Shown piece after piece: positions 1 through 58,021 of a DNA stretch of 58,021 bases. Positions within the stretch are counted from its first letter, which is position 1. The number at the start of each line of letters is the position of its first letter. The notes under the pieces are model-generated. The model was not told where the DNA came from. It ran no database searches and saw only the letters and a program-made list of their open reading frames with translations. The position numbers and the translations under genes are program-made. This DNA is from Labilibacter marinus (lineage in GTDB: Bacteria; Bacteroidota; Bacteroidia; Bacteroidales; Marinilabiliaceae): positions 1 through 58,021 of the forward strand of contig NZ_LXYE02000037.1 of NCBI RefSeq assembly GCF_001659685.2, in the 5' to 3' direction.

Positions 1-9
1 AATAAAAAT

Positions 10-43
10 CCTATGCCTAAAGGATTTAATTTTATAGGCATAG
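10..43. other. Short hairpin at the window edge
   Basis: CTATGCCT (11-18) and AGGCATAG (36-43) form a 9-bp stem (counting 19 with 35) around a loop of about 15 nt. It lies beyond the terminator of the beta-helix gene and may belong to a gene outside the window. No clear T-run follows on the plus strand. Confidence 0.35.
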
Positions 44-53
44 AATTTTCATC

Positions 54-90
54 AAAAAAACTCCCGCACGAAATAAATCATGGGGGAGTT
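54..90 (-). terminator. Rho-independent terminator of the beta-helix gene
   Basis: Read on the minus strand, AACTCCC (90-84) pairs with GGGAGTT (65-59), and a run of T follows (60-54). It lies 60-100 bp after the stop codon of the minus-strand beta-helix gene, so it is the expected end of that transcript. Confidence 0.8.
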
Positions 91-151
91 GTAATATCCT
101 TTTAGTTTCTATTTACTAATGACCTAAAAACTATTCTTCTATTACTCTATC

Positions 152-2593
152 TTACTTCTTAATAAACTTAAAGTGATAAGCTTCACCTTCGTCTTCAATA
201 CGAGCAAAATACATTCCTGTAGGTAAGTGACTAACATCTACCTGTAATGCTTCACCTGCACGTTGAATTAAATTAGGATTGCTTACCTTTTTTCCAGATA
301 CGGTATAGATGCTAAGTGCATGGGCATTAAAATCAACCATGCTGTTTTTAACATACAAAACATCCGAAACAGGATTAGGAAAAATAACTGTATTATCTCT
401 AATAATTGGATTTACTGCACTGTCATCATCCGGAATAATTTCGCTTACCTCTTTATAGTCAGGTATGGATATAGTTGCACCAGCATTTAAAACTCTATCA
501 CTACCTTCTAATGCTCCACAATCTGGTGTAGTAGAACTTGTATAACCCGTTAACTCTGCACCCGCACCCTTAGCTGCAGAACCCGCTTTTAAGGTAAAGT
601 CGCCATTGGCTGCATCTTCAAAATGTGTACCAGCAGCAGCAAAATCAAAGAACTGGTTGTTTTCAGGATTAAAATGATACCCCCAGTTAGCACTGTGGTT
701 TACATAGGCATTAAAATCGTGTGTAGTAATACTAGAACCAGCGGGAGAATCTTCCCACGAAACTTTGCCTCCAGTGCTGGTTATTTTTTGTGTAGTATAC
801 GATAATTTATAACCAGGTCCATTCATAAAAATATTATTGGCAAAATGCCCATCATCCATCATACCAGTATTCTCCGATTCGGCCAGACCTAATTCTTGCC
901 AATTGGCAATGGCAATGTTCCAAATACCAATGTTTTCATCCACATTCCAAATGGTGTTGTTATAATAGTTTACAGGGTGGTGCATGGCGTTATAACGTGG
1001 TCCTAAATACAAAAACTCACCCACAGGCTCAATTTCAAAATCATGCTCTACGGTATGTTTAATATTATAAATCAAGTTATGATGCGCTGTATAGTTCTCC
1101 ACATCTTCCATATAAAATGCAGTAGCTTTAACCCTTTTATAATTAAAACTAGAAACGGGAACACCTACCACATCGTGTACTTTATTATAGGCAATTTCAC
1201 TATCTTTTAGATTAATAGTTCCTATTTTACCCGTACTGGTAGCTTCTATAGGACCCGCATCTTCACCCAGTTTCATGGAACCGTAAAAATCACAATCCAT
1301 AATATTTACCTGTGCATCATTACCATCAATTCTAATCTGGAATCGACAGGCATCACCAAAGGTACAGTTGTTAATGTTGGTTTTATCGCTGGTGTTAATA
1401 TGTACACCCGAAGTAAAAATACCAACCCAACCAAAATCTTCAATAATACAGTTTTGGAAACTATTACCCTCTCCATCTCTTACTGAAAACATATTACCCC
1501 ACGAGTGAGCTACATGTAAGTCTTTAAATGTATTGTTTGAGCTATTTCTTAGATAAATTCCTTTAGGATCACTATCACCCTGTCCATAGCCTTTAGGAAT
1601 CCATAAAGGGTGTACATAACGAATACTACCACTTTCTATAGTTGCCCCAGTTGCATTTTGTATATCCATGTTTCCAGCTACAAAATGAATTCCTTTGATA
1701 GTAACTCCCGACGTATTATTAAGAACCAATACTCTTTCTCTTACCTGAATTTCAATTCGAGTATCTTCAAATGTTTCTTTATTAAGAGGTAAGTAATACA
1801 GCTCATCACCATCAGCATACCATTCGCCCGGATAGTCAATCAGGTTTTTATGCATAACAAAACCCCAACTAAATTTGTGCTTGGTATTATTAAAACCTGC
1901 TTCGGCTTTCCACTCACCATTGTTCATAGCATTAAACGACACTGTATTGCCATAAGAGCTGGTAATATTTCCGTACACATACTGGCGCATTTTGCCTGTT
2001 AATCCACGAAAAATTCCGCCTGTTAAATCCACATTTGGCAATGTTGTATCGTCAAGAGTCGCTCTTCCTGTCGCATTTTCGCCAGCATCTTTATGAACAT
2101 TACTCAAAGGTGCATAACCACTTTTAATATTCATCGGATCCATCATGTCACCTGTTTTATTGTTGGGGTGACGAGCCATCATCTGACTATTTCCATCGGC
2201 AAATAACTGAGTATAGTCTGTTTCAATATCAAAACCTGAAATATCGGCCACTTGAACCCCTTCGTGCATACCTGTAGCTTCAGTCCAGCCATCCACTATT
2301 TCGGCACCAGAAACCAATACGTAATCGTTTTCAAAGCTTTTAATTTGCAGATTGTTTTTATTTACCACAATCTTTTCTCGGTAAATACCTTCATGTACCA
2401 GGATGATATCTCCAGAACTAGCTGCGGCAATGGCATCTGTTATAGAATACATTTTTCCAGCTTCTTCACTTGGAGTTGTGTCACTCCACGGAATATCGGT
2501 TGAATACACATGGTGTGTCTGCTGTGCATTTATGCTAACTACAAAGCAAGCAAAAAGTAACATGAGACTAATTCGATTAGTAGAATTTTGCAT
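152..2593 (-). CDS. Right-handed beta-helix protein with T9SS sorting domain
   Basis: Secreted 813-residue protein. A signal peptide (about residues 1-23, ending SINA-QQ) is followed by an N-terminal stretch typical of right-handed parallel beta-helix proteins (SITDAIAAASSGDIILV), then many short Asn- and Gly-rich strands through about residue 690. The last 80 residues start VIFPNPVSDVLYV and end FKFIKK, which is a type IX secretion C-terminal signal, so the protein should be exported across the outer membrane by T9SS. Polysaccharide lyases (e.g. PL6/PL31-like) and several glycosidases share this fold, so a glycan-cleaving role is plausible. I cannot identify catalytic residues or a CAZy family. 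It diverges from the hybrid sensor gene, with a 440-bp shared upstream region, so co-regulation with the mannan locus is possible but not shown. The minus-strand terminator follows directly. Confidence 0.75.
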   Translation of the reverse strand: MQNSTNRISLMLLFACFVVSINAQQTHHVYSTDIPWSDTTPSEEAGKMYSITDAIAAASSGDIILVHEGIYREKIVVNKNNLQIKSFENDYVLVSGAEIVDGWTEATGMHEGVQVADISGFDIETDYTQLFADGNSQMMARHPNNKTGDMMDPMNIKSGYAPLSNVHKDAGENATGRATLDDTTLPNVDLTGGIFRGLTGKMRQYVYGNITSSYGNTVSFNAMNNGEWKAEAGFNNTKHKFSWGFVMHKNLIDYPGEWYADGDELYYLPLNKETFEDTRIEIQVRERVLVLNNTSGVTIKGIHFVAGNMDIQNATGATIESGSIRYVHPLWIPKGYGQGDSDPKGIYLRNSSNNTFKDLHVAHSWGNMFSVRDGEGNSFQNCIIEDFGWVGIFTSGVHINTSDKTNINNCTFGDACRFQIRIDGNDAQVNIMDCDFYGSMKLGEDAGPIEATSTGKIGTINLKDSEIAYNKVHDVVGVPVSSFNYKRVKATAFYMEDVENYTAHHNLIYNIKHTVEHDFEIEPVGEFLYLGPRYNAMHHPVNYYNNTIWNVDENIGIWNIAIANWQELGLAESENTGMMDDGHFANNIFMNGPGYKLSYTTQKITSTGGKVSWEDSPAGSSITTHDFNAYVNHSANWGYHFNPENNQFFDFAAAGTHFEDAANGDFTLKAGSAAKGAGAELTGYTSSTTPDCGALEGSDRVLNAGATISIPDYKEVSEIIPDDDSAVNPIIRDNTVIFPNPVSDVLYVKNSMVDFNAHALSIYTVSGKKVSNPNLIQRAGEALQVDVSHLPTGMYFARIEDEGEAYHFKFIKK

Positions 2594-2719
2594 ATGATAT
2601 AAATTAAATAAACTTATTGAACCTGATTATGATTATACCTTTTGGGCATGTTTTATATAATTACAATACGCAATTTTAGCTGATCAGTTATAATATTGCC
2701 ATGTATTAAATACAATATT

Positions 2720-2748
2720 AAGGTGGGTTTTTTTTTATTACCCACCTT
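2720..2748. other. Hairpin with T-rich loop in divergent leader region
   Basis: AAGGTGGG (2720-2727) and CCCACCTT (2741-2748) are a perfect 8-bp inverted repeat around 13 nt that is mostly T. It is 127 bp upstream of the beta-helix start and about 285 bp upstream of the sensor start. There is no T-run after either arm, so a leader structure or protein-binding site fits better than a simple terminator. Confidence 0.5.
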
Positions 2749-2988
2749 GTGCTTGTATTATACAACTATACAAACTTTACATGTAGGTGTAACCTTTAAC
2801 GTGTTAACTCAATAGATGTATGATTATAATGCCTTATGATTGTTTATGAACTTAAATTGTAGAATCGTAGATGGAGTCTTTGTTGATAGAATCATTTTAT
2901 ACATCATAAAGCATCAAAACAAACATATTTGTTAACATTTTAGCAGTTATTATTATCAGCAATTAATATAGAAGTATACAAGTGCTTA

Positions 2989-2996
2989 TATCTTTG
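2989..2996 (+). promoter_or_regulatory. Putative -7 box (TAnnTTTG) for hybrid sensor gene
   Basis: TATCTTTG matches the Bacteroidota -7 consensus TAnnTTTG exactly and lies 37 bp before the ATG at 3034. No good TTG -33 element sits at the usual distance. The motif is common by chance in AT-rich DNA, so the position is the main support. Confidence 0.45.
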
Positions 2997-3033
2997 AATT
3001 AATTATCTATTTTTAAATTCAATTATCAAATTT

Positions 3034-6000
3034 ATGAAGAGAATATTAATAATACTTCTTGTTTCTATTGGCTTTTTAAGTGTTGTGTCAGCACAAAAGC
3101 AATATTCATTTTTACAAGTGAATAATGTGGATGGACTGGTAAACGATAGGGTTGTATGTATTCATAAAGATTCAAGGGGTTTTATATGGTTTGGTACAAA
3201 GGCAGGCTTAAGTCGTTACGATGGCTCTGGTTTTGTAAACTACAAACACGATTCCTCTGATTCAACTTCTATATTTGATAATTACATTTTAAATATTACC
3301 GAAGATCGCAAAGGTAATTTATTGATTCATTCCAGCATAGGTCATTTTGTATTCGACGTAACTAAGGAACGTTTTATAAGATATATAAATGAATATCTTG
3401 GACTAAAAGCTGGTTTGCCATATATAGAAAAAGTATATAAAGATGAAGGTTCTAATATGTGGATAAAGAGACATCAACACGCGTATTATAATAAAGTAAA
3501 TGAAAAAGAAAATACCACGGAAGATTTATTTCCCTATAAAAAAGAGCCTGGCATAGAAACCGTGGATTTTAAGCATGTCAATGGTAATTATTACTATTTA
3601 TTCTCGGATGGTACAATAGAGTGTTATGACTCTACCTATCGATTAAAATTTAAAGATGATTTTTTAGTGGGTAAGCTGGAAGGTGGCAGTTTTACGCCTG
3701 CTTTGTATGTGGATAAGGAAAATGATATCTGGTTCTATGGGAATAATAATGGCGTTTATCATTTTAACGCATTAACACACGATTGGTACAACTATTCGCA
3801 AAATGCAGGTAAAATTCGTTTGTCAAATAATATCATTTATAAAATCATTCAAGATGATAAAGGCCTAATCTGGGTGGCTACAGACCACGGAGGTATAAAT
3901 ATTATTAACAAGTACTCAGGTCAGGTAAGCCATATCTATCATCAATCCGAAAATCCTAAAAGTATCGCAGATAATTCTGTAACGGATTTGTATATGGATG
4001 ACAATAACATTATTTGGGCAGCAACCAATAAAAGTGGGGTTAGTTACTACCACGAAAGCATACACAAATTTCCGCATTACCGAAATCTATCATCCGATGA
4101 TAAAAGTCTTCCTTTTAGTGATGTTAACTGCTTTTCTGAGGATAAAAAAGGTAATTTATGGATAGGAACCAACGGAGGAGGTTTAATTTATTACAACCGA
4201 AAGGAACATAAATATACGACCTATAAGCACAGAAAAGATGATCTTAATTCATTAAGTAGTAATGTGGTGATGGCTCTTTTAATCGACCATAATGAAGAAT
4301 TGTGGATTGGGACTTATGCAGGAGGAGTAAATCGTTTTGATGGAAAATATTTTAAGCGATATCAGTTTAAAACTCAATCAGCACAAGGGTTAAGTCATAA
4401 TAATATTTGGTCTATTGTAGAGGATGAAGAACAAAATATATGGATTAGTACAAATGGAGGAGGAATAGAAAAGTATAACGCTGTTAATGATTCGTTTTAT
4501 AAACCTGTTAATCAAGGTAAGATAGATGTACCTACCAATCATGTAGCTGATTTACATATTTTATCCGACGGGAATGTTTTAATTGGTAGTGCTTTTGGTG
4601 CATTTTTGTACGATACGAAGGAAAAGCGTTATAAAAATATAGTAGGTTTAGATAGTTACGAATCTAATAATAAATCGTGTAATGCAGTTTATGAAGATTC
4701 ACGTGGTTTATATTGGATTGCTACAAATGAAGGTTTAATAGTGATTGACCCAATGACTTCTTTTTTAAAACAGTTCAATAGTAAGGATGGTTTGCCAGAG
4801 GATATTATGAATGGTATTGTAGAAGATGAATTTCAAACTATTTGGGTGAGTAAATCTACTGGATTAAGTCAGATTGTTGTTAGTAAATCTAAAGGTGATG
4901 AAGCGTATGGTTTTGAGTTTTCACATTTTACCGAAGAGGATGGTTTGCAATCGAATGAATTCAATCCCAATGCCTGTTACAAAACAAATAATAATGAATT
5001 GATATTTGGAGGAGTGAACGGGTTTAATATTTTTAAATCCAAAAATATACGTTCTAACAATGTGTTACCTAAGGTGGTTTTCACCGATTTGCAGGTATAT
5101 TACCAAAGTATTTTTCCCGAAGCTAAGGTCAAGAATGTACAGCTTTTGGATAAATCTATTTCTTTAACAGAGGAGGTTGAGCTTAAGCATGCCATGAATA
5201 TCTTTTCAGTATCTTTTTCGGCGCTTAACTTCTTTATTCCTGATAAAATTCAATATCAGTATAAACTTGAAGGCTTTAATGATGAGTGGCTATTGTTAGA
5301 TAATAAGCAACCTAAAATTTCATATACCAACTTAGATGCAGGAGAATATGCGTTAAAAGTTAAAGCGGCCAATAATGATGGCATTTGGAATAAAGAATAT
5401 GCAGAATTAAAGATTATTATTCTACCTCCGTTATTTGCTACAAAATGGGCTTTTATCATTTATGGTCTGATTATCATTGGCTTGGTGATATATTATAGAT
5501 ATATGATGGTTCGTAAAGAACGAATGAAGTTTGCCATAGAACAGGAGCGTTTGCTAGCTAAACAGAATCATGAAATGGACGAAATGAAATTACGCTTCCT
5601 GACTAATGTAAGTCATGAGTTCAGAACGCCGCTTACTTTAATACTAACACCGCTTCATAAGTTGCTGGAGCAAACAGAATCGCCAGGGAATAAAAAATTG
5701 TTGGAAGTAATAGATCGTAACGCGCGTAATTTATTGGGGCTTGTTAATCAACTACTCGATTTCAGAAAACTAGAACTTCATGGAATGCGTTATAATCCCT
5801 CGTTTGGTAATATTGTCGTCTTTTTACAAAAGGTGATGAAGGACTTTGAAGATGCTTTTAGTAAGAAAAATATTGATTTTGATTTTCATCATGAAGTAAA
5901 TGAGTTTATGCTCAGCTTTGATAGTGATAAGCTTCATAAAGTAATGATGAACTTGTTATCCAATGCGTTAAAGTTTACACCAGAAAATGGAAAGGTTACT

Positions 6001-7116
6001 ATTGTCTTAAATGTAGATGAAGCAAAAGATTTAATTCATATTTCGGTGTCGGACACGGGGATAGGTATTAAAAAAGAGGATGTAGATAAAATATTTGAGC
6101 GTTTCTTTCAATCGGATAACAATAAAAAGATGGGTTATTCGGGTAGTGGTATTGGTTTAAACTTAACCCGTGAAATGATTCAGCTTCATAATGGAACCAT
6201 TAGTGTAGATAGCACTATGGGTAAAGGAACCTCTTTTAAAGTATGCTTGCCTGTTGAAGTTATTGAAGAAGCGGTTATAGAGGAAGAAATATTGGATGAA
6301 GTAGAGGAGCTAGAACCTGAAGTTAACGAAGAAGAGAAAAAAGAAAAATCCACTATTCTACTAGTAGAAGATAACTTAGATTTTAGGTCGTTTATGAAGG
6401 AAACGTTGCAGGATAAATTCATTATTCATGAAGCTGCTGATGGTCAAATAGGCTACGATTCGGTGCATAATGTATTACCCGATTTAATAATTAGTGATGT
6501 GATGATGCCCAATGTTGATGGGCTTGAATTATGCCAAATGTTACGTAAGGATATTCGCACCTCTCATATTCCAATTATATTGTTGACTGCACGTACCGCT
6601 GACGAAGACAAGATTAAAGGACTAGAGATTGGCGCAGATGATTATATCACCAAGCCATTTAATATGGACTTACTTATGCTGAGGGTGAATAATCTACTGC
6701 AGAAAAGAAGCAAGATGCAGAAGCAGTTTCAAAAGACGGTAGATATTAGTCCGAGCGAAGTACAAATAACCTCGATGGATGAAAAACTGATTAAAAAAGC
6801 CGTTGCCATTGTGGAAGAAAATATTGCCGAGGCTGGTTTTAGTGTAGAAGATTTAAGTAAAGAGTTGGGTATGAGTCGCGTTTATTTGTATAAAAAACTG
6901 ACCGCTATTACGGGTAAATCTCCTATTGAATTTATGCGCATCATACGCCTAAAACGCGGTGCTCAGTTGTTAGAGAAAAGCCAAATGAACATAGCTGAAG
7001 TAGCCTATCAAGTAGGGTTTAATAGTCCGCGCTACTTTAGTAAATACTTTAAAGAAGAGTATGGCATGTTGCCAACCGCTTATGTAAAGGCCAAGGCAAC
7101 TGAAGCAAAAGCTTAG
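3034..7116 (+). CDS. Hybrid two-component system sensor/regulator (HTCS) of the mannan locus
   Basis: A 1360-residue one-protein two-component system that should sense an oligosaccharide in the periplasm and activate the neighbouring operons. Domains in order: signal peptide (1-20); about 14 Reg_prop propeller repeats (recurring IWFGT/LWIGT blades, about 25-690); a Y_Y_Y domain (about 715-795); a transmembrane helix (about 805-827); HisKA with the phospho-acceptor H861 in SHEFRTPL; HATPase_c with DTGIGI and GSGIGLNL; a receiver domain with phospho-acceptor D1155 in IISDVMMPN; and a C-terminal AraC-type double HTH (about 1260-1355). This order and length are standard for HTCS of Bacteroidota polysaccharide loci. 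The catalytic residues of kinase and receiver are intact. It stands alone before the GH94-led operon and is the best candidate regulator of it; mannan-oligosaccharides as ligand are inferred from context. Confidence 0.95.
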   Translation: MKRILIILLVSIGFLSVVSAQKQYSFLQVNNVDGLVNDRVVCIHKDSRGFIWFGTKAGLSRYDGSGFVNYKHDSSDSTSIFDNYILNITEDRKGNLLIHSSIGHFVFDVTKERFIRYINEYLGLKAGLPYIEKVYKDEGSNMWIKRHQHAYYNKVNEKENTTEDLFPYKKEPGIETVDFKHVNGNYYYLFSDGTIECYDSTYRLKFKDDFLVGKLEGGSFTPALYVDKENDIWFYGNNNGVYHFNALTHDWYNYSQNAGKIRLSNNIIYKIIQDDKGLIWVATDHGGINIINKYSGQVSHIYHQSENPKSIADNSVTDLYMDDNNIIWAATNKSGVSYYHESIHKFPHYRNLSSDDKSLPFSDVNCFSEDKKGNLWIGTNGGGLIYYNRKEHKYTTYKHRKDDLNSLSSNVVMALLIDHNEELWIGTYAGGVNRFDGKYFKRYQFKTQSAQGLSHNNIWSIVEDEEQNIWISTNGGGIEKYNAVNDSFYKPVNQGKIDVPTNHVADLHILSDGNVLIGSAFGAFLYDTKEKRYKNIVGLDSYESNNKSCNAVYEDSRGLYWIATNEGLIVIDPMTSFLKQFNSKDGLPEDIMNGIVEDEFQTIWVSKSTGLSQIVVSKSKGDEAYGFEFSHFTEEDGLQSNEFNPNACYKTNNNELIFGGVNGFNIFKSKNIRSNNVLPKVVFTDLQVYYQSIFPEAKVKNVQLLDKSISLTEEVELKHAMNIFSVSFSALNFFIPDKIQYQYKLEGFNDEWLLLDNKQPKISYTNLDAGEYALKVKAANNDGIWNKEYAELKIIILPPLFATKWAFIIYGLIIIGLVIYYRYMMVRKERMKFAIEQERLLAKQNHEMDEMKLRFLTNVSHEFRTPLTLILTPLHKLLEQTESPGNKKLLEVIDRNARNLLGLVNQLLDFRKLELHGMRYNPSFGNIVVFLQKVMKDFEDAFSKKNIDFDFHHEVNEFMLSFDSDKLHKVMMNLLSNALKFTPENGKVTIVLNVDEAKDLIHISVSDTGIGIKKEDVDKIFERFFQSDNNKKMGYSGSGIGLNLTREMIQLHNGTISVDSTMGKGTSFKVCLPVEVIEEAVIEEEILDEVEELEPEVNEEEKKEKSTILLVEDNLDFRSFMKETLQDKFIIHEAADGQIGYDSVHNVLPDLIISDVMMPNVDGLELCQMLRKDIRTSHIPIILLTARTADEDKIKGLEIGADDYITKPFNMDLLMLRVNNLLQKRSKMQKQFQKTVDISPSEVQITSMDEKLIKKAVAIVEENIAEAGFSVEDLSKELGMSRVYLYKKLTAITGKSPIEFMRIIRLKRGAQLLEKSQMNIAEVAYQVGFNSPRYFSKYFKEEYGMLPTAYVKAKATEAKA

Positions 7117-7215
7117 TTTTAAATAGGGTTTAACCTACCTTTTAATTTGTGCTTTTTGCTCCATCTCGGATAATCCTTCGTAACAGTTGTTCGAGAAATA
7201 TATACTTCGCATTCC

Positions 7216-7261
7216 ATATTACTTCTTCACTATCAACCACTGATTAGTGAAGAGGTAATGT
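7216..7261. other. Long imperfect hairpin downstream of HTCS gene
   Basis: The arms 7216-7232 and 7245-7261 pair over 17 positions with two G-U wobbles and a 12-nt loop. The core CTTCACTA/TAGTGAAG is perfect. It begins 100 bp after the HTCS stop. No T-run follows, so it could be a processed 3' end, a terminator without a tail, or an operator. Confidence 0.6.
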
Positions 7262-7322
7262 AGTATACTGAAAATAAGAAATTCCAGCACTTCTATTACT
7301 GCACCAAATAGTCACTATTCAT

Positions 7323-7353
7323 GTACTTAATGATATTGGAAACATTTAAGTAC
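7323..7353. promoter_or_regulatory. Inverted repeat, candidate regulator site
   Basis: GTACTTAA (7323-7330) and TTAAGTAC (7346-7353) form a perfect 8-bp inverted repeat; the arm centres are 23 bp apart. It sits 44 bp upstream of the -7 box of the GH94-led operon, a position suited to an activator. Confidence 0.45.
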
Positions 7354-7370
7354 CCTTCAGAAACATCCTA

Positions 7371-7404
7371 TACACCTGTGTACAAATGGCACTCTTTACA
7401 TTTG
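7371..7404 (+). promoter_or_regulatory. Putative promoter with palindrome, GH94-led operon
   Basis: TACATTTG (7397-7404) is an exact TAnnTTTG box. The -33 region has no TTG but carries the palindrome TACACctGTGTA (7371-7382), which suggests activator- or repressor-controlled initiation. A start near 7410 would give a leader of about 30 nt to the ATG at 7443. Confidence 0.5.
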
Positions 7405-7442
7405 TATTAACAATTGGGTCAATCATATCAAGCAAAAGAAAA

Positions 7443-9878
7443 ATGAAATACGGACATTTTGATGATTTAAATAAAGAATACGTTATTACTAATCCTGAAA
7501 CGCCTTTTCCTTGGATTAATTATTTGGGCAATGAGGACTTTTTCGGATTGGTATCCAATACTGCTGGAGGATACGCTTTTTATAAGGATGCTAAGTTTAG
7601 AAGATTAACGCGTTATCGATACAATAACATCCCAATGGATAATGGGGGGCGTTATTTTTATATAAAAGATGAAGATACCGTTTGGAGTCCTGGATGGAAG
7701 CCTGTAAAAACACCATTGGATAAATATGAATGTCGCCATGGCTTAAGCTATTCAAAGATAACAGGCGTTAAAAATGGAATAAAAGCAGAAAGTACTTTTT
7801 TCATTCCGTTAAAAACATGGGCCGAAGTACATCATGTTAAGTTAAGCAACGAAGGAAGTAAAACTAAAAAGTTAAAATTCTTTTCGTTTATGGAATGGTG
7901 TTTATGGAACGCCGAAGACGACCAAAACAATCTTCAACGTAATTTAAATACAGGCGAAGTGGAGGTTGAAGGTTCAACTATATTTCATAAAACCGAATAT
8001 AAAGAACGTCGCAATCACTATGCTTTTTATAGTGTAAACTCACCTATAAATGGATATGATACCAATAGAGAAAGCTTTGTGGGATTGTACAATGAGTTGT
8101 CGGGGCCACAAGCCGTATTGAATGGCGCTCCTCAAAATTCAGAAGCGCACGGTTGGTCACCCATTGCATCGCATTATATCGAGGTAGAATTAAAACCCGG
8201 AGAATCGAAAGATTTAATCTTTGTATTGGGATATATAGAAAATCCTGAGGATGAAAAGTGGGAGAGCAAAGGCGTTATTAATAAAAAGCCCGCTATAGCT
8301 ATTCAGGAAAAATTCAATACGGTTGAAAAAGTAGAAGCAGCGCTAAGTAACCTTAAAGAATATTGGGAAGAATTATTGGGCGTTATCAACATAAAAAGCA
8401 AGGATGATAAGCTCAATCGAATGGTGAACATCTGGAATCAATACCAATGCATGGTCACATTTAATATGTCGCGTTCTGCTTCTTTCTTTGAGGTTGGTAT
8501 CGGCCGAGGTATGGGATTCCGTGATAGCAATCAAGATTTAATTGGCTTTGTACATCAAGTGCCAGAGCGTGCCCGAGAACGGATTATCGATATTGCGTCC
8601 ACACAATTTCCTGATGGAGGATGTTATCATCAATATCAACCCTTAACTAAAAGGGGAAATGATGCCATTGGCGGTGGTTTTAATGACGACACACTTTGGC
8701 TCATACTAGGAACCGTTAGCTACATTAAAGAAACAGGTGATTTTTCTATTTTGGATGAAATGGTTCCTTTTGATAATGATGAAAGCGTGGCCAAAACGTT
8801 GTTCGAGCACTTGACTATCTCTTTTAATCATGTGATAAATAATTTAGGTCCCAATGGACTGCCTTTAATTGGTCGTGCCGATTGGAATGATTGTCTTAAC
8901 CTGAACTGCTTTTCAAAGGATCCCAACGAATCATTCCAGACCACTGAAAATAATACAGATGGTTCTAAGGCTGAGTCTTTAATGATTGCTGGTTTGTTTG
9001 TGGTTTACGGAAGAGATTACATTCAACTTTGCAAACAGTTAGGCAAAACTGAGGAAGCGAATAGAGCGCAAGCCGAGGTAGACCATATGGTAACTGCCGT
9101 GAAAGAAAAAGGATGGGATGGAGAATGGTTTTTACGCGCCTATGATTATTACGGAAATAAAGTAGGGTCTTACGAGAATGAAGAAGGAAAAATATTCATT
9201 GAATCGCAGGGTTGGTGTACCATGGCCGAAATAGGTAAAGAAGAAGGTTATTGTGAGAAAGCATTAAACTCAGTAAAAGAACGTTTAGATTGCGATTACG
9301 GTATTGTGTTGAATAATCCAGCTTTTACGAAGTATATGATAGAATATGGGGAGATTTCAACCTATCCTAAAGGGTATAAGGAAAATGCAGGTATATTCTG
9401 CCATAATAACCCTTGGATTATGATTGGAGAAACTTTGCTTGGTAGAGGAGAAGAAGCCTGGGAATATTATAAAAAGATAGCTCCTGCTTACCTCGAAGAG
9501 ATCAGTGATTTGCACAGAACTGAGCCCTACGTATATGCACAGATGATTGCAGGTAAGGATGCATATATTCCTGGTGAAGCTAAAAATTCCTGGTTAACTG
9601 GAACTGCCTCTTGGAACTTTTATGCCATTACACAATACATTCTTGGAATTCGTCCTGATTATAACGGGTTAATTGTAGATCCTTGTTTACCACAATCGAT
9701 AGGTGAATATGAGTTTACTAGAAAGTTTCGTGGTGCTACATATAAAATTCAAATTATTAACGGGACTAAAGGCAAAGGACTAAAAGCCTTGAAGGTAAAT
9801 GGAATGTTAGTTGAAGGAAATGTGATTCCGTTACAAGCTGAAGGAAAAGAGCACATGGTAGAAGCTACCCTTTTTTAA
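7443..9878 (+). CDS. Cellobiose phosphorylase, GH94
   Basis: Cytoplasmic 811-residue enzyme predicted to split cellobiose with phosphate into alpha-glucose 1-phosphate and glucose. The N-terminus ([26 protein letters not shown]) and the central [13 protein letters not shown] stretch (general-acid aspartate, motif beginning at D480) are typical of GH94 cellobiose phosphorylases, and 811 residues is the family's usual length. No signal peptide. I use the ATG at 7443 rather than the in-frame ATG at 7386: the upstream one adds 19 residues foreign to the family and lies before the putative -7 box at 7397. It is the first gene of the mannan locus and suggests that the substrate contains beta-1,4-linked glucose, i.e. 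glucomannan. Chitobiose or cellodextrin phosphorylase are less likely alternatives. Confidence 0.92.
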
Positions 9879-10007
9879 AGGCTCGTTTTGTACGGATAAA
9901 AGAAGTTGTTGGTTCAAATGTTTACAAGCAATGTAGCATATGTTTATTGCTCTGGCTAAATAAATAGAAATCAACTAATTTAAATGAACTAAAAAAAGAC
10001 AATTACG

Positions 10008-11102
10008 ATGAAGGCATATTTATGGTCGTTTTTAATATTAACATTAACACTAAGTTGTTCGGCTCCTGAACAGGTAAAAAGTGAAAAGGAAAAACTGTTT
10101 GAAACGCTACTCTCGGTTAAGGGGCATGGAATTCTTTTTGGCCATCAGGACACCTATGCTTATGGTTACACCTGGAATGATGTTGAAGGAAATTCCGACG
10201 TTAAACGTGTTACGGGCGACTATCCTGCTGTATTTGGATGGGAGCTAGGCGGTATTGAAAAAGGTGTCGTAGCCAATTTAGATACGGTTTCTTTTGATAA
10301 CATTAGAAAGTACGCCATTAAGGCCTACCACCAGGGAGGCATAAACACTTTTAGTTGGCATCCATTTTCTGTAGTAGATAGAGTTGATTCATGGAATACC
10401 GATAATAAAGTAGTCGATAAAATTATTCCTGGTGGAAGTCATCACGAGGCCTTTAAAAAAGATTTAGATGCCTTGGCTAATTTCTTGAACAGTGTGGTTA
10501 CCGAAGAAGGAATTAAGGTACCTTTTATTTTTCGTCCTTGGCACGAAATGGACGGAACTTGGTTTTGGTGGGGTGTTGAAAGTTGCACGCCAGAAGAACT
10601 TAAGGAACTTTTTCGGTTTTCGATAGATTATCTGCGGAATGAAAAAGGCGTAAATCAGATGTTAGTTGCTTATTCTCCCGATAGAAATTTTTATACACGC
10701 CAAGAATACCTGACTTGGTATCCGGGTGATGAGTATGTTGATGTAATTGGAATGGATAATTACTACGATTTATACACGGATGGTCTAGTTGGTGAAGCCA
10801 TTGATAAATTACATATCGTTATTGATTATGCCAACGAAAAAGGCAAGGTATCTGCCTTAACAGAAACAGGTTATGAAAATATACCAGATTCAACTTGGTA
10901 TACCTCTAAATTGGGGAAAGTGTTGGCTGATAAAAAGGTAGCTGAAAATATCAGTTATACTTTGGTATGGAGAAATGATCCATTAAAACATTTCTTTTTT
11001 CCTTATCCAGGACATCCTTCAGCAAAATATGCCAAGGAGTTTTTAAAAAGAGAAGAGATGTGGTTGTTAAACGATTTAACCACCTTTAAGAAGCAACAAT
11101 AA
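10008..11102 (+). CDS. GH26 endo-/exo-beta-1,4-mannanase, lipoprotein
   Basis: A 364-residue beta-mannanase of clan GH-A that cuts beta-1,4-mannan, in related loci often releasing mannobiose. The N-terminus is a lipoprotein signal with lipobox LTLSC. The acid/base is E180 in RPWHEMDGTWFWWG and the nucleophile is E286 in SALTETGY; both are intact and the catalytic domain fills almost the whole protein, so no binding module is present. The order GH26, GH130, symporter, together with the epimerase farther on, matches the mannan catabolic module described in Bacteroides fragilis, which supports mannobiose as product. The residues after the lipid-bearing Cys (SAPEQ) are not strongly acidic, so the protein may face the periplasm. 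Confidence 0.93.
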   Translation: MKAYLWSFLILTLTLSCSAPEQVKSEKEKLFETLLSVKGHGILFGHQDTYAYGYTWNDVEGNSDVKRVTGDYPAVFGWELGGIEKGVVANLDTVSFDNIRKYAIKAYHQGGINTFSWHPFSVVDRVDSWNTDNKVVDKIIPGGSHHEAFKKDLDALANFLNSVVTEEGIKVPFIFRPWHEMDGTWFWWGVESCTPEELKELFRFSIDYLRNEKGVNQMLVAYSPDRNFYTRQEYLTWYPGDEYVDVIGMDNYYDLYTDGLVGEAIDKLHIVIDYANEKGKVSALTETGYENIPDSTWYTSKLGKVLADKKVAENISYTLVWRNDPLKHFFFPYPGHPSAKYAKEFLKREEMWLLNDLTTFKKQQ

Positions 11103-11149
11103 ATCTTCATTGAATACAATAACTCCATTTTGAGAAAAAGAAGTCAGCT

Positions 11150-12340
11150 ATGAAAAATAGAATATTTGAGGAACGCTTACAAGTTTTAAAATCAAGACAT
11201 CAGAAAACGCTTTTACAAAGCAATGAAGCATTGTTTAGCGATAATGGAATTTACTGTAGATATAAAAATCCGATCCTTACGCGTGAATCTATTCCGTTGC
11301 ACTGGCGTTACGATTTAAATGAGGAAACCAACCCTTTTTTAATGGAACGAATAGGGTTTAATGCCACCTTTAATTCTGGAGCTATTAAGTTAAATGGTAA
11401 GTATTTATTGGCGGTTCGAGTAGAGGGGAATGATAGAAAATCATTTTTTGCCATTGCCGAAAGTGATAATGGAGTAGATGGTTTTAAGTTTTGGGATAAA
11501 CCAATTACTTTACCACAAACAGAGGAGCTAGATACCAACGTATATGATATGCGCTTAACCCAACACGATGATGGATGGATTTATGGTGTTTTCTGCACAG
11601 AACGTAAAGATCCGAATGCCGCAAGTGGAGATACAAGCAGTGCTGTTGCTGCAGCAGGAATTGCCCGCTCTAAAGACTTATTGAAATGGGAACGATTACC
11701 CGATTTAATTTCTACCACAGGACAACAGCGTAATGTGGTACTATTCCCTCATTTAATTGAAGGTAAATATGCTTTTTATACACGACCTCAAGATGGATTT
11801 ATAGATACTGGCAAAGGAGGCGGTGTTGGATTTGGCCTTTCTGAAACGATAGAGAAACCAGAAGTAAAAGAAGAAGTAATTGTGGATGCCAAAACCTATC
11901 ATACAATATACGAAGTAAAAAATGGTCTTGGTCCAGCGCCTATTCGCACAGATAAAGGTTGGCTGCAATTGGCACATGGTGTTCGCAATACTGCAGCAGG
12001 CTTAAGATATACTTTATACGCTTTTATCACTGATTTGGAAAAACCTTGGTTGGTAACCCATAAACCACACGGGCATTTAATAGCTCCTTTAAAAGAAGAA
12101 CGCGTTGGAGATGTGTCTAACGTAGTATTTTCGAATGGCTGGATAGCAGACGAAGATGGAAAGGTATTTATCTATTATGCTTCGTCGGATACTCGAATGC
12201 ACGTAGCTACCACAAGCATCGACCAGCTATTGGATTATTGTATTAACTCACCGCAAGACCAGTTACATTCTCATTTGAGTGTAAATACCATTAATCAATT
12301 AGTAGATAGTAATAAGCCATTTATGCATTTGCTGGATTAA
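11150..12340 (+). CDS. 4-O-beta-D-mannosyl-D-glucose phosphorylase, GH130_1
   Basis: Cytoplasmic 396-residue enzyme predicted to convert mannosyl-beta-1,4-glucose plus phosphate to alpha-mannose 1-phosphate and glucose. The sequence is a five-bladed propeller of GH130. D133 in NVYDMRL matches the catalytic aspartate of characterized mannosylglucose phosphorylases, followed by IYGVFCTERKD. There is no signal peptide. The start at 11150 lies 47 bp after the GH26 stop; the next gene begins 27 bp after its stop, so the three form an operon. Partner enzymes are the cellobiose 2-epimerase farther downstream, which supplies the substrate, and the symporter that follows. A mannooligosaccharide phosphorylase (GH130_2) is the alternative, but length and context favour GH130_1. 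Confidence 0.9.
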   Translation: MKNRIFEERLQVLKSRHQKTLLQSNEALFSDNGIYCRYKNPILTRESIPLHWRYDLNEETNPFLMERIGFNATFNSGAIKLNGKYLLAVRVEGNDRKSFFAIAESDNGVDGFKFWDKPITLPQTEELDTNVYDMRLTQHDDGWIYGVFCTERKDPNAASGDTSSAVAAAGIARSKDLLKWERLPDLISTTGQQRNVVLFPHLIEGKYAFYTRPQDGFIDTGKGGGVGFGLSETIEKPEVKEEVIVDAKTYHTIYEVKNGLGPAPIRTDKGWLQLAHGVRNTAAGLRYTLYAFITDLEKPWLVTHKPHGHLIAPLKEERVGDVSNVVFSNGWIADEDGKVFIYYASSDTRMHVATTSIDQLLDYCINSPQDQLHSHLSVNTINQLVDSNKPFMHLLD

Positions 12341-12367
12341 ATAAATCCAGACTCGACAGACAAGTTT

Positions 12368-13741
12368 ATGAACGATAAAGTTTCTATAAAAGAAAAGATA
12401 GGTTACGGATTTGGGGATGCTGCGTCATCCATGTTTTGGAAGATATTTTCCATATTTTTACCCATTTTTTATACCGATGTATTTGGAATTTCAGCTGCTG
12501 CAGTAGGAACCATGCTATTGGTTACGCGTATTTGGGATACGGCCAATGATCCTATTATGGGCATCATCTGCGATAGAACAGATACAAAATGGGGTAAATT
12601 TAGGCCGTATTTACTTTGGATAGCCATACCCTTTGGAATTATAGGAGTGTTGATGTTTACAACACCAAACCTAAGTTTGTCTGGTAAAATAATATATGCC
12701 TATGTCACCTATACCTTAATGATGATGGCTTATACCGCCATTAATGTACCTTATGCAAGCTTACTCGGGGTGATGTCCTCAAAATCAAATGATAGAACCT
12801 CCTTTGCTTCTTATCGAATGATTTTTGCGTTTGCAGGTAGCATTTTGGTCGTTAGTATTTATCAACCCTTGGTAGATTGGTTTAAAGGTAGTTTTAGTGA
12901 AGCTTCTTCGTATCAATTTACCATGATAATTGTGGGAATTATAGCAGTCATCTTTTTTATTCTCACCTTTTTATGGACTAGAGAGCGCATCACTCCCCCT
13001 AAAGAGCAAAAAAATAACTTAAAGGAAGATATTAAAAATCTCGCAGGTAATATTCCATGGTTTATACTTTTAGGAGCAGGAGTGGCTACCTTAATATTCA
13101 ATTCCGTTCGTGATGGGGTAGCACTGTATTATTTCAAATACTATGTGATGGATGATGCTGCCATAACCCTTTCCTTTACCACCTTAAGTTATAGTACTGC
13201 TTTTCTGTTTTTAGGACAAACAACCAATATGTTAGGCGTAATAATGGCTCAACCTGTATCTAAGTTTTTGGGTAAGCGAAAAACTTTTATGTACGCCATG
13301 TTTTTAGCAGCCATATTCAGTTGTTTATTTTATTATGCCAATCATGATGATATATGGTTAATATATTCCCTACAAGCTTTAATCAGTTTTTGTGCTGGTA
13401 TTATTTTTCCATTATTGTGGTCAATGTATGCTGATGCAGCCGATTACTCGCAATGGAAAACAGGAAGAAGAGCTACAGGCCTTGTTTTTTCAGCATCTAG
13501 CATGTCGCAAAAGTTAGGGTGGACCATTGGAGGTTCAATAACACTATGGTTACTTTCTTTTTATGGTTTTCAGGCCAATGTGGAACAATCGCCAGAAACC
13601 ATTAAAGGAATAAAATATATGATGAGTTATGTGCCTGGAGTGGCTGCATTAATCTCTGGATTAACCATCATGTTTTATCAATTAAGCGATAAAAAAATGG
13701 TAAAAATAATGGCCGATTTAGAAGCTAGAAGACAAGAATAA
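12368..13741 (+). CDS. GPH-family sugar:cation symporter (MFS)
   Basis: Inner-membrane transporter of 457 residues with about 12 hydrophobic helices. The start of the protein (IGYGFGDAASSMFWK) and the loop RIWDTANDPIMGIICDRTD are hallmarks of the glycoside-pentoside-hexuronide/melibiose family, which imports sugars with Na+ or H+. It sits 27 bp after the GH130 gene and 16 bp before the mannosidase ATG, so mannobiose or related disaccharides (including cellobiose) are the likely cargo, which fits cytoplasmic epimerization and phosphorolysis. Specificity is inferred from neighbours only. Confidence 0.9.
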   Translation: MNDKVSIKEKIGYGFGDAASSMFWKIFSIFLPIFYTDVFGISAAAVGTMLLVTRIWDTANDPIMGIICDRTDTKWGKFRPYLLWIAIPFGIIGVLMFTTPNLSLSGKIIYAYVTYTLMMMAYTAINVPYASLLGVMSSKSNDRTSFASYRMIFAFAGSILVVSIYQPLVDWFKGSFSEASSYQFTMIIVGIIAVIFFILTFLWTRERITPPKEQKNNLKEDIKNLAGNIPWFILLGAGVATLIFNSVRDGVALYYFKYYVMDDAAITLSFTTLSYSTAFLFLGQTTNMLGVIMAQPVSKFLGKRKTFMYAMFLAAIFSCLFYYANHDDIWLIYSLQALISFCAGIIFPLLWSMYADAADYSQWKTGRRATGLVFSASSMSQKLGWTIGGSITLWLLSFYGFQANVEQSPETIKGIKYMMSYVPGVAALISGLTIMFYQLSDKKMVKIMADLEARRQE

Positions 13742-13757
13742 TTTGAAAATTTATCAT

Positions 13758-16340
13758 ATGAGAAATGTTGTTTTAATCATTATAAGCAGTTTGCTGATGT
13801 TTTCATCATGTCAATCATCTAAATTAGAAAACATGACGGTAATGGAATTGAGCTCTGGTTGGAGCTATCAGGAAGTAGATGGGGAACATCAAGGTCAAGC
13901 CACTGTCCCTGGAACTATACATACCGATTTACTTAACAATAAGCAAATTGAAGATCCTTTTTACAGAACCAATGAAAAGGATTTACAATGGATAGATAAA
14001 AAAGATTGGGTATATGAAACCACCTTTGTGGTCAGCAAGGAAACTATAAAAAAAGATAGAACTGTAATTCATTTTAATGGTTTAGATACCTACGCCGATG
14101 TTTACTTGAATGGCAAGCTGATTCTGGAAGCCTTTAATATGCACAGAGAATGGACAATTGATGTGAAGAAACAGCTAAAGGTTGGGCGAAATAATTTAAA
14201 GGTATATTTCCATTCGCCCATAAAAAAGGGACTTGAATTATATGATGCTTCTCCTTATTCATACCCTGCCAATAACGACCAATCTGAAAATGGAGATTTA
14301 AAAGATAAGAAGGTATCGGTTTTTACCCGTAAAGCTGGTTATCATTACGGTTGGGACTGGGGTCCGCGATTTGTTACTTCCGGAATTTGGCGAAGCATAG
14401 AATTAAGAAGTTGGAATCATCTAAATATAGAATCGGTTTACATTAAACAGCCTGAAGTAAACGCCGCATTGGCAAAACTAGAGGCTGATATACTTATAGA
14501 AGCGCAAGATCTAATAAATGCAGAGGTTATTATTTCCTATGCAGCAGGACAAACTGTAGCTGCAAACAAAACAGTAGTTCTTAAAAAAGGTCATAATCGT
14601 GTTTCAATTCCGTTTGAAATAGCAAATCCTAAACTTTGGTGGAGCCAAGGTTTAGGAGCTCCTAATATGTACGATTTTAATGTACAGGTAGTCGTGCAGG
14701 GGAGTGCTATTTCAAATAAAATTATTTCAACAGGTTTACGCTCTGTAAAATTAGTTAGAGAAGAAGATAAAGATGGTGAATCTTTTATGTTTGAGCTAAA
14801 CGGGGTTAGAGTGTTTGCAAAAGGTGCTAATTACATTCCTAACGATAGTTTTTTACCACGCGTTAAAAAGTCAGATTACGAAAAAGTAGTGGCTGATGCT
14901 GTTAATGCAAACATGAATATGTTACGTGTTTGGGGTGGAGGTATTTATGAGGATAACTACTTCTACGAGTTATGTGATAGGAACGGTATTATGGTTTGGC
15001 AGGACTTTATGTTTGCCTGCTCCATGTACCCCGGCGATGATGCTATGCTTAAAAATATTCAGCAAGAAGCCATTGATAATGTGGTTAGGTTGCGTAACCA
15101 TCCATCTATCGTTTTATGGTGCGGGAATAACGAAATTAATACAGCCTGGCATCATTTTGGCGAAGGAGGCTGGGGCTGGAAACAACGCTATTCCAAAGAG
15201 CAGCAAGAAGAAATTCACCAAGCTTATGAATCTATTTTTCACGAGGTTCTTCCTTTGGTTGTAGGAGAATATACCGATCAGATGGATTATTGGCCATCGT
15301 CTCCACAAGCAGGTTATCAAATAGATCAACATGCCAGCGATGTTACTAAATCAGGGGATATGCATTATTGGGGCGTATGGCACGGCTTGCATCGATTTGA
15401 AGATTTTGATAAATATAAGGCGCGTTTTATGAGTGAATATGGTTTTCAATCATTCCCCAATTTTGAAACTGTAAAAACCTACACTTTGCCTGAGGATTAC
15501 GATATTGAATCAGAGGTTATGGCTGCACACCAAAGAAGTGGGATAGGTAATTTACGTATTAAAGAATATCTGAGTTGGTATTATCCTCAGCCAAAGGATT
15601 TTGAAGATTTCTTATATATGAGTCAGGTATTACAGGCGCATGGAATTAGGATGGCTGTTGAGGCACACCGCAGAGCTATGCCTTATTGTATGGGGTCCTT
15701 GTACTGGCAAATTAACGACTGTTGGCCAGTGGCTAGCTGGAGCAGTACAGATTACTATCACCAGTGGAAAGCGGCACATTATGCAGTAAAAAAGGCTTTT
15801 GAGCCGATCATGATTAGTAGTGTAAATGAAGGAAATAAAGTAAAACTATTTGTGGTTTCTGATTTACAAGAAGATAATGCTGCTGAGCTTAAAATAAAGC
15901 TGATGGACTTTGATGGAAATATTCTACATGAAGAAAATAAAGATATCATCATAAATAAAAACACAAGTACTCAATTACGTGATTTTAACATAGAAAAAAT
16001 TGCTAAATTAGATAAGAGTAATTGTGTAATGGTTATTAATGTGATCAGAAATGGAAAAGAACTGGCGTCTAAATATCATTATTTTGCTCAACCTAAAGAT
16101 CTTAATTTAAAAGAAGCAACGGTTTCTATTAAATCTGAGAAAACGGAAGATGGATATGTGCTGCATGTGTCACCTAATACCTTAGTAAGGAATTTATACC
16201 TATATGATGCGCGTGGTGGAATGATGTTAAATGATAACTACTTTGATCTTTTACCAGGGGATAAAAAAGTTATTAAGGTTATAAGTAACACAAATACAGT
16301 GGTTAGTGATAGAGTTAACTATAGGTACATAAGGCGTTAA
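13758..16340 (+). CDS. Beta-mannosidase, GH2, lipoprotein
   Basis: An 860-residue exo-beta-mannosidase predicted to release mannose from the non-reducing ends of manno-oligosaccharides. The lipoprotein signal (lipobox near FSSC) places it on a membrane facing the periplasm. The GH2 order is jelly-roll (with SGWSYQEVDGE and VPGTIHTDLL typical of mannosidases), immunoglobulin-like domain, TIM barrel, then C-terminal beta domains. The acid/base is E459 in WCGNNEIN and the nucleophile E560 in FMSEYGFQSFP. The start at 13758 is an ATG; an in-frame TTG at 13743 would only add five residues and overlaps the space just after the symporter stop. It is the last gene before the hairpin and promoter that separate the SusC group. 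Confidence 0.93.
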   Translation: MRNVVLIIISSLLMFSSCQSSKLENMTVMELSSGWSYQEVDGEHQGQATVPGTIHTDLLNNKQIEDPFYRTNEKDLQWIDKKDWVYETTFVVSKETIKKDRTVIHFNGLDTYADVYLNGKLILEAFNMHREWTIDVKKQLKVGRNNLKVYFHSPIKKGLELYDASPYSYPANNDQSENGDLKDKKVSVFTRKAGYHYGWDWGPRFVTSGIWRSIELRSWNHLNIESVYIKQPEVNAALAKLEADILIEAQDLINAEVIISYAAGQTVAANKTVVLKKGHNRVSIPFEIANPKLWWSQGLGAPNMYDFNVQVVVQGSAISNKIISTGLRSVKLVREEDKDGESFMFELNGVRVFAKGANYIPNDSFLPRVKKSDYEKVVADAVNANMNMLRVWGGGIYEDNYFYELCDRNGIMVWQDFMFACSMYPGDDAMLKNIQQEAIDNVVRLRNHPSIVLWCGNNEINTAWHHFGEGGWGWKQRYSKEQQEEIHQAYESIFHEVLPLVVGEYTDQMDYWPSSPQAGYQIDQHASDVTKSGDMHYWGVWHGLHRFEDFDKYKARFMSEYGFQSFPNFETVKTYTLPEDYDIESEVMAAHQRSGIGNLRIKEYLSWYYPQPKDFEDFLYMSQVLQAHGIRMAVEAHRRAMPYCMGSLYWQINDCWPVASWSSTDYYHQWKAAHYAVKKAFEPIMISSVNEGNKVKLFVVSDLQEDNAAELKIKLMDFDGNILHEENKDIIINKNTSTQLRDFNIEKIAKLDKSNCVMVINVIRNGKELASKYHYFAQPKDLNLKEATVSIKSEKTEDGYVLHVSPNTLVRNLYLYDARGGMMLNDNYFDLLPGDKKVIKVISNTNTVVSDRVNYRYIRR

Positions 16341-16353
16341 CAAATCATCACAC

Positions 16354-16380
16354 TTGTTAACATTAAACAATATACATTTG
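16354..16380 (+). promoter_or_regulatory. Putative promoter of the SusC/SusD group
   Basis: TTG (16354-16356), 16 bp, then TACATTTG (16373-16380), an exact TAnnTTTG box. It follows the mannosidase stop by 13 bp. Initiation a few bases after 16380 would give the susC-like gene a leader of about 160 nt that contains the hairpin at 16409-16438. Confidence 0.55.
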
Positions 16381-16408
16381 GTCTATCGTAATTTCCAATT
16401 GAACTACA

Positions 16409-16438
16409 TAAGGAGGAATTAAAGCTTGTTCCTCCTTA
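16409..16438 (+). other. Perfect 10-bp hairpin in the SusC-like leader
   Basis: TAAGGAGGAA (16409-16418) and TTCCTCCTTA (16429-16438) pair perfectly around a 10-nt loop. There is no T-run after it. It lies after the putative promoter and 112 bp before the SusC-like ATG, so it may be a leader structure. It may instead mark the 3' end of the upstream operon. Confidence 0.65.
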
Positions 16439-16549
16439 AAATATAGAGCATGATAGAGAGTAAATCAAAATCATGATTTTTTTTGTCAATTTTAGATAGT
16501 GTGAAATATACAATAAGTGAATATTATTATTTTAATTAAAACAGTTTTT

Positions 16550-19500
16550 ATGAAAACAAATCTGCGACTCTTTACCTTTATTGTCATGCTTTGTTTAACA
16601 CAAGTTATTGTGGGACAAAACAGAACAGTAAAAGGTACAGTAACGGATGATACACAGGAACCCTTACCTGGCGTATCTATTCGGATTGAAGGTACAAGTA
16701 CTGGAACCATTTCCGACATTGATGGTAATTTTAACTTAAATGTACCCGAGGGAAATGTAGTGTTACAATTCTCATTTGTTGGTTTTAAAGACCAAAGTAT
16801 TGATGTAACAAACCAATCAAATCTTAATGTAGTTTTAGAGTTTGAAACGGTTGGTATAGACGAAATTGTTGCGGTTGGTTATGGTAACATGAAAAAAAGT
16901 GACATATCTGGAGCTTCTGTTTCATTAAGTGCAGATAAACTTAAAACGGCAGGTTTGGCCAATATCGATCAAGCCTTACAAGGTAGAGCAGCTGGTGTTA
17001 CAACCGTATCTACTTCTGGGCAACCAGGTGGTGCGGTAAGTGTACGCGTCCGTGGGCAAAGTACAGTAAATGCAGGTGCTGAGCCACTTTATGTAGTCGA
17101 TGGAGTACCAATTTCTAATACTAATACAGGTGGACAAGATTTAGGTTTAGGTGGTGCATTAGGTAATTCTCCAACATCTGGGGTATCTGCTTTATCCAGC
17201 ATTAACCCGAATGACATCTTATCCATGGAAATTTTGAAAGATGCATCAGCAACTGCTATTTATGGATCTCAAGGTGCAAACGGTGTTGTTTTAATTACCA
17301 CCAAAAGGGGTAAAAAAGGGGATGCTAAATTTCATTACACAGGATCATATGGAGTACAGCGTCAGGCTACAAGTATTGATATATTAAATCTGAAAGAATT
17401 TGCAGAGTATAGCAATAGTGTTTCTGAAGAAACGAAAGGAAGAGATCAAAGAGTAGAACTACTTGATCCTTCATTATTAGGTCATGGTACAGATTGGCAA
17501 GAAGCTATCTTTCAAATAGCTCCTATTCAGCAGCACCAAATTAACGTATCTGGTGGTAGTGATAAGTTAACATACATGGTTTCTGGTGGATATATGGATC
17601 AGGATGGTACTGTAATTGGTACTGAATTTGAACGTTTCACTTTCAGAAGTAACTTGGATGCACAACTAAAACCATGGCTTAAGATGGGGGTTAATTCTAG
17701 CTTTTCTCATACGAAGGAAAGACTTGGTTTAGCTGATTCTGAGGCAGGCATTATTCGTGTAGCTTTACAAACTACTCCTGATTTACCAATTTATAATATG
17801 GATGGTACTTATGCTAGTGTATTTAGAGAAGGTCAAACGAGTCAGCCAAATGCTATTGGTATGGCCATGGATGATGATAACTTGCTAAACAGAAGTACAT
17901 TCGCAAATACCGTATTTTTTGATGCAACCATCATAAAAGATTTGGTTTTACATACTGAAGGGGCATTAAATTTAAACTATTCTAAAGGTGAGGTTTTTAG
18001 ACCAGCTATTCAATATGGTAATTGGGAGCGACCTATAAACAATATGCGTTCTCAAACTAACAAAAATACATTTTGGCAAATTAAAAACTACTTAACCTAT
18101 AAAAGAAATATTGGTAAGCATAGGGGAACAGTAATGGTTGGTCAAGAAATGTGGGAAAGTAGCTATGAGTTTCAAAGCGTATATAATACAAACCTACCAA
18201 GTAACGACATCAAGAATCCTGCTTTGGGAGATGGAGAGCCACAAATAAGTTATGGCTTCGGTAGTTCTTCTATGTCATCACTATACGGAAGGTTGACCTA
18301 TAACTACGATGATCGATATATGTTAACTTACACTTATCGTAGAGATGGCTCTTCTAATTTTGGACCAGAAAATAGATGGGCGGGATTCCATTCATTCGCA
18401 GGATCATGGCGTTTAAGCAATGAGACATTTATGGACTGGGCTAAACCAGTTTTAACCAATGCAAAAGTTCGCTTTGGTTGGGGGCAAGTTGGTAATCAAA
18501 GTATAGGTGGATATAGGTGGGGATCTAGTGTATCTAGAATGGATACAGGTCTAGGTGCAGGTTATCGCCAATCTAATATTGCCAATCCTTATATTCAATG
18601 GGAAAAACAAGAACAGTTAAATCTTGGATTAGATTTCTCGGTGTATAGTTTTGCAGATGTTGTGGTAGACTTATACAAAAAGACCTCTAAAGATATGTTA
18701 ATGCCTCTTCAGTTACCTTCTTATATGGGTACCAGAGGTAATGAATCAAGTGCATTAGCTGCTCCATGGGGTAACTATGGTGAAATTGAAAATAGAGGGT
18801 TAGAAGTTACGGTGGTTACCCATAACTTAAAAAAAGAGTTTAAATGGGATACAGACTTCCAGATTTCAATGAATCGAAATAAATTAGTTGCCTTAGATGG
18901 TACCCCATCTGCTCATATTGAAGGATACGGACAATGGAGTGATGTTGTTTCTTTAACTGAAGTAGGTGATCCATTATTTGGTTTCTATGGATATGTAACT
19001 GATGGAATTTATCAAGATTTAGATGATTTAAAGAATAGTCCTAAGCCAGACAAATATCCAAACGATGGAGAAACATTTGAATTTGGGGGAACAACTTATG
19101 TTGGTGATCAAAAATACAAGGACATTAGTGGTCCTGACGGCAAACCAGATGGTAAAATTGACTCTTTTGACCGTACTAATATAGGTTCTCCTATGCCAGA
19201 TTTTACTTTTGGTTTCAATAATACTTTTTCGTACAAAAATTTTGATTTAAGTATCTTTATTAATGGTTCATATGGAAATGATGTGATGAACTATAATGCC
19301 ATTACTTTATCTAGTATGAAAAGTATTTTTAATAACCAATTAGGTGTGGTAACGCAAAGAGCTAGATTAGTACCAATTGATGGTAATTATGACGGCGAAT
19401 GGTGGACTAATGTAAGTAATGTGAAAGTAGGCAATTCAGGAACTGAAATTCCTAGAGCTGTTGCTGCTGATCCAAATGATAACGATAGAATTTCAGATCG

Positions 19501-19765
19501 TTACATTGAAGATGGTTCATTCATTAGAATAAAAAACATCACATTTGGTTATACTATTCCTAGCCGAATTGCCAAAAAGTTACACTTAAGCAATCTTAGA
19601 GCTTATACGAGTATTGAAAATCTGGCAACGTTTACAAACTATACTGGGTTTGATCCAGAAGTAGGAGCCAGTACGCAAAGTTCTAACGGTAATGTATATG
19701 GGCTAGATAACGGACGTTATCCTGCACCTCAAGTATTTACCTTCGGTTTAAATGTTTCATTCTAA
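16550..19765 (+). CDS. SusC-like TonB-dependent outer-membrane transporter
   Basis: Outer-membrane importer of 1071 residues that, with the SusD-like lid, takes up oligosaccharides using TonB energy. Signal peptide (about 1-22, ending VG-QN), carboxypeptidase-D-like regulatory domain (KGTVTDDTQEPLPGV, about 27-105), plug domain with the SusC signature YGSQGANGVVLITTKRG (about 240-260), and a large C-terminal barrel ending in Phe (FTFGLNVSF), as usual for barrel insertion. I chose ATG 16550; the in-frame GTG at 16517 would place 11 hydrophobic residues before a good signal peptide. The SusD-like gene starts 13 bp after its stop. Glucomannan oligosaccharides are the inferred cargo. Confidence 0.97.
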   Translation: MKTNLRLFTFIVMLCLTQVIVGQNRTVKGTVTDDTQEPLPGVSIRIEGTSTGTISDIDGNFNLNVPEGNVVLQFSFVGFKDQSIDVTNQSNLNVVLEFETVGIDEIVAVGYGNMKKSDISGASVSLSADKLKTAGLANIDQALQGRAAGVTTVSTSGQPGGAVSVRVRGQSTVNAGAEPLYVVDGVPISNTNTGGQDLGLGGALGNSPTSGVSALSSINPNDILSMEILKDASATAIYGSQGANGVVLITTKRGKKGDAKFHYTGSYGVQRQATSIDILNLKEFAEYSNSVSEETKGRDQRVELLDPSLLGHGTDWQEAIFQIAPIQQHQINVSGGSDKLTYMVSGGYMDQDGTVIGTEFERFTFRSNLDAQLKPWLKMGVNSSFSHTKERLGLADSEAGIIRVALQTTPDLPIYNMDGTYASVFREGQTSQPNAIGMAMDDDNLLNRSTFANTVFFDATIIKDLVLHTEGALNLNYSKGEVFRPAIQYGNWERPINNMRSQTNKNTFWQIKNYLTYKRNIGKHRGTVMVGQEMWESSYEFQSVYNTNLPSNDIKNPALGDGEPQISYGFGSSSMSSLYGRLTYNYDDRYMLTYTYRRDGSSNFGPENRWAGFHSFAGSWRLSNETFMDWAKPVLTNAKVRFGWGQVGNQSIGGYRWGSSVSRMDTGLGAGYRQSNIANPYIQWEKQEQLNLGLDFSVYSFADVVVDLYKKTSKDMLMPLQLPSYMGTRGNESSALAAPWGNYGEIENRGLEVTVVTHNLKKEFKWDTDFQISMNRNKLVALDGTPSAHIEGYGQWSDVVSLTEVGDPLFGFYGYVTDGIYQDLDDLKNSPKPDKYPNDGETFEFGGTTYVGDQKYKDISGPDGKPDGKIDSFDRTNIGSPMPDFTFGFNNTFSYKNFDLSIFINGSYGNDVMNYNAITLSSMKSIFNNQLGVVTQRARLVPIDGNYDGEWWTNVSNVKVGNSGTEIPRAVAADPNDNDRISDRYIEDGSFIRIKNITFGYTIPSRIAKKLHLSNLRAYTSIENLATFTNYTGFDPEVGASTQSSNGNVYGLDNGRYPAPQVFTFGLNVSF

Positions 19766-19777
19766 ATTGTTGTTAAG

Positions 19778-21478
19778 ATGAAAATATATAATATAAAATT
19801 ATTAATTATAGCCATCCTAATAATGGGTGGAGCAGTGTCTTGTGAGGATTTCTTGGATAGACCAGCAGAGGATACATATACCATCGATAGTTTCTATCAA
19901 AATGATGAGCAGTTGTATCAATCAGTTAATCCAATTTATAACTCTCCTTGGTACGACTTTCAACGTGGTTTTATTCAAATAGGCGATTGTTTAGCGGGTA
20001 ACTACGTAGTATCGGTTGAAGATGGTTATACGAATTTTACCTTAAATTCTTCTGATCCAGTAATTGCAAATGCTTCGGCGTCATTATGGTCTGTTAACGC
20101 ATATTGTAATGGTGTTATTCAAAATGTAGATGCTAAATCGGGATCTGCGGTTACACAATTAGCTAAAAATACAGTTAAAGGTGAAGCCATGGTATGGAAA
20201 GCAATGGCTTATTTTTACCTAGTACGTTGTTTTGGAGCAGTACCTATTATTCACGATAATGCAGCCATTATTGCAGACAACTCTTCAGCTACACTTAAGC
20301 GTAATAAAATTGAGGATGTGTATAAGTACATTACTTTAATTTTAGAAGATGCCATTGATTTATTGCCAGAAAGTAATGCTACAGGAAGAATAGATAAATA
20401 TAGTGCATGCGGTCTGTTGGCTAAAGTATACTTGACTAAATCGGGTTATGGTATGAGCGGTACTCGTAATGATTCTGATTTGGCCAATGCTGCTAAATAT
20501 GCAAAAATAGTTATCGATGAAAGTGGTAAAGCTTTACATCCTGAATATGATGAGCTATTTCAATTGATAGGAAATAACAACCAAGAAAGTTTAATAACTT
20601 GGCAATGGACTGTTGGTACGCAATGGACTTCTCAAAACTCTATGCAATCCGATTTATCTATGACAAACTTTTCTGATGCAGTTATGTCATGGGGTAATTG
20701 GCGTTACCCAACCATTGATCTACAAACTGCTTTTGAAGAGGGCGCAGATAAATTAACCAGAAATTTACGTGACACCCGACGTAAAGCTACTATAATGATG
20801 TATAGTGATAGATATGATCATTGGTGGACTGAAATTGGTGGATTTATCTATAATTGGGACAGTACAGTTGAAGGAATTTATGGAGGTAGCTTAGCTTTTG
20901 TGAGTGGCACTGGTTCAGGATGTGCTAAACACATTGTAGGCCGATTAGCAGATGCAGCTGCTCAAGGTTACGGAACCTTAGACAGAATGCATACTCCTTT
21001 AAATACTCATCTTCTGCGTTTATCCGATGTATATTTAGTTTATGCTGAAGCTGTATTAGGAAATAATGCTTCTACAACAGATGCAGGTGCTTTAAAAGCC
21101 TATAATGATGTTAGAGCAAGAGCTTTAAAATCCAATCATGTGGACGCGGTGAGCATTGATTTTGATGATATTGATTTGGAAAGACGATTAGAATTTGCCT
21201 TAGAAGGAGACCGATGGTTTGATTTAGTTAGACTTCATTATTATAAACCATCAGTAGCTATTGCGATCATTGAAGATCAAGAGCGTGGATCATGGGCTGG
21301 TTTGGATGATTTTTATATAAATAATGATGCATCAAACTTGGAAATCAATAGTCATAAAGTAACAGGTTTGACGGACGATGATTTCTTAATTCCGTTCCCC
21401 GAGGTAGATCTATCATTAAATCCTGGTTTAATGGATGATCCGGTAGACTTTGATTTTGGTTCAATTGGTTATAATTAA
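19778..21478 (+). CDS. SusD-like surface lipoprotein (RagB/SusD)
   Basis: A 566-residue lid of the SusC-like transporter, binding oligosaccharides at the cell surface. The lipobox is GAVSC, followed by EDFLDR; acidic residues just after the lipidated Cys match the surface-export signal of Bacteroidota lipoproteins. N-terminal SusD domain with FLDRPAEDTYT, TPR-like central part, and C-terminal RagB/SusD features (RRLEFALEGDRWFDLVR, then LIPFPEVDLSLNPGL near the end). It is directly downstream of SusC and its stop lies 20 bp before the first glycan-binding protein. Confidence 0.96.
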   Translation: MKIYNIKLLIIAILIMGGAVSCEDFLDRPAEDTYTIDSFYQNDEQLYQSVNPIYNSPWYDFQRGFIQIGDCLAGNYVVSVEDGYTNFTLNSSDPVIANASASLWSVNAYCNGVIQNVDAKSGSAVTQLAKNTVKGEAMVWKAMAYFYLVRCFGAVPIIHDNAAIIADNSSATLKRNKIEDVYKYITLILEDAIDLLPESNATGRIDKYSACGLLAKVYLTKSGYGMSGTRNDSDLANAAKYAKIVIDESGKALHPEYDELFQLIGNNNQESLITWQWTVGTQWTSQNSMQSDLSMTNFSDAVMSWGNWRYPTIDLQTAFEEGADKLTRNLRDTRRKATIMMYSDRYDHWWTEIGGFIYNWDSTVEGIYGGSLAFVSGTGSGCAKHIVGRLADAAAQGYGTLDRMHTPLNTHLLRLSDVYLVYAEAVLGNNASTTDAGALKAYNDVRARALKSNHVDAVSIDFDDIDLERRLEFALEGDRWFDLVRLHYYKPSVAIAIIEDQERGSWAGLDDFYINNDASNLEINSHKVTGLTDDDFLIPFPEVDLSLNPGLMDDPVDFDFGSIGYN

Positions 21479-21497
21479 TTCAATTCAAACGTTTAAT

Positions 21498-22730
21498 ATG
21501 AAAACGATACGTAAACAAAATATATTTATAGCACTCCTGGTACTTGTAAGCATGTCAGTAGGAGTGACTTTTCAATCATGCGAAGAGTATCCGCATGAAT
21601 ACGAAATAAGTAGTGGTGTACCTGATGTAAATTACATTAGAATGACCGACCCTGATAAATCGGATTCTCTGATTGTGAGTGCAGCTGTAAATGCGACTAT
21701 ATCTCTAATCGGCGATAACCTTACTAGTATCACAGAAATGTGGTTTAATGATAAGGAAGCATATTTAAACACCAGTTTTATGACTGCTAACTCTCTTATC
21801 GTAACGATTCCTAATGAAATTCCAGGTGTTGTTTCTGACAAAATTTATATGGTTGCAGGTAAAGATACTGTTACCTATGATTTTCAAGTAGTCGTACCCC
21901 CGCCTGCCCCAAACTCCATGTTATGCGAGTTTGTATCAGATGGAGAAGAGGCCGTAATCAAAGGAAGTTACTTTATCGATGATCCTAATGTTCCTTTAGA
22001 AGTTATTTTTCCAGGTGAATTATCAGGAGAAGTGGTTAGTGTGAGTAGTAATTTTGATGAAATAGTAGTTAAAGTACCTGCAGGAGCAGGTGTTGGACAG
22101 CTTACTGTAAAGAGTATATATGGTTCTTCACGTTCTTCATTTTATTTCCGCGATGATAGAAATTATATTCTTGATTGGGATAACTTGGATGCTGCAGGAG
22201 GATGGAGATCTGGTAATATTGCCAATTCAACCCCTACTGGTATTAAAGATAATTACGTGCGATTTGAAGGAGATATGACTGAAGGAGCATGGAATGAAGA
22301 CGCTTTTAGTTTTAACCTTTGGAATGCTTCTAACGGACGGACAGATGAACCATTTTATGATGGCGATCTAAATAGTGCTTACCTAAAATTTGAAGTTAAC
22401 ATACTTGAAGATTGGAAATCTGCTGCATTACAAATGATATTTACACCTTATGAAGTGAGTGGAACAAACGGGTATATTGGTGACGATAGTGTTCCGCGCG
22501 GGTTATGGATTCCATGGGCTTCTTCTGGCTCTTATAGTACCGACGGTTGGACTACAGTTGCTATACCTATGTCCGAGTTTCACTATACAGCGAGCGGTGC
22601 TGATGCAGGAGCTAATGTAACTACAGAAATGCTTGGTGGACTTACCTTTTTTGTATGGAACGGAGGCGTTCAAGGAGAGGATTGTAGAGTACATATGTGT
22701 ATTGATAATATTCGAATTGTACCAATGTAA
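21498..22730 (+). CDS. Surface glycan-binding lipoprotein (SGBP), one IPT region
   Basis: A 410-residue cell-surface lipoprotein in the SusE/SusF position, predicted to hold the polysaccharide at the cell surface. The lipobox is around FQSC, followed by EEYPHEYE (acidic surface-export signal). An IPT/TIG-like stretch covers about 40-140 and a second beta domain about 145-220. The C-terminal 190 residues end in VHMCIDNIRIVPM and resemble the C-terminal domain of the next protein, probably the glycan-binding part. The ATG at 21498 is used; a longer ORF from 21450 overlaps the SusD-like gene and would bury the signal peptide. Confidence 0.88.
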   Translation: MKTIRKQNIFIALLVLVSMSVGVTFQSCEEYPHEYEISSGVPDVNYIRMTDPDKSDSLIVSAAVNATISLIGDNLTSITEMWFNDKEAYLNTSFMTANSLIVTIPNEIPGVVSDKIYMVAGKDTVTYDFQVVVPPPAPNSMLCEFVSDGEEAVIKGSYFIDDPNVPLEVIFPGELSGEVVSVSSNFDEIVVKVPAGAGVGQLTVKSIYGSSRSSFYFRDDRNYILDWDNLDAAGGWRSGNIANSTPTGIKDNYVRFEGDMTEGAWNEDAFSFNLWNASNGRTDEPFYDGDLNSAYLKFEVNILEDWKSAALQMIFTPYEVSGTNGYIGDDSVPRGLWIPWASSGSYSTDGWTTVAIPMSEFHYTASGADAGANVTTEMLGGLTFFVWNGGVQGEDCRVHMCIDNIRIVPM

Positions 22731-22759
22731 ATTATTTGATCACTAAAAAACGATTTGCT

Positions 22760-24919
22760 ATGCAAACGACATATATAAAACATTTTAAAACATACTTATT
22801 GCTGTGCCTTATTGGTATGGTAGGTTTGGGTTCGCTTTTAACATCTTGCGAAAAGGATGAAAAAAACGGTACAAACGAAGTAACATTATACAGCTATGGG
22901 CCAATGCCTATAGCTAGAGGAGCCGAGCTTCAATTTATTGGAGAAAATCTGGATAAAGTAACCAGTATTATTATCCCTCCAAGTATTGAAATTATTAGTT
23001 CTGAGTTTACTGCACAGGATAAAAAAGGTATCATGCTAACTGTTCCGCAAGAAGCTGTTGAAGGCTATGTAGAATTATTAGCAGGAGAAACTAGTATTAC
23101 CACTAAAACCGAAATAGGATTCTCTGAACCTATTTCAATAGCTAGTTTTACGCCTCAATCAATAAAGCCAGGTGCTGTTTTAACCATTGATGGTGACTAT
23201 TTAAATCTGGTAGGTGAAGTGATTTTTACTGACCGAGTGGCTATAGATAGCTCTATGTTTATAACAAAATCACGCAAACAACTTACTTTAGAGGTTCCTG
23301 CAGAAGCTCAAACAGGTAAAATAGCTGTTTCAAATGGTGCCGATGAACCAATTATTATTTATTCCGAAACAGACTTAAGTGTAACGATTCCTACTTTAAC
23401 AGCTATTGCACCTAATCCTGTTAAAGCTAGTTCTGACTTAACCATTACTGGTACTGATTTAGATTTAGTAACAAGTATAACCTTTGGAGGTGATTTAGAG
23501 GTAGAAGAGTTTGAAGAAGATGGTTCTACGATTGTTGTTGAAGTTCCCGAATCAGCCATGGATGGTAAGGTGATGCTTAATTTGGCATCAGGCCTAATGG
23601 TTACTTCTTCTGATGATTTAGTAATGGTTGTGCCTACTCTCTCTGTATCTCCAACCACAATTAAAAATGGAGGAACGCTTACTGTAACAGGTGAAAATTT
23701 AGACTTGATCAGTGAAGTTCAATTTGCTGGTGAAGCAATGGGAACCATTGAAGCAGGAGGAAGTGCAACCGAAATCATGGTCACCGTACCTGATGCTGCT
23801 CTAACAGGAGAAGTTGTCTTTAAAACGAAAGCTAGTAAATCTGTTTCAGGAGGAGAGTTAACGTTGGTTAACCCTGTAATCACTTCTTTCGCTCCAAGTT
23901 CAGCAAAACCAAATACGGATGTTGTTATATCCGGAACAGATCTTGATTTAGTTAAAAAAGTAATATTTGCTGGAGATATTGAAGGCGCTATTATATCGAA
24001 GTTAGAAACAGACTTAACGGTAACTATCCCGGTAGGTGCTATTACTGGTGCCATTAAATTAATAGCAATCAATGGCACAGAGGTCATGTCTTCTGGAGAA
24101 TTAGAAGTACTCCAAAATCTACCAAATTTTATTTCGTTTTCTGAATCGAAAGGTGTTCCAGGTAAAATATTAACACTTAATGGAACCAAAATGGATCTTA
24201 TTAAAGAGTTAATATTTCCGGGCAATTATACCGCAACGGCTTATGGTGAGAAAAATGATTCTAAAGTTGAGGTTTATGTGCCCGAAGATGTGCCCGTAGG
24301 TTTTGGTCAAATTTCGATGATAACCTATGAAGGAGAAGAGGGTTTACTACCTGAGCTATTCTTTGGAGGTATTGATCCTGTTGAAAATGAAACATTAGTA
24401 TTTTTTGATTTTAATGGAACCGGAAGTAAAGATTCATGGTGGGGTAATGCAATTGGTAGTGGAATATTGGTCGATGAAGCTAATTCTGCAGATGGTTCAT
24501 CATTTTGGAATGTTGATGGAATGAGTGGAGATGGTAATTGGGACGGATTATTCTTTAGGAATGGTAGTAATAATTTTGTTACTGATGGTGTTGATGTATC
24601 AAGAGATGTTTACAAGTTTGATGTGAATATTCGAGAAGCAATAAATGAAGGTGCTTTAAAAATAAGAATGGGTAATTCTTCTGATGATGGAGGCGATGGA
24701 TATTGGTACGAATGGAAACCATGGGCAGGAAATGCTGATGGATACAAAACAGAAGGATGGATTTCTGTAGAGATTCCTCTATCTGAGTTTAAAGATGGTA
24801 GCGGAAATGTTATGCCAAGTGCTGATAAAGGAGGAACTGAATTTGGCATGATTTGGGCTTCAGGAGTATCTGTTAAAGTTAATATGGGCATAGATAATGT
24901 AAGATTTGAAATAAAGTAA
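22760..24919 (+). CDS. Surface glycan-binding lipoprotein with six IPT-like repeats
   Basis: A 719-residue lipoprotein (lipobox LLTSC, then EKDEKNG, acidic). It has six consecutive IPT/TIG-like repeats of about 75-80 residues between about 40 and 510, each with a pattern like P.s.kPGa.LtI.G..Ldlv..v.F and ending in VP..a..G.v. They are followed by a C-terminal domain of about 200 residues (from ETLVFFDFNGTG) that resembles the C-terminus of the preceding protein, including the closing MGIDNVRFEIK. The repeats likely form a stalk that carries the binding domain away from the membrane. Compared with the one-IPT neighbour the arm is unusually long. ATG 22760 is chosen over the TTG at 22736. Confidence 0.88.
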   Translation: MQTTYIKHFKTYLLLCLIGMVGLGSLLTSCEKDEKNGTNEVTLYSYGPMPIARGAELQFIGENLDKVTSIIIPPSIEIISSEFTAQDKKGIMLTVPQEAVEGYVELLAGETSITTKTEIGFSEPISIASFTPQSIKPGAVLTIDGDYLNLVGEVIFTDRVAIDSSMFITKSRKQLTLEVPAEAQTGKIAVSNGADEPIIIYSETDLSVTIPTLTAIAPNPVKASSDLTITGTDLDLVTSITFGGDLEVEEFEEDGSTIVVEVPESAMDGKVMLNLASGLMVTSSDDLVMVVPTLSVSPTTIKNGGTLTVTGENLDLISEVQFAGEAMGTIEAGGSATEIMVTVPDAALTGEVVFKTKASKSVSGGELTLVNPVITSFAPSSAKPNTDVVISGTDLDLVKKVIFAGDIEGAIISKLETDLTVTIPVGAITGAIKLIAINGTEVMSSGELEVLQNLPNFISFSESKGVPGKILTLNGTKMDLIKELIFPGNYTATAYGEKNDSKVEVYVPEDVPVGFGQISMITYEGEEGLLPELFFGGIDPVENETLVFFDFNGTGSKDSWWGNAIGSGILVDEANSADGSSFWNVDGMSGDGNWDGLFFRNGSNNFVTDGVDVSRDVYKFDVNIREAINEGALKIRMGNSSDDGGDGYWYEWKPWAGNADGYKTEGWISVEIPLSEFKDGSGNVMPSADKGGTEFGMIWASGVSVKVNMGIDNVRFEIK

Positions 24920-24938
24920 TGAATTTTAACTATTAGTT

Positions 24939-24970
24939 AAACGAGGTTGTTTTTAACAACCTCGTTTTAT
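24939..24970 (+). terminator. Strong rho-independent terminator after the SGBP genes
   Basis: AAACGAGGTTGTT (24939-24951) and AACAACCTCGTTT (24955-24967) form a perfect 13-bp stem with a 3-nt loop and a T-rich tail. It lies 20 bp after the stop of the six-repeat SGBP and about 40 bp before the next GH26 gene on the same strand, so it separates the transport genes from the following enzymes or attenuates read-through. Confidence 0.9.
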
Positions 24971-25008
24971 TTCAAAACATGATATTTAGGATAATGGAGA
25001 GAGATTGT

Positions 25009-26406
25009 ATGAATAAGATTATCGCAATACTTTGTGTTTTATATCTTTTTGTAGCTTGTTCATCAAATACGGACAAAGAAGTTCATGAACCACCAGTTAT
25101 AAAATCGACTACTCCAGAAGATGGGACTATAAATGTACCTATTGTAAGCACAATTGAGGTTGTGTTTGATGAAGTAATATCACTTGACAATACTCATAAT
25201 ATTACCATAAATGGAAATGAAGCAAATGTAAAGGCATCACAAACTAAACTTATATTTACCCTTGAACTGCAAAAAGAAACTACTTATTCAATAATAATTC
25301 CCAAAGGAGCTGTTGTAAATACTTTCGGAATTTTTCTTCAGCAAGAGCAACAATTTTCCTTTACAACAGAAGAAAATATTGAAACTATTATTACAGAAAA
25401 CCTAGTAACAGAATCTCCATCTTCACAAGCAGTTAATGTTTACAACTTTTTAAAGGATAATTATGGAATAAATACCATATCATCTGTAGTAAGTAATGGT
25501 GCTATGGACACCAATGAAGCAGAATGGGTAAAGTATCATACTAATAAATATCCTGCGATGTTGGGCATCGATTATTTATTTTTACATTGGTCACCTGCCA
25601 ACTGGATAGATTATAATGAAATAGGAGTTTTAAAAGACTGGTGGAACAACAATGGATTACTTACAGCTTCTTGGCACTGGAATATTCCACCAACTCAAGA
25701 AATTACAGATATTACCGAATTTACTTTCCGTCTTGAAAATGATGATGGCGTAAAAGTTCAATTTAAACCATCCAATGTAGCTATAGAAGGTACTTGGGAA
25801 AATCAAGTAGCTACAGCTGATTTTGATGAATTGATTGGCTATATCAAATTATTCCAAGATGAAAATATTCCACTTGTTTGGCGCCCTTTGCATGAAGCCG
25901 CAGGTAATATTTATGAATATAATGACGGTAAAGCTTGGTTTTGGTGGGGAATGGAAGGAGGCGAAGCTTATGTATCGCTTTGGCGATATATGTTCAACTA
26001 CTTTAAAGATAAAGGAGTTAATAACCTAATATGGGTTTGGACCACGCAAACTAAAGATCATGATTTTTATCCGGGAGATGACTATGTAGATATTATAGGC
26101 AAAGATGTTTATAACAAAAACGAAATAGACGAATTAGCTACTTTATTTAAAACTATTCAAACCTCCTACCCAAACAAGATGATTACTTTAAGTGAATGTG
26201 GAAATGTAGCCAATATTTCGAGTCAATGGAATGCCGCAGCAAAATGGTCCTGGTTTATGCCATGGTGCGATCATGATAGAACTAAAGATATAAACAATGC
26301 GGATTTTACTAGTCCCGATCATGAATTTGCCAATGCTGCCTGGTGGATAGATGCTATTAATCACGAAAAAGTAATAACAAGAGACGAAATGCCAAGTCTC
26401 AAATAA
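25009..26406 (+). CDS. GH26 mannanase with N-terminal Big_5-like domain, lipoprotein
   Basis: Second beta-mannanase of the locus, 465 residues. Lipobox near FVACSS. Residues about 25-125 are an Ig-like (SbsA/Big_5-type) domain (STTPEDGTINVPIVSTIEVVFDE), then a GH26 barrel with acid/base E296 in WRPLHEAAG and nucleophile E396 in ITLSECGN. The barrel also shows KAWFWWGMEGGEAY. The Ig module closely resembles the one on the GH5_4-like enzyme of the same locus. Start: three in-frame ATGs exist (24979, 24994, 25009); the one at 25009 gives the cleanest signal peptide and has GGAGAG 10 bp upstream. The lipoprotein anchor plus spacer domain suggests cell-surface action on long chains. Confidence 0.9.
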   Translation: MNKIIAILCVLYLFVACSSNTDKEVHEPPVIKSTTPEDGTINVPIVSTIEVVFDEVISLDNTHNITINGNEANVKASQTKLIFTLELQKETTYSIIIPKGAVVNTFGIFLQQEQQFSFTTEENIETIITENLVTESPSSQAVNVYNFLKDNYGINTISSVVSNGAMDTNEAEWVKYHTNKYPAMLGIDYLFLHWSPANWIDYNEIGVLKDWWNNNGLLTASWHWNIPPTQEITDITEFTFRLENDDGVKVQFKPSNVAIEGTWENQVATADFDELIGYIKLFQDENIPLVWRPLHEAAGNIYEYNDGKAWFWWGMEGGEAYVSLWRYMFNYFKDKGVNNLIWVWTTQTKDHDFYPGDDYVDIIGKDVYNKNEIDELATLFKTIQTSYPNKMITLSECGNVANISSQWNAAAKWSWFMPWCDHDRTKDINNADFTSPDHEFANAAWWIDAINHEKVITRDEMPSLK

Positions 26407-26418
26407 TTTAAAAGATAT

Positions 26419-27804
26419 ATGAAGCGATTGTTTTTCTTATTGCTGATTTTTTCAGCTTTTAATATAGCTCACGCCAAAGTATCCTTACCCGCAATTTTTT
26501 GCGACCATATGGTAATGCAACGAAATAGTGAGGTGAAATTATGGGGATGGGCGAACCCAACAGAACATATAAAAATAACTACTTCCTGGACTACTGATAC
26601 AATAAAAGCTGTTGGAGATAGCCAATGTAATTGGTCGATAAGTCTGAAAACGCCGGAGGCTGGAGAATCACATAAAATAACCATATCTGGGGTAAATACC
26701 ATAGTGCTAAATGATGTTTTGATGGGAGAGGTATGGCTGCTTTCTGGTCAATCAAATATGGAATGGAATGCCAGCTACGGGATAATTAATGGCGAGGAAG
26801 AAATTAAAAATGCCAATCATTCCAATATCAGACTTTTTAAAGCTAACAGAAGAGCTTCCAACTATCCACAGGATAATTTAGAAGGTGAATGGACTATTTG
26901 TTCACCAGCAACCATGAAAAACTTTAGTGCTCTTGGTTATATTTTTGGACGAACACTTAAAGATTCCTTAAATGTACCGATTGGCTTAATCAGCAATGCA
27001 TGGGGTGGTTCGCCAATTGAAATTTGGATTCCTGAAGAGAGAATTACTAAGAATGAATATTTACTCGAAGAATCGAAAAAAATTAAAGAAATGAAATGGA
27101 GTGCCCACGAACCTGGTAGGGCATATAATGCTTTAGTACATCCATTACAACCATATAAAATTGCTGGGGCACTTTGGTATCAAGGAGAAACCAATGCAGC
27201 TAATCCTAAAGCATATACTCAAATGTTATCAACCTTAGTGGATTCATGGCGCAAAGGTTTTAATCACGATTTCCCTTTTTATTATGCTCAAATTGCGCCT
27301 TGGAATGGTTACGGTCCAACTTCAGGGGCGATGGTTCGCGAAGCTCAGCGCAGAGCATTAAATGTTATAGATAAAACGGGAATGGTAGTGGTTAGCGACA
27401 TTGGTGACACCATTGATATCCACCCTCGAAATAAAATTGATGCAGGAATTCGTTTTGCGAATCTGGCATTAAATAAGAAATACGGAAAGTCACAGTTACC
27501 TGTTTCTGGCCCGATATATAAATCATATTCTACCAATGGCAAAAAAGTAATTGTAACATTCGATTATTCAGAAGGCCTTTATGTAAAAGGAGATGCCTTA
27601 AATATGTTTGAAGTAAAAGATAATGAAGGTCATTGGTATTCTGCCAAAGCCAAAATCAAAAATAACACCATTGAAGTATCTAATTCCAAAGTAAAACTAC
27701 CTGTTGGAGTTCGTTTTGCATGGAGCAGTTCTGCCACACCTGGTTTGTTTAATAATGAGGATTTACCTGCTTCTTGCTTTACTTCAGAAAAAGATATGGA
27801 GTAA
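26419..27804 (+). CDS. SGNH carbohydrate acetylesterase (sialate O-acetylesterase-like)
   Basis: A 461-residue secreted esterase with an N-terminal signal peptide ending AHA-KV. The SGNH-hydrolase serine is S112 in LLSGQSNMEW; the Asp/His pair is D333-I-H335 in TIDIHP. Proteins of this type are often named sialate O-acetylesterase, but in plant- or algal-glycan loci they remove acetyl groups from hemicelluloses. Here acetylated glucomannan is the natural substrate, and deacetylation would precede import or trimming. It starts 12 bp after the GH26 gene, and its stop overlaps the next ATG (TAATG), so the two are translationally coupled. CE family assignment is uncertain. Confidence 0.85.
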   Translation: MKRLFFLLLIFSAFNIAHAKVSLPAIFCDHMVMQRNSEVKLWGWANPTEHIKITTSWTTDTIKAVGDSQCNWSISLKTPEAGESHKITISGVNTIVLNDVLMGEVWLLSGQSNMEWNASYGIINGEEEIKNANHSNIRLFKANRRASNYPQDNLEGEWTICSPATMKNFSALGYIFGRTLKDSLNVPIGLISNAWGGSPIEIWIPEERITKNEYLLEESKKIKEMKWSAHEPGRAYNALVHPLQPYKIAGALWYQGETNAANPKAYTQMLSTLVDSWRKGFNHDFPFYYAQIAPWNGYGPTSGAMVREAQRRALNVIDKTGMVVVSDIGDTIDIHPRNKIDAGIRFANLALNKKYGKSQLPVSGPIYKSYSTNGKKVIVTFDYSEGLYVKGDALNMFEVKDNEGHWYSAKAKIKNNTIEVSNSKVKLPVGVRFAWSSSATPGLFNNEDLPASCFTSEKDME

Positions 27805-29033
27805 TGAATATAAATGATTTAAATACTTCTATGATCAATGTAAATATTCCTAAAATTAAAGAATTAGAGGGAGAGTTACGCAGCATATTAGAGTTTTGGG
27901 GCAAAAATACTTGCGACGATGTAAATGGCGGTTTTGTAGCTGAGTTGAATGCTGAAGGAAAGCAAACAGAGGCTACAGAAAAGGGTGCGGTGTTGAATGC
28001 TAGATTACTTTGGACTTTTTCAGCTGCCTATAACTTCTTAAAAGAACCCGAGTATTTGACTTTAGCCAAAAGAGCATATGATTACTTGGTGAAATTCTTT
28101 TGGGATAAAAAAAATGGAGGAGTTTATTGGTCCGTAAATAAGGATGGTTCCGTACTTAATAATCGTAAACAAGCTTATGCACAGGGATTCGCCATTTATG
28201 GGTTTTCTGAGTATTATAAAGCATCCAAGAATCAAGAAAGCTTAAATTATGCCATTGAGTTATTTAAGCTAATAGAAAACCATTATATGTGCAGTAAACA
28301 TGGTGGTTACATAGAGGCTTTAAGTGATAATTGGCAAGCTTTAGAAGATATGCGCTTAAGCGATAAAGATGCTAATGAGCCAAAATCAATGAATACTCAC
28401 TTACACATTATTGAGCCATACACTAATCTTTTTCGAGTTTGGCCTAACCAGGTATTAAAAGAGAGCATTCAAGAACAGATAAGGGTTTTTAAGGACAAGA
28501 TTATAGATACAGAGACCTATCACTTCAATCTGTTTTTTGATTATGATTGGTCTGTAAAATCAAATATAGTTTCCTACGGACATGATATTGAAGGAGCTTG
28601 GTTACTCAACGAAGCAGCACATGTTATCCAAGATCAAAATTTGATGGATAAAATGAAGAAATTGTCATTAAACATGGCAGAGATTACGCTCTTATCGGGC
28701 TTAGATGTGGACGGCAGTATGGTGTATGAACTTGAAAATGGACATTTAGATACAGATAAACATTGGTGGCCACAGGCGGAAGCTCTGGTTGGTTTTATAG
28801 ATGCTTTTCAAAACTCTGGGGAATTAAAATACATGAATGCGGCCAACAAAATATGGCAATTCATTTTAAATTTTATCAAAGATGAAAAAAATGGAGAGTG
28901 GTATTGGAAAGTAGATGAAAATGGAAATCCTGATATATCACTTCCTAAAGTAGGCTTTTGGAAATGCCCATATCATAATTCAAGAGCCTTAATGGAAGCT
29001 ATTACTCGAATTAAATCAATGAAACTAAAATAA
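27804..29033 (+). CDS. Cellobiose 2-epimerase
   Basis: Cytoplasmic 409-residue (alpha/alpha)6-barrel enzyme that interconverts the reducing-end glucose and mannose of beta-1,4-disaccharides, turning mannobiose into mannosylglucose for the GH130 phosphorylase. Family marks include the N-terminal LRSILEFWGKNTCDD with NGGF, the histidine-bearing YGHDIEGAWLL and KHWWPQAEAL, and WKCPYHNSRAL near the C-terminus. The start at 27804 forms TAATG with the esterase stop; a second ATG at 27831 would give 400 residues and is also plausible. The same enzyme type accompanies GH26 and GH130 in the B. fragilis mannan pathway. It can act on cellobiose too, so it may compete with GH94. Confidence 0.92.
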   Translation: MNINDLNTSMINVNIPKIKELEGELRSILEFWGKNTCDDVNGGFVAELNAEGKQTEATEKGAVLNARLLWTFSAAYNFLKEPEYLTLAKRAYDYLVKFFWDKKNGGVYWSVNKDGSVLNNRKQAYAQGFAIYGFSEYYKASKNQESLNYAIELFKLIENHYMCSKHGGYIEALSDNWQALEDMRLSDKDANEPKSMNTHLHIIEPYTNLFRVWPNQVLKESIQEQIRVFKDKIIDTETYHFNLFFDYDWSVKSNIVSYGHDIEGAWLLNEAAHVIQDQNLMDKMKKLSLNMAEITLLSGLDVDGSMVYELENGHLDTDKHWWPQAEALVGFIDAFQNSGELKYMNAANKIWQFILNFIKDEKNGEWYWKVDENGNPDISLPKVGFWKCPYHNSRALMEAITRIKSMKLK

Positions 29034-29044
29034 AACATTTTACC

Positions 29045-30673
29045 ATGAAAGTATTCATTACCATACTAATTCTATTCGTACTAAATATCACGAGTTCGCT
29101 TTCGCAATCAATTAGAGTAAATACCATTGGTTATCAACCTCTGGATGATAAAATAGCCACTATTATAGGAAATGCTAACTCATCATTTCAATTAATAGAT
29201 GCCCTAGATAATAAAGTGGTATTCGAAGGACGCACTGGCGAAGAGGAATGGCAAAATGATACCAAGGAAAAATATAGTTTAATTGATTTTTCGGAATTTA
29301 AAAAGCGAGGAACATTCATTATAAAAGTAGGTTCAGAGCAATCTCCTGCCTTTGAAATTAATGAAAATGTTTTTTTAGAGCCTTTAAAAGTTTCTACCAA
29401 AGCTTTCTATTTATGGCGATGTGGTATGGCTGTTTCTGGAGAGTATAAAGGAGAGCATTTTCATCACAAGGCCTGTCATCTCAAAGATGGTTATTTGGAT
29501 TATGATCCGGACAAAACATATAAAGATGGAGTTGGAGGTTGGCATGATGCGGGTGATTATGGGAAATATACAGTGAATGCTGGAGTTACAGTAGCTAGTT
29601 TGTTATTGGCGTGGCAACAATTCGAATCAACACTTAAGGACCTTAATTTAGATTTACCAGAAGACAAAGAGATAACAGCCCTGCCTGACTTTTTAAAGGA
29701 AATAAAATATGAAATAGACTTTCTTTTTAAGATGCAGTATCCTGATGGTTCAGGGAAAGTATCTCATAAGTTAACACGAAAAAATTTTTCGGGTTTTATC
29801 ATGCCTGAAAAGGATAATAAGAAACGTTATTTTACTAGTTGGAGTACTGCTGCAACAGCCGATTTTGTGGCTATGATGGCCATGGCTTCTCGTGTTTTTA
29901 AACCTTATAATAAATGGTATGCCAATAAATGTTTAAGCGCCGCTGAACTAAGTTATGAATGCCTAAAAAAATACCCCGATCATGTCCCGTTTATACAGCA
30001 TGACTTTACTACTGGTGGATACCAAACCAATGATAAAGATGATCGTTTATGGGCAGCAAGCGAAATGTGGGTTACAACAGGTGAAAACGGATATTTACAG
30101 GATTTTGAAAAACGTTTTACTCAATTTAATACAAAGGTTGTTACCAATTGGGATTGGGATAATGTTTCCAATCTGGGTGTATTTGCATATGTGCTTTCCA
30201 AGAGTAAGGATAGAAATATGGCTTTGGTTCAGGAAGCAGAAAAAGCTTGTATTCAAGCAGCCGATACTTTGGTAAATGGAACTGTAAATGATGCGTACGG
30301 ACGTTCCTTTGATAAGTATTATTGGGGATGTAATGGTACTGTGGCTCGACAAACCATAAACCTTCAGGTAGCAAATGAAATTTCACCTGATATAAAATAT
30401 AAAAAGGCCACAACTAACATTGTTGCTCACCTTTTGGGGCGTAATTTTTATGGTAGGTCATACATCACAGGTTTAGGTTATCAACCTCCATTATACCCGC
30501 ATTCGCGTAGAAGTGGAGCCGATAAAAATAAAAATCCTTGGCCTGGTTATATAGTGGGAGGAGGACATACAGCAATCGATTGGGTTGATAAGGAAAGTAG
30601 TTATAGCCACAATGAAATTGCTATCAACTGGCAAGCTGCATGGGTTTATGCTTTAGTGGCAGTTCAAAACTAA
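29045..30673 (+). CDS. GH9 endo-beta-1,4-glucanase
   Basis: A 542-residue secreted inverting glucanase. Signal peptide ending SLS-QS, an N-terminal Ig-like domain (about 22-105; CelD_N type), then an (alpha/alpha)6 barrel with the catalytic-base motif D168-AG-D171 in GGWHDAGDYGKY and the proton donor E524 in SHNEIAINWQAA. GRNFYGRSYITGLG and the PHSRRSG loop are also family features. It starts 11 bp after the epimerase gene. In a mannan locus it should cut between glucose units of glucomannan oligosaccharides and feed cellobiose to GH94. No lipobox is visible, so the periplasm is the likely site. Confidence 0.93.
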   Translation: MKVFITILILFVLNITSSLSQSIRVNTIGYQPLDDKIATIIGNANSSFQLIDALDNKVVFEGRTGEEEWQNDTKEKYSLIDFSEFKKRGTFIIKVGSEQSPAFEINENVFLEPLKVSTKAFYLWRCGMAVSGEYKGEHFHHKACHLKDGYLDYDPDKTYKDGVGGWHDAGDYGKYTVNAGVTVASLLLAWQQFESTLKDLNLDLPEDKEITALPDFLKEIKYEIDFLFKMQYPDGSGKVSHKLTRKNFSGFIMPEKDNKKRYFTSWSTAATADFVAMMAMASRVFKPYNKWYANKCLSAAELSYECLKKYPDHVPFIQHDFTTGGYQTNDKDDRLWAASEMWVTTGENGYLQDFEKRFTQFNTKVVTNWDWDNVSNLGVFAYVLSKSKDRNMALVQEAEKACIQAADTLVNGTVNDAYGRSFDKYYWGCNGTVARQTINLQVANEISPDIKYKKATTNIVAHLLGRNFYGRSYITGLGYQPPLYPHSRRSGADKNKNPWPGYIVGGGHTAIDWVDKESSYSHNEIAINWQAAWVYALVAVQN

Positions 30674-30686
30674 AACAAGATAAGTA

Positions 30687-31658
30687 ATGATGAATTTAAT
30701 AAAGATAGCGGTTGTAATGCTGGTGTTGGTATCTTGTAATTCGAGTAATGATAGAGGTACATTTAAAACTGAAGGTAGGCATTTAATAGATGCAAACAAT
30801 AACGAGTTTATAATGTGTGGTGTAAATGTGCCATTTGCTTGGCATTTGGAGATGTCATATAAAAGCCTTGAGTCAATTGCTCAGCAAAACGTTAATTGTG
30901 TTAGGATTGTATGGGAAAGTCATAAGCCAGCGCAAGGCTTGGATAGCATCCTTCAAAAATGTATTGATTTGAAAATGATTCCGATGGTGGAACTACACGA
31001 TGCTACAGGAGATACCTCTGCAACTAAATTGTATAATTTAGCGGAGTTTTATGTGAGCCCTGAAATGAAAACAATCATTCGTAAATATGAAAAGTACTTG
31101 TTGGTGAATATTGCCAACGAATGGGGCGATAATGAAATGACAAATGAGTACTGGAGAGATGCCTATATAAAATGCATTGATTTACTCAGAAGCGAAGGTC
31201 TTCAATCGGTGATTGTAATTGATGCGCCAGGTTGGGGACAAAATAGTTCGCCTATATTAAAATATGGTACAGATTTAATAAACCATGATCCATTGCACAA
31301 TTTGTTATTCTCGGTACATATGTATGGTTCTTGGAATGATGAGAAAAAAATCATTCGTGATTTGTCTAAAGCCCAAAGCCTCTCATTACCTATTATTGTT
31401 GGTGAATTTGGTTATAACTATAATGACGGGAATAACAATTTAAACTGCATGGTCAACCATCATCAAATATTACACACTTGTGATAGTTTACAAATTGGAT
31501 ATTTAGCTTGGTCGTGGACTGGAAATAATAAAGAAAATAAATGGCTGGATTTAGTAGAATATGGAGATTGGAAATCTTTAACAAAATGGGGTGAAGATGT
31601 TTTTAACTCACCCAAAGGAATAAAACAAACGGCAAAAGCAGCCAGTGTGTTTAAATAA
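30687..31658 (+). CDS. GH5 endo-beta-mannanase (GH5_8-like), lipoprotein
   Basis: A 323-residue compact GH5 enzyme with a lipobox (VLVSC-NSS) and almost no accessory sequence. The order INDN-type N-terminus, CGVNVPFAWH, ELHDATGDTSATKL, then E145 (acid/base) in VNIANEWGD and E240 (nucleophile) in IVGEFGYNY resembles bacterial subfamily GH5_8 mannanases, which share the HDATG segment. It begins 13 bp after the GH9 gene and is 14 bp before the next GH5 gene, so it belongs to the same transcript. A beta-glucanase activity cannot be excluded from sequence alone. Two adjacent ATGs (30687, 30690) are possible starts. Confidence 0.88.
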   Translation: MMNLIKIAVVMLVLVSCNSSNDRGTFKTEGRHLIDANNNEFIMCGVNVPFAWHLEMSYKSLESIAQQNVNCVRIVWESHKPAQGLDSILQKCIDLKMIPMVELHDATGDTSATKLYNLAEFYVSPEMKTIIRKYEKYLLVNIANEWGDNEMTNEYWRDAYIKCIDLLRSEGLQSVIVIDAPGWGQNSSPILKYGTDLINHDPLHNLLFSVHMYGSWNDEKKIIRDLSKAQSLSLPIIVGEFGYNYNDGNNNLNCMVNHHQILHTCDSLQIGYLAWSWTGNNKENKWLDLVEYGDWKSLTKWGEDVFNSPKGIKQTAKAASVFK

Positions 31659-31672
31659 TTAAAATAAGAAAG

Positions 31673-33049
31673 ATGAAGTATATTAAATATCTAGTAATAC
31701 TATTAACGCTGACTTATTGCGTTGCATGCGGAGACAGTAAAGAGGAGTCAAAGCCTGCTCCTGTATTTAAATCGAGTAATCCTGAAAATAATGCCAGTGA
31801 TGTATCCATCCAAACAGATATTGAAGTAGTTTTTGATGAAGTGGTTAAATTGGTTTCAGATCATGGTATTACAATTAATGATGAAGCAGCTAGTGTGGTG
31901 GTTTCTTTTACCAAGCTTGTGTTTGAAGAAACACTTGAAGCAAATACTACTTACACCATAAATATACCTGCAGAAGCTGTAATAAATACTTTTGATGTTC
32001 CCTTGGAAAAAAGTATAAAGATATCATTTACCACTAAAGAAGTTTATGTGCCCAGTGGCGATGGAATGAAGTTTGTTGCCGATATGGGTGTTGGCTGGAA
32101 TTTAGGTAATACTTTGGATACCAAAAATGCGGATAAAACGTATTGGGGAAATCCCGAAGCATCTAAAGCGCTCATTGATGCTGTTAAAGCAAAAGGGTTT
32201 AAAACGTTAAGGGTTCCTATTACCTGGCAATATAATATGGGTGCAGCACCTGAATATACCATTGAACAAAGCTTTTTAAATAGGGTAGAGGAAGTGGTTA
32301 ATTACGGACTGGATAATGACATGTACGTGATTGTAAATATCCATCATGATGAAGAGTGGCTTATTCCCACCTATGCCGAAGTAGATCGAGCTAAAGATCA
32401 GTTGGCCAAGGTTTGGGCTCAAATTGCACAACAGCTTAAAGCATATGATGAGCACCTGATATTTGAAACGCTCAATGAAACACGTCTTAAAGGCTCTGCC
32501 GAGGAATGGAGCGGAGGAACAGCGGAAGGTAGAGATTGCATCAATCAATTTCATGATTCCGCGATAACAGCTATTCGTAATACGGGAGGTAATAATACCG
32601 ATCGTTATATCATGATTTCAACATATGCAGCTTCTACATCTCAGGCGGCCATGGATGACTTGGTTTTTCCTTCTTCAAAAAACTTAATTGCAGCCGTACA
32701 TAGCTATTTTCCATACAAGTTTGCCTTAGCTGAAAATAATTATAACACAGAATGGGGAACCGCTCAAGAAAAAGCTCAAATGGATGCTGAATTTGATAAG
32801 GTGGTAAAAGCCTTTATTGATAAAGGTATTCCTGTTGTGATGGGCGAGTGGGGTAACCTAAATCATAATAATTTTTCCGCACGAGTTGAGCATGCGGGCT
32901 ATTATGCAAATGGATGTATTAGTCGTGGTATTTGTCCTATTTGGTGGGATAACGGAGTGACAAGTCATTTTGGCTTAATTAACCGCAGTAATAATCAATG
33001 GGTTTACCCTGAAATAGCAGAAGCTATACTAAATGCTACTAATCCGTAA
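31673..33049 (+). CDS. GH5 endoglucanase (GH5_4-like) with Big_5-like domain, lipoprotein
   Basis: A 458-residue lipoprotein (Cys followed by GDSKEE, acidic, suggesting surface export). Residues about 28-125 form an Ig-like Big_5-type module (SSNPENNASDVSIQTDIEVVFDE) that is clearly related to the one on the GH26 protein at 25009. The catalytic part shows GVGWNLGNTLD..TYWGNP, E269 (acid/base) in FETLNETRL and E392 (nucleophile) in VMGEWGNLNH, as in GH5_4 enzymes active on glucomannan, xyloglucan or mixed-linkage glucan. It is the last gene before the terminator that closes the mannan locus. Confidence 0.9.
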   Translation: MKYIKYLVILLTLTYCVACGDSKEESKPAPVFKSSNPENNASDVSIQTDIEVVFDEVVKLVSDHGITINDEAASVVVSFTKLVFEETLEANTTYTINIPAEAVINTFDVPLEKSIKISFTTKEVYVPSGDGMKFVADMGVGWNLGNTLDTKNADKTYWGNPEASKALIDAVKAKGFKTLRVPITWQYNMGAAPEYTIEQSFLNRVEEVVNYGLDNDMYVIVNIHHDEEWLIPTYAEVDRAKDQLAKVWAQIAQQLKAYDEHLIFETLNETRLKGSAEEWSGGTAEGRDCINQFHDSAITAIRNTGGNNTDRYIMISTYAASTSQAAMDDLVFPSSKNLIAAVHSYFPYKFALAENNYNTEWGTAQEKAQMDAEFDKVVKAFIDKGIPVVMGEWGNLNHNNFSARVEHAGYYANGCISRGICPIWWDNGVTSHFGLINRSNNQWVYPEIAEAILNATNP

Positions 33050-33067
33050 AGCAAATTTTATGATGAG

Positions 33068-33115
33068 AAAATGCTTTGGGAGCAAACAAGTGAAAGCAAA
33101 GCCAAAGCATTTTTT
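33068..33115 (+). terminator. Terminator closing the mannan locus
   Basis: AAAATGCTTTGG (33068-33079) and CCAAAGCATTTT (33102-33113) form a perfect 12-bp stem with a 22-nt loop; the T-run continues to 33115. It begins 19 bp after the GH5_4-like gene. Confidence 0.85.
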
Positions 33116-33171
33116 AATTGGTTTGAGTATAGCGGACAGTAAAACTCATTCTCTTTTTATAACCACGATTC

Positions 33172-33179
33172 TAGATTTG
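33172..33179 (+). promoter_or_regulatory. Possible -7 box directly before sulfatase start
   Basis: TAGATTTG matches TAnnTTTG exactly but ends only 5 bp before the ATG at 33185, which would imply an almost leaderless transcript. No TTG -33 element is seen. It may be a chance match. Confidence 0.25.
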
Positions 33180-33184
33180 AACCT

Positions 33185-35356
33185 ATGAAATTAAAAATAT
33201 TTATAGCCTTTGTATTTATTGTTGCTATGCATTCCTGTAAGCAAGCAGATTCGAAACCCGATAAGCCCAATGTGGTTTTAATATTGGTGGATGATTATGG
33301 CTATGCCGATATTAGCCACGAAGGCAATACGCAAATTAAAACACCGGCTATTGATAAAATAGCAGAGGAAGGAGTTTGCTTTACTAACTTTTATCAGAGT
33401 GCAGGAGCCTGTGCACCTACCAGAGCATCTTTATTAACGGGGAGATATCATTTACGCACTGGTGTTTGGGGTGTACATTGGGGGCGAGATTTTATTCATA
33501 CAGATGAAACAACTTTTGCTGATTTAGCCAAAGATGCAGGTTATGTAACTGGAGCTTTTGGTAAGTGGCACAGTGGAAAATCGGTAGGGTATCACTCATG
33601 GAATCGTGGCTTTGATGTGGGGCTGGAATCTAACCTTTATCAGTATAACAATACGAATGTTTTAATCAACAATAAGTTGGTAAATGTAGATGGACCTATC
33701 ACCAATGTAATTACTGATAATGCCATTCAATTTATTGAAGAAAATCGTGATACCTCTTTCATTTGCTATATCCCATATCAATCTATTCATGAGCCTTTTA
33801 ATTGCCCTGATGATTTATTTGTAAAATATAAAAAGCAAGGGTATACCGACCATGTAGCTCGCTTATATGGCATGATTGAAGTATTGGATAATAACATAGG
33901 CCGCATCACCAATAAAGTTACCGAATTAGGTTTAGATGAAAACACGGTTATCATGTTTATGGTAGATGATGGTTGCTCACCAGGTTTTGATCTGACCTAT
34001 TCAACACGACGTATGAACGCAGAAGAAAAGGCTGAACGCATAAGAGGTTGGGCAAAAGAGCTTAGAGGTACCAAAGCAAATATATACGAGGGAGGAGTTA
34101 AATCCCCTTGTTATATTCGATGGAAAGGGCAGTTAGAAGTTGGAAAGCAGATTGAAACTGTTGCTGGCGTAATTGATGTTTTACCTACGTTAGCTGATTT
34201 ATGTGGCTTTAAAATTCCTGACACAAATTTACCTATTGATGGGCAAAGTCTATATCCTCTTTTATTAGGAGAAACAAGTAATTTAGACGAGCGTTATTAC
34301 TTCGATAATACCAACTTGTATCGTATTTCAACGGATAAAATAAACATGGATAAGCCTGAGATACGAGAAATGTATGTGCGCCATAAAAACTTTAAATTAG
34401 TCCGTTTAAATCATAAACTTAATGGAAGAGATGGAATTGATTATATGTTGTATGATTTAAGCAAAGATGAAAAAGAAGCGCATAATGTGATCAATGAATT
34501 TCCTCAAATCAGAGAAACATTAAAAGATACTTTATCCGCTTGGTATAAAGATATGTTGGATTCGCCACATGCTTTTAAAAGCTGCACCTATAATGTGGGT
34601 GATTGGAACGAACGGGCTACCTTTATTAATTTAGATGGTATTTCATCCAAAACAGGAAGTTTAAAAAGAGATGACGGATCAGGCTTTGAATTCACCAATT
34701 GGGATACGCCAGGCAATTCTTTAAGTTACCAAATTAATGTATTAGAAGAAGGCGATTATTATGCCGATATTTTTATTGATGCTGATCAGAAGGATTTAGG
34801 AGGAACATTGGAGTTATTTACAGAAAAGGCTCATACTTCTTTTGAGATAAATCATCGCAAAAAGCTAAAATCGGATATTTTGCATTTGCCTGCAGGTAAA
34901 CAAACCTTAACCATTCAGTTGCAATCGCTGGGTAAAACTGACAAAGCCATGAACTGGATGAAGAATATTTTGGTTCATAGGGTACCTACAAATAAAGATA
35001 TTGAAGTGATAAAGAATCCAGAGATAAAAGTTTTTATGCCATCACAAAACTTAGCTACGCAAGTAGGCATAAGTCATGCGCCATTTAATTTTTGCACAAA
35101 TAGTGGTGTATATGGTACTACCATTAATGCCAAACCTAATGAAGAAATAGAATTAAGTTTTTCGGCAGATAATATAAATCAAATATCAAAAGTTGAATTA
35201 TTTGTAGATTTTGATAAAATTTATGAATCAAGTGCTGTACAAAAGGGTTATGTCTTGAAAATACAGGAGTTGGGTTTGCACACAATAAATGCAATGTATA
35301 CCAGTAAATCCGGATATCAGTGTGGCTCTCAGGTAAATTTGTTAATAAAGAATTGA
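33185..35356 (+). CDS. Family S1 sulfatase with extra C-terminal domains, lipoprotein
   Basis: Predicted exo- or endo-acting carbohydrate sulfatase, 723 residues, lipoprotein (lipobox AMHSC). The sulfatase core has the metal site LVDDYGYAD, the formylglycine precursor C76 in the CAPTR motif followed by ASLLTGR, and the KWHSG segment. The Cys form of the motif means it needs a formylglycine-generating enzyme, which is not in this window. The core ends near residue 470; about 250 further residues form beta-rich modules (LEEGDYYADIFIDAD; HLPAGKQTLTIQLQS) that look like a carbohydrate-binding domain. That is longer than usual for S1. It follows the mannan-locus terminator, so it belongs with the sulfated-glycan genes. 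Specificity cannot be read from sequence. Confidence 0.9.
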   Translation: MKLKIFIAFVFIVAMHSCKQADSKPDKPNVVLILVDDYGYADISHEGNTQIKTPAIDKIAEEGVCFTNFYQSAGACAPTRASLLTGRYHLRTGVWGVHWGRDFIHTDETTFADLAKDAGYVTGAFGKWHSGKSVGYHSWNRGFDVGLESNLYQYNNTNVLINNKLVNVDGPITNVITDNAIQFIEENRDTSFICYIPYQSIHEPFNCPDDLFVKYKKQGYTDHVARLYGMIEVLDNNIGRITNKVTELGLDENTVIMFMVDDGCSPGFDLTYSTRRMNAEEKAERIRGWAKELRGTKANIYEGGVKSPCYIRWKGQLEVGKQIETVAGVIDVLPTLADLCGFKIPDTNLPIDGQSLYPLLLGETSNLDERYYFDNTNLYRISTDKINMDKPEIREMYVRHKNFKLVRLNHKLNGRDGIDYMLYDLSKDEKEAHNVINEFPQIRETLKDTLSAWYKDMLDSPHAFKSCTYNVGDWNERATFINLDGISSKTGSLKRDDGSGFEFTNWDTPGNSLSYQINVLEEGDYYADIFIDADQKDLGGTLELFTEKAHTSFEINHRKKLKSDILHLPAGKQTLTIQLQSLGKTDKAMNWMKNILVHRVPTNKDIEVIKNPEIKVFMPSQNLATQVGISHAPFNFCTNSGVYGTTINAKPNEEIELSFSADNINQISKVELFVDFDKIYESSAVQKGYVLKIQELGLHTINAMYTSKSGYQCGSQVNLLIKN

Positions 35357-35370
35357 TTACGTTAAAATAA

Positions 35371-35412
35371 AGTCACGTACCAAACTAAGATAATTTGGGT
35401 ACGTGACTCTTT
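35371..35412. terminator. Bidirectional terminator between sulfatase and GH29
   Basis: AGTCACGTACC (35371-35381) pairs with GGTACGTGACT (35398-35408), extended by a further CAAA/TTTG-like segment with one bulged base. CTTTT follows on the plus strand and TTATTTTAAC on the minus strand. It lies between convergent genes. Confidence 0.85.
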
Positions 35413-35415
35413 TGC

Positions 35416-37014
35416 TTATTCTGTTATTAATTCTACTTTATAGCAGAAAGCATGTTTTCCTGGGTGATTATCGGGAAAGGATAACTCTACGCCATACTCA
35501 TCACGTTTCCATTTTATAGTTTCATCCGTACCAATTAAACTAACATTAGCAATTTGTTTATCGAAGTAGGGTAGGATTGTAGATAACATTTTTGCTGTTA
35601 CCTTACCTTCAGTTGGACGATCAAGAACAATAACATAAAGTGTATTTTCATCTTTACTGCGTGTATATCGTATGTCCTTATCGGTGTAAATAGCTTCCCA
35701 ATTTTCGTTAAAATGCCCATCAGATTTTAAAGTAGTTGGGCCTTCTCCATCAATTACCCAAGGACGAGTATTGTAAATAGCTTCACCATTCATATCCAAC
35801 CATTCGCCTATGCCCAATAAGGTCTCTTTTTGATCTTCTGGAATAGTTCCGTCAGCCTTTGGACTAACATCAAGTAGCAAACAACCATTTTTGCTAACTA
35901 CGTCGCAAAGAATTTCAACAATAGCCTCGGGCGAACGCGATTTACGACCATTATAAAACCAGCCTCCCAATGGAGTATCACTCAACCAAGGATCTGCACG
36001 CAGACCTGTTGAACGTCCTTTTTCATAATCTAGGATACCGGCACGGGGTGGAATGCAAACGTCGAACTTTACTTTGTAACACAAACCAATGTCTTGTTTT
36101 TTAAGCTCAGCTTCGTTTAATAAATATGCAAATGCTTTTTTACGGATATTATCGCTTAACAACTCTAAGCCCATATCAAACCAAAATAAATCAGGAGAGT
36201 ATTTGTCAGCCGATTCTTTTAAAATCTGAAACCAACGTTCTTCGAAATCAGCATCAGGATAGGGTTCAAAACTATCGCCATCGGGTGAAAAACCGTGTAC
36301 TTTTCCATACAAATCTTCATTTCCAGGTAGGCCTCCGTCAAAGGCAAAAGAATGGTAATACCAATACCAAGTAAAAGCATGGTGGTAAGTAATCAGATAT
36401 TTCATATCGCGCTTGCGGATGGCTTTTTCTAACGCACCCGTAATATCAACTTCCGCCATGTCTTTACTGTTCCAACGGCTTACATCAGAATCCCAATTCA
36501 GATAATTATCGTGGAATACACCAATAGGTCCCATGAATTTAGCACCGGCTTTATCAAAGAGGTCGGCCCATTCTTCTGCGTCAAATTTTGTAGGGTTAAA
36601 TTGCTTGATGATGTCTTTATAACCAACCTCATTTTGATCGCCGCCAAAAAGACTTTTATGTCTCATGAATTCGCCAGATGGTTTAGCTTCGCCTCTTGGG
36701 GCATTATTCCAGTATACACTGGTGGTGTCGTACATAGCCCATCCATACCATTCGGTGGTTTTATGCTGAGTGGCTAAAGTTGCCGGGCCAATGCAAGTGA
36801 AAATACCAAACTTTGCATCTCGAAACCATTCAGGAACGGAATGTTTGGCAATAGAAGGCCATTCTTCTTTAAATGTTTTTCCTGCCTTCTTAGCTTGCTC
36901 AATTTGATCGACTTCGCTGGCGTTTTCCTTTTTAGCCAGTTTGTTTTGGGCATGTACATTTGCAAATTGAAATATACATACAACCATAAATAAGTATATG
37001 ATTTGATTTTTCAT
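35416..37014 (-). CDS. GH29 family glycosidase, paralogue 1 (altered HH motif)
   Basis: A 532-residue secreted protein (signal peptide ending VHA-QN) of the alpha-L-fucosidase family. The catalytic nucleophile is D280 in LFWFDMGLEL. Family strands include PEWFRDAKFGIF, the KYLITYHHAF segment and GCLLLDVSPKADG. The substrate-binding His pair found in most GH29 enzymes is F167-H168 here (GVFHDNY), while the neighbouring paralogue keeps His-His. This suggests a changed glycone pocket. GH29 members acting on porphyran remove alpha-L-galactose instead of fucose, so the name fucosidase should not be assumed. The upstream gene is its paralogue, in the same direction with a 116-bp gap. Confidence 0.88.
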   Translation of the reverse strand: MKNQIIYLFMVVCIFQFANVHAQNKLAKKENASEVDQIEQAKKAGKTFKEEWPSIAKHSVPEWFRDAKFGIFTCIGPATLATQHKTTEWYGWAMYDTTSVYWNNAPRGEAKPSGEFMRHKSLFGGDQNEVGYKDIIKQFNPTKFDAEEWADLFDKAGAKFMGPIGVFHDNYLNWDSDVSRWNSKDMAEVDITGALEKAIRKRDMKYLITYHHAFTWYWYYHSFAFDGGLPGNEDLYGKVHGFSPDGDSFEPYPDADFEERWFQILKESADKYSPDLFWFDMGLELLSDNIRKKAFAYLLNEAELKKQDIGLCYKVKFDVCIPPRAGILDYEKGRSTGLRADPWLSDTPLGGWFYNGRKSRSPEAIVEILCDVVSKNGCLLLDVSPKADGTIPEDQKETLLGIGEWLDMNGEAIYNTRPWVIDGEGPTTLKSDGHFNENWEAIYTDKDIRYTRSKDENTLYVIVLDRPTEGKVTAKMLSTILPYFDKQIANVSLIGTDETIKWKRDEYGVELSFPDNHPGKHAFCYKVELITE

Positions 37015-37081
37015 CTGATTAAAATTTTTGTATTAGAAAAAGTGCCAAAAGTTTCTACACATTCAGGAACTCTCATTAACT

Positions 37082-37110
37082 TGCATAATCGTGCCCCTTT
37101 GTGCATAATC
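37082..37110. repeat. 9-bp direct repeat, 20 bp apart, upstream of GH29 paralogue 1
   Basis: TGCATAATC occurs at 37082-37090 and 37102-37110, a spacing of about two helical turns. It lies 68-96 bp upstream of the minus-strand GH29 start at 37014, as expected for a pair of activator half-sites. Confidence 0.45.
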
Positions 37111-37130
37111 ATATGCTCTTCCTATTTCTA

Positions 37131-38720
37131 TTATAAAGGACTTAATTGAATTTTGTAACAGAATGCATGTTTCCCATTTGTATTATCAGGGAATGAGAAT
37201 GTCATGTTGGTTTCGTTCTGTTTCCATTCAATGTTTTTATCAGAACCAATAAGGCTTATACTTTCAATTTTACGTGTTAGATATTCGAAACCAGCACCTA
37301 GTTTTTTAGCCACTACAGTATTTGTTGTAGGCTCATCCATTACTATTACATACAATGTGTTATTATCTTTACTTTGTGTATATCGAATATCTTTCTCAGT
37401 ATAAATGGCTTCCCAGTTTTCGTTAAAATGACCGTCTTTTTCAAGTTTAGTCGGCCCTTCTTCGGCAATTACCCACGGGCGTGTATTGTAAATTGCTTCA
37501 CCGTTTATTTTTAACCATTCTCCAATCCCCAATAAGGTTTCTTTTTGGTCGTCGGGAATGGTTCCATCTGGTTTTGGACTTACATCTAGCAGCAAGCAAC
37601 CATTTTTACTTACAATGTCAATAAGGATTTCGATAATGGCTTCGGACGAACGCGATTTACGTCCATTGTAAAACCAACCGCCAAGTGGGGTGTCAGTGAG
37701 CCAAGCATCCTCACGTGCACTTTGTGAACGGCCTTTTTCAAAATCCAGAATACCTGCTGATGGAGGAATACAAATATCAAATTTGGTTTTGTAAGAGATG
37801 CCAATTTCTTGTCCATTTTCTTCTGCTAAATTGAGCATACGAGCATACGCTTTTTTGCGAATATCATCGCTAAGCAACTCTAGCCCCATATCAAACCAGA
37901 ATAAATCCGGTTTGTATTTCATCGCTGCTTCTTCTAATTTACGAAACCATAAATCTTCGTATTCAGCATCTGGATATTCACCAAAACTATCGGGGTCATT
38001 CGAAAAAGTATGTGGTTTACAATACAAATCGTAGTATTCTGGATTTGCGCCGTCATACTTATGCGATTCAGTAAAAAACCACCACGAAAAGGCATGGTGA
38101 AATGTAATTAGGTATTTCATGTCTTTTGCTCGTATGGCTTGTTCAAGTTCACCCACAACATCAATACCTGCAGTTCGTTTCATATTCCAACGAGTAACTT
38201 CCGAATCCCACAACATAAAATTATCGTGATGACATCCCATAGGCCCCGAAAATTTAGCTCCAGCTTTGTAAAATATGTCAGCCCATTCTTCTGCATCAAA
38301 CTTATCAGGCTGAAAATCCATAATCAAATCCTTATAACCGTATTCATTTTGGTTACCAAAAAGCTCTTGATGCAATTTAAAATTACGCGTTGTATCTGGT
38401 GAATCTGGACGAATCGCGTTTGTCCAATATTTTGCTTTGGTATTATACATAGCCCATCCCCACCATTCGGTAGTTTTATGTTGTGTTGCCAAAACAGCTG
38501 GGCCAAAATGGGTGTAAATACCAAACTTGGCATCTCTAAACCATTCGGGAGTTGTATGACGAGCTATGGATGGCCATTCTTCTTTGTAAACCTTTTGATG
38601 GACATTTTCTTTTTTCAACTTGGTTTCGCTGATGTTTTGTTTGCTTTTATTTTGTCCCGCTAAGGAAAAACTAATAAGGGTAAAACATAGTATAAAACCT
38701 TTCCATAATTTTTTTTTCAT
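37131..38720 (-). CDS. GH29 family glycosidase, paralogue 2
   Basis: A 529-residue secreted GH29 enzyme (signal peptide ending SLAG-QN), collinear with its downstream neighbour and similar along its whole length (shared DAKFG, DLFWFDMGLELLSD, DTPLGGWFYNGRKSR and GIGEWL segments). The nucleophile is D277 and the His pair H164-H165 is intact (GCHHDNF), unlike paralogue 1. The two probably arose by tandem duplication and then diverged. Substrate may be alpha-L-fucose or alpha-L-galactose. It diverges from the TPR/HTH regulator over a 267-bp region with repeated AACTATA motifs. Confidence 0.9.
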   Translation of the reverse strand: MKKKLWKGFILCFTLISFSLAGQNKSKQNISETKLKKENVHQKVYKEEWPSIARHTTPEWFRDAKFGIYTHFGPAVLATQHKTTEWWGWAMYNTKAKYWTNAIRPDSPDTTRNFKLHQELFGNQNEYGYKDLIMDFQPDKFDAEEWADIFYKAGAKFSGPMGCHHDNFMLWDSEVTRWNMKRTAGIDVVGELEQAIRAKDMKYLITFHHAFSWWFFTESHKYDGANPEYYDLYCKPHTFSNDPDSFGEYPDAEYEDLWFRKLEEAAMKYKPDLFWFDMGLELLSDDIRKKAYARMLNLAEENGQEIGISYKTKFDICIPPSAGILDFEKGRSQSAREDAWLTDTPLGGWFYNGRKSRSSEAIIEILIDIVSKNGCLLLDVSPKPDGTIPDDQKETLLGIGEWLKINGEAIYNTRPWVIAEEGPTKLEKDGHFNENWEAIYTEKDIRYTQSKDNNTLYVIVMDEPTTNTVVAKKLGAGFEYLTRKIESISLIGSDKNIEWKQNETNMTFSFPDNTNGKHAFCYKIQLSPL

Positions 38721-38743
38721 GCTTAATTATTTGTTGTAATTAG

Positions 38744-38943
38744 AACTATATATGACAAACATTGCTACTATAGTTATCATGTAAGTGCTTGTTAAAGTTT
38801 TTACATTTACTTACGCTGAATGTGTTTGTGTAAAGTATTGAATAACAATGTTTCAAAATTACATACTGTTATTGATTTCAACTAAATTAAGACTATATGA
38901 TAACTATATTTTCAACTTATCAGTTCCAACATAAACTATATTT
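38744..38943. repeat. Repeated AACTATA motifs in a divergent control region
   Basis: AACTATA occurs at 38744-38750, and as AACTATATTT at 38902-38911 and 38934-38943 (32 bp apart); its inverse TATAGTT is at 38769-38775, making an inverted repeat with the first copy. They lie between GH29 paralogue 2 (minus) and the TPR/HTH regulator (plus). The region is AT-rich, so some copies may be chance. Confidence 0.35.
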
Positions 38944-38987
38944 AGGACGCATTTTACGTACCTTGTGAAAGAATTAAATGAAGATGT

Positions 38988-40583
38988 ATGCATTATGTTA
39001 AATCTCTTTTATTAAAGCTGATATTGCTGCTTGTGTTTTTTCTAAATCTCAAGGGTACATATTCTCAGGAGCCGATTGATTCTTTATATGCATTAAACCG
39101 TTTCAGCTGGGAGCGTTACAAAATGGCACAAGAAGAAACAGAACAAGCGTATAACTATTTTAAGGATGGCGCTGCTTATTTTTTATTAAAAGGAGATACT
39201 GTAAATCATTTAAATTGCATTGCTCATTTATCTGATATTGAACATAGACAAGCTAAGTTTAACGAGGCCTTTGATTTGCTGTGGGATGCTCTGCCTAAAG
39301 CCAATGAAATTGCCAACAAATTACCTTTACTCGAAATTCATCAGATGCTGGGTATTCTATATCAGGTTTATGGCAAAGACAGTATTGCTTTGCACCATAG
39401 CAAACAGGGCTTGCAAATAGCAAAGCAATATGCTCAAAACGATTCAACTATTAAAGGCAGATTGACCTCATGCTATTTAGATGTAGCGGTACAATTAGTG
39501 GCCATGCAAGAGTATAACACCGCTATTCAATATTTAGATTCGTGTTATTATAGCGACAATACGAATACGCGATTGCACTTTGTGGATGGTATTTATGGTC
39601 AGGTTTATTTAGAGCAGCATAACTATTATAAAGCTCAGCATTATTTACAGGGAGTAATTCCTTTTTTAGAGGAAAGAGGGAATGGTTTTCAAACTTCGGT
39701 GAATTATTTTATGGGAAAATTAAAATCTAAAACAAACCAGCCAGATAGCGCTATTTACTATTATAATAAGTCCTTAACTGCCATTGACTCTTTACAAAAT
39801 AACCTTAAACTAAAGCCTTTGGTTTTAGAACAATTAGCGTTTGAATACGCCAAAACCAACTATAACAAAAAGGCTTATATCTATTTAAAAGCTGCTAAAC
39901 AATTATCCGATAGTTTGTTTAATACCCAAAGTAAGCAGAATAAAGTCTTGTTCGAAATAAAAAATAGATACAAGGAAGATTTGCTTCGCAAAGAACAGGA
40001 GCTAAAAACTAATAATCAACTTTTAAATATTAGCAATCAAGCTAGGTTCAGATTACAATTATTGCTTGGTTTACTGCTGTTGCTTGCTATTGCGGCACTT
40101 GTTGCCATTCGTTTAAATGCCAAAATGAAACAGATTGCCTACGAAAAACAGTTGAATGAGGAAAAAAGCGAAGTCATTTTAGATATTAAAAACAAAGAAC
40201 TTACTGCTAATGCGCTGCAGATTATTGAAAAAGAGCAGGCCGTTAAGGAATTACTAGAAACTGTTATGGCAAAATCGCCCGAAACTTATAAAAAACTGCA
40301 ACGAAAATATAAACAGAGCAATAAAAAAATATGGGACGATTTTAATTTGAGATTTACACAAACCAATGATAAGTTTTACCAAAATTTATTGGAACAATAC
40401 CCAGATTTAACACCAACAGATTTAAAACATTGCGCATTGGTAAAACTAAATTTCGACAGTAAGGAGATGTCACATTTACTAGGCATCTCTGTAAATAGTG
40501 TGCACATGGCGCGTTCTCGTATTCGTAAAAAAATGAATTTGAATAGAGAAGATAATTTGAGTAATTTTTTGAGCAAGCTATAA
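38988..40583 (+). CDS. TPR-containing membrane-anchored HTH transcriptional regulator
   Basis: A 531-residue regulator. N-terminal signal/anchor (about 1-26), tetratricopeptide repeats through about residue 330 (pairs such as YNTAIQYLDSCYYSD and SAIYYYNKSLTAIDSL), a single transmembrane helix at about 355-376 (LLLGLLLLLAIAALVAI), a coiled-coil segment, and a LuxR-type HTH at about 475-530 (TPTDLKHCALVKL..MSHLLGISVNSVHMARSRIRKKM). The predicted layout puts the TPR sensor in the periplasm and the HTH in the cytoplasm. Such proteins occur across Bacteroidota next to glycan genes; it may control the flanking GH29 and sulfatase genes. The ligand is unknown. Confidence 0.85.
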   Translation: MHYVKSLLLKLILLLVFFLNLKGTYSQEPIDSLYALNRFSWERYKMAQEETEQAYNYFKDGAAYFLLKGDTVNHLNCIAHLSDIEHRQAKFNEAFDLLWDALPKANEIANKLPLLEIHQMLGILYQVYGKDSIALHHSKQGLQIAKQYAQNDSTIKGRLTSCYLDVAVQLVAMQEYNTAIQYLDSCYYSDNTNTRLHFVDGIYGQVYLEQHNYYKAQHYLQGVIPFLEERGNGFQTSVNYFMGKLKSKTNQPDSAIYYYNKSLTAIDSLQNNLKLKPLVLEQLAFEYAKTNYNKKAYIYLKAAKQLSDSLFNTQSKQNKVLFEIKNRYKEDLLRKEQELKTNNQLLNISNQARFRLQLLLGLLLLLAIAALVAIRLNAKMKQIAYEKQLNEEKSEVILDIKNKELTANALQIIEKEQAVKELLETVMAKSPETYKKLQRKYKQSNKKIWDDFNLRFTQTNDKFYQNLLEQYPDLTPTDLKHCALVKLNFDSKEMSHLLGISVNSVHMARSRIRKKMNLNREDNLSNFLSKL

Positions 40584-40623
40584 TCCAACTAAATGTAGGT
40601 AGCTCTTTAATTACTGTATCAGC

Positions 40624-40647
40624 ACGTTTTTCACTCATCAAAAACGT
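40624..40647. other. Hairpin after the TPR regulator
   Basis: ACGTTTTT (40624-40631) and AAAAACGT (40640-40647) pair perfectly around an 8-nt loop, 41 bp after the regulator stop. The stem is AT-rich and lacks a following T-run, so it is a weak terminator candidate. Confidence 0.4.
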
Positions 40648-40703
40648 TCATTAGAAACAAATAATCCCATTCTGTAAACATTTTATACATATCAATAAAG
40701 CAA

Positions 40704-40713
40704 TAAGCGCTTA
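40704..40713. promoter_or_regulatory. 10-bp palindrome before sulfatase pair
   Basis: TAAGCGCTTA is a perfect palindrome 31 bp upstream of the ATG at 40745, within CAATAAGCGCTTAATATTG. It could be an operator overlapping the promoter. Confidence 0.35.
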
Positions 40714-40744
40714 ATATTGTGATGAATAATATATTGAACAGAAT

Positions 40745-42358
40745 ATGGTACATAGAAAGAGTTTTTTTACAGTATTACTTTTATGGGTAATTACTGCTAT
40801 AGCTTGTAAACAAAGTCTAAACACAAAAGATCAAAGACCTAATATCCTTTTTATTATGTCAGATGATCATGCTTACCAAGCCATTAGCGCCTATAGTAAT
40901 CACTTAATTGAAACACCAAATATCGATCGAATTGCCCATGAAGGGATGCTGTTTACCAATGCTTGCGTAACAAACTCCATTTGTGCACCTTCTCGAGCTA
41001 CCATTTTAACAGGAAAGCATACCCATATCAATGGTAAAATAAACAATATCCAACCCTTTGATACAACACAAGTCACCTTTCCTCAATTATTTCAGCAAGC
41101 AGGTTACGAAACGGCCATGTATGGTAAATTGCATTTTGGCAATAATCCTAAAGGAGTGGATGATTTTATGATTCTGCCTGACCAGGGAAATTATATTAAT
41201 CCTAATTTTAATACCCCCAAAGGCGATACCACAATTGTAGGATATGTAAGCGATATAATTACGGATTTAACTTTAAATTGGCTAAATAAAAAGCGCAATA
41301 AAACCAAGCCATTTATGATGATGTATATGCATAAAGCACCACATCGTCCATGGTGGCCCAGCCCTCATAAGTTTAAAGAATTCGCCGCTAAAAACTTTCC
41401 TGAACCGGTTAGTTTATTCGATGATTATACCAACAGAGGAACCGCCGCAAAAACAGCTGAAATGAACCTATTAACCCACATGAAATATGGTCATGATTCT
41501 AAAATAAGACCTGAAACGATAAATGAAATGGGTGAAATTACACCTTACGTTCCACCTGTTGAATGGGGAGAAGGTTTTTATGGTCCATATAATAGAGCAA
41601 ATGCCCAGCAAAAATCCTTGTATGATCCAGTCATTGATTCTATCAATACATGGTTTAAGAATAATTGGATGAAACTGAGTATGGAAGATAAAATGCGTTG
41701 GAAGTATCAGCGTTATATGCAGGATTATTTGGCTTGCATTTCCTCTGTAGATGATAATGTTGGTAGAGTGTTAGATTATTTGAAAGAAAGCGGATTAGAT
41801 AAAAATACTATCGTTGTATATACCTCAGATCAGGGCTTTTATTTAGGGGAGCATGGTTGGTTCGACAAGCGTTTTATATACGATGAATCATTTAAAACTC
41901 CATTGCTTATTCGCTGGCCTAAGCAGATAAAACCAGGAACAAGTTGTGATGAAATGGTTCAGAATCTAGATTTTGCTCAAACCTTTTTAGAAGCCGCTCA
42001 AATATCTGCACCAAGCGATATGCAAGGCGAGAGCCTGATGCCTTTATTAAAAGGAGAAGATGAAAAGTGGACAAGAGATGCGGTGTATTATCATTATTAC
42101 GAATACCCTTCGGTACATATGGTAAAAAGGCATTATGGTATAGTAACAAAAGAGTATAAGCTTGTTCATTTTTACTACGATGTGAACGAATGGGAATTAT
42201 ACAACAGAAAAAAAGATCCACAGGAAATGAATAATGTTTACGAAGATTCAAACTATCAGGAAACTGTAAAGGAATTAAAAGCTAAACTGGAAGACCTTAG
42301 AGTTAAGTATAAAGACTCAGAAAAATTAGATCAACACTTTATAGAAATTACAAAATAA
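40745..42358 (+). CDS. Family S1 sulfatase, lipoprotein
   Basis: A 537-residue carbohydrate sulfatase with a lipoprotein signal (TAIAC-KQS). Metal site FIMSDDHAYQ, formylglycine precursor C80 in CAPSR followed by ATILTGKH, MYGKLHFG, and the later metal site TSDQGFYLGEHGW. The C-terminus (WELYNRKKDPQEMNN) is typical of the S1 fold. The HAPHRPWWP-like segment (KAPHRPWWPSP) resembles iduronate-2-sulfatase or N-sulfoglucosamine-sulfohydrolase-like members, which in algal bacteria act on many sugars. The next sulfatase starts 15 bp after its stop, so the two are one operon. Confidence 0.92.
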   Translation: MVHRKSFFTVLLLWVITAIACKQSLNTKDQRPNILFIMSDDHAYQAISAYSNHLIETPNIDRIAHEGMLFTNACVTNSICAPSRATILTGKHTHINGKINNIQPFDTTQVTFPQLFQQAGYETAMYGKLHFGNNPKGVDDFMILPDQGNYINPNFNTPKGDTTIVGYVSDIITDLTLNWLNKKRNKTKPFMMMYMHKAPHRPWWPSPHKFKEFAAKNFPEPVSLFDDYTNRGTAAKTAEMNLLTHMKYGHDSKIRPETINEMGEITPYVPPVEWGEGFYGPYNRANAQQKSLYDPVIDSINTWFKNNWMKLSMEDKMRWKYQRYMQDYLACISSVDDNVGRVLDYLKESGLDKNTIVVYTSDQGFYLGEHGWFDKRFIYDESFKTPLLIRWPKQIKPGTSCDEMVQNLDFAQTFLEAAQISAPSDMQGESLMPLLKGEDEKWTRDAVYYHYYEYPSVHMVKRHYGIVTKEYKLVHFYYDVNEWELYNRKKDPQEMNNVYEDSNYQETVKELKAKLEDLRVKYKDSEKLDQHFIEITK

Positions 42359-42373
42359 AGGCTTAAAATAATC

Positions 42374-43999
42374 ATGAGAATGAAATTTCAAAAACTCTTT
42401 TCAACCACGGTCATAGCTTTACTCATCATCAGTTGCTCAGGAAAAAGCACAAAGAGCAATAAAGAGTCTGATACAGCAAAGCGACCTAATATCATCTTTT
42501 TTATTGCAGATGATATGTATCCCGAAATGTTTAATTGCTTGCCAGAAGGTAAAGGAAAAAACTTAACCCCCAATATGGATCGGTTAGTTGCAGAAGGAAC
42601 CCTAATGAAAAACCAATTGGTTGCATCGCCGGTCTGTACACCTAGTCGTTATAATTGCTTAACAGGTAATTACGCCAGCAAAGCCACCAATAAAGCTTTT
42701 ACATCATTTACCAAAGAACAGGAAGGGCAAACGGTTATCCATTGGAATACTTTTATTACAAACGGAAATAAAGCCTTGCCGCATTATCTTAAAGAGCTTG
42801 GTTATACCACAGGTATGGTGGGTAAAAATCATGCTATTGAAGCGGGAACCTTATATCATTTTCCTGATTATTGGGCAGATGCTAAAGCGCCTGAGATTGT
42901 TGAGAAACTGGAGTCGAATTATAATCTTACTGTTCAGGCTATATTAGATAACGGTTTTGATTATGCGGATGGTATTTACCATGATAACCCTAATTTTGTT
43001 GGTTTAGGCGAGCTTGCGGTGCAAAATACAGATTGGATAGCAGAAGCTGGCGTTAATTTTATTGAGAAAAATTATAAGCGTCCCTTTTACCTGTATTTTG
43101 CTACTACTATACCACATGCTCCAACAGAACCTAAACGATCTTGGAATGCCAATCCTTTAATAACGGCTAAAGGTTATCTGGAAAAAGCGCCCAATGTAAT
43201 GCCTGTACGTCATACTATTCCTGAGAGAACAAAAGCAGAAGGATTAGAAGGGAAGGGTAAAGAAAACCTACTTTGGTTAGATGATGCTCTTGGTGCTTTA
43301 ATCCATAAGTTAGAAGACCGTAATATTTTGGATAATACCATTATTTTCTTTTTTAACGATCACGGACAAAAAGCAAAAGGCACCTTATATCAGGGTGGAG
43401 TAATGAGTCCGAGTATTGTATGGCAAAGTAAAGGTTTTAAATGCGGGAATATTTGTAATACTAAAGTACAAAACATTGATTTTGCCCCAACTATTGTTGA
43501 GATGGCCGGAGGTAATGTTGAGGAAAATCAATTTGATGGACAAAGTTTTAAGGCTCTTTTAGATGGTGAGACTTTAGATGCTGAACGTACTTTCTTTTTT
43601 GAACTCGGTTATGCACGCGCCATTATTAAAGGAGATTATAAATATTATGCCATACGTTATCCAGCTTTTGCTAAAAACAGAACTAAGGAAGAACGCGCTA
43701 CAGTGTTGGAAGGATACAATTCACCACGTATTAAAAAGAAAATGGGTACAGTAAACCTAGATAATCCAATGGCTCCTTACAGTCATTTTTCTTTAGTTCC
43801 AGGAGGAGAGCAAGCAGAGCATGCATCGTATGGTCAATTGCCGGGATATTTTGACATGGATCAACTGTATAATCTAAAAGAAGATCCCAAAGAGCAAAAT
43901 AATCTATTTAATGACCCATCGAGTCAGCAAGTTTTAAACGAATTAAAGGCCGAATTAAAGAAACACCTAGCAAGTATGCCCGGTAAGTTTGATATATAG
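42374..43999 (+). CDS. Family S1 sulfatase, lipoprotein
   Basis: A 541-residue sulfatase with lipobox IISC-SGK. Metal site FIADDMYPEM, formylglycine precursor C88 in CTPSR followed by YNCLTGNY, GMVGKNH, and FFFNDHGQKAKGTLYQGG late in the core. It differs clearly from the upstream sulfatase and is probably a different S1 subfamily acting on another sulfate position of the same glycan. It is followed by a terminator. Confidence 0.9.
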   Translation: MRMKFQKLFSTTVIALLIISCSGKSTKSNKESDTAKRPNIIFFIADDMYPEMFNCLPEGKGKNLTPNMDRLVAEGTLMKNQLVASPVCTPSRYNCLTGNYASKATNKAFTSFTKEQEGQTVIHWNTFITNGNKALPHYLKELGYTTGMVGKNHAIEAGTLYHFPDYWADAKAPEIVEKLESNYNLTVQAILDNGFDYADGIYHDNPNFVGLGELAVQNTDWIAEAGVNFIEKNYKRPFYLYFATTIPHAPTEPKRSWNANPLITAKGYLEKAPNVMPVRHTIPERTKAEGLEGKGKENLLWLDDALGALIHKLEDRNILDNTIIFFFNDHGQKAKGTLYQGGVMSPSIVWQSKGFKCGNICNTKVQNIDFAPTIVEMAGGNVEENQFDGQSFKALLDGETLDAERTFFFELGYARAIIKGDYKYYAIRYPAFAKNRTKEERATVLEGYNSPRIKKKMGTVNLDNPMAPYSHFSLVPGGEQAEHASYGQLPGYFDMDQLYNLKEDPKEQNNLFNDPSSQQVLNELKAELKKHLASMPGKFDI

Positions 44000-44035
44000 A
44001 GAAAATATAAAAAAGTTGTGTTAAATAGTTGATAA

Positions 44036-44080
44036 AATAACAGCTCCATTGTTTTGATTGATGGGGCTGTTATTGTTTTA
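44036..44080 (+). terminator. Terminator of the sulfatase pair
   Basis: Arms 44036-44049 and 44061-44074 (AATAACAGCTCCAT / ATGGGGCTGTTATT) pair over 14 positions with one G-U, with an 11-nt loop; GTTTTA follows. Confidence 0.8.
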
Positions 44081-44187
44081 ATACTTGATGTTAGCTGTTT
44101 CTTGTGGTTTGCAGGTAGCTCTTAATAGCATCTCAAATACATATGCAAGCTTGTTTCTGATTTTTCAGTATTGTAGCTATAATGTAT

Positions 44188-44195
44188 TATATTTG
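44188..44195 (+). promoter_or_regulatory. Putative -7 box of AraC-type regulator
   Basis: TATATTTG is an exact TAnnTTTG match 45 bp before the ATG at 44240. A TTG lies 14 bp upstream (44171), closer than usual. Confidence 0.35.
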
Positions 44196-44239
44196 AATGC
44201 TTGTTAAGCAAATAATTATTGAAATAGAACAGCGCCTAA

Positions 44240-45091
44240 ATGCCAAGAACAATTTTTGAAAATATAGTTATTCAACATTTTGAGAATCAAGCCTCATTTG
44301 AATACTGCCCATATACAGCCATACGTTTTTTCGAAATCTTGTTCATTGAAAAGGGTAATGGTAAATTAATTGTTAACGGCCATAGCATTCCTTATAGCGA
44401 TAATCAATTATTTATATTAGTTCCTAATGATAAGTATACCTTTAATGTAGAACAAGCTACCACGGTAAATACCATTAAGTTTTTAAATAGTTTTTTTACG
44501 GGTTCTTCAGAGGATAATGATGATAAGCAACGAAAAGAATGGTTTAAAAAAATAGAAACTATTTTACACAGCACCAATCGAAATACCAATATTGAACTTA
44601 AATCAGAAGCAGAAAGGAATAATATCCTTGCTATGTTTAACATTATATGTATTGAGTATCATGACCAGGAATTAAAAAGTGATTTAATATTAAAAAACAC
44701 ACTTCATTCTATTCTTCATATTATCTCACGAAATGTAAATTACGTTTCTATCAAAACAGCTTCTTCAAAAATTCAAGAAATAGTTAATTATATTCATACT
44801 AACATTTATGATGCTGACTTGATTTCGAATACAGCTATCGCAGAGCAATTTAATATTTCGGACAACTATGTTGGTCAGTATTTTAATAAACAAATGGGTA
44901 TTAGTATCAAAAAATATATTTTAACTTACAAGGTAAAGTTAGCTGAAACTCGCCTAAATTATACTGACCTAACACTTTCTGAAATAGCGATGGAGTTAGG
45001 TTTTACCGATAGTAGTCATCTAGATAAAACCTTTATTGCTTACAAAGGTCTTGCTGCAGGCGCTTTTCGTCTACAAAGTAAAAACAAATAA
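44240..45091 (+). CDS. AraC-family transcriptional regulator
   Basis: A 283-residue DNA-binding protein. The N-terminal half (about 1-165) looks like a cupin-type sensory domain (FFEILFIEKGNGKLIVNGHSI); the C-terminal 100 residues hold two helix-turn-helix units (AIAEQFNISDNYVGQYFNKQMG and LSEIAMELGFTDSSHLDKTFIAYKG, listed here as the two HTH cores). It precedes a set of oxidoreductase-like genes whose three promoters share tandem half-sites with cores 21 bp apart. AraC proteins bind such tandem sites, so it is the obvious candidate activator. The effector is unknown. Confidence 0.92.
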   Translation: MPRTIFENIVIQHFENQASFEYCPYTAIRFFEILFIEKGNGKLIVNGHSIPYSDNQLFILVPNDKYTFNVEQATTVNTIKFLNSFFTGSSEDNDDKQRKEWFKKIETILHSTNRNTNIELKSEAERNNILAMFNIICIEYHDQELKSDLILKNTLHSILHIISRNVNYVSIKTASSKIQEIVNYIHTNIYDADLISNTAIAEQFNISDNYVGQYFNKQMGISIKKYILTYKVKLAETRLNYTDLTLSEIAMELGFTDSSHLDKTFIAYKGLAAGAFRLQSKNK

Positions 45092-45184
45092 TAATTCGCT
45101 AATAAATTAGCTCTCACAGTGCTGTAATTCCCTTTTTCCTCCTTGGATAATGTCCATTTTATATTGAATAATTCGTATTCCTCA

Positions 45185-45245
45185 TTTTTTACTAAAAGCT
45201 CATTGTTTCTTACCTGACTTAAGGTACAGCTGTGTTATACTTTTG
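45185..45245 (+). promoter_or_regulatory. Shared AraC-type promoter, copy A (NTF2-like gene)
   Basis: Half-site 1 TTTTTTACTAAAAG starts at 45185; half-site 2 TTTCTTACCTGA starts at 45206. The TAC cores (45190, 45211) are 21 bp apart. TACTTTTG, an exact TAnnTTTG box, is at 45238-45245, 27 bp after the second core. Initiation near 45250 gives a short leader to ATG 45271. Confidence 0.7.
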
Positions 45246-45270
45246 CATTATAAACTTTAAACAATCATTT

Positions 45271-45609
45271 ATGATGAAAAGTGCACAAGAGGTTTTTGAG
45301 AACCACATTAAAGCTGTAAGTACTTTAGATCCAGAGAAAGTAATTAATGATTATGCTTTGGATGCTGTTTTTACAACACCAGAACGTACCTATAAAGGAG
45401 CAGAACAAATTAAAAGCTTTTACCAAGAGCTTCTTCCTAAAATGGATGGGTTTGAGATTAAAACCATCAAGCAAGAAACCTACAATCATGTGGTATATCT
45501 GGTATGGCATGGTAAAAATGAAAAACTGGATGTACAGTTTTGTACAGATACTTATATCATAGAAAATGGTAAAATTAAGTATCACACTTTCGCAGGAATT
45601 ATTCAATAA
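45271..45609 (+). CDS. NTF2-like / SnoaL-type small protein
   Basis: A 112-residue soluble protein of the cone-shaped NTF2-like fold: an N-terminal helix pair (SAQEVFENHIKAVSTLDPEKV), then YALDAVFTTPERTYKGAEQIKSF, and a beta-sheet ending WHGKNEKLDVQFCTDTYII in overlapping strands. Such proteins are small-molecule isomerases, dehydratases or binding proteins. I use ATG 45271 because the ORF from 45232 would begin before the -7 box at 45238. The hydratase-family gene follows after 20 bp, so both are co-transcribed. Substrate unknown. Confidence 0.75.
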   Translation: MMKSAQEVFENHIKAVSTLDPEKVINDYALDAVFTTPERTYKGAEQIKSFYQELLPKMDGFEIKTIKQETYNHVVYLVWHGKNEKLDVQFCTDTYIIENGKIKYHTFAGIIQ

Positions 45610-45629
45610 ACACTATAAATTTTAATACT

Positions 45630-46475
45630 ATGGATTACAAAAATTTTCAAACATTTACAGCAGAGCAGAAAGATGCCATTTTAACGGTTACAATTAATTT
45701 CGGACCTGTAAATGTACAAGGACAAGAGATGTTAGCAGACCTAAGCAGTCTTGCTTTAAGATTAGAACGTGACAGAAGCGTTAAGGTTGTTGTATTTCAA
45801 TCATCTAACCCTAATTATTGGGTGTGCCACTACGATACAAACCTATTGAGAGATATGTCTACAGAAGCTGTTTCTAGATCAGAGGTAAAGTTACTCGATT
45901 TACAATCGGTATTAGAAAGAATTAGCAACCTACCTCAAGCTACAATTGCAAAAATTGAAGGTTTTGCACGAGGTGGTGGTCATGAAATGGCTTTGGCTTT
46001 AGATATGCGTTTTGCAGCTCGTGGAAAAGCTAAATTCATGCAAATGGAAGTAGGTATGGGAATACTACCATGTGGTGGAGGTGCTTCTCGTATGGCTCGT
46101 CAGGTTGGTTTAGGAAAAGCACTTGAAATTATTTTAGGTGCAAGAGATTGGGATGCTGACGAAGCTGAAAAATTTGGAACGGTAAACAAAGCGCTTGACG
46201 CAGATGAAATAGGACCGTATGTAGATGCTTTAGCAGAGCGTATTTCTAAATTCCCTGCAGAATCGATTGAGGCTTGTAAGCGCGCAGTTTATGCATCTAT
46301 TGATTTACCCATTGCGGATGCTTTAAAAGAAGAAGCTTATCAGTTATTTCAGGCTACTAGCAAAACGCCTGCCATCAAACGTTTTACAATTGCCGATGAA
46401 AATGGTGCACAATTCGACCATGGTAATCAAAAGAATTGGGAAAACATGCTAATGGACTTGCAAGAAATTAAATAA
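45630..46475 (+). CDS. Enoyl-CoA hydratase/isomerase-family protein
   Basis: A 281-residue crotonase-fold protein. Both catalytic glutamates of the hydratases are present: one in ARGGGHEMALALD and one in MEVGMGILPCGGGASR; the oxyanion-hole Gly-rich loop is intact. The N-terminus (FGPVNVQGQEML) and the segment SSNPNYWVCHYD replace the usual substrate pocket, so the CoA substrate may be unusual or the protein may not act in beta-oxidation. No fatty-acid oxidation partner is next to it. It shares the promoter of the NTF2-like gene. Confidence 0.85.
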   Translation: MDYKNFQTFTAEQKDAILTVTINFGPVNVQGQEMLADLSSLALRLERDRSVKVVVFQSSNPNYWVCHYDTNLLRDMSTEAVSRSEVKLLDLQSVLERISNLPQATIAKIEGFARGGGHEMALALDMRFAARGKAKFMQMEVGMGILPCGGGASRMARQVGLGKALEIILGARDWDADEAEKFGTVNKALDADEIGPYVDALAERISKFPAESIEACKRAVYASIDLPIADALKEEAYQLFQATSKTPAIKRFTIADENGAQFDHGNQKNWENMLMDLQEIK

Positions 46476-46491
46476 AGATTGAGTATTGTTA

Positions 46492-46533
46492 GAGGGGGTG
46501 ATGAAAGTTTACCATTAATCCCCTCAACTTTTA
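46492..46533 (+). terminator. Weak terminator after hydratase-family gene
   Basis: GAGGGG (46492-46497) pairs with CCCCTC (46520-46525), with AACTTTTATT after it. The stem is only 6 bp, so partial read-through into the flavin oxidoreductase gene is possible. Confidence 0.4.
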
Positions 46534-46556
46534 TTCTCTCCATAAGTTTATAACAC

Positions 46557-47504
46557 ATGAAGTTTGAAGAAATTAATAAAGGTTACAACAGTGTATTTAA
46601 ACCTCATAAATTAAGCCTGGGGCTTGTTATTCCTATTGAGAATTATGCACATGGTGCCACCCCTACAATGCAACAGCATTTAGAAAGAGTGAAATTAGCT
46701 GAAGCTGTAGGTTTTAAAGCAGCATGGGTAAGAGACGTTCCTTTTAATGTTCCTTCGTTTGGTGATGTGGGGCAGATGTATGACCCATTTGTTTATCTTG
46801 GGTATCTTGCTGCACAAACAACTAATATTGCATTGGGAACTGCTAGTATTGCTCTACCGTTACATCATCCTGTTCATGTAGCTAAGTCCGCAGCTACCAT
46901 TGATCAATTGTCTAATGGTAGATTAATTTTAGGTGTAGCATCAGGTGATAGGATGGAGGAGTATCCGGCAATGAATATCAAATATGAAGAAAGAGGAGAG
47001 CGATTTCGTGAAGCATTTAATTTAATTAGGAACGCACAAAAGGACTTTCCAAAACTTGAAACAAGGCATTACGGAAATTTAAACGCTTCTTTGGATATCC
47101 TACCTAAACCTTTAGGCAAAAAGATTCCCTTACTAGTCACTGGACATAGCCAACAATCCTTGGAATGGAATGCTGAAAATTCAGACGGATGGATGTCATA
47201 CCCAAAGGATGCATACAGCCAACGGCAAACAATAAAAGATTGGAGAGATTTAATTTCTGGTGGGAGTAAAGCCAGTAAGCCATTCATGCAACCTCTCTAT
47301 GTTGACTTGCAATCCGATTCAGGTTTTAAACCTGAACCAATACATTTAGGTTTTAAAATTGGGTCTAAATATTTGGTAGATTATTTATTCCAATTACAAG
47401 AAATTGGAGTTAATCATCTGGCTTTTAATCTTCGTTTTAATAAAACTGATATAAGCCATACTCTAGATAAATTAGGAGATGAAGTGTTGTCTAAATTCCA
47501 CTAA
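46557..47504 (+). CDS. Luciferase-like (LLM class) flavin-dependent oxidoreductase
   Basis: A 315-residue TIM-barrel oxidoreductase that probably uses FMN(H2), perhaps a monooxygenase. Typical segments are LAEAVGFKAAWVRDVPF, QTTNIALGTASIALPLHHPVHVAKS in overlapping blocks, DQLSNGRLILGVASGD and a C-terminal HLAFNLRF. The pattern fits the BA3436-type LLM subgroup, as far as I can judge from memory of the family. It has no copy of the shared 21-bp repeat upstream, so it is probably expressed by read-through from the hydratase gene (82-bp gap) or from its own promoter. Substrate unknown. Confidence 0.85.
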   Translation: MKFEEINKGYNSVFKPHKLSLGLVIPIENYAHGATPTMQQHLERVKLAEAVGFKAAWVRDVPFNVPSFGDVGQMYDPFVYLGYLAAQTTNIALGTASIALPLHHPVHVAKSAATIDQLSNGRLILGVASGDRMEEYPAMNIKYEERGERFREAFNLIRNAQKDFPKLETRHYGNLNASLDILPKPLGKKIPLLVTGHSQQSLEWNAENSDGWMSYPKDAYSQRQTIKDWRDLISGGSKASKPFMQPLYVDLQSDSGFKPEPIHLGFKIGSKYLVDYLFQLQEIGVNHLAFNLRFNKTDISHTLDKLGDEVLSKFH

Positions 47505-47558
47505 GACAAAAGCTTATGTCCTAATATCTTTCCATAATCTTCGTCATATACTTACTTG

Positions 47559-47628
47559 TTAAACCTTGTTTTTTACAACAAAAACCATTTTTCTTACTTG
47601 AGCACAGTTATAGATACCGATACATTTG
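47559..47628 (+). promoter_or_regulatory. Shared AraC-type promoter, copy C (quinone-reductase-like gene)
   Basis: TTAAACCTTGTTTTTTAC (47559-47576) matches 17 of 18 positions of the copy before the radical SAM gene. The TAC cores at 47574 and 47595 are 21 bp apart; the second lies in TTCTTACTTGA. TACATTTG (47621-47628) is an exact TAnnTTTG box, 26 bp after the second core. The ATG is at 47675. Confidence 0.7.
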
Positions 47629-47674
47629 TAATGTAAATATGCAAGGATAACTTATAACTTAAAAAAATAATATA

Positions 47675-48661
47675 ATGAAAGCATTAGTAATTAATGAATA
47701 TGGCGAGAATGCTAAATTTGAAGTAGCAGAAATTGAGAAGCCAACTATTAAAAACGGTCATGTTTTAGTGAAGATTGCAGCCTCTAGTGTAAACACCATT
47801 GACACTATGATTGTACAAATGGGTAAAAATCTACCATTATCTCCTGATGCTCCAGCACTTTTAGGAATGGATTTCGCAGGTGTCGTTGAAGAAGTAGCAG
47901 ATGATGTAAAAGGTTATGCGATTGGTGATGAAGTTTACGGATGCGCTGGTGGATTAGGTGAATTACCTGGTACATTAACTGAATTTATTGTAGCAGACAG
48001 CAGATTGATGGCGCATAAGCCTAAAAACATAAGCATGAGAGAAGCAGCTGCTTTACCATTGGTTGCCATTACTGCCTATGAAGGTTTAACTCGCGCAGGT
48101 ATAACAGAGGGACAAAAAGTATTGGTACAAGGAGGCTCTGGTGGTGTTGGTCATGTAGCTATTCAGCTGGCAAAATATTTCGGAACAGATGTGTATGCTA
48201 CTGATGGTAGTGAAAATAAATTAGCATTAATTAAAAAGTTAGGAGCAACCGCTATTGACTACAAGTCAGAAAAAGTAGAAGATTATGTAGCGAAATACAC
48301 TGGAGGTGCAGGTTTTGATGTGGTTATGGATTCTGTTGGTAATGAAAACCTAGTGAACTCATTTAATGCAACAGCATTGAATGGAAATGTTGCTACTACA
48401 GTTGCCTTAAGTCCAGTAGATTTAACCATGGCACATTTTAGAGGTCTGTCTGTACATGTAGTATTTATGTTAATACCAATGTTATACGATTTTAATAGAG
48501 CTGTGCATGGTGAGATTCTTAGTAAAGTAGCAGAAATTATTGAAGCAGGAAAATTAACACCTGTGGTTGACGAGAAGAAGTTTTCTCTTGAGCAAGTGGG
48601 AGAGGCTCATGCCCATTTAAAAAGTGGACAAGCTATTGGAAAAGTGGTAGTTGAAAACTAA
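47675..48661 (+). CDS. Quinone-reductase-like NADP-dependent dehydrogenase (MDR family)
   Basis: A 328-residue medium-chain dehydrogenase/reductase. GroES-like N-terminal domain (about 1-115) with GMDFAGVVEEVADDV, then a Rossmann domain with QGGSGGVGHVAIQLAK binding NADP(H), and C-terminal GQAIGKVVVEN. The catalytic-zinc Cys/His set of alcohol dehydrogenases is absent, so it is of the zinc-independent quinone/enone reductase type, reducing activated C=C bonds or quinones. Its promoter carries the shared 21-bp repeat, tying it to the NTF2-like and radical SAM genes. Confidence 0.9.
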   Translation: MKALVINEYGENAKFEVAEIEKPTIKNGHVLVKIAASSVNTIDTMIVQMGKNLPLSPDAPALLGMDFAGVVEEVADDVKGYAIGDEVYGCAGGLGELPGTLTEFIVADSRLMAHKPKNISMREAAALPLVAITAYEGLTRAGITEGQKVLVQGGSGGVGHVAIQLAKYFGTDVYATDGSENKLALIKKLGATAIDYKSEKVEDYVAKYTGGAGFDVVMDSVGNENLVNSFNATALNGNVATTVALSPVDLTMAHFRGLSVHVVFMLIPMLYDFNRAVHGEILSKVAEIIEAGKLTPVVDEKKFSLEQVGEAHAHLKSGQAIGKVVVEN

Positions 48662-48817
48662 TCCACTTACGAAAGGTTCAAACAAGAAAGACAAAAAAGG
48701 TATTTTAAGCGATAGCTTTTATTTATTGGCGTCGCCAAAAGGTTTAATACCTCGTTAATACAGTTAGTATTCAGATTTATGCTTATGGGCTTGCCACGAG
48801 GTGGTTTATTTTATATG

Positions 48818-48848
48818 GGAGTATCTCTTTAAAGGGTACTCCTTTTTT
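48818..48848 (+). terminator. Terminator of the quinone-reductase-like gene
   Basis: GGAGTA (48818-48823) pairs with TACTCC (48837-48842), extended inward by three pairs including G-U, followed by TTTTTT (48843-48848). Confidence 0.75.
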
Positions 48849-48880
48849 GTGCAATAAAAGAAGACTAGTATAGGACTACA

Positions 48881-48951
48881 TTAAACCTCGTTTTTTACTA
48901 AAAGTACTTTGCTTTATACCTGATCAAAGCCAAGCTACAAGCGTATTTTTG
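48881..48951 (+). promoter_or_regulatory. Shared AraC-type promoter, copy B (radical SAM gene)
   Basis: TTAAACCTCGTTTTTTAC (48881-48898) then TAAAAG. TAC cores at 48896 and 48917 are 21 bp apart; the second lies in TTTATACCTGA. TATTTTTG (48944-48951) is an exact TAnnTTTG box, 27 bp after the second core, as in copy A. The ATG is at 48983. Confidence 0.7.
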
Positions 48952-48982
48952 TAGGTGTAAATTAAAAGAAAGGAAATTAAAT

Positions 48983-49855
48983 ATGCATTACGAAGGAAAA
49001 ATATACCGCCCTTGGATGGAGGCAAATAGTTTGCTGATTCAAACAACTATAGGTTGTTCTAATAATTCGTGTACTTTTTGCGATATGTTTAGCGATAAAA
49101 AATTTGGTGTTCGCAAATTAGAAGATATATATGATGATATTGAAGAGGCTAAGCAACTTTATGGTGCTAACATCGAAGAGTTTTTTTTGATTGATGGAAA
49201 TGTGATGGTGATGAAAACAGATTTCATTGTAAACGTTCTACGCAAAATCAAAGAAGTATTTCCGAATAGCAAAAAGATCTCGTTGTATAGTCAATACAAT
49301 GATTTTAAAAGAAAAACAGTAGACGAGCTAAAACAGATTAAACAAGCCGGTTTAACGATGGCATATGTGGGTCTCGAATCTGGAGATGCTAAAATTCTTG
49401 ATGATGTTAAAAAAATGATGACTCCAGAAGAAGCAATAGAAGGAGCGGCCAAAGCCAAGGAAGCTGGAATTAGAGTTTTAGTTTCTATTATCTGGGGTCT
49501 TGGAGGCAAGGAACGCTCCAAAGAGCACGCTATTGAAACGACTAAACTGTTGAATATTCTTCAGCCAGAAGAGTTAGCTCCAATGGCTCTGGCTATACAA
49601 CCAGGTACCGAGTTGGAAGCTCAGGTAGAAAGAGGTGAGTTCACATTACCTACAAAACAACAGGTATTGGAAGAAGAAAAATACTTATTAGAAAACCTAA
49701 AATTTGACACTTTCTATTGGGGAGATCATGGTAATAATGAGGTTTCTTTAAAAGGTCAGTTTCCAAGCAATAAAGTCAGTTTTTTAAATGTTGTAAATGG
49801 AGCCTTAGAAAATATTAAAAACAAAGATGAAAAAATTGAGACTTTTTCTTGGTAA
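48983..49855 (+). CDS. Radical SAM protein
   Basis: A 290-residue radical SAM enzyme. Its [4Fe-4S]-binding cysteines are in GCSNNSCTFCDM (CX4CX2C), the form found in a large group of HemN/Elp3-like radical SAM proteins. The core continues with FFLIDGNVMVM, LASGD-type GLESGDAKILD and GIRVLVSIIWGLGG. The C-terminus lacks an SPASM domain or auxiliary cluster cysteines, so it is not a typical sulfatase maturase. Its promoter has the same 21-bp repeat as the upstream genes, so it is probably part of the same regulon. Substrate unknown. Confidence 0.88.
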   Translation: MHYEGKIYRPWMEANSLLIQTTIGCSNNSCTFCDMFSDKKFGVRKLEDIYDDIEEAKQLYGANIEEFFLIDGNVMVMKTDFIVNVLRKIKEVFPNSKKISLYSQYNDFKRKTVDELKQIKQAGLTMAYVGLESGDAKILDDVKKMMTPEEAIEGAAKAKEAGIRVLVSIIWGLGGKERSKEHAIETTKLLNILQPEELAPMALAIQPGTELEAQVERGEFTLPTKQQVLEEEKYLLENLKFDTFYWGDHGNNEVSLKGQFPSNKVSFLNVVNGALENIKNKDEKIETFSW

Positions 49856-50173
49856 AGGAAATAGGAGAAAACTGTAAATATATCGTATAACTGAAATTTG
49901 TTTTTTCATTTTTAGCATCATAATTCATCCAAACAGGCACTTCCTCATTGAGAAATTGTCTGTTTGGATTTATCTTTTATACTTGAAGATATTAATTCGC
50001 AAATGTAATACGTATAGTGTTGGGGATGTTACTTATATCCGCGATGGGCTTACGAACGCTCAAAAACTACACTAGGTAAATTTTGAGTTATTTAAAGGAA
50101 GATTATTAACTATAAAACATTCACAAACCTATCACATTAACTTCTATTAATTGAAAAATATGACTTTAATAGA
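49856..50173. other. Intergenic region between convergent radical SAM and GH16 genes
   Basis: A 318-bp stretch with the radical SAM terminator (49927-49968). I see no gene and no clear minus-strand terminator for GH16 between 49970 and 50173. Confidence 0.6.
49927..49968 (+). terminator. Terminator of the radical SAM gene
   Basis: ATCCAAACAG (49927-49936) pairs perfectly with CTGTTTGGAT (49950-49959), with three more inner pairs; the tail is TTATCTTTT. Confidence 0.8.
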
Positions 50174-51139
50174 TTATTCCTTTTGCCAAACTCTTACGTA
50201 GTCAATTTCAAAATCCATGTACCCTCCTTTTTTTTGTTCTGGAGTGCCATTAAGTGTCAAGTCTTCTTTGCTTTTAGGAATGCCATGCCAAGGAAATACT
50301 TCATTATCTAACCATATATTAATGGGTTTGGTAGCCACATAGCCATTATAATTCTCTGGTACTTCTCTATTTTCTTTAGCCCATTGCGTAGCTTCTTCAG
50401 CAGTAACCGAAGAAAAGAGTTTACCATCAATATAATATTTAATACCATTTTCACTCCATGCAATACCATAAACATGAAAATCGTCAGCTCCTCTAAATCC
50501 CATTTGTTTGCGCTCTGTATAAGAAGGTTTTCCCTTTAAATGTTCCCAATCACGAATAGACCACCATAGTTCAGAATCTAAATGTTCTTTCCCTTTTGCT
50601 CTTCCATCGCCATACATCTCAAAAAAATCAAACTCTAGTTTTTCACCCATCGACCAAAAGGCACTGGTAACTTCGGCATCAGCCGCTTTGCTTCTAATTT
50701 CTATATATCCATATTTAAAAGCTTTACGCCCAATAATACACGCTGTTGTAATATTCTCGTAAGGTAAAGGATCACCAAATACAGGAACTCTTATTTCTTC
50801 ACTAAACGGAAAATCAGGCTCCCAACGCACTTCCAACTTTAACATACCATCCTCTAAACGATAATTACATCCCGAAAACTGAGAGGGAGCTCTACCTGTC
50901 CATACTTTCTTTTTGGGTTTATCGGGATGTTTATAAAACGGTTTACCGTCCTTGAATTTACCCACTATATACCACCTTTCCTCGTCTAATTCTTTGGCAT
51001 TAAATTCATCACTAACTATTGAATTTATTTTCCAACCCGCATTGTTGTCAGGATCAGATAATGGGTTAATTTGAGCCTTGGCGTATGACAAACATGCCAA
51101 GAATAATGTTATAATGGATATTATTTTATACATCTTCAT
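50174..51139 (-). CDS. GH16 endo-galactanase-like glycosidase (agarase/porphyranase type)
   Basis: A 321-residue secreted GH16 beta-jelly-roll enzyme (signal peptide ending AKA-QI). The active site is E169-x-D171-x-x-E174 in EFDFFEMYG, i.e. the ExDxxE form found in agarases, porphyranases and kappa-carrageenases, not the ExDxE form of lichenases. GRKAFKYGYIEIRSK, FHVYGIAWSENGIKYYIDG and MDFEIDYVRVWQ are family strands. The ATG at 51139 is preferred; it lies just after the GH2 stop (51141). An ATG at 51151 would overlap the GH2 gene and lengthen the signal peptide by four residues. Same operon as the GH2. The natural substrate is probably a sulfated red-algal galactan; the exact one is inferred. 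Confidence 0.85.
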   Translation of the reverse strand: MKMYKIISIITLFLACLSYAKAQINPLSDPDNNAGWKINSIVSDEFNAKELDEERWYIVGKFKDGKPFYKHPDKPKKKVWTGRAPSQFSGCNYRLEDGMLKLEVRWEPDFPFSEEIRVPVFGDPLPYENITTACIIGRKAFKYGYIEIRSKAADAEVTSAFWSMGEKLEFDFFEMYGDGRAKGKEHLDSELWWSIRDWEHLKGKPSYTERKQMGFRGADDFHVYGIAWSENGIKYYIDGKLFSSVTAEEATQWAKENREVPENYNGYVATKPINIWLDNEVFPWHGIPKSKEDLTLNGTPEQKKGGYMDFEIDYVRVWQKE

Positions 51140-51140
51140 A

Positions 51141-53699
51141 TTATTTAGCATCAATGCTTACAACTATATCTTTAGAAATTAGATTTCCATCACTATTACG
51201 AGCTGTAATCCTGATATTAGAGGCTTTTTTAGTGGCTTGCACAGCTAATAAACATTTACCATATTCGGTATAAACCGTTTTGCTCTTAAAGCTTTTAAGT
51301 TTGGCAGTATTACCACAATCAGTACCTAAAAAACGGTGCTCTCCAGTAATTTCAAAAGTAATTTCGGTATCTATATTTTTAACTTCTCTACCTTTTTTAT
51401 CCACCAGTTGAGCAACTACATGAACCACATCAGTATTGTTAGCAGCCATTTTGGTTCTATCTGGAGTTAATTTAATGGCAATAGGTTCTCCCACTGTTTC
51501 TAGGGATATGGATATCTTTTTACCATCCTTTACACCTTTTGCATTTATTTTACCATCCTTATAATTAACAGCCCATTTGTAAGTGTAGTCTTCTTGATCT
51601 TTTAGGTATTGTGTACCTAGCGACTTTCCATTCTGAAATAATTCAACCTTCTCGCAATTTGAATATACCTCTACAATAGTAGCTTCATCTTTACTATAGT
51701 TCCAGTATGCATTTACATGTTGCCACTCACGAGGAGCCAGTTTCCAGTAATCTTTCTTTTTTTCTACAACTTTACCGTTGCTATCCACCTTATAGATGGA
51801 TTCTTTGGCTGTTTGCGTGTACATGCTGATAACAGGAATATCATCGCGCCATAAAGCTTTAAACATGTAAAAAGAGCCACGCGGAAACCCTGCCACATCC
51901 AATGGTCCTTGCGGTGTAACTTTTACGGGCCAATGTTTAGCTCTACGTTCGCCCATATAATCTACACCTGTCCAAAGGAATAACCCCGAAATATAATCTC
52001 TCTCCATAACAGCCTTCCACTCATAATAACGAGGTACATTTTCGGTACCCATCATTATTTTATTTGGATATGTTTTTTTGAAATAATCGTATTTATGTGG
52101 TTTGTAACTATAACCAACAATGTCTAAAACATCGGTATACCCAGTTTCAAAGCTTGAAGTAGGCAAAATACAATTAGCTGTTATATAACGTGTAGTATCT
52201 AACTCGCGCGTCCAATCTGCTAGCTTTTTAGCTGTGGTTCCAATGTTAAATGTTTGTTCTGGAAAATTCTTCCAATAATCACGAACTTCTTGTGGAGTAT
52301 GTGGAGGTACCTCTGTGCGCCAAAGAGTCCAATCCATTTTATTATCCTTATCACTTTCTTTAAAAATACCTGTTGCTCCTCTATTTCCTGCGTAGGTCCA
52401 CTCTATTTCGTTACCAATACTCCATTGAAAAATAGAGGGATGGTTACGACTTGATAACATGGTGTTCTTTAAATCCTCTTCGGCCCATAGTTGAAAATGC
52501 TCAGAATGACCACGAGTAATGTAATCCACCTCTTTGTCTTGCATGTTAAAACGCTTGTCTTTGGGTAAATCCCACTCATCGTAAAACTCATTTTGGACTA
52601 GAAAACCCATTTCATCGCATAGGTCCAAAAATTCGTCTGAAGCAGGGTTGTGAGAACAACGGATGGCATTACAACCACCTTCTTTTAGTAATGCTAAACG
52701 TCGCTTCCACACATCTTTAGGTACGGCAGTTCCAACCAATCCAGCATCATGGTGCAAACAAACACCTTTAATCTTCATGTTCTTTCCATTTAAAAAGAAA
52801 CCTTTGTCCTTATCAAAATATATAGTTCTAATTCCAAAACGAGTATTTCGTTCTTCTATAACTTTTCCATCAACAACGATGCTTGTTTGAGCCATATACA
52901 TTTGGGGAGAATCCACATCCCAGAGAATGGGATTTTTAAGCTCAATGTCTTGATTGAAAATATCATTTTTTAATGCTCCTAATGATATTGTTGTGGTTTG
53001 CTCAGTTACTTTTTCTCCATCATTATTTAAAATCGTGGTTACAAGATGTCCTTCTTTTGAGCTGCTATAATCATTTTTTAGTTGAACCTTAATATTTACC
53101 CGGGCTCTTTCTTGGGTAACTTCTGGAGTAGTAACAAATGTTCCCCATACCGGAATATGCAATTTATCAACTATGAGCATTTGAACATTGCGATATATAC
53201 CGGAACCAGTATACCATCTTGAATCGGCATAGCGGCTATGATCAACACGTACAGAAAGTCTGTTTTCTTGCCCTTGAGGAGCCAATAAATCGGTTAAATC
53301 ATAATAAATAGGAGCATACCCATATGGATGATTTCCAATGCGCATTCCATTTAACCAGAATTCAGCATTATTATAAACACCATCAAAAATGATATAACAT
53401 TTCTGATTTTTAGTAATCTCCGTATTAAATAACTTTGAATACCAACCAATTCCTCCTGGCATAAATGCTGTACACCCTTCTAACTCTTCAGAAAAATCAG
53501 ATTCAATACTCCAATCGTGAGGTAAATCTAGCTTTCTCCAATAACTAGGGTCGTATGTCGTTAAACTATATTCTGGCGAATCGGAAAGCGTAAATAACCA
53601 ATCGTTATTAAAGCTAATAGGATTTGTATTTTGCGCGATACTTTGTATTAATGTACCACACAAAATATATAATAATAATGGTAATAGCTTCGACTTCAT
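51141..53699 (-). CDS. GH2 beta-galactosidase-like exo-glycosidase
   Basis: An 852-residue secreted GH2 enzyme (signal peptide ending SIA-QN). Order: jelly-roll with LPHDWSIESDF, Ig-like domain, TIM barrel with acid/base E431 in WSIGNEIEWTY and nucleophile E553 in MMGTENVPRY, a DUF4982-like domain (KVELFQNGKSLGTQ), and a C-terminal Ig-like domain (VVHVVAQLVDKKGREV). This layout is common in beta-galactosidases of Bacteroidota. It begins the operon that ends with GH16, whose oligosaccharide products it would trim from the non-reducing end. It is divergent from a sulfatase. Beta-glucuronidase or another specificity is possible. Confidence 0.88.
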   Translation of the reverse strand: MKSKLLPLLLYILCGTLIQSIAQNTNPISFNNDWLFTLSDSPEYSLTTYDPSYWRKLDLPHDWSIESDFSEELEGCTAFMPGGIGWYSKLFNTEITKNQKCYIIFDGVYNNAEFWLNGMRIGNHPYGYAPIYYDLTDLLAPQGQENRLSVRVDHSRYADSRWYTGSGIYRNVQMLIVDKLHIPVWGTFVTTPEVTQERARVNIKVQLKNDYSSSKEGHLVTTILNNDGEKVTEQTTTISLGALKNDIFNQDIELKNPILWDVDSPQMYMAQTSIVVDGKVIEERNTRFGIRTIYFDKDKGFFLNGKNMKIKGVCLHHDAGLVGTAVPKDVWKRRLALLKEGGCNAIRCSHNPASDEFLDLCDEMGFLVQNEFYDEWDLPKDKRFNMQDKEVDYITRGHSEHFQLWAEEDLKNTMLSSRNHPSIFQWSIGNEIEWTYAGNRGATGIFKESDKDNKMDWTLWRTEVPPHTPQEVRDYWKNFPEQTFNIGTTAKKLADWTRELDTTRYITANCILPTSSFETGYTDVLDIVGYSYKPHKYDYFKKTYPNKIMMGTENVPRYYEWKAVMERDYISGLFLWTGVDYMGERRAKHWPVKVTPQGPLDVAGFPRGSFYMFKALWRDDIPVISMYTQTAKESIYKVDSNGKVVEKKKDYWKLAPREWQHVNAYWNYSKDEATIVEVYSNCEKVELFQNGKSLGTQYLKDQEDYTYKWAVNYKDGKINAKGVKDGKKISISLETVGEPIAIKLTPDRTKMAANNTDVVHVVAQLVDKKGREVKNIDTEITFEITGEHRFLGTDCGNTAKLKSFKSKTVYTEYGKCLLAVQATKKASNIRITARNSDGNLISKDIVVSIDAK

Positions 53700-53750
53700 T
53701 TTGATTTTATCAAGTTTAAATTTTTAGAAATGAAAGATTGAAAAATACGA

Positions 53751-53853
53751 TAAGTACACAGAATGAAGAGTGCAAAAATTACCCGTGAATGGTATAAAAT
53801 TACCCAAATAAGTTTGAAAGAAGACTAAGTACAATTCTATTCATTTTGTGTAC
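53751..53853. promoter_or_regulatory. Divergent control region between GH2/GH16 operon and sulfatase
   Basis: AAAATTACCC occurs at 53775-53784 and 53796-53805, a direct repeat 21 bp apart. Around it lie near-perfect 14-bp inverted arms, GTACACAGAATGAA (53754-53767) and TTCATTTTGTGTAC (53840-53853, one mismatch), and TAAGTACA is directly repeated at 53751 and 53826. Confidence 0.55.
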
Positions 53854-53866
53854 AAAAATGCACCTG

Positions 53867-53893
53867 TTGAAACTTATAATTAGGCTATTTTTG
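53867..53893 (+). promoter_or_regulatory. Putative promoter of sulfatase
   Basis: TTG (53867-53869), 16 bp, then TATTTTTG (53886-53893), an exact TAnnTTTG box, 29 bp before the ATG. The spacing equals that of the putative SusC promoter. Confidence 0.55.
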
Positions 53894-53922
53894 AATCGAA
53901 TGTTTCAATAAATTACAATCAC

Positions 53923-55470
53923 ATGCAATATTTAAAAAGATACGGGTTACTTCTACTTTCTACTATCATGATATTTTCATGCACAAATATAAAGAAGGGG
54001 GAAGCCAAACAGGAAGAAAAACCTAATGTTATTATTATTTTTCCAGACCAATATCGTCAGTTCAGTTTAGGTTTTTGGTCTCAAGGAGATAATGCCAAAT
54101 ATATTCATGGTAAACCAGATCCGGTTAATACACCAGCGTTGGATAAATTAGCCAACGATGGTGTTGTATTTAGTAGAGCCATGAGTAATTTTCCGCTTTG
54201 TAGTCCATATAGAGGTATGTTACTTTCGGGGCAGTATCCAACAAAAAATGGATTAACAGCTAATTGTCGTAAAGATAGAGAAGTAGGTATCAAGGTAGAT
54301 GGTAAAGCAATAGCTAATGTTTTTACCCAAGGTGGCTATGAAACAGCTTATTTTGGAAAATGTCATTGGCAAAAGACCGTTCCTATGTTTGATGAAAAAG
54401 GAACTTATCACGGTACAACAGAAGCTCCTGGAGGTCATTACATCAACAGATATGATACCTACGTGCCTCCTGGTGGACCACGCTTGGGTTATAAATATTT
54501 CTTTCAAACCTTGCGGGATACACACAAAGATCCGCTTTGTTACTCTAACGACCCTAAAGCCATTGAAGGTTTTAAAGAAGGTGAATTATATCAACCCAAA
54601 CGGTTTAGTGCCGAGTTTGAGTCAGAGGCGCTATTGAATTATCTAGATAACACACATGGGCAGCGCGATATGGATAAACCATTTTTTGTTACCTGGTCAT
54701 TAAACCCACCGCATAATCCATGGGATGAAGAAAGTACTGATATGAAGTTCTTTCCTCAATATACCAATCAAGGAAATATAGAGATTGACGATTTACTTTT
54801 AAGAGGTAATGCTGATAAGGAAGTGGGGGAATACGCTCCTTATTATTTCGCCAATGTAAGTGCGGTAGATTACTACATAGGACTTGTTTTGGATAAACTA
54901 GAAAAAATGGGAGTAGCCGATAATACCATTATCGTTTTTAGTTCTGACCATGGTGAAATGTTAGGGAGCCACGGACATAAAGGTAAACCTTACCCTGAAT
55001 CGGAAGCTTTTAATATACCTTTTATTTTAAAGTGGGGTAAAGAATTAAACCATAGAGTAGAGGATTTAATATTAAGTGTTCCGGATGTAATGCCTACACT
55101 ATTAGCTTTAGTAGGATTGGAGGATATTATTCCAGCAACAGTACAAGGGACTAATTTTGCAAGTATTATTAAAGATCCTGAAAGTAATATTACCCAAAGA
55201 CCCAATGCAGTTTTATATTTCGATTATAATCAACGAGGATTATATTTAGGAGATTATACTTTTGTAGTTAAAACCTCTAACGGCGTTGATTTTAAAGAAG
55301 CCTTTTATTACGATAATGTAAAAGATCCATATCAGCTGCATAAAATTAAAGGAGACCAAATGAATTTGGAACTGGTTGAAGAGTGGAAGAAAATTTTGGT
55401 AAAACAATTAATCGCCATTGAAGATAAATGGGCGATACAGAAAATATGCGAAGGATATCTTGAGTATTAA
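53923..55470 (+). CDS. Family S1 sulfatase, lipoprotein
   Basis: A 515-residue carbohydrate sulfatase, lipobox MIFSC-TN. Metal site IIFPDQYRQF, formylglycine precursor C93 in CSPYR followed by GMLLSGQYP, YFGKCHWQ, and the later VFSSDHGEMLGSHGHKGK. The first metal site is FPDQ rather than the common xxDD, a known variant in some S1 subfamilies. It is divergent from the GH2/GH16 operon and shares its control region, so it likely removes sulfate from the same galactan. The terminator at 55488 follows. Confidence 0.92.
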   Translation: MQYLKRYGLLLLSTIMIFSCTNIKKGEAKQEEKPNVIIIFPDQYRQFSLGFWSQGDNAKYIHGKPDPVNTPALDKLANDGVVFSRAMSNFPLCSPYRGMLLSGQYPTKNGLTANCRKDREVGIKVDGKAIANVFTQGGYETAYFGKCHWQKTVPMFDEKGTYHGTTEAPGGHYINRYDTYVPPGGPRLGYKYFFQTLRDTHKDPLCYSNDPKAIEGFKEGELYQPKRFSAEFESEALLNYLDNTHGQRDMDKPFFVTWSLNPPHNPWDEESTDMKFFPQYTNQGNIEIDDLLLRGNADKEVGEYAPYYFANVSAVDYYIGLVLDKLEKMGVADNTIIVFSSDHGEMLGSHGHKGKPYPESEAFNIPFILKWGKELNHRVEDLILSVPDVMPTLLALVGLEDIIPATVQGTNFASIIKDPESNITQRPNAVLYFDYNQRGLYLGDYTFVVKTSNGVDFKEAFYYDNVKDPYQLHKIKGDQMNLELVEEWKKILVKQLIAIEDKWAIQKICEGYLEY

Positions 55471-55487
55471 ATATAATTTATAAGCAT

Positions 55488-55535
55488 AAAAAAAGAGGCT
55501 GTCTCAGAATAAACTGATTCAGCCTCTTTTTTTTT
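55488..55535. terminator. Bidirectional terminator between sulfatase and GH29
   Basis: AAAAAAAGAGGCTG (55488-55501) pairs with CAGCCTCTTTTTTT (55520-55533), with T-runs on both strands. It lies between convergent genes. Confidence 0.9.
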
Positions 55536-55577
55536 AGTCACAGCAAGGTATTATAAACTGCAAAGTCATAAGTCTGT

Positions 55578-57014
55578 TTATCGAACTGTCGGTATTTCTG
55601 AGTGCGCACCAATAATTATTTCATTTACAATAGCATTTTTACCTTCATAATCCAAAATTTCAAGTTTTAAATAACGGATATTTGAACTGTTAAATTCTAT
55701 GCTTTTCATGTCACCATCTGCTTTCCATTTCTCTTCCGAAATAAGTTTAAATGAATCTCCATTTGTACTTCCGTATAGTTTACAATGCTTAATGTTGCCA
55801 TCTATTAAACTTGTTTCTGGAGCTGGTTTACATCGATGGTTTTGTGTAATTTGCATTAACTCAATACCGTTATACACTTTTCCTAAGTCAAAAGTGATGG
55901 ACTGAATACCATCATTGGTTGGTAGCCAGTCGTAATAGTTCTTTCCTGCAATTTTAGAAGCGTCAAAAGCATGCTCGGCTTCACCACTTGTAGCTATGGC
56001 TGCAACCGGACGAACTTCATATATAACCGGAGGTACTTGTTGAGGAAGTATTGGTCGAGAGGAATTGGGGCTCCACGAGGTTCCAATTTCCTCTAATAAA
56101 TCAATATATAATGTATCTAATAAACCATCTCGATTAGGCATGCAATTCAAAAGGAAATTACAATATCTACTTTCAAGCATCTTTAGTTTATTACTTATAG
56201 TAGCAGCCGACTCTCCTTTTATTAAGCCATGGGGTGTTTTATCGCTCCAAAACCAACCATTCCCTTTTACACTGCAATGTCCCAACGCAGAAGCCATTGA
56301 GTTGGTCTCTTTAGGAAAAGCGCCAAATGGTCCCTCAAAATATGGAATATCTACATGAAACGTAGATTGCATATGCGTGTGATCTGTAATTAAGCAATCT
56401 GGTTGAAGTTTACGAACATGATCTCTTATTTCGTTAAAAGGAACTTTGTTATGCCCAAATCGCCAAAACCAACCATCAAAAACCAAGTATTTAATTTTAC
56501 CATAATTCGTTAATAATTCAGTTAGCTGACCCTTTATAAATTTAATTGCCTTATCATCGATCTGGCCTTTATCAATATTATTACTAGAGTCCCAAATTGA
56601 ATAATATAATCCTGGTTCTAACCCCTTATCCCTAAATGCATCTACATATTGTTTTACAATGTCCTTTTTGTATGGAGTTGAAGCCACGTCATATTCTGTA
56701 TACTGACTATCCCACAAACAAAAACCTTCGTGATGTTTGGTTGTTAGTAAACCAAATTTCATACCTGCAGAGACAGCAGCATCTGCCCATTGGGCGCAAT
56801 CTAAATCTTGCGGATTAAAAGAATCAATTGGATAGTTTGCTTCTCCCCATTTAGCACCATACGACATAATGTTGTAACATATAAACATTCCAAAGCGCAT
56901 ATCAACAAACTCTTGGAGTCTTTGCTGATGTTTTGCTTTATTATCGAGTTTTTGCTCTTTATTACAGCCTATAAGGAAGAAGAGTGCAAATGATATGATA
57001 AGGATTTGTTTCAT
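55578..57014 (-). CDS. GH29 alpha-L-fucosidase-like, C-terminal discoidin domain, lipoprotein
   Basis: A 478-residue lipoprotein (lipobox FLIGC-NKE). GH29 barrel with the intact His pair in [13 protein letters not shown] and nucleophile D180 in [13 protein letters not shown]. The C-terminal 140 residues (about 335-470) resemble an F5/8 type C (discoidin/CBM32-like) domain: [32 protein letters not shown] and [19 protein letters not shown]. It is only distantly related to the tandem GH29 pair at 35-38 kb. In this neighbourhood it may remove alpha-L-galactose or fucose from the sulfated galactan. It diverges from the last gene of the window. Confidence 0.9.
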
Positions 57015-57183
57015 ATTAAAAATGAGTATGGATGATTTTATTTACAATTAATGCAAATATCATGAAAGAATGTCAAAATCCTTTGGATTTATTTACGAAT
57101 ACATTAGACAATCTTATCATATATAGAAGTCACACAGCATAATAATTCGTGAAAAGCATTATATTGTTTTATGATTCAAGGAG

Positions 57184-57200
57184 AGCATATTAAGTATGCT
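57184..57200. promoter_or_regulatory. Inverted repeat before the terminal hypothetical gene
   Basis: AGCATA (57184-57189) and TATGCT (57195-57200) form a perfect 6-5-6 inverted repeat 22 bp before the ATG at 57223, followed by TTTG. It may be an operator or a leader hairpin. Confidence 0.35.
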
Positions 57201-57222
57201 TTTGCATTAAAAAGATTTAATA

Positions 57223-57843
57223 ATGAAAAAAATAGAACCATATCATAATTTAGAAGAAGCATTGCATAACTTGGATAATGGAGGTAGGTTTTATAACCTA
57301 TTTACCAAGGCTAATGACGGACAAATTAATCAGGCAGAACTGGGTAAAGTAGGTGGCATATTTAATGATAAGCAGCATCTGATTCTATTTTTAGAGATGT
57401 CTTTACTTAAATTAAGTCAGACGGATAAAGCAGATATTATTTTTAAACTAGATTCAAAACTTCATAAAAGCTATCTCAAATATAAATCTAATTACTTATT
57501 ACCAACAGAAGTGGAAAGTAAAAGTGAAATAGCTCAGAGTACAATCATGTCCGGAATTCCAACACTAATAGATTCGAAAACTGAATTTAGTGGTTTTGTA
57601 ATGTTCCCTATCACAAGTGGAGATGTAACTACATTTATGATGGTACCAATCATGGAGGAATATGATATTTATGAACTATGGGATGATACAAAAACTGCAC
57701 ATTGTATTGTGGCACACACAAAACAAGAAACTAAGCTTCCAGAAAGTAAGGTGGTTTTAGGCGGAGTGGTAAAAGAGTTTAACTCCGATGAATTAGGAGA
57801 TGGTAAAAAAGATACATTTTTAGAGGTATCTTATTATATGTAA
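57223..57843 (+). CDS. Hypothetical protein, 206 residues
   Basis: I do not recognise a family. The protein is soluble: no signal peptide, no membrane segment, rather acidic. The N-terminal 95 residues are helical and end in LEMSLLKLSQTDKADII; a linker follows, then a beta-rich half (FVMFPITSGDVTTFMMVPIMEEYDIYEL; given here as one strand series split by turns) ending DTFLEVSYYM. The ATG follows the inverted repeat at 57184-57200, and codon use looks like that of its neighbours. It is divergent from a GH29 lipoprotein gene and probably unrelated to it functionally. The remaining 178 bp to the window end show no further gene. Confidence 0.7.
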   Translation: MKKIEPYHNLEEALHNLDNGGRFYNLFTKANDGQINQAELGKVGGIFNDKQHLILFLEMSLLKLSQTDKADIIFKLDSKLHKSYLKYKSNYLLPTEVESKSEIAQSTIMSGIPTLIDSKTEFSGFVMFPITSGDVTTFMMVPIMEEYDIYELWDDTKTAHCIVAHTKQETKLPESKVVLGGVVKEFNSDELGDGKKDTFLEVSYYM

Positions 57844-58021
57844 CCAATAGCGCTCTAAACGATTGTTTTAATGTTCTGAAAGTCTTATTTAGCGTCGGTC
57901 TCAGCAGTTGAGTCAAAAAACAAGGTAGAAATGACGCTTAAAAATTATTTTCTGTTTGAATCCTTTTGAGGAACGAGAAAGGGTGAGTTTAAATAATTTC
58001 AGTCATGAACCGTAGTTCTTT

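Follow-up and report, generated by a model that had tools for sequence, protein, structure and literature searches.

A putative AraC-family regulon with 21-bp tandem operators ahead of a varying enzyme set in Labilibacter marinus and other Bacteroidota

AraC/XylS regulators bind half-sites of about 17 bp, often arranged as a direct repeat of about 21 bp, and in the usual activator layout such direct repeats extend to the -35 region. At araBAD (araI1-I2), the AraC protein of Escherichia coli occupies direct-repeat half-sites of about 17 bp that are 21 bp apart, with the proximal one reaching -35, and activation there is of class II. For AraC-family rhamnose regulators of Bacteroides, Bacillales, and Enterococcus, regulons with direct-repeat operators of 21-bp period have been predicted (PMC3870299), so that the 21-bp direct-repeat geometry is already on record in the AraC family, with predicted regulators of Bacteroides among the cases. 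For SphR of Pseudomonas aeruginosa, a pair of half-sites in direct repeat is described, together with a core regulon of three promoters that was checked with a motif search (PMC3900636), and RclR of E. coli is described as having a critical N-terminal Cys21 and using two cysteines, 21 and 89 (PMC7464077). The new part of the present study is the regulon, i.e., a varying enzyme set under one operator, of which no description was found in the open-access literature searched.

The window, meaning the whole stretch of DNA that was analysed, comprises 58,021 nt of Labilibacter marinus (NZ_LXYE02000037.1), whose genome of 6,026,579 bases is called the own genome below. A first-pass annotation had proposed an AraC-type regulon of three promoters with the AraC gene just upstream, and the TAC cores that it listed (45190/45211, 47574/47595, and 48896/48917) are 21 bp apart in 3/3 sites, with the TAnnTTTG boxes found where it had placed them (Table 1). 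The conserved unit exceeds that earlier description, being a half-site of about 17 bp that reads C-N5-TT-N2-TAC-N-AAA, and the end of the proximal half-site is separated from the -7 box by 20 bp in A and C and by 19 bp in B. Self-agreement of the sites, tested at shifts of 14-27, peaks at shift 21 (0.70; runner-up 0.56 at 18), and is still highest there when T/T matches are left out (0.52; runner-up 0.36 at 18). For the SnoaL/NTF2-like gene, the listed ORF start at 45232 precedes the -7 box, and hence the ATG at 45271 is preferred. The solved chains closest to the crotonase are 3h0u and 3gkb, and the best NCBIfam model for the quinone-reductase-like protein is quinone_pig3, at 203 bits below the cut-off of 296.8. 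Crotonase identity is 88-95% in 18/20 loci; recent transfer as its cause is disfavoured, given that in six relatives amino-acid identity to the window is 0.91-0.95 and third-position identity only 0.46-0.63.

Table 1. Features of the locus, with positions in the window; R1 is the model made from relatives' sites only, and E values are for the own genome.
Feature	Positions	Strand	Remarks
AraC-family regulator, 283 aa; N-terminal cupin-type domain, C-terminal double helix-turn-helix	44240..45091	+	Pfam HTH_18 8.2e-15, HTH_AraC 5e-8, AraC_binding 2e-4
Site A, distal half-site CCTCATTTTTTACTAAA	45180..45196	+	whole site R1 39.5 bits, E 3.4e-9
Site A, proximal half-site CATTGTTTCTTACCTGA	45201..45217	+	
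Promoter A, -7 box TACTTTTG	45238..45245	+	27 bp after second TAC; consensus TAnnTTTG
SnoaL/NTF2-like protein	45271..45609	+	SnoaL_2 3.2e-7 (scanned from 45232 start)
Crotonase / enoyl-CoA hydratase family protein	45630..46475	+	ECH_1 4.9e-31
Luciferase-like oxidoreductase, TIGR03571 family	46557..47504	+	399.1 bits vs cut-off 303.9
Site B, distal half-site CCTTGTTTTTTACAACA	47564..47580	+	weakest site; whole site R1 17.4 bits, E 0.029
Site B, proximal half-site CCATTTTTCTTACTTGA	47585..47601	+	
Promoter B, -7 box TACATTTG	47621..47628	+	26 bp after second TAC
Quinone-oxidoreductase-like medium-chain reductase	47675..48661	+	ADH_zinc_N_2 1.5e-23
Site C, distal half-site CCTCGTTTTTTACTAAA	48886..48902	+	whole site R1 32.6 bits, E 5.1e-7
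Site C, proximal half-site CTTTGCTTTATACCTGA	48907..48923	+	
Promoter C, -7 box TATTTTTG	48944..48951	+	27 bp after second TAC
Radical SAM protein	48983..49855	+	Radical_SAM 3.1e-19

When a position weight matrix (PWM) was built from the sites of 23 relatives, no window site included, and run over the window, sites A, C, and B scored 48.6, 40.0, and 29.2, the next-best window position 15.2, and the top score over 100 simulated windows (first-order Markov) was 13.6. As for the density of the motif elsewhere in the own genome, R1 was applied to 150 of 12,721 first-look candidates and gave at least 64 matches at E<=10, among which A ranked first, C second, and B joint third, tied with a match inside a coding region. 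Within the window alone, B reached E=2.8e-4. Genome-wide, sites A and C each reach significance on their own, and B does so only in its local context; the weakness of B and its 26-bp box spacing are among the points against the main reading given below.

Among 24 loci bearing a relative of the window regulator, a site lies directly downstream of the AraC gene in 23, the sole exception being L025, which has no site there, and all 23 relatives' sites keep the 21-bp distance between TAC cores. Together with the relatives-only ranking, this adjacency and spacing support the regulon proposed in the first-pass annotation. Since the relatives' sites were located by a window-derived consensus and a PWM containing window sites, their likeness is partly selected; the -7 box, which was outside the consensus, PWM, and model used to find sites, and the newly found sites described below are independent tests of operator conservation, and the box lies exactly 27 bp past the second TAC in 22/23 relatives' sites. 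The operator of about 40 bp is kept in Tenacibaculum, Aquimarina, Kordia, Reichenbachiella, a Saprospiraceae MAG, and the window's genome. The proximal TACYTGA is common to all three window sites and found in none of the 23 relatives' sites, a pattern that would be expected of a single diverged regulator reading the three of them.

The Bacteroidota sigma-ABfr -7 element, with the consensus TAnnTTTG (PMC6847099), is present in 25/26 promoters (3/3 in the window and 22/23 in relatives), the one deviating box being TATAATTG of L023. The -33 element TTTG was found in 0/26 of the same promoters, and a TTG in the -33 region in one, promoter B. This absence may point to activator dependence, for which it is only modest evidence, given that the -33 element is described as often weak in Flavobacterium (PMC6847099).

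Scanning 199 genomes of one family with R1 gave 26 matches at E<=0.001, namely 13 training sites, seven new sites, and six elsewhere. The seven new sites precede 2OG-oxygenase-like (five) or SDR (two) genes, which are neighbours of the AraC gene in other genomes, and one of them, in G341, is on a separate contig; with Tenacibaculum agarivorans and Reichenbachiella versicolor, three genomes carry a site on a separate contig before the oxygenase gene. The remaining six of the 13 non-training matches (E 6.8e-5 to 9.1e-4) lie away from all eight regulon proteins, and their TAC pairs are not followed by a TAnnTTTG in the same orientation. A regulon protein and a TAnnTTTG so placed were likewise lacking at the weak R1 matches of L085-L089, L097, L098, L110, L111, and L114, and G045, from the window's genus, has one R1 match (E 3.4e-4) away from regulon genes. 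Among eight matches at E 0.014-0.46, L063:10814 is a degenerate site before an oxygenase gene. All 11 genomes with the crotonase and 12 of the 14 with the oxygenase fall among the 13 with the regulator (hypergeometric 2e-16 each, with genomes treated as independent), R1 matches in these 13 being present by construction. One genome with the oxygenase gene (G553) has neither regulator (E<=1e-60) nor site, and another (G635) has gene and site with no regulator at E<=1e-60. Overall the enzyme set comprises crotonase, SnoaL, quinone-reductase-like, luciferase-like, 2OG-oxygenase-like, SDR, and radical SAM proteins in varying combinations; the 2OG-oxygenase-like protein has no match in the own genome, and the window regulon therefore seems to lack this member.

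The regulator carries the two C-terminal helix-turn-helix motifs of AraC/XylS proteins, and its N-terminal cupin-like domain reaches 21.5 bits against the AraC_binding cut-off of 21.1. In the predicted structure (mean pLDDT 78.7, pTM 0.53), N-terminal strands span 9-82 and C-terminal helices 177-281, and the fold matches are AraC-family proteins, with TM 0.3-0.45 at full length and TMt up to 0.94 for single domains, such as 3lsg for the DNA-binding domain and AraC (1xja, 2aac, 2arc), RhaR, and BgaR for the regulatory domain. Cys23 is the sole invariant cysteine (25/25 sequences).

We infer from these sequence data that the sites form a conserved AraC-family regulon, in which the regulator would control three units (SnoaL-crotonase-luciferase-like, quinone-reductase-like, and radical SAM) by activation through near-identical tandem operators, with a rough probability of 0.87. 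A dimer would probably bind the direct repeat with one double helix-turn-helix domain per 17-bp half-site, 21 bp or two helical turns apart and on the same face. With a start 4-5 nt past the -7 box, as is the case in Flavobacterium, about -49 to -33 would be covered by the proximal half-site and about -70 to -54 by the distal one, so that the former would reach the -33 region where TTTG is not found, and the regulator would contact RNA polymerase there in class II activation. The trigger is probably a small molecule acting on the cupin domain. It is conceivable, though rather doubtful, that this is a stress or detoxification regulon across several Bacteroidota genera, in which Cys23 allows the AraC protein to sense an electrophile that is reactive, or an oxidant, and the protein switches on a mobile redox and CoA enzyme set (quinone-reductase-like, luciferase-like, SDR, 2OG-oxygenase-like, radical SAM, crotonase, and perhaps nitroreductase), reshuffled among genomes with the operator retained both next to the regulator and on separate contigs.

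Within the same regulon, the regulator could instead repress, or alternate between repression and activation, an inducer lifting the repression. Sequence cannot give the sign, and a protein on the proximal half-site at -33 could block polymerase; we nevertheless consider this unlikely, because promoters of which none has a TTTG -33 element offer little basal activity to repress, and activators usually have just this layout, with direct repeats running into the -35 region. SphR is comparable in this respect (PMC3900636). Much less probable is a different reader of the sites, such as a paralogous AraC protein, for which the own genome offers 14 matches to the regulator at E<=0.001, itself included. 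A 33% paralogue (G000:C50, L002) and three relatives in its family (L011-L013) each have a divergent promoter in which TAC is repeated at 21 bp and a box follows at 26-27, and thus geometry alone cannot name the reader; yet the full site tracks the regulator's orthologue, the paralogue promoters differ in letters (TACAA/TACAT with no T-run), and the own-genome paralogue promoter is missing from the R1 matches listed. We give slightly less credence still to the three sites being recent copies of one promoter, with B and C functionally meaningless: B and C do share the 18-bp block with one mismatch (TTAAACCTYGTTTTTTAC) noted in the first-pass annotation, and A and C are identical at 43/68 positions, but between the half-sites and the box the copies differ at most positions, and relatives' sites before different genes retain the geometry and diverge in sequence. 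An origin of such T-rich promoters by chance or AT-richness, for which the T-rich distal half and the 64% A+T of the window might speak, has a negligible probability; the first-pass annotation had called the conserved geometry hard to explain in this way. It is refuted for A and C by scores of 29-49 against at most 13.6 in the 100 simulated windows and by spacing and letters conserved between genera.

An operator with fixed geometry to a TAnnTTTG promoter predicts further regulon members at other places in the genome and, if binding is confirmed, would serve inducible promoter design for the phylum and link uncharacterised enzymes to a single pathway or response. Compared with E. coli AraC, the half-site layout and the two-domain protein are alike, whereas identity across the regulatory domain is 12-15% and the promoter is sigma70 at araBAD versus TAnnTTTG here. 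The rhamnose regulators share the 21-bp direct repeats and the comparative-genomic kind of evidence; however, their motifs are each called unique in that account and their targets belong to rhamnose catabolism (PMC3870299), with no such genes among the site-headed units here. Cys21 of RclR and the invariant Cys23 are both N-terminal cysteines of AraC-family proteins, the RclR targets seeming to differ from the set here; an RclR-type two-cysteine redox mechanism is unsupported, position 137 being Cys in 11/25 sequences. SphR, as described, differs in its half-site TGNCCSNNRNNSNCC, its response to sphingosine, and its targets (PMC3900636), and resembles the present system in being an AraC-family protein with paired direct-repeat half-sites at three promoters.

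The layout described in the first-pass annotation was recovered in full: the paired TAC cores, the TAnnTTTG (-7) box at its offset from the second core, and the AraC gene upstream of site A, which encodes an AraC-family regulator with two domains. Repeat analysis derives C-N5-TT-N2-TAC-N-AAA as the half-site and places the peak of self-agreement at a shift of 21.

Coordinates of the probable regulon and of features compared with it (box, distance in bp from the second TAC core)
Feature	Position	Box	Content
Regulator	44240..45091 (+)		AraC, 283 aa
Site A	45190/45211	27	SnoaL-crotonase-TIGR03571 luciferase-like unit
Site B	47574/47595	26	quinone-oxidoreductase-like gene
Site C	48896/48917	27	radical SAM gene
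Crotonase	45630-46475		unit A
Radical SAM cysteines	48983-49100		GCSNNSCTFC
Radical SAM cysteines	L023:10043		GCSHNECSFC, kept in Reichenbachiella
Sulfatase-like ORFs	40745-43999; 53923-55470		C-x-P-S-R type motif, by eye
Oxygenase candidate	L029:2492-3454		~320 aa
Paralogue promoter (L002)	contig C50, ~2431-2510	26	divergent, 21-bp TAC repeat

The genome-wide matrix search that the first-pass annotation had proposed was carried out with a sequence-only operator model (R1), built from a gap-free, 40-column alignment (A1) of the sites of 23 relatives, with the window sites excluded. Among the 150 of 12,721 first-look candidates scored in the window's own 6.03-Mb genome, site A ranked first (E 3.4e-9) and C second (E 5.1e-7), and B (E 0.029) was joint third with a match inside a coding region. 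A position weight matrix (PWM) from the same 23 sites gave 48.6 for A, 40.0 for C and 29.2 for B, against 15.2 at the next best window position and a maximum of 13.6 over 100 simulated windows, and displacing the second half by up to 6 bp in either direction made the score of that half negative at A, B and C alike. The relatives' likeness to the window sites is partly selected, because a window-derived consensus and a PWM including the window sites located them; the -7 box was absent from both.

A search for the AraC protein retrieved 10 loci from named records (Tenacibaculum, three; Aquimarina, Kordia and Reichenbachiella, two each; and one from a Saprospiraceae MAG), along with 14 from 13 of the 199 genomes of one family, f60. 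The layout extends to these relatives: a site directly follows the AraC gene at 23 of 24 loci, L025 being the sole one where none was found after it, and the cores are 21 bp apart in all 23 sites, with the box at 27 in 22; L023 reads TATAATTG at the box position. At L032, the AraC gene of G549, a TAA lies within the aligned region, and the protein read to the first stop has 275 aa vs 279-290 in other relatives. In the window's own family (71 genomes, 52 of them with completeness of 90% or more and contamination of 5% or less) AraC matches at E<=1e-40 occur in four, and the other 70 genomes hold no orthologue-level match, only paralogues of 33-37% identity; a class-wide draw gave matches at E<=1e-60 in 2 of 395 genomes, one being the window's own. 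With its closer relatives in other families, the regulator would have been gained by transfer or repeatedly lost. The named relatives, together with the promoter type, point to Bacteroidota as the phylum of the window's genome.

Beyond the regulator itself, one gene set recurs across neighbourhoods in varying combinations: AraC-[site]-SnoaL-crotonase, AraC-[site]-crotonase-quinone reductase, AraC-[site]-2OG-oxygenase-SDR and, at L023, the second AraC copy in Reichenbachiella versicolor, AraC-[site]-quinone reductase-radical SAM, whose two enzymes are 75% and 69% identical to those of the window. The luciferase-like gene is additionally found in L065. The window joins gene sets kept apart in Reichenbachiella, each unit preceded by its own site. 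The name 2OG-oxygenase stems from weak lysyl hydroxylase matches (best E 3.9e-6) and a sub-threshold Pfam match; the recurring member at L029 has no Pfam family above cut-off and bears a weak resemblance to lysyl hydroxylases, viral and human, that hints at a 2-oxoglutarate/iron oxygenase. Crotonase identity with its relatives is 88-95% at 18 of the 20 loci holding it, the remaining two standing at 84% and 63%, and that of the AraC beside it is 45-68%; in the six relatives compared, agreement at third codon positions is only 46-63%, which disfavours recent transfer, so that the likeness looks like strong purifying selection. The radical SAM cysteines are spaced CX4CX2C, the customary pattern being CX3CX2C. 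The sulfatase-like ORFs on either side of the regulon suggest a polysaccharide-degradation neighbourhood.

Of the 199 f60 genomes, 11 encode crotonase (E<=1e-90), every one of them belonging to the 13 that carry the regulator, and 14 encode 2OG-oxygenase, the regulator being present in 12 of these; the exceptions are G635, where a site of 21/27 geometry stands before the oxygenase gene and the regulator was not found at E<=1e-60, and G553, with neither regulator nor site. R1 returned 26 matches (E<=0.001) in 18 of these genomes, 13 being training sites, so that site presence in the 13 regulator-bearing genomes holds by construction. Seven are new sites preceding regulon genes, five before 2OG-oxygenase (G588, G501, G474, G464 and, on another contig, G341) and two before SDR (G650, G512); all have 21-bp cores; five carry the box at 27 and one at 28, and the G341 site has TAACTTTA at 27. 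The remaining six, five in genomes without the regulator (E<=1e-60) and one in G650, had neither a regulon protein within the 3 kb fetched nor a same-orientation TAnnTTTG after the TAC pair. Within the window's own family R1 matched 2 of 71 genomes: the window's, at A and C, and G045, at E 3.4e-4, where neither box nor regulon protein was found.

Eight genomes of the named loci (that of L016 not included) gave 16 matches at E<=0.01, nine training and seven others, three of the latter strong: a second AraC-[site]-SnoaL-crotonase cluster in Aquimarina amphilecti (L102), and a site before 2OG-oxygenase in each of Tenacibaculum agarivorans (with the box at 27) and R. versicolor (TATCTTTA at 27). 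Both lie on draft contigs separate from the AraC cluster's, which may or may not be far from it in the genome. At the edge of L102 a 2OG-oxygenase gene starts after crotonase. The weaker L112 follows an AraC relative of 49% identity and has no TAnnTTTG; L110, L111 and L114 lack both regulon protein and box. On fetched neighbourhoods R1 made 39 matches at E<=0.5 (23 training, six of the new sites just described, ten others), and three weaker matches with 21/27 geometry precede DUF1330 (L071), nitroreductase (L066) and 2OG-oxygenase (L063) genes.

In Flavobacterium johnsoniae, an excerpt of PMC6847099 states, transcription starts 4-5 nt past the -7 box TAnnTTTG, a box also given in part of PMC9723704. 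By this rule the proximal half-site would occupy roughly -49 to -33, and its distal partner roughly -70 to -54. In the -33 region TTTG was found in 0 of 26 promoters, and TTG in one, promoter B. By analogy, the arrangement would be that of a class II AraC activator, as at araBAD; binding, activation and inducer we infer. The proximal half reads TACYTGA in all three window sites vs none of the 23 relatives', and six positions on which 18 or more relatives agree carry, in the window AraC, a residue seen in none of the 24, two of them (Asn216, Asn240) in the DNA-binding domain; judged from these sequences, site and protein possibly co-evolved.

As to the signal, the reductase-rich target list and Cys23, invariant in 25 of 25 AraC proteins, suggest that an electrophile or oxidant is sensed. 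A catabolic or biosynthetic pathway would fit equally well, with crotonase and 2OG-oxygenase among the targets. The two-cysteine scheme of RclR, as outlined in an excerpt of PMC7464077, finds no support in this AraC.

SphR, in the portion of PMC3900636 concerned, offers a parallel in having three promoters. No published description of the present regulon was found in the literature searched. Its site architecture is known and general, since 21-bp periodic direct repeats are stated, in a passage of PMC3870299, for rhamnose regulators of the AraC family in Bacteroides and elsewhere, and since a 33% identical AraC paralogue in the window's own genome (L002), whose divergent promoter stands before a gene for an ABM-family monooxygenase, and three of its family relatives with a similar divergent layout (L011-L013) share the 21-bp TAC repeat, with the box at 26-27 in all four checked by pattern scan; the novelty is the regulon.
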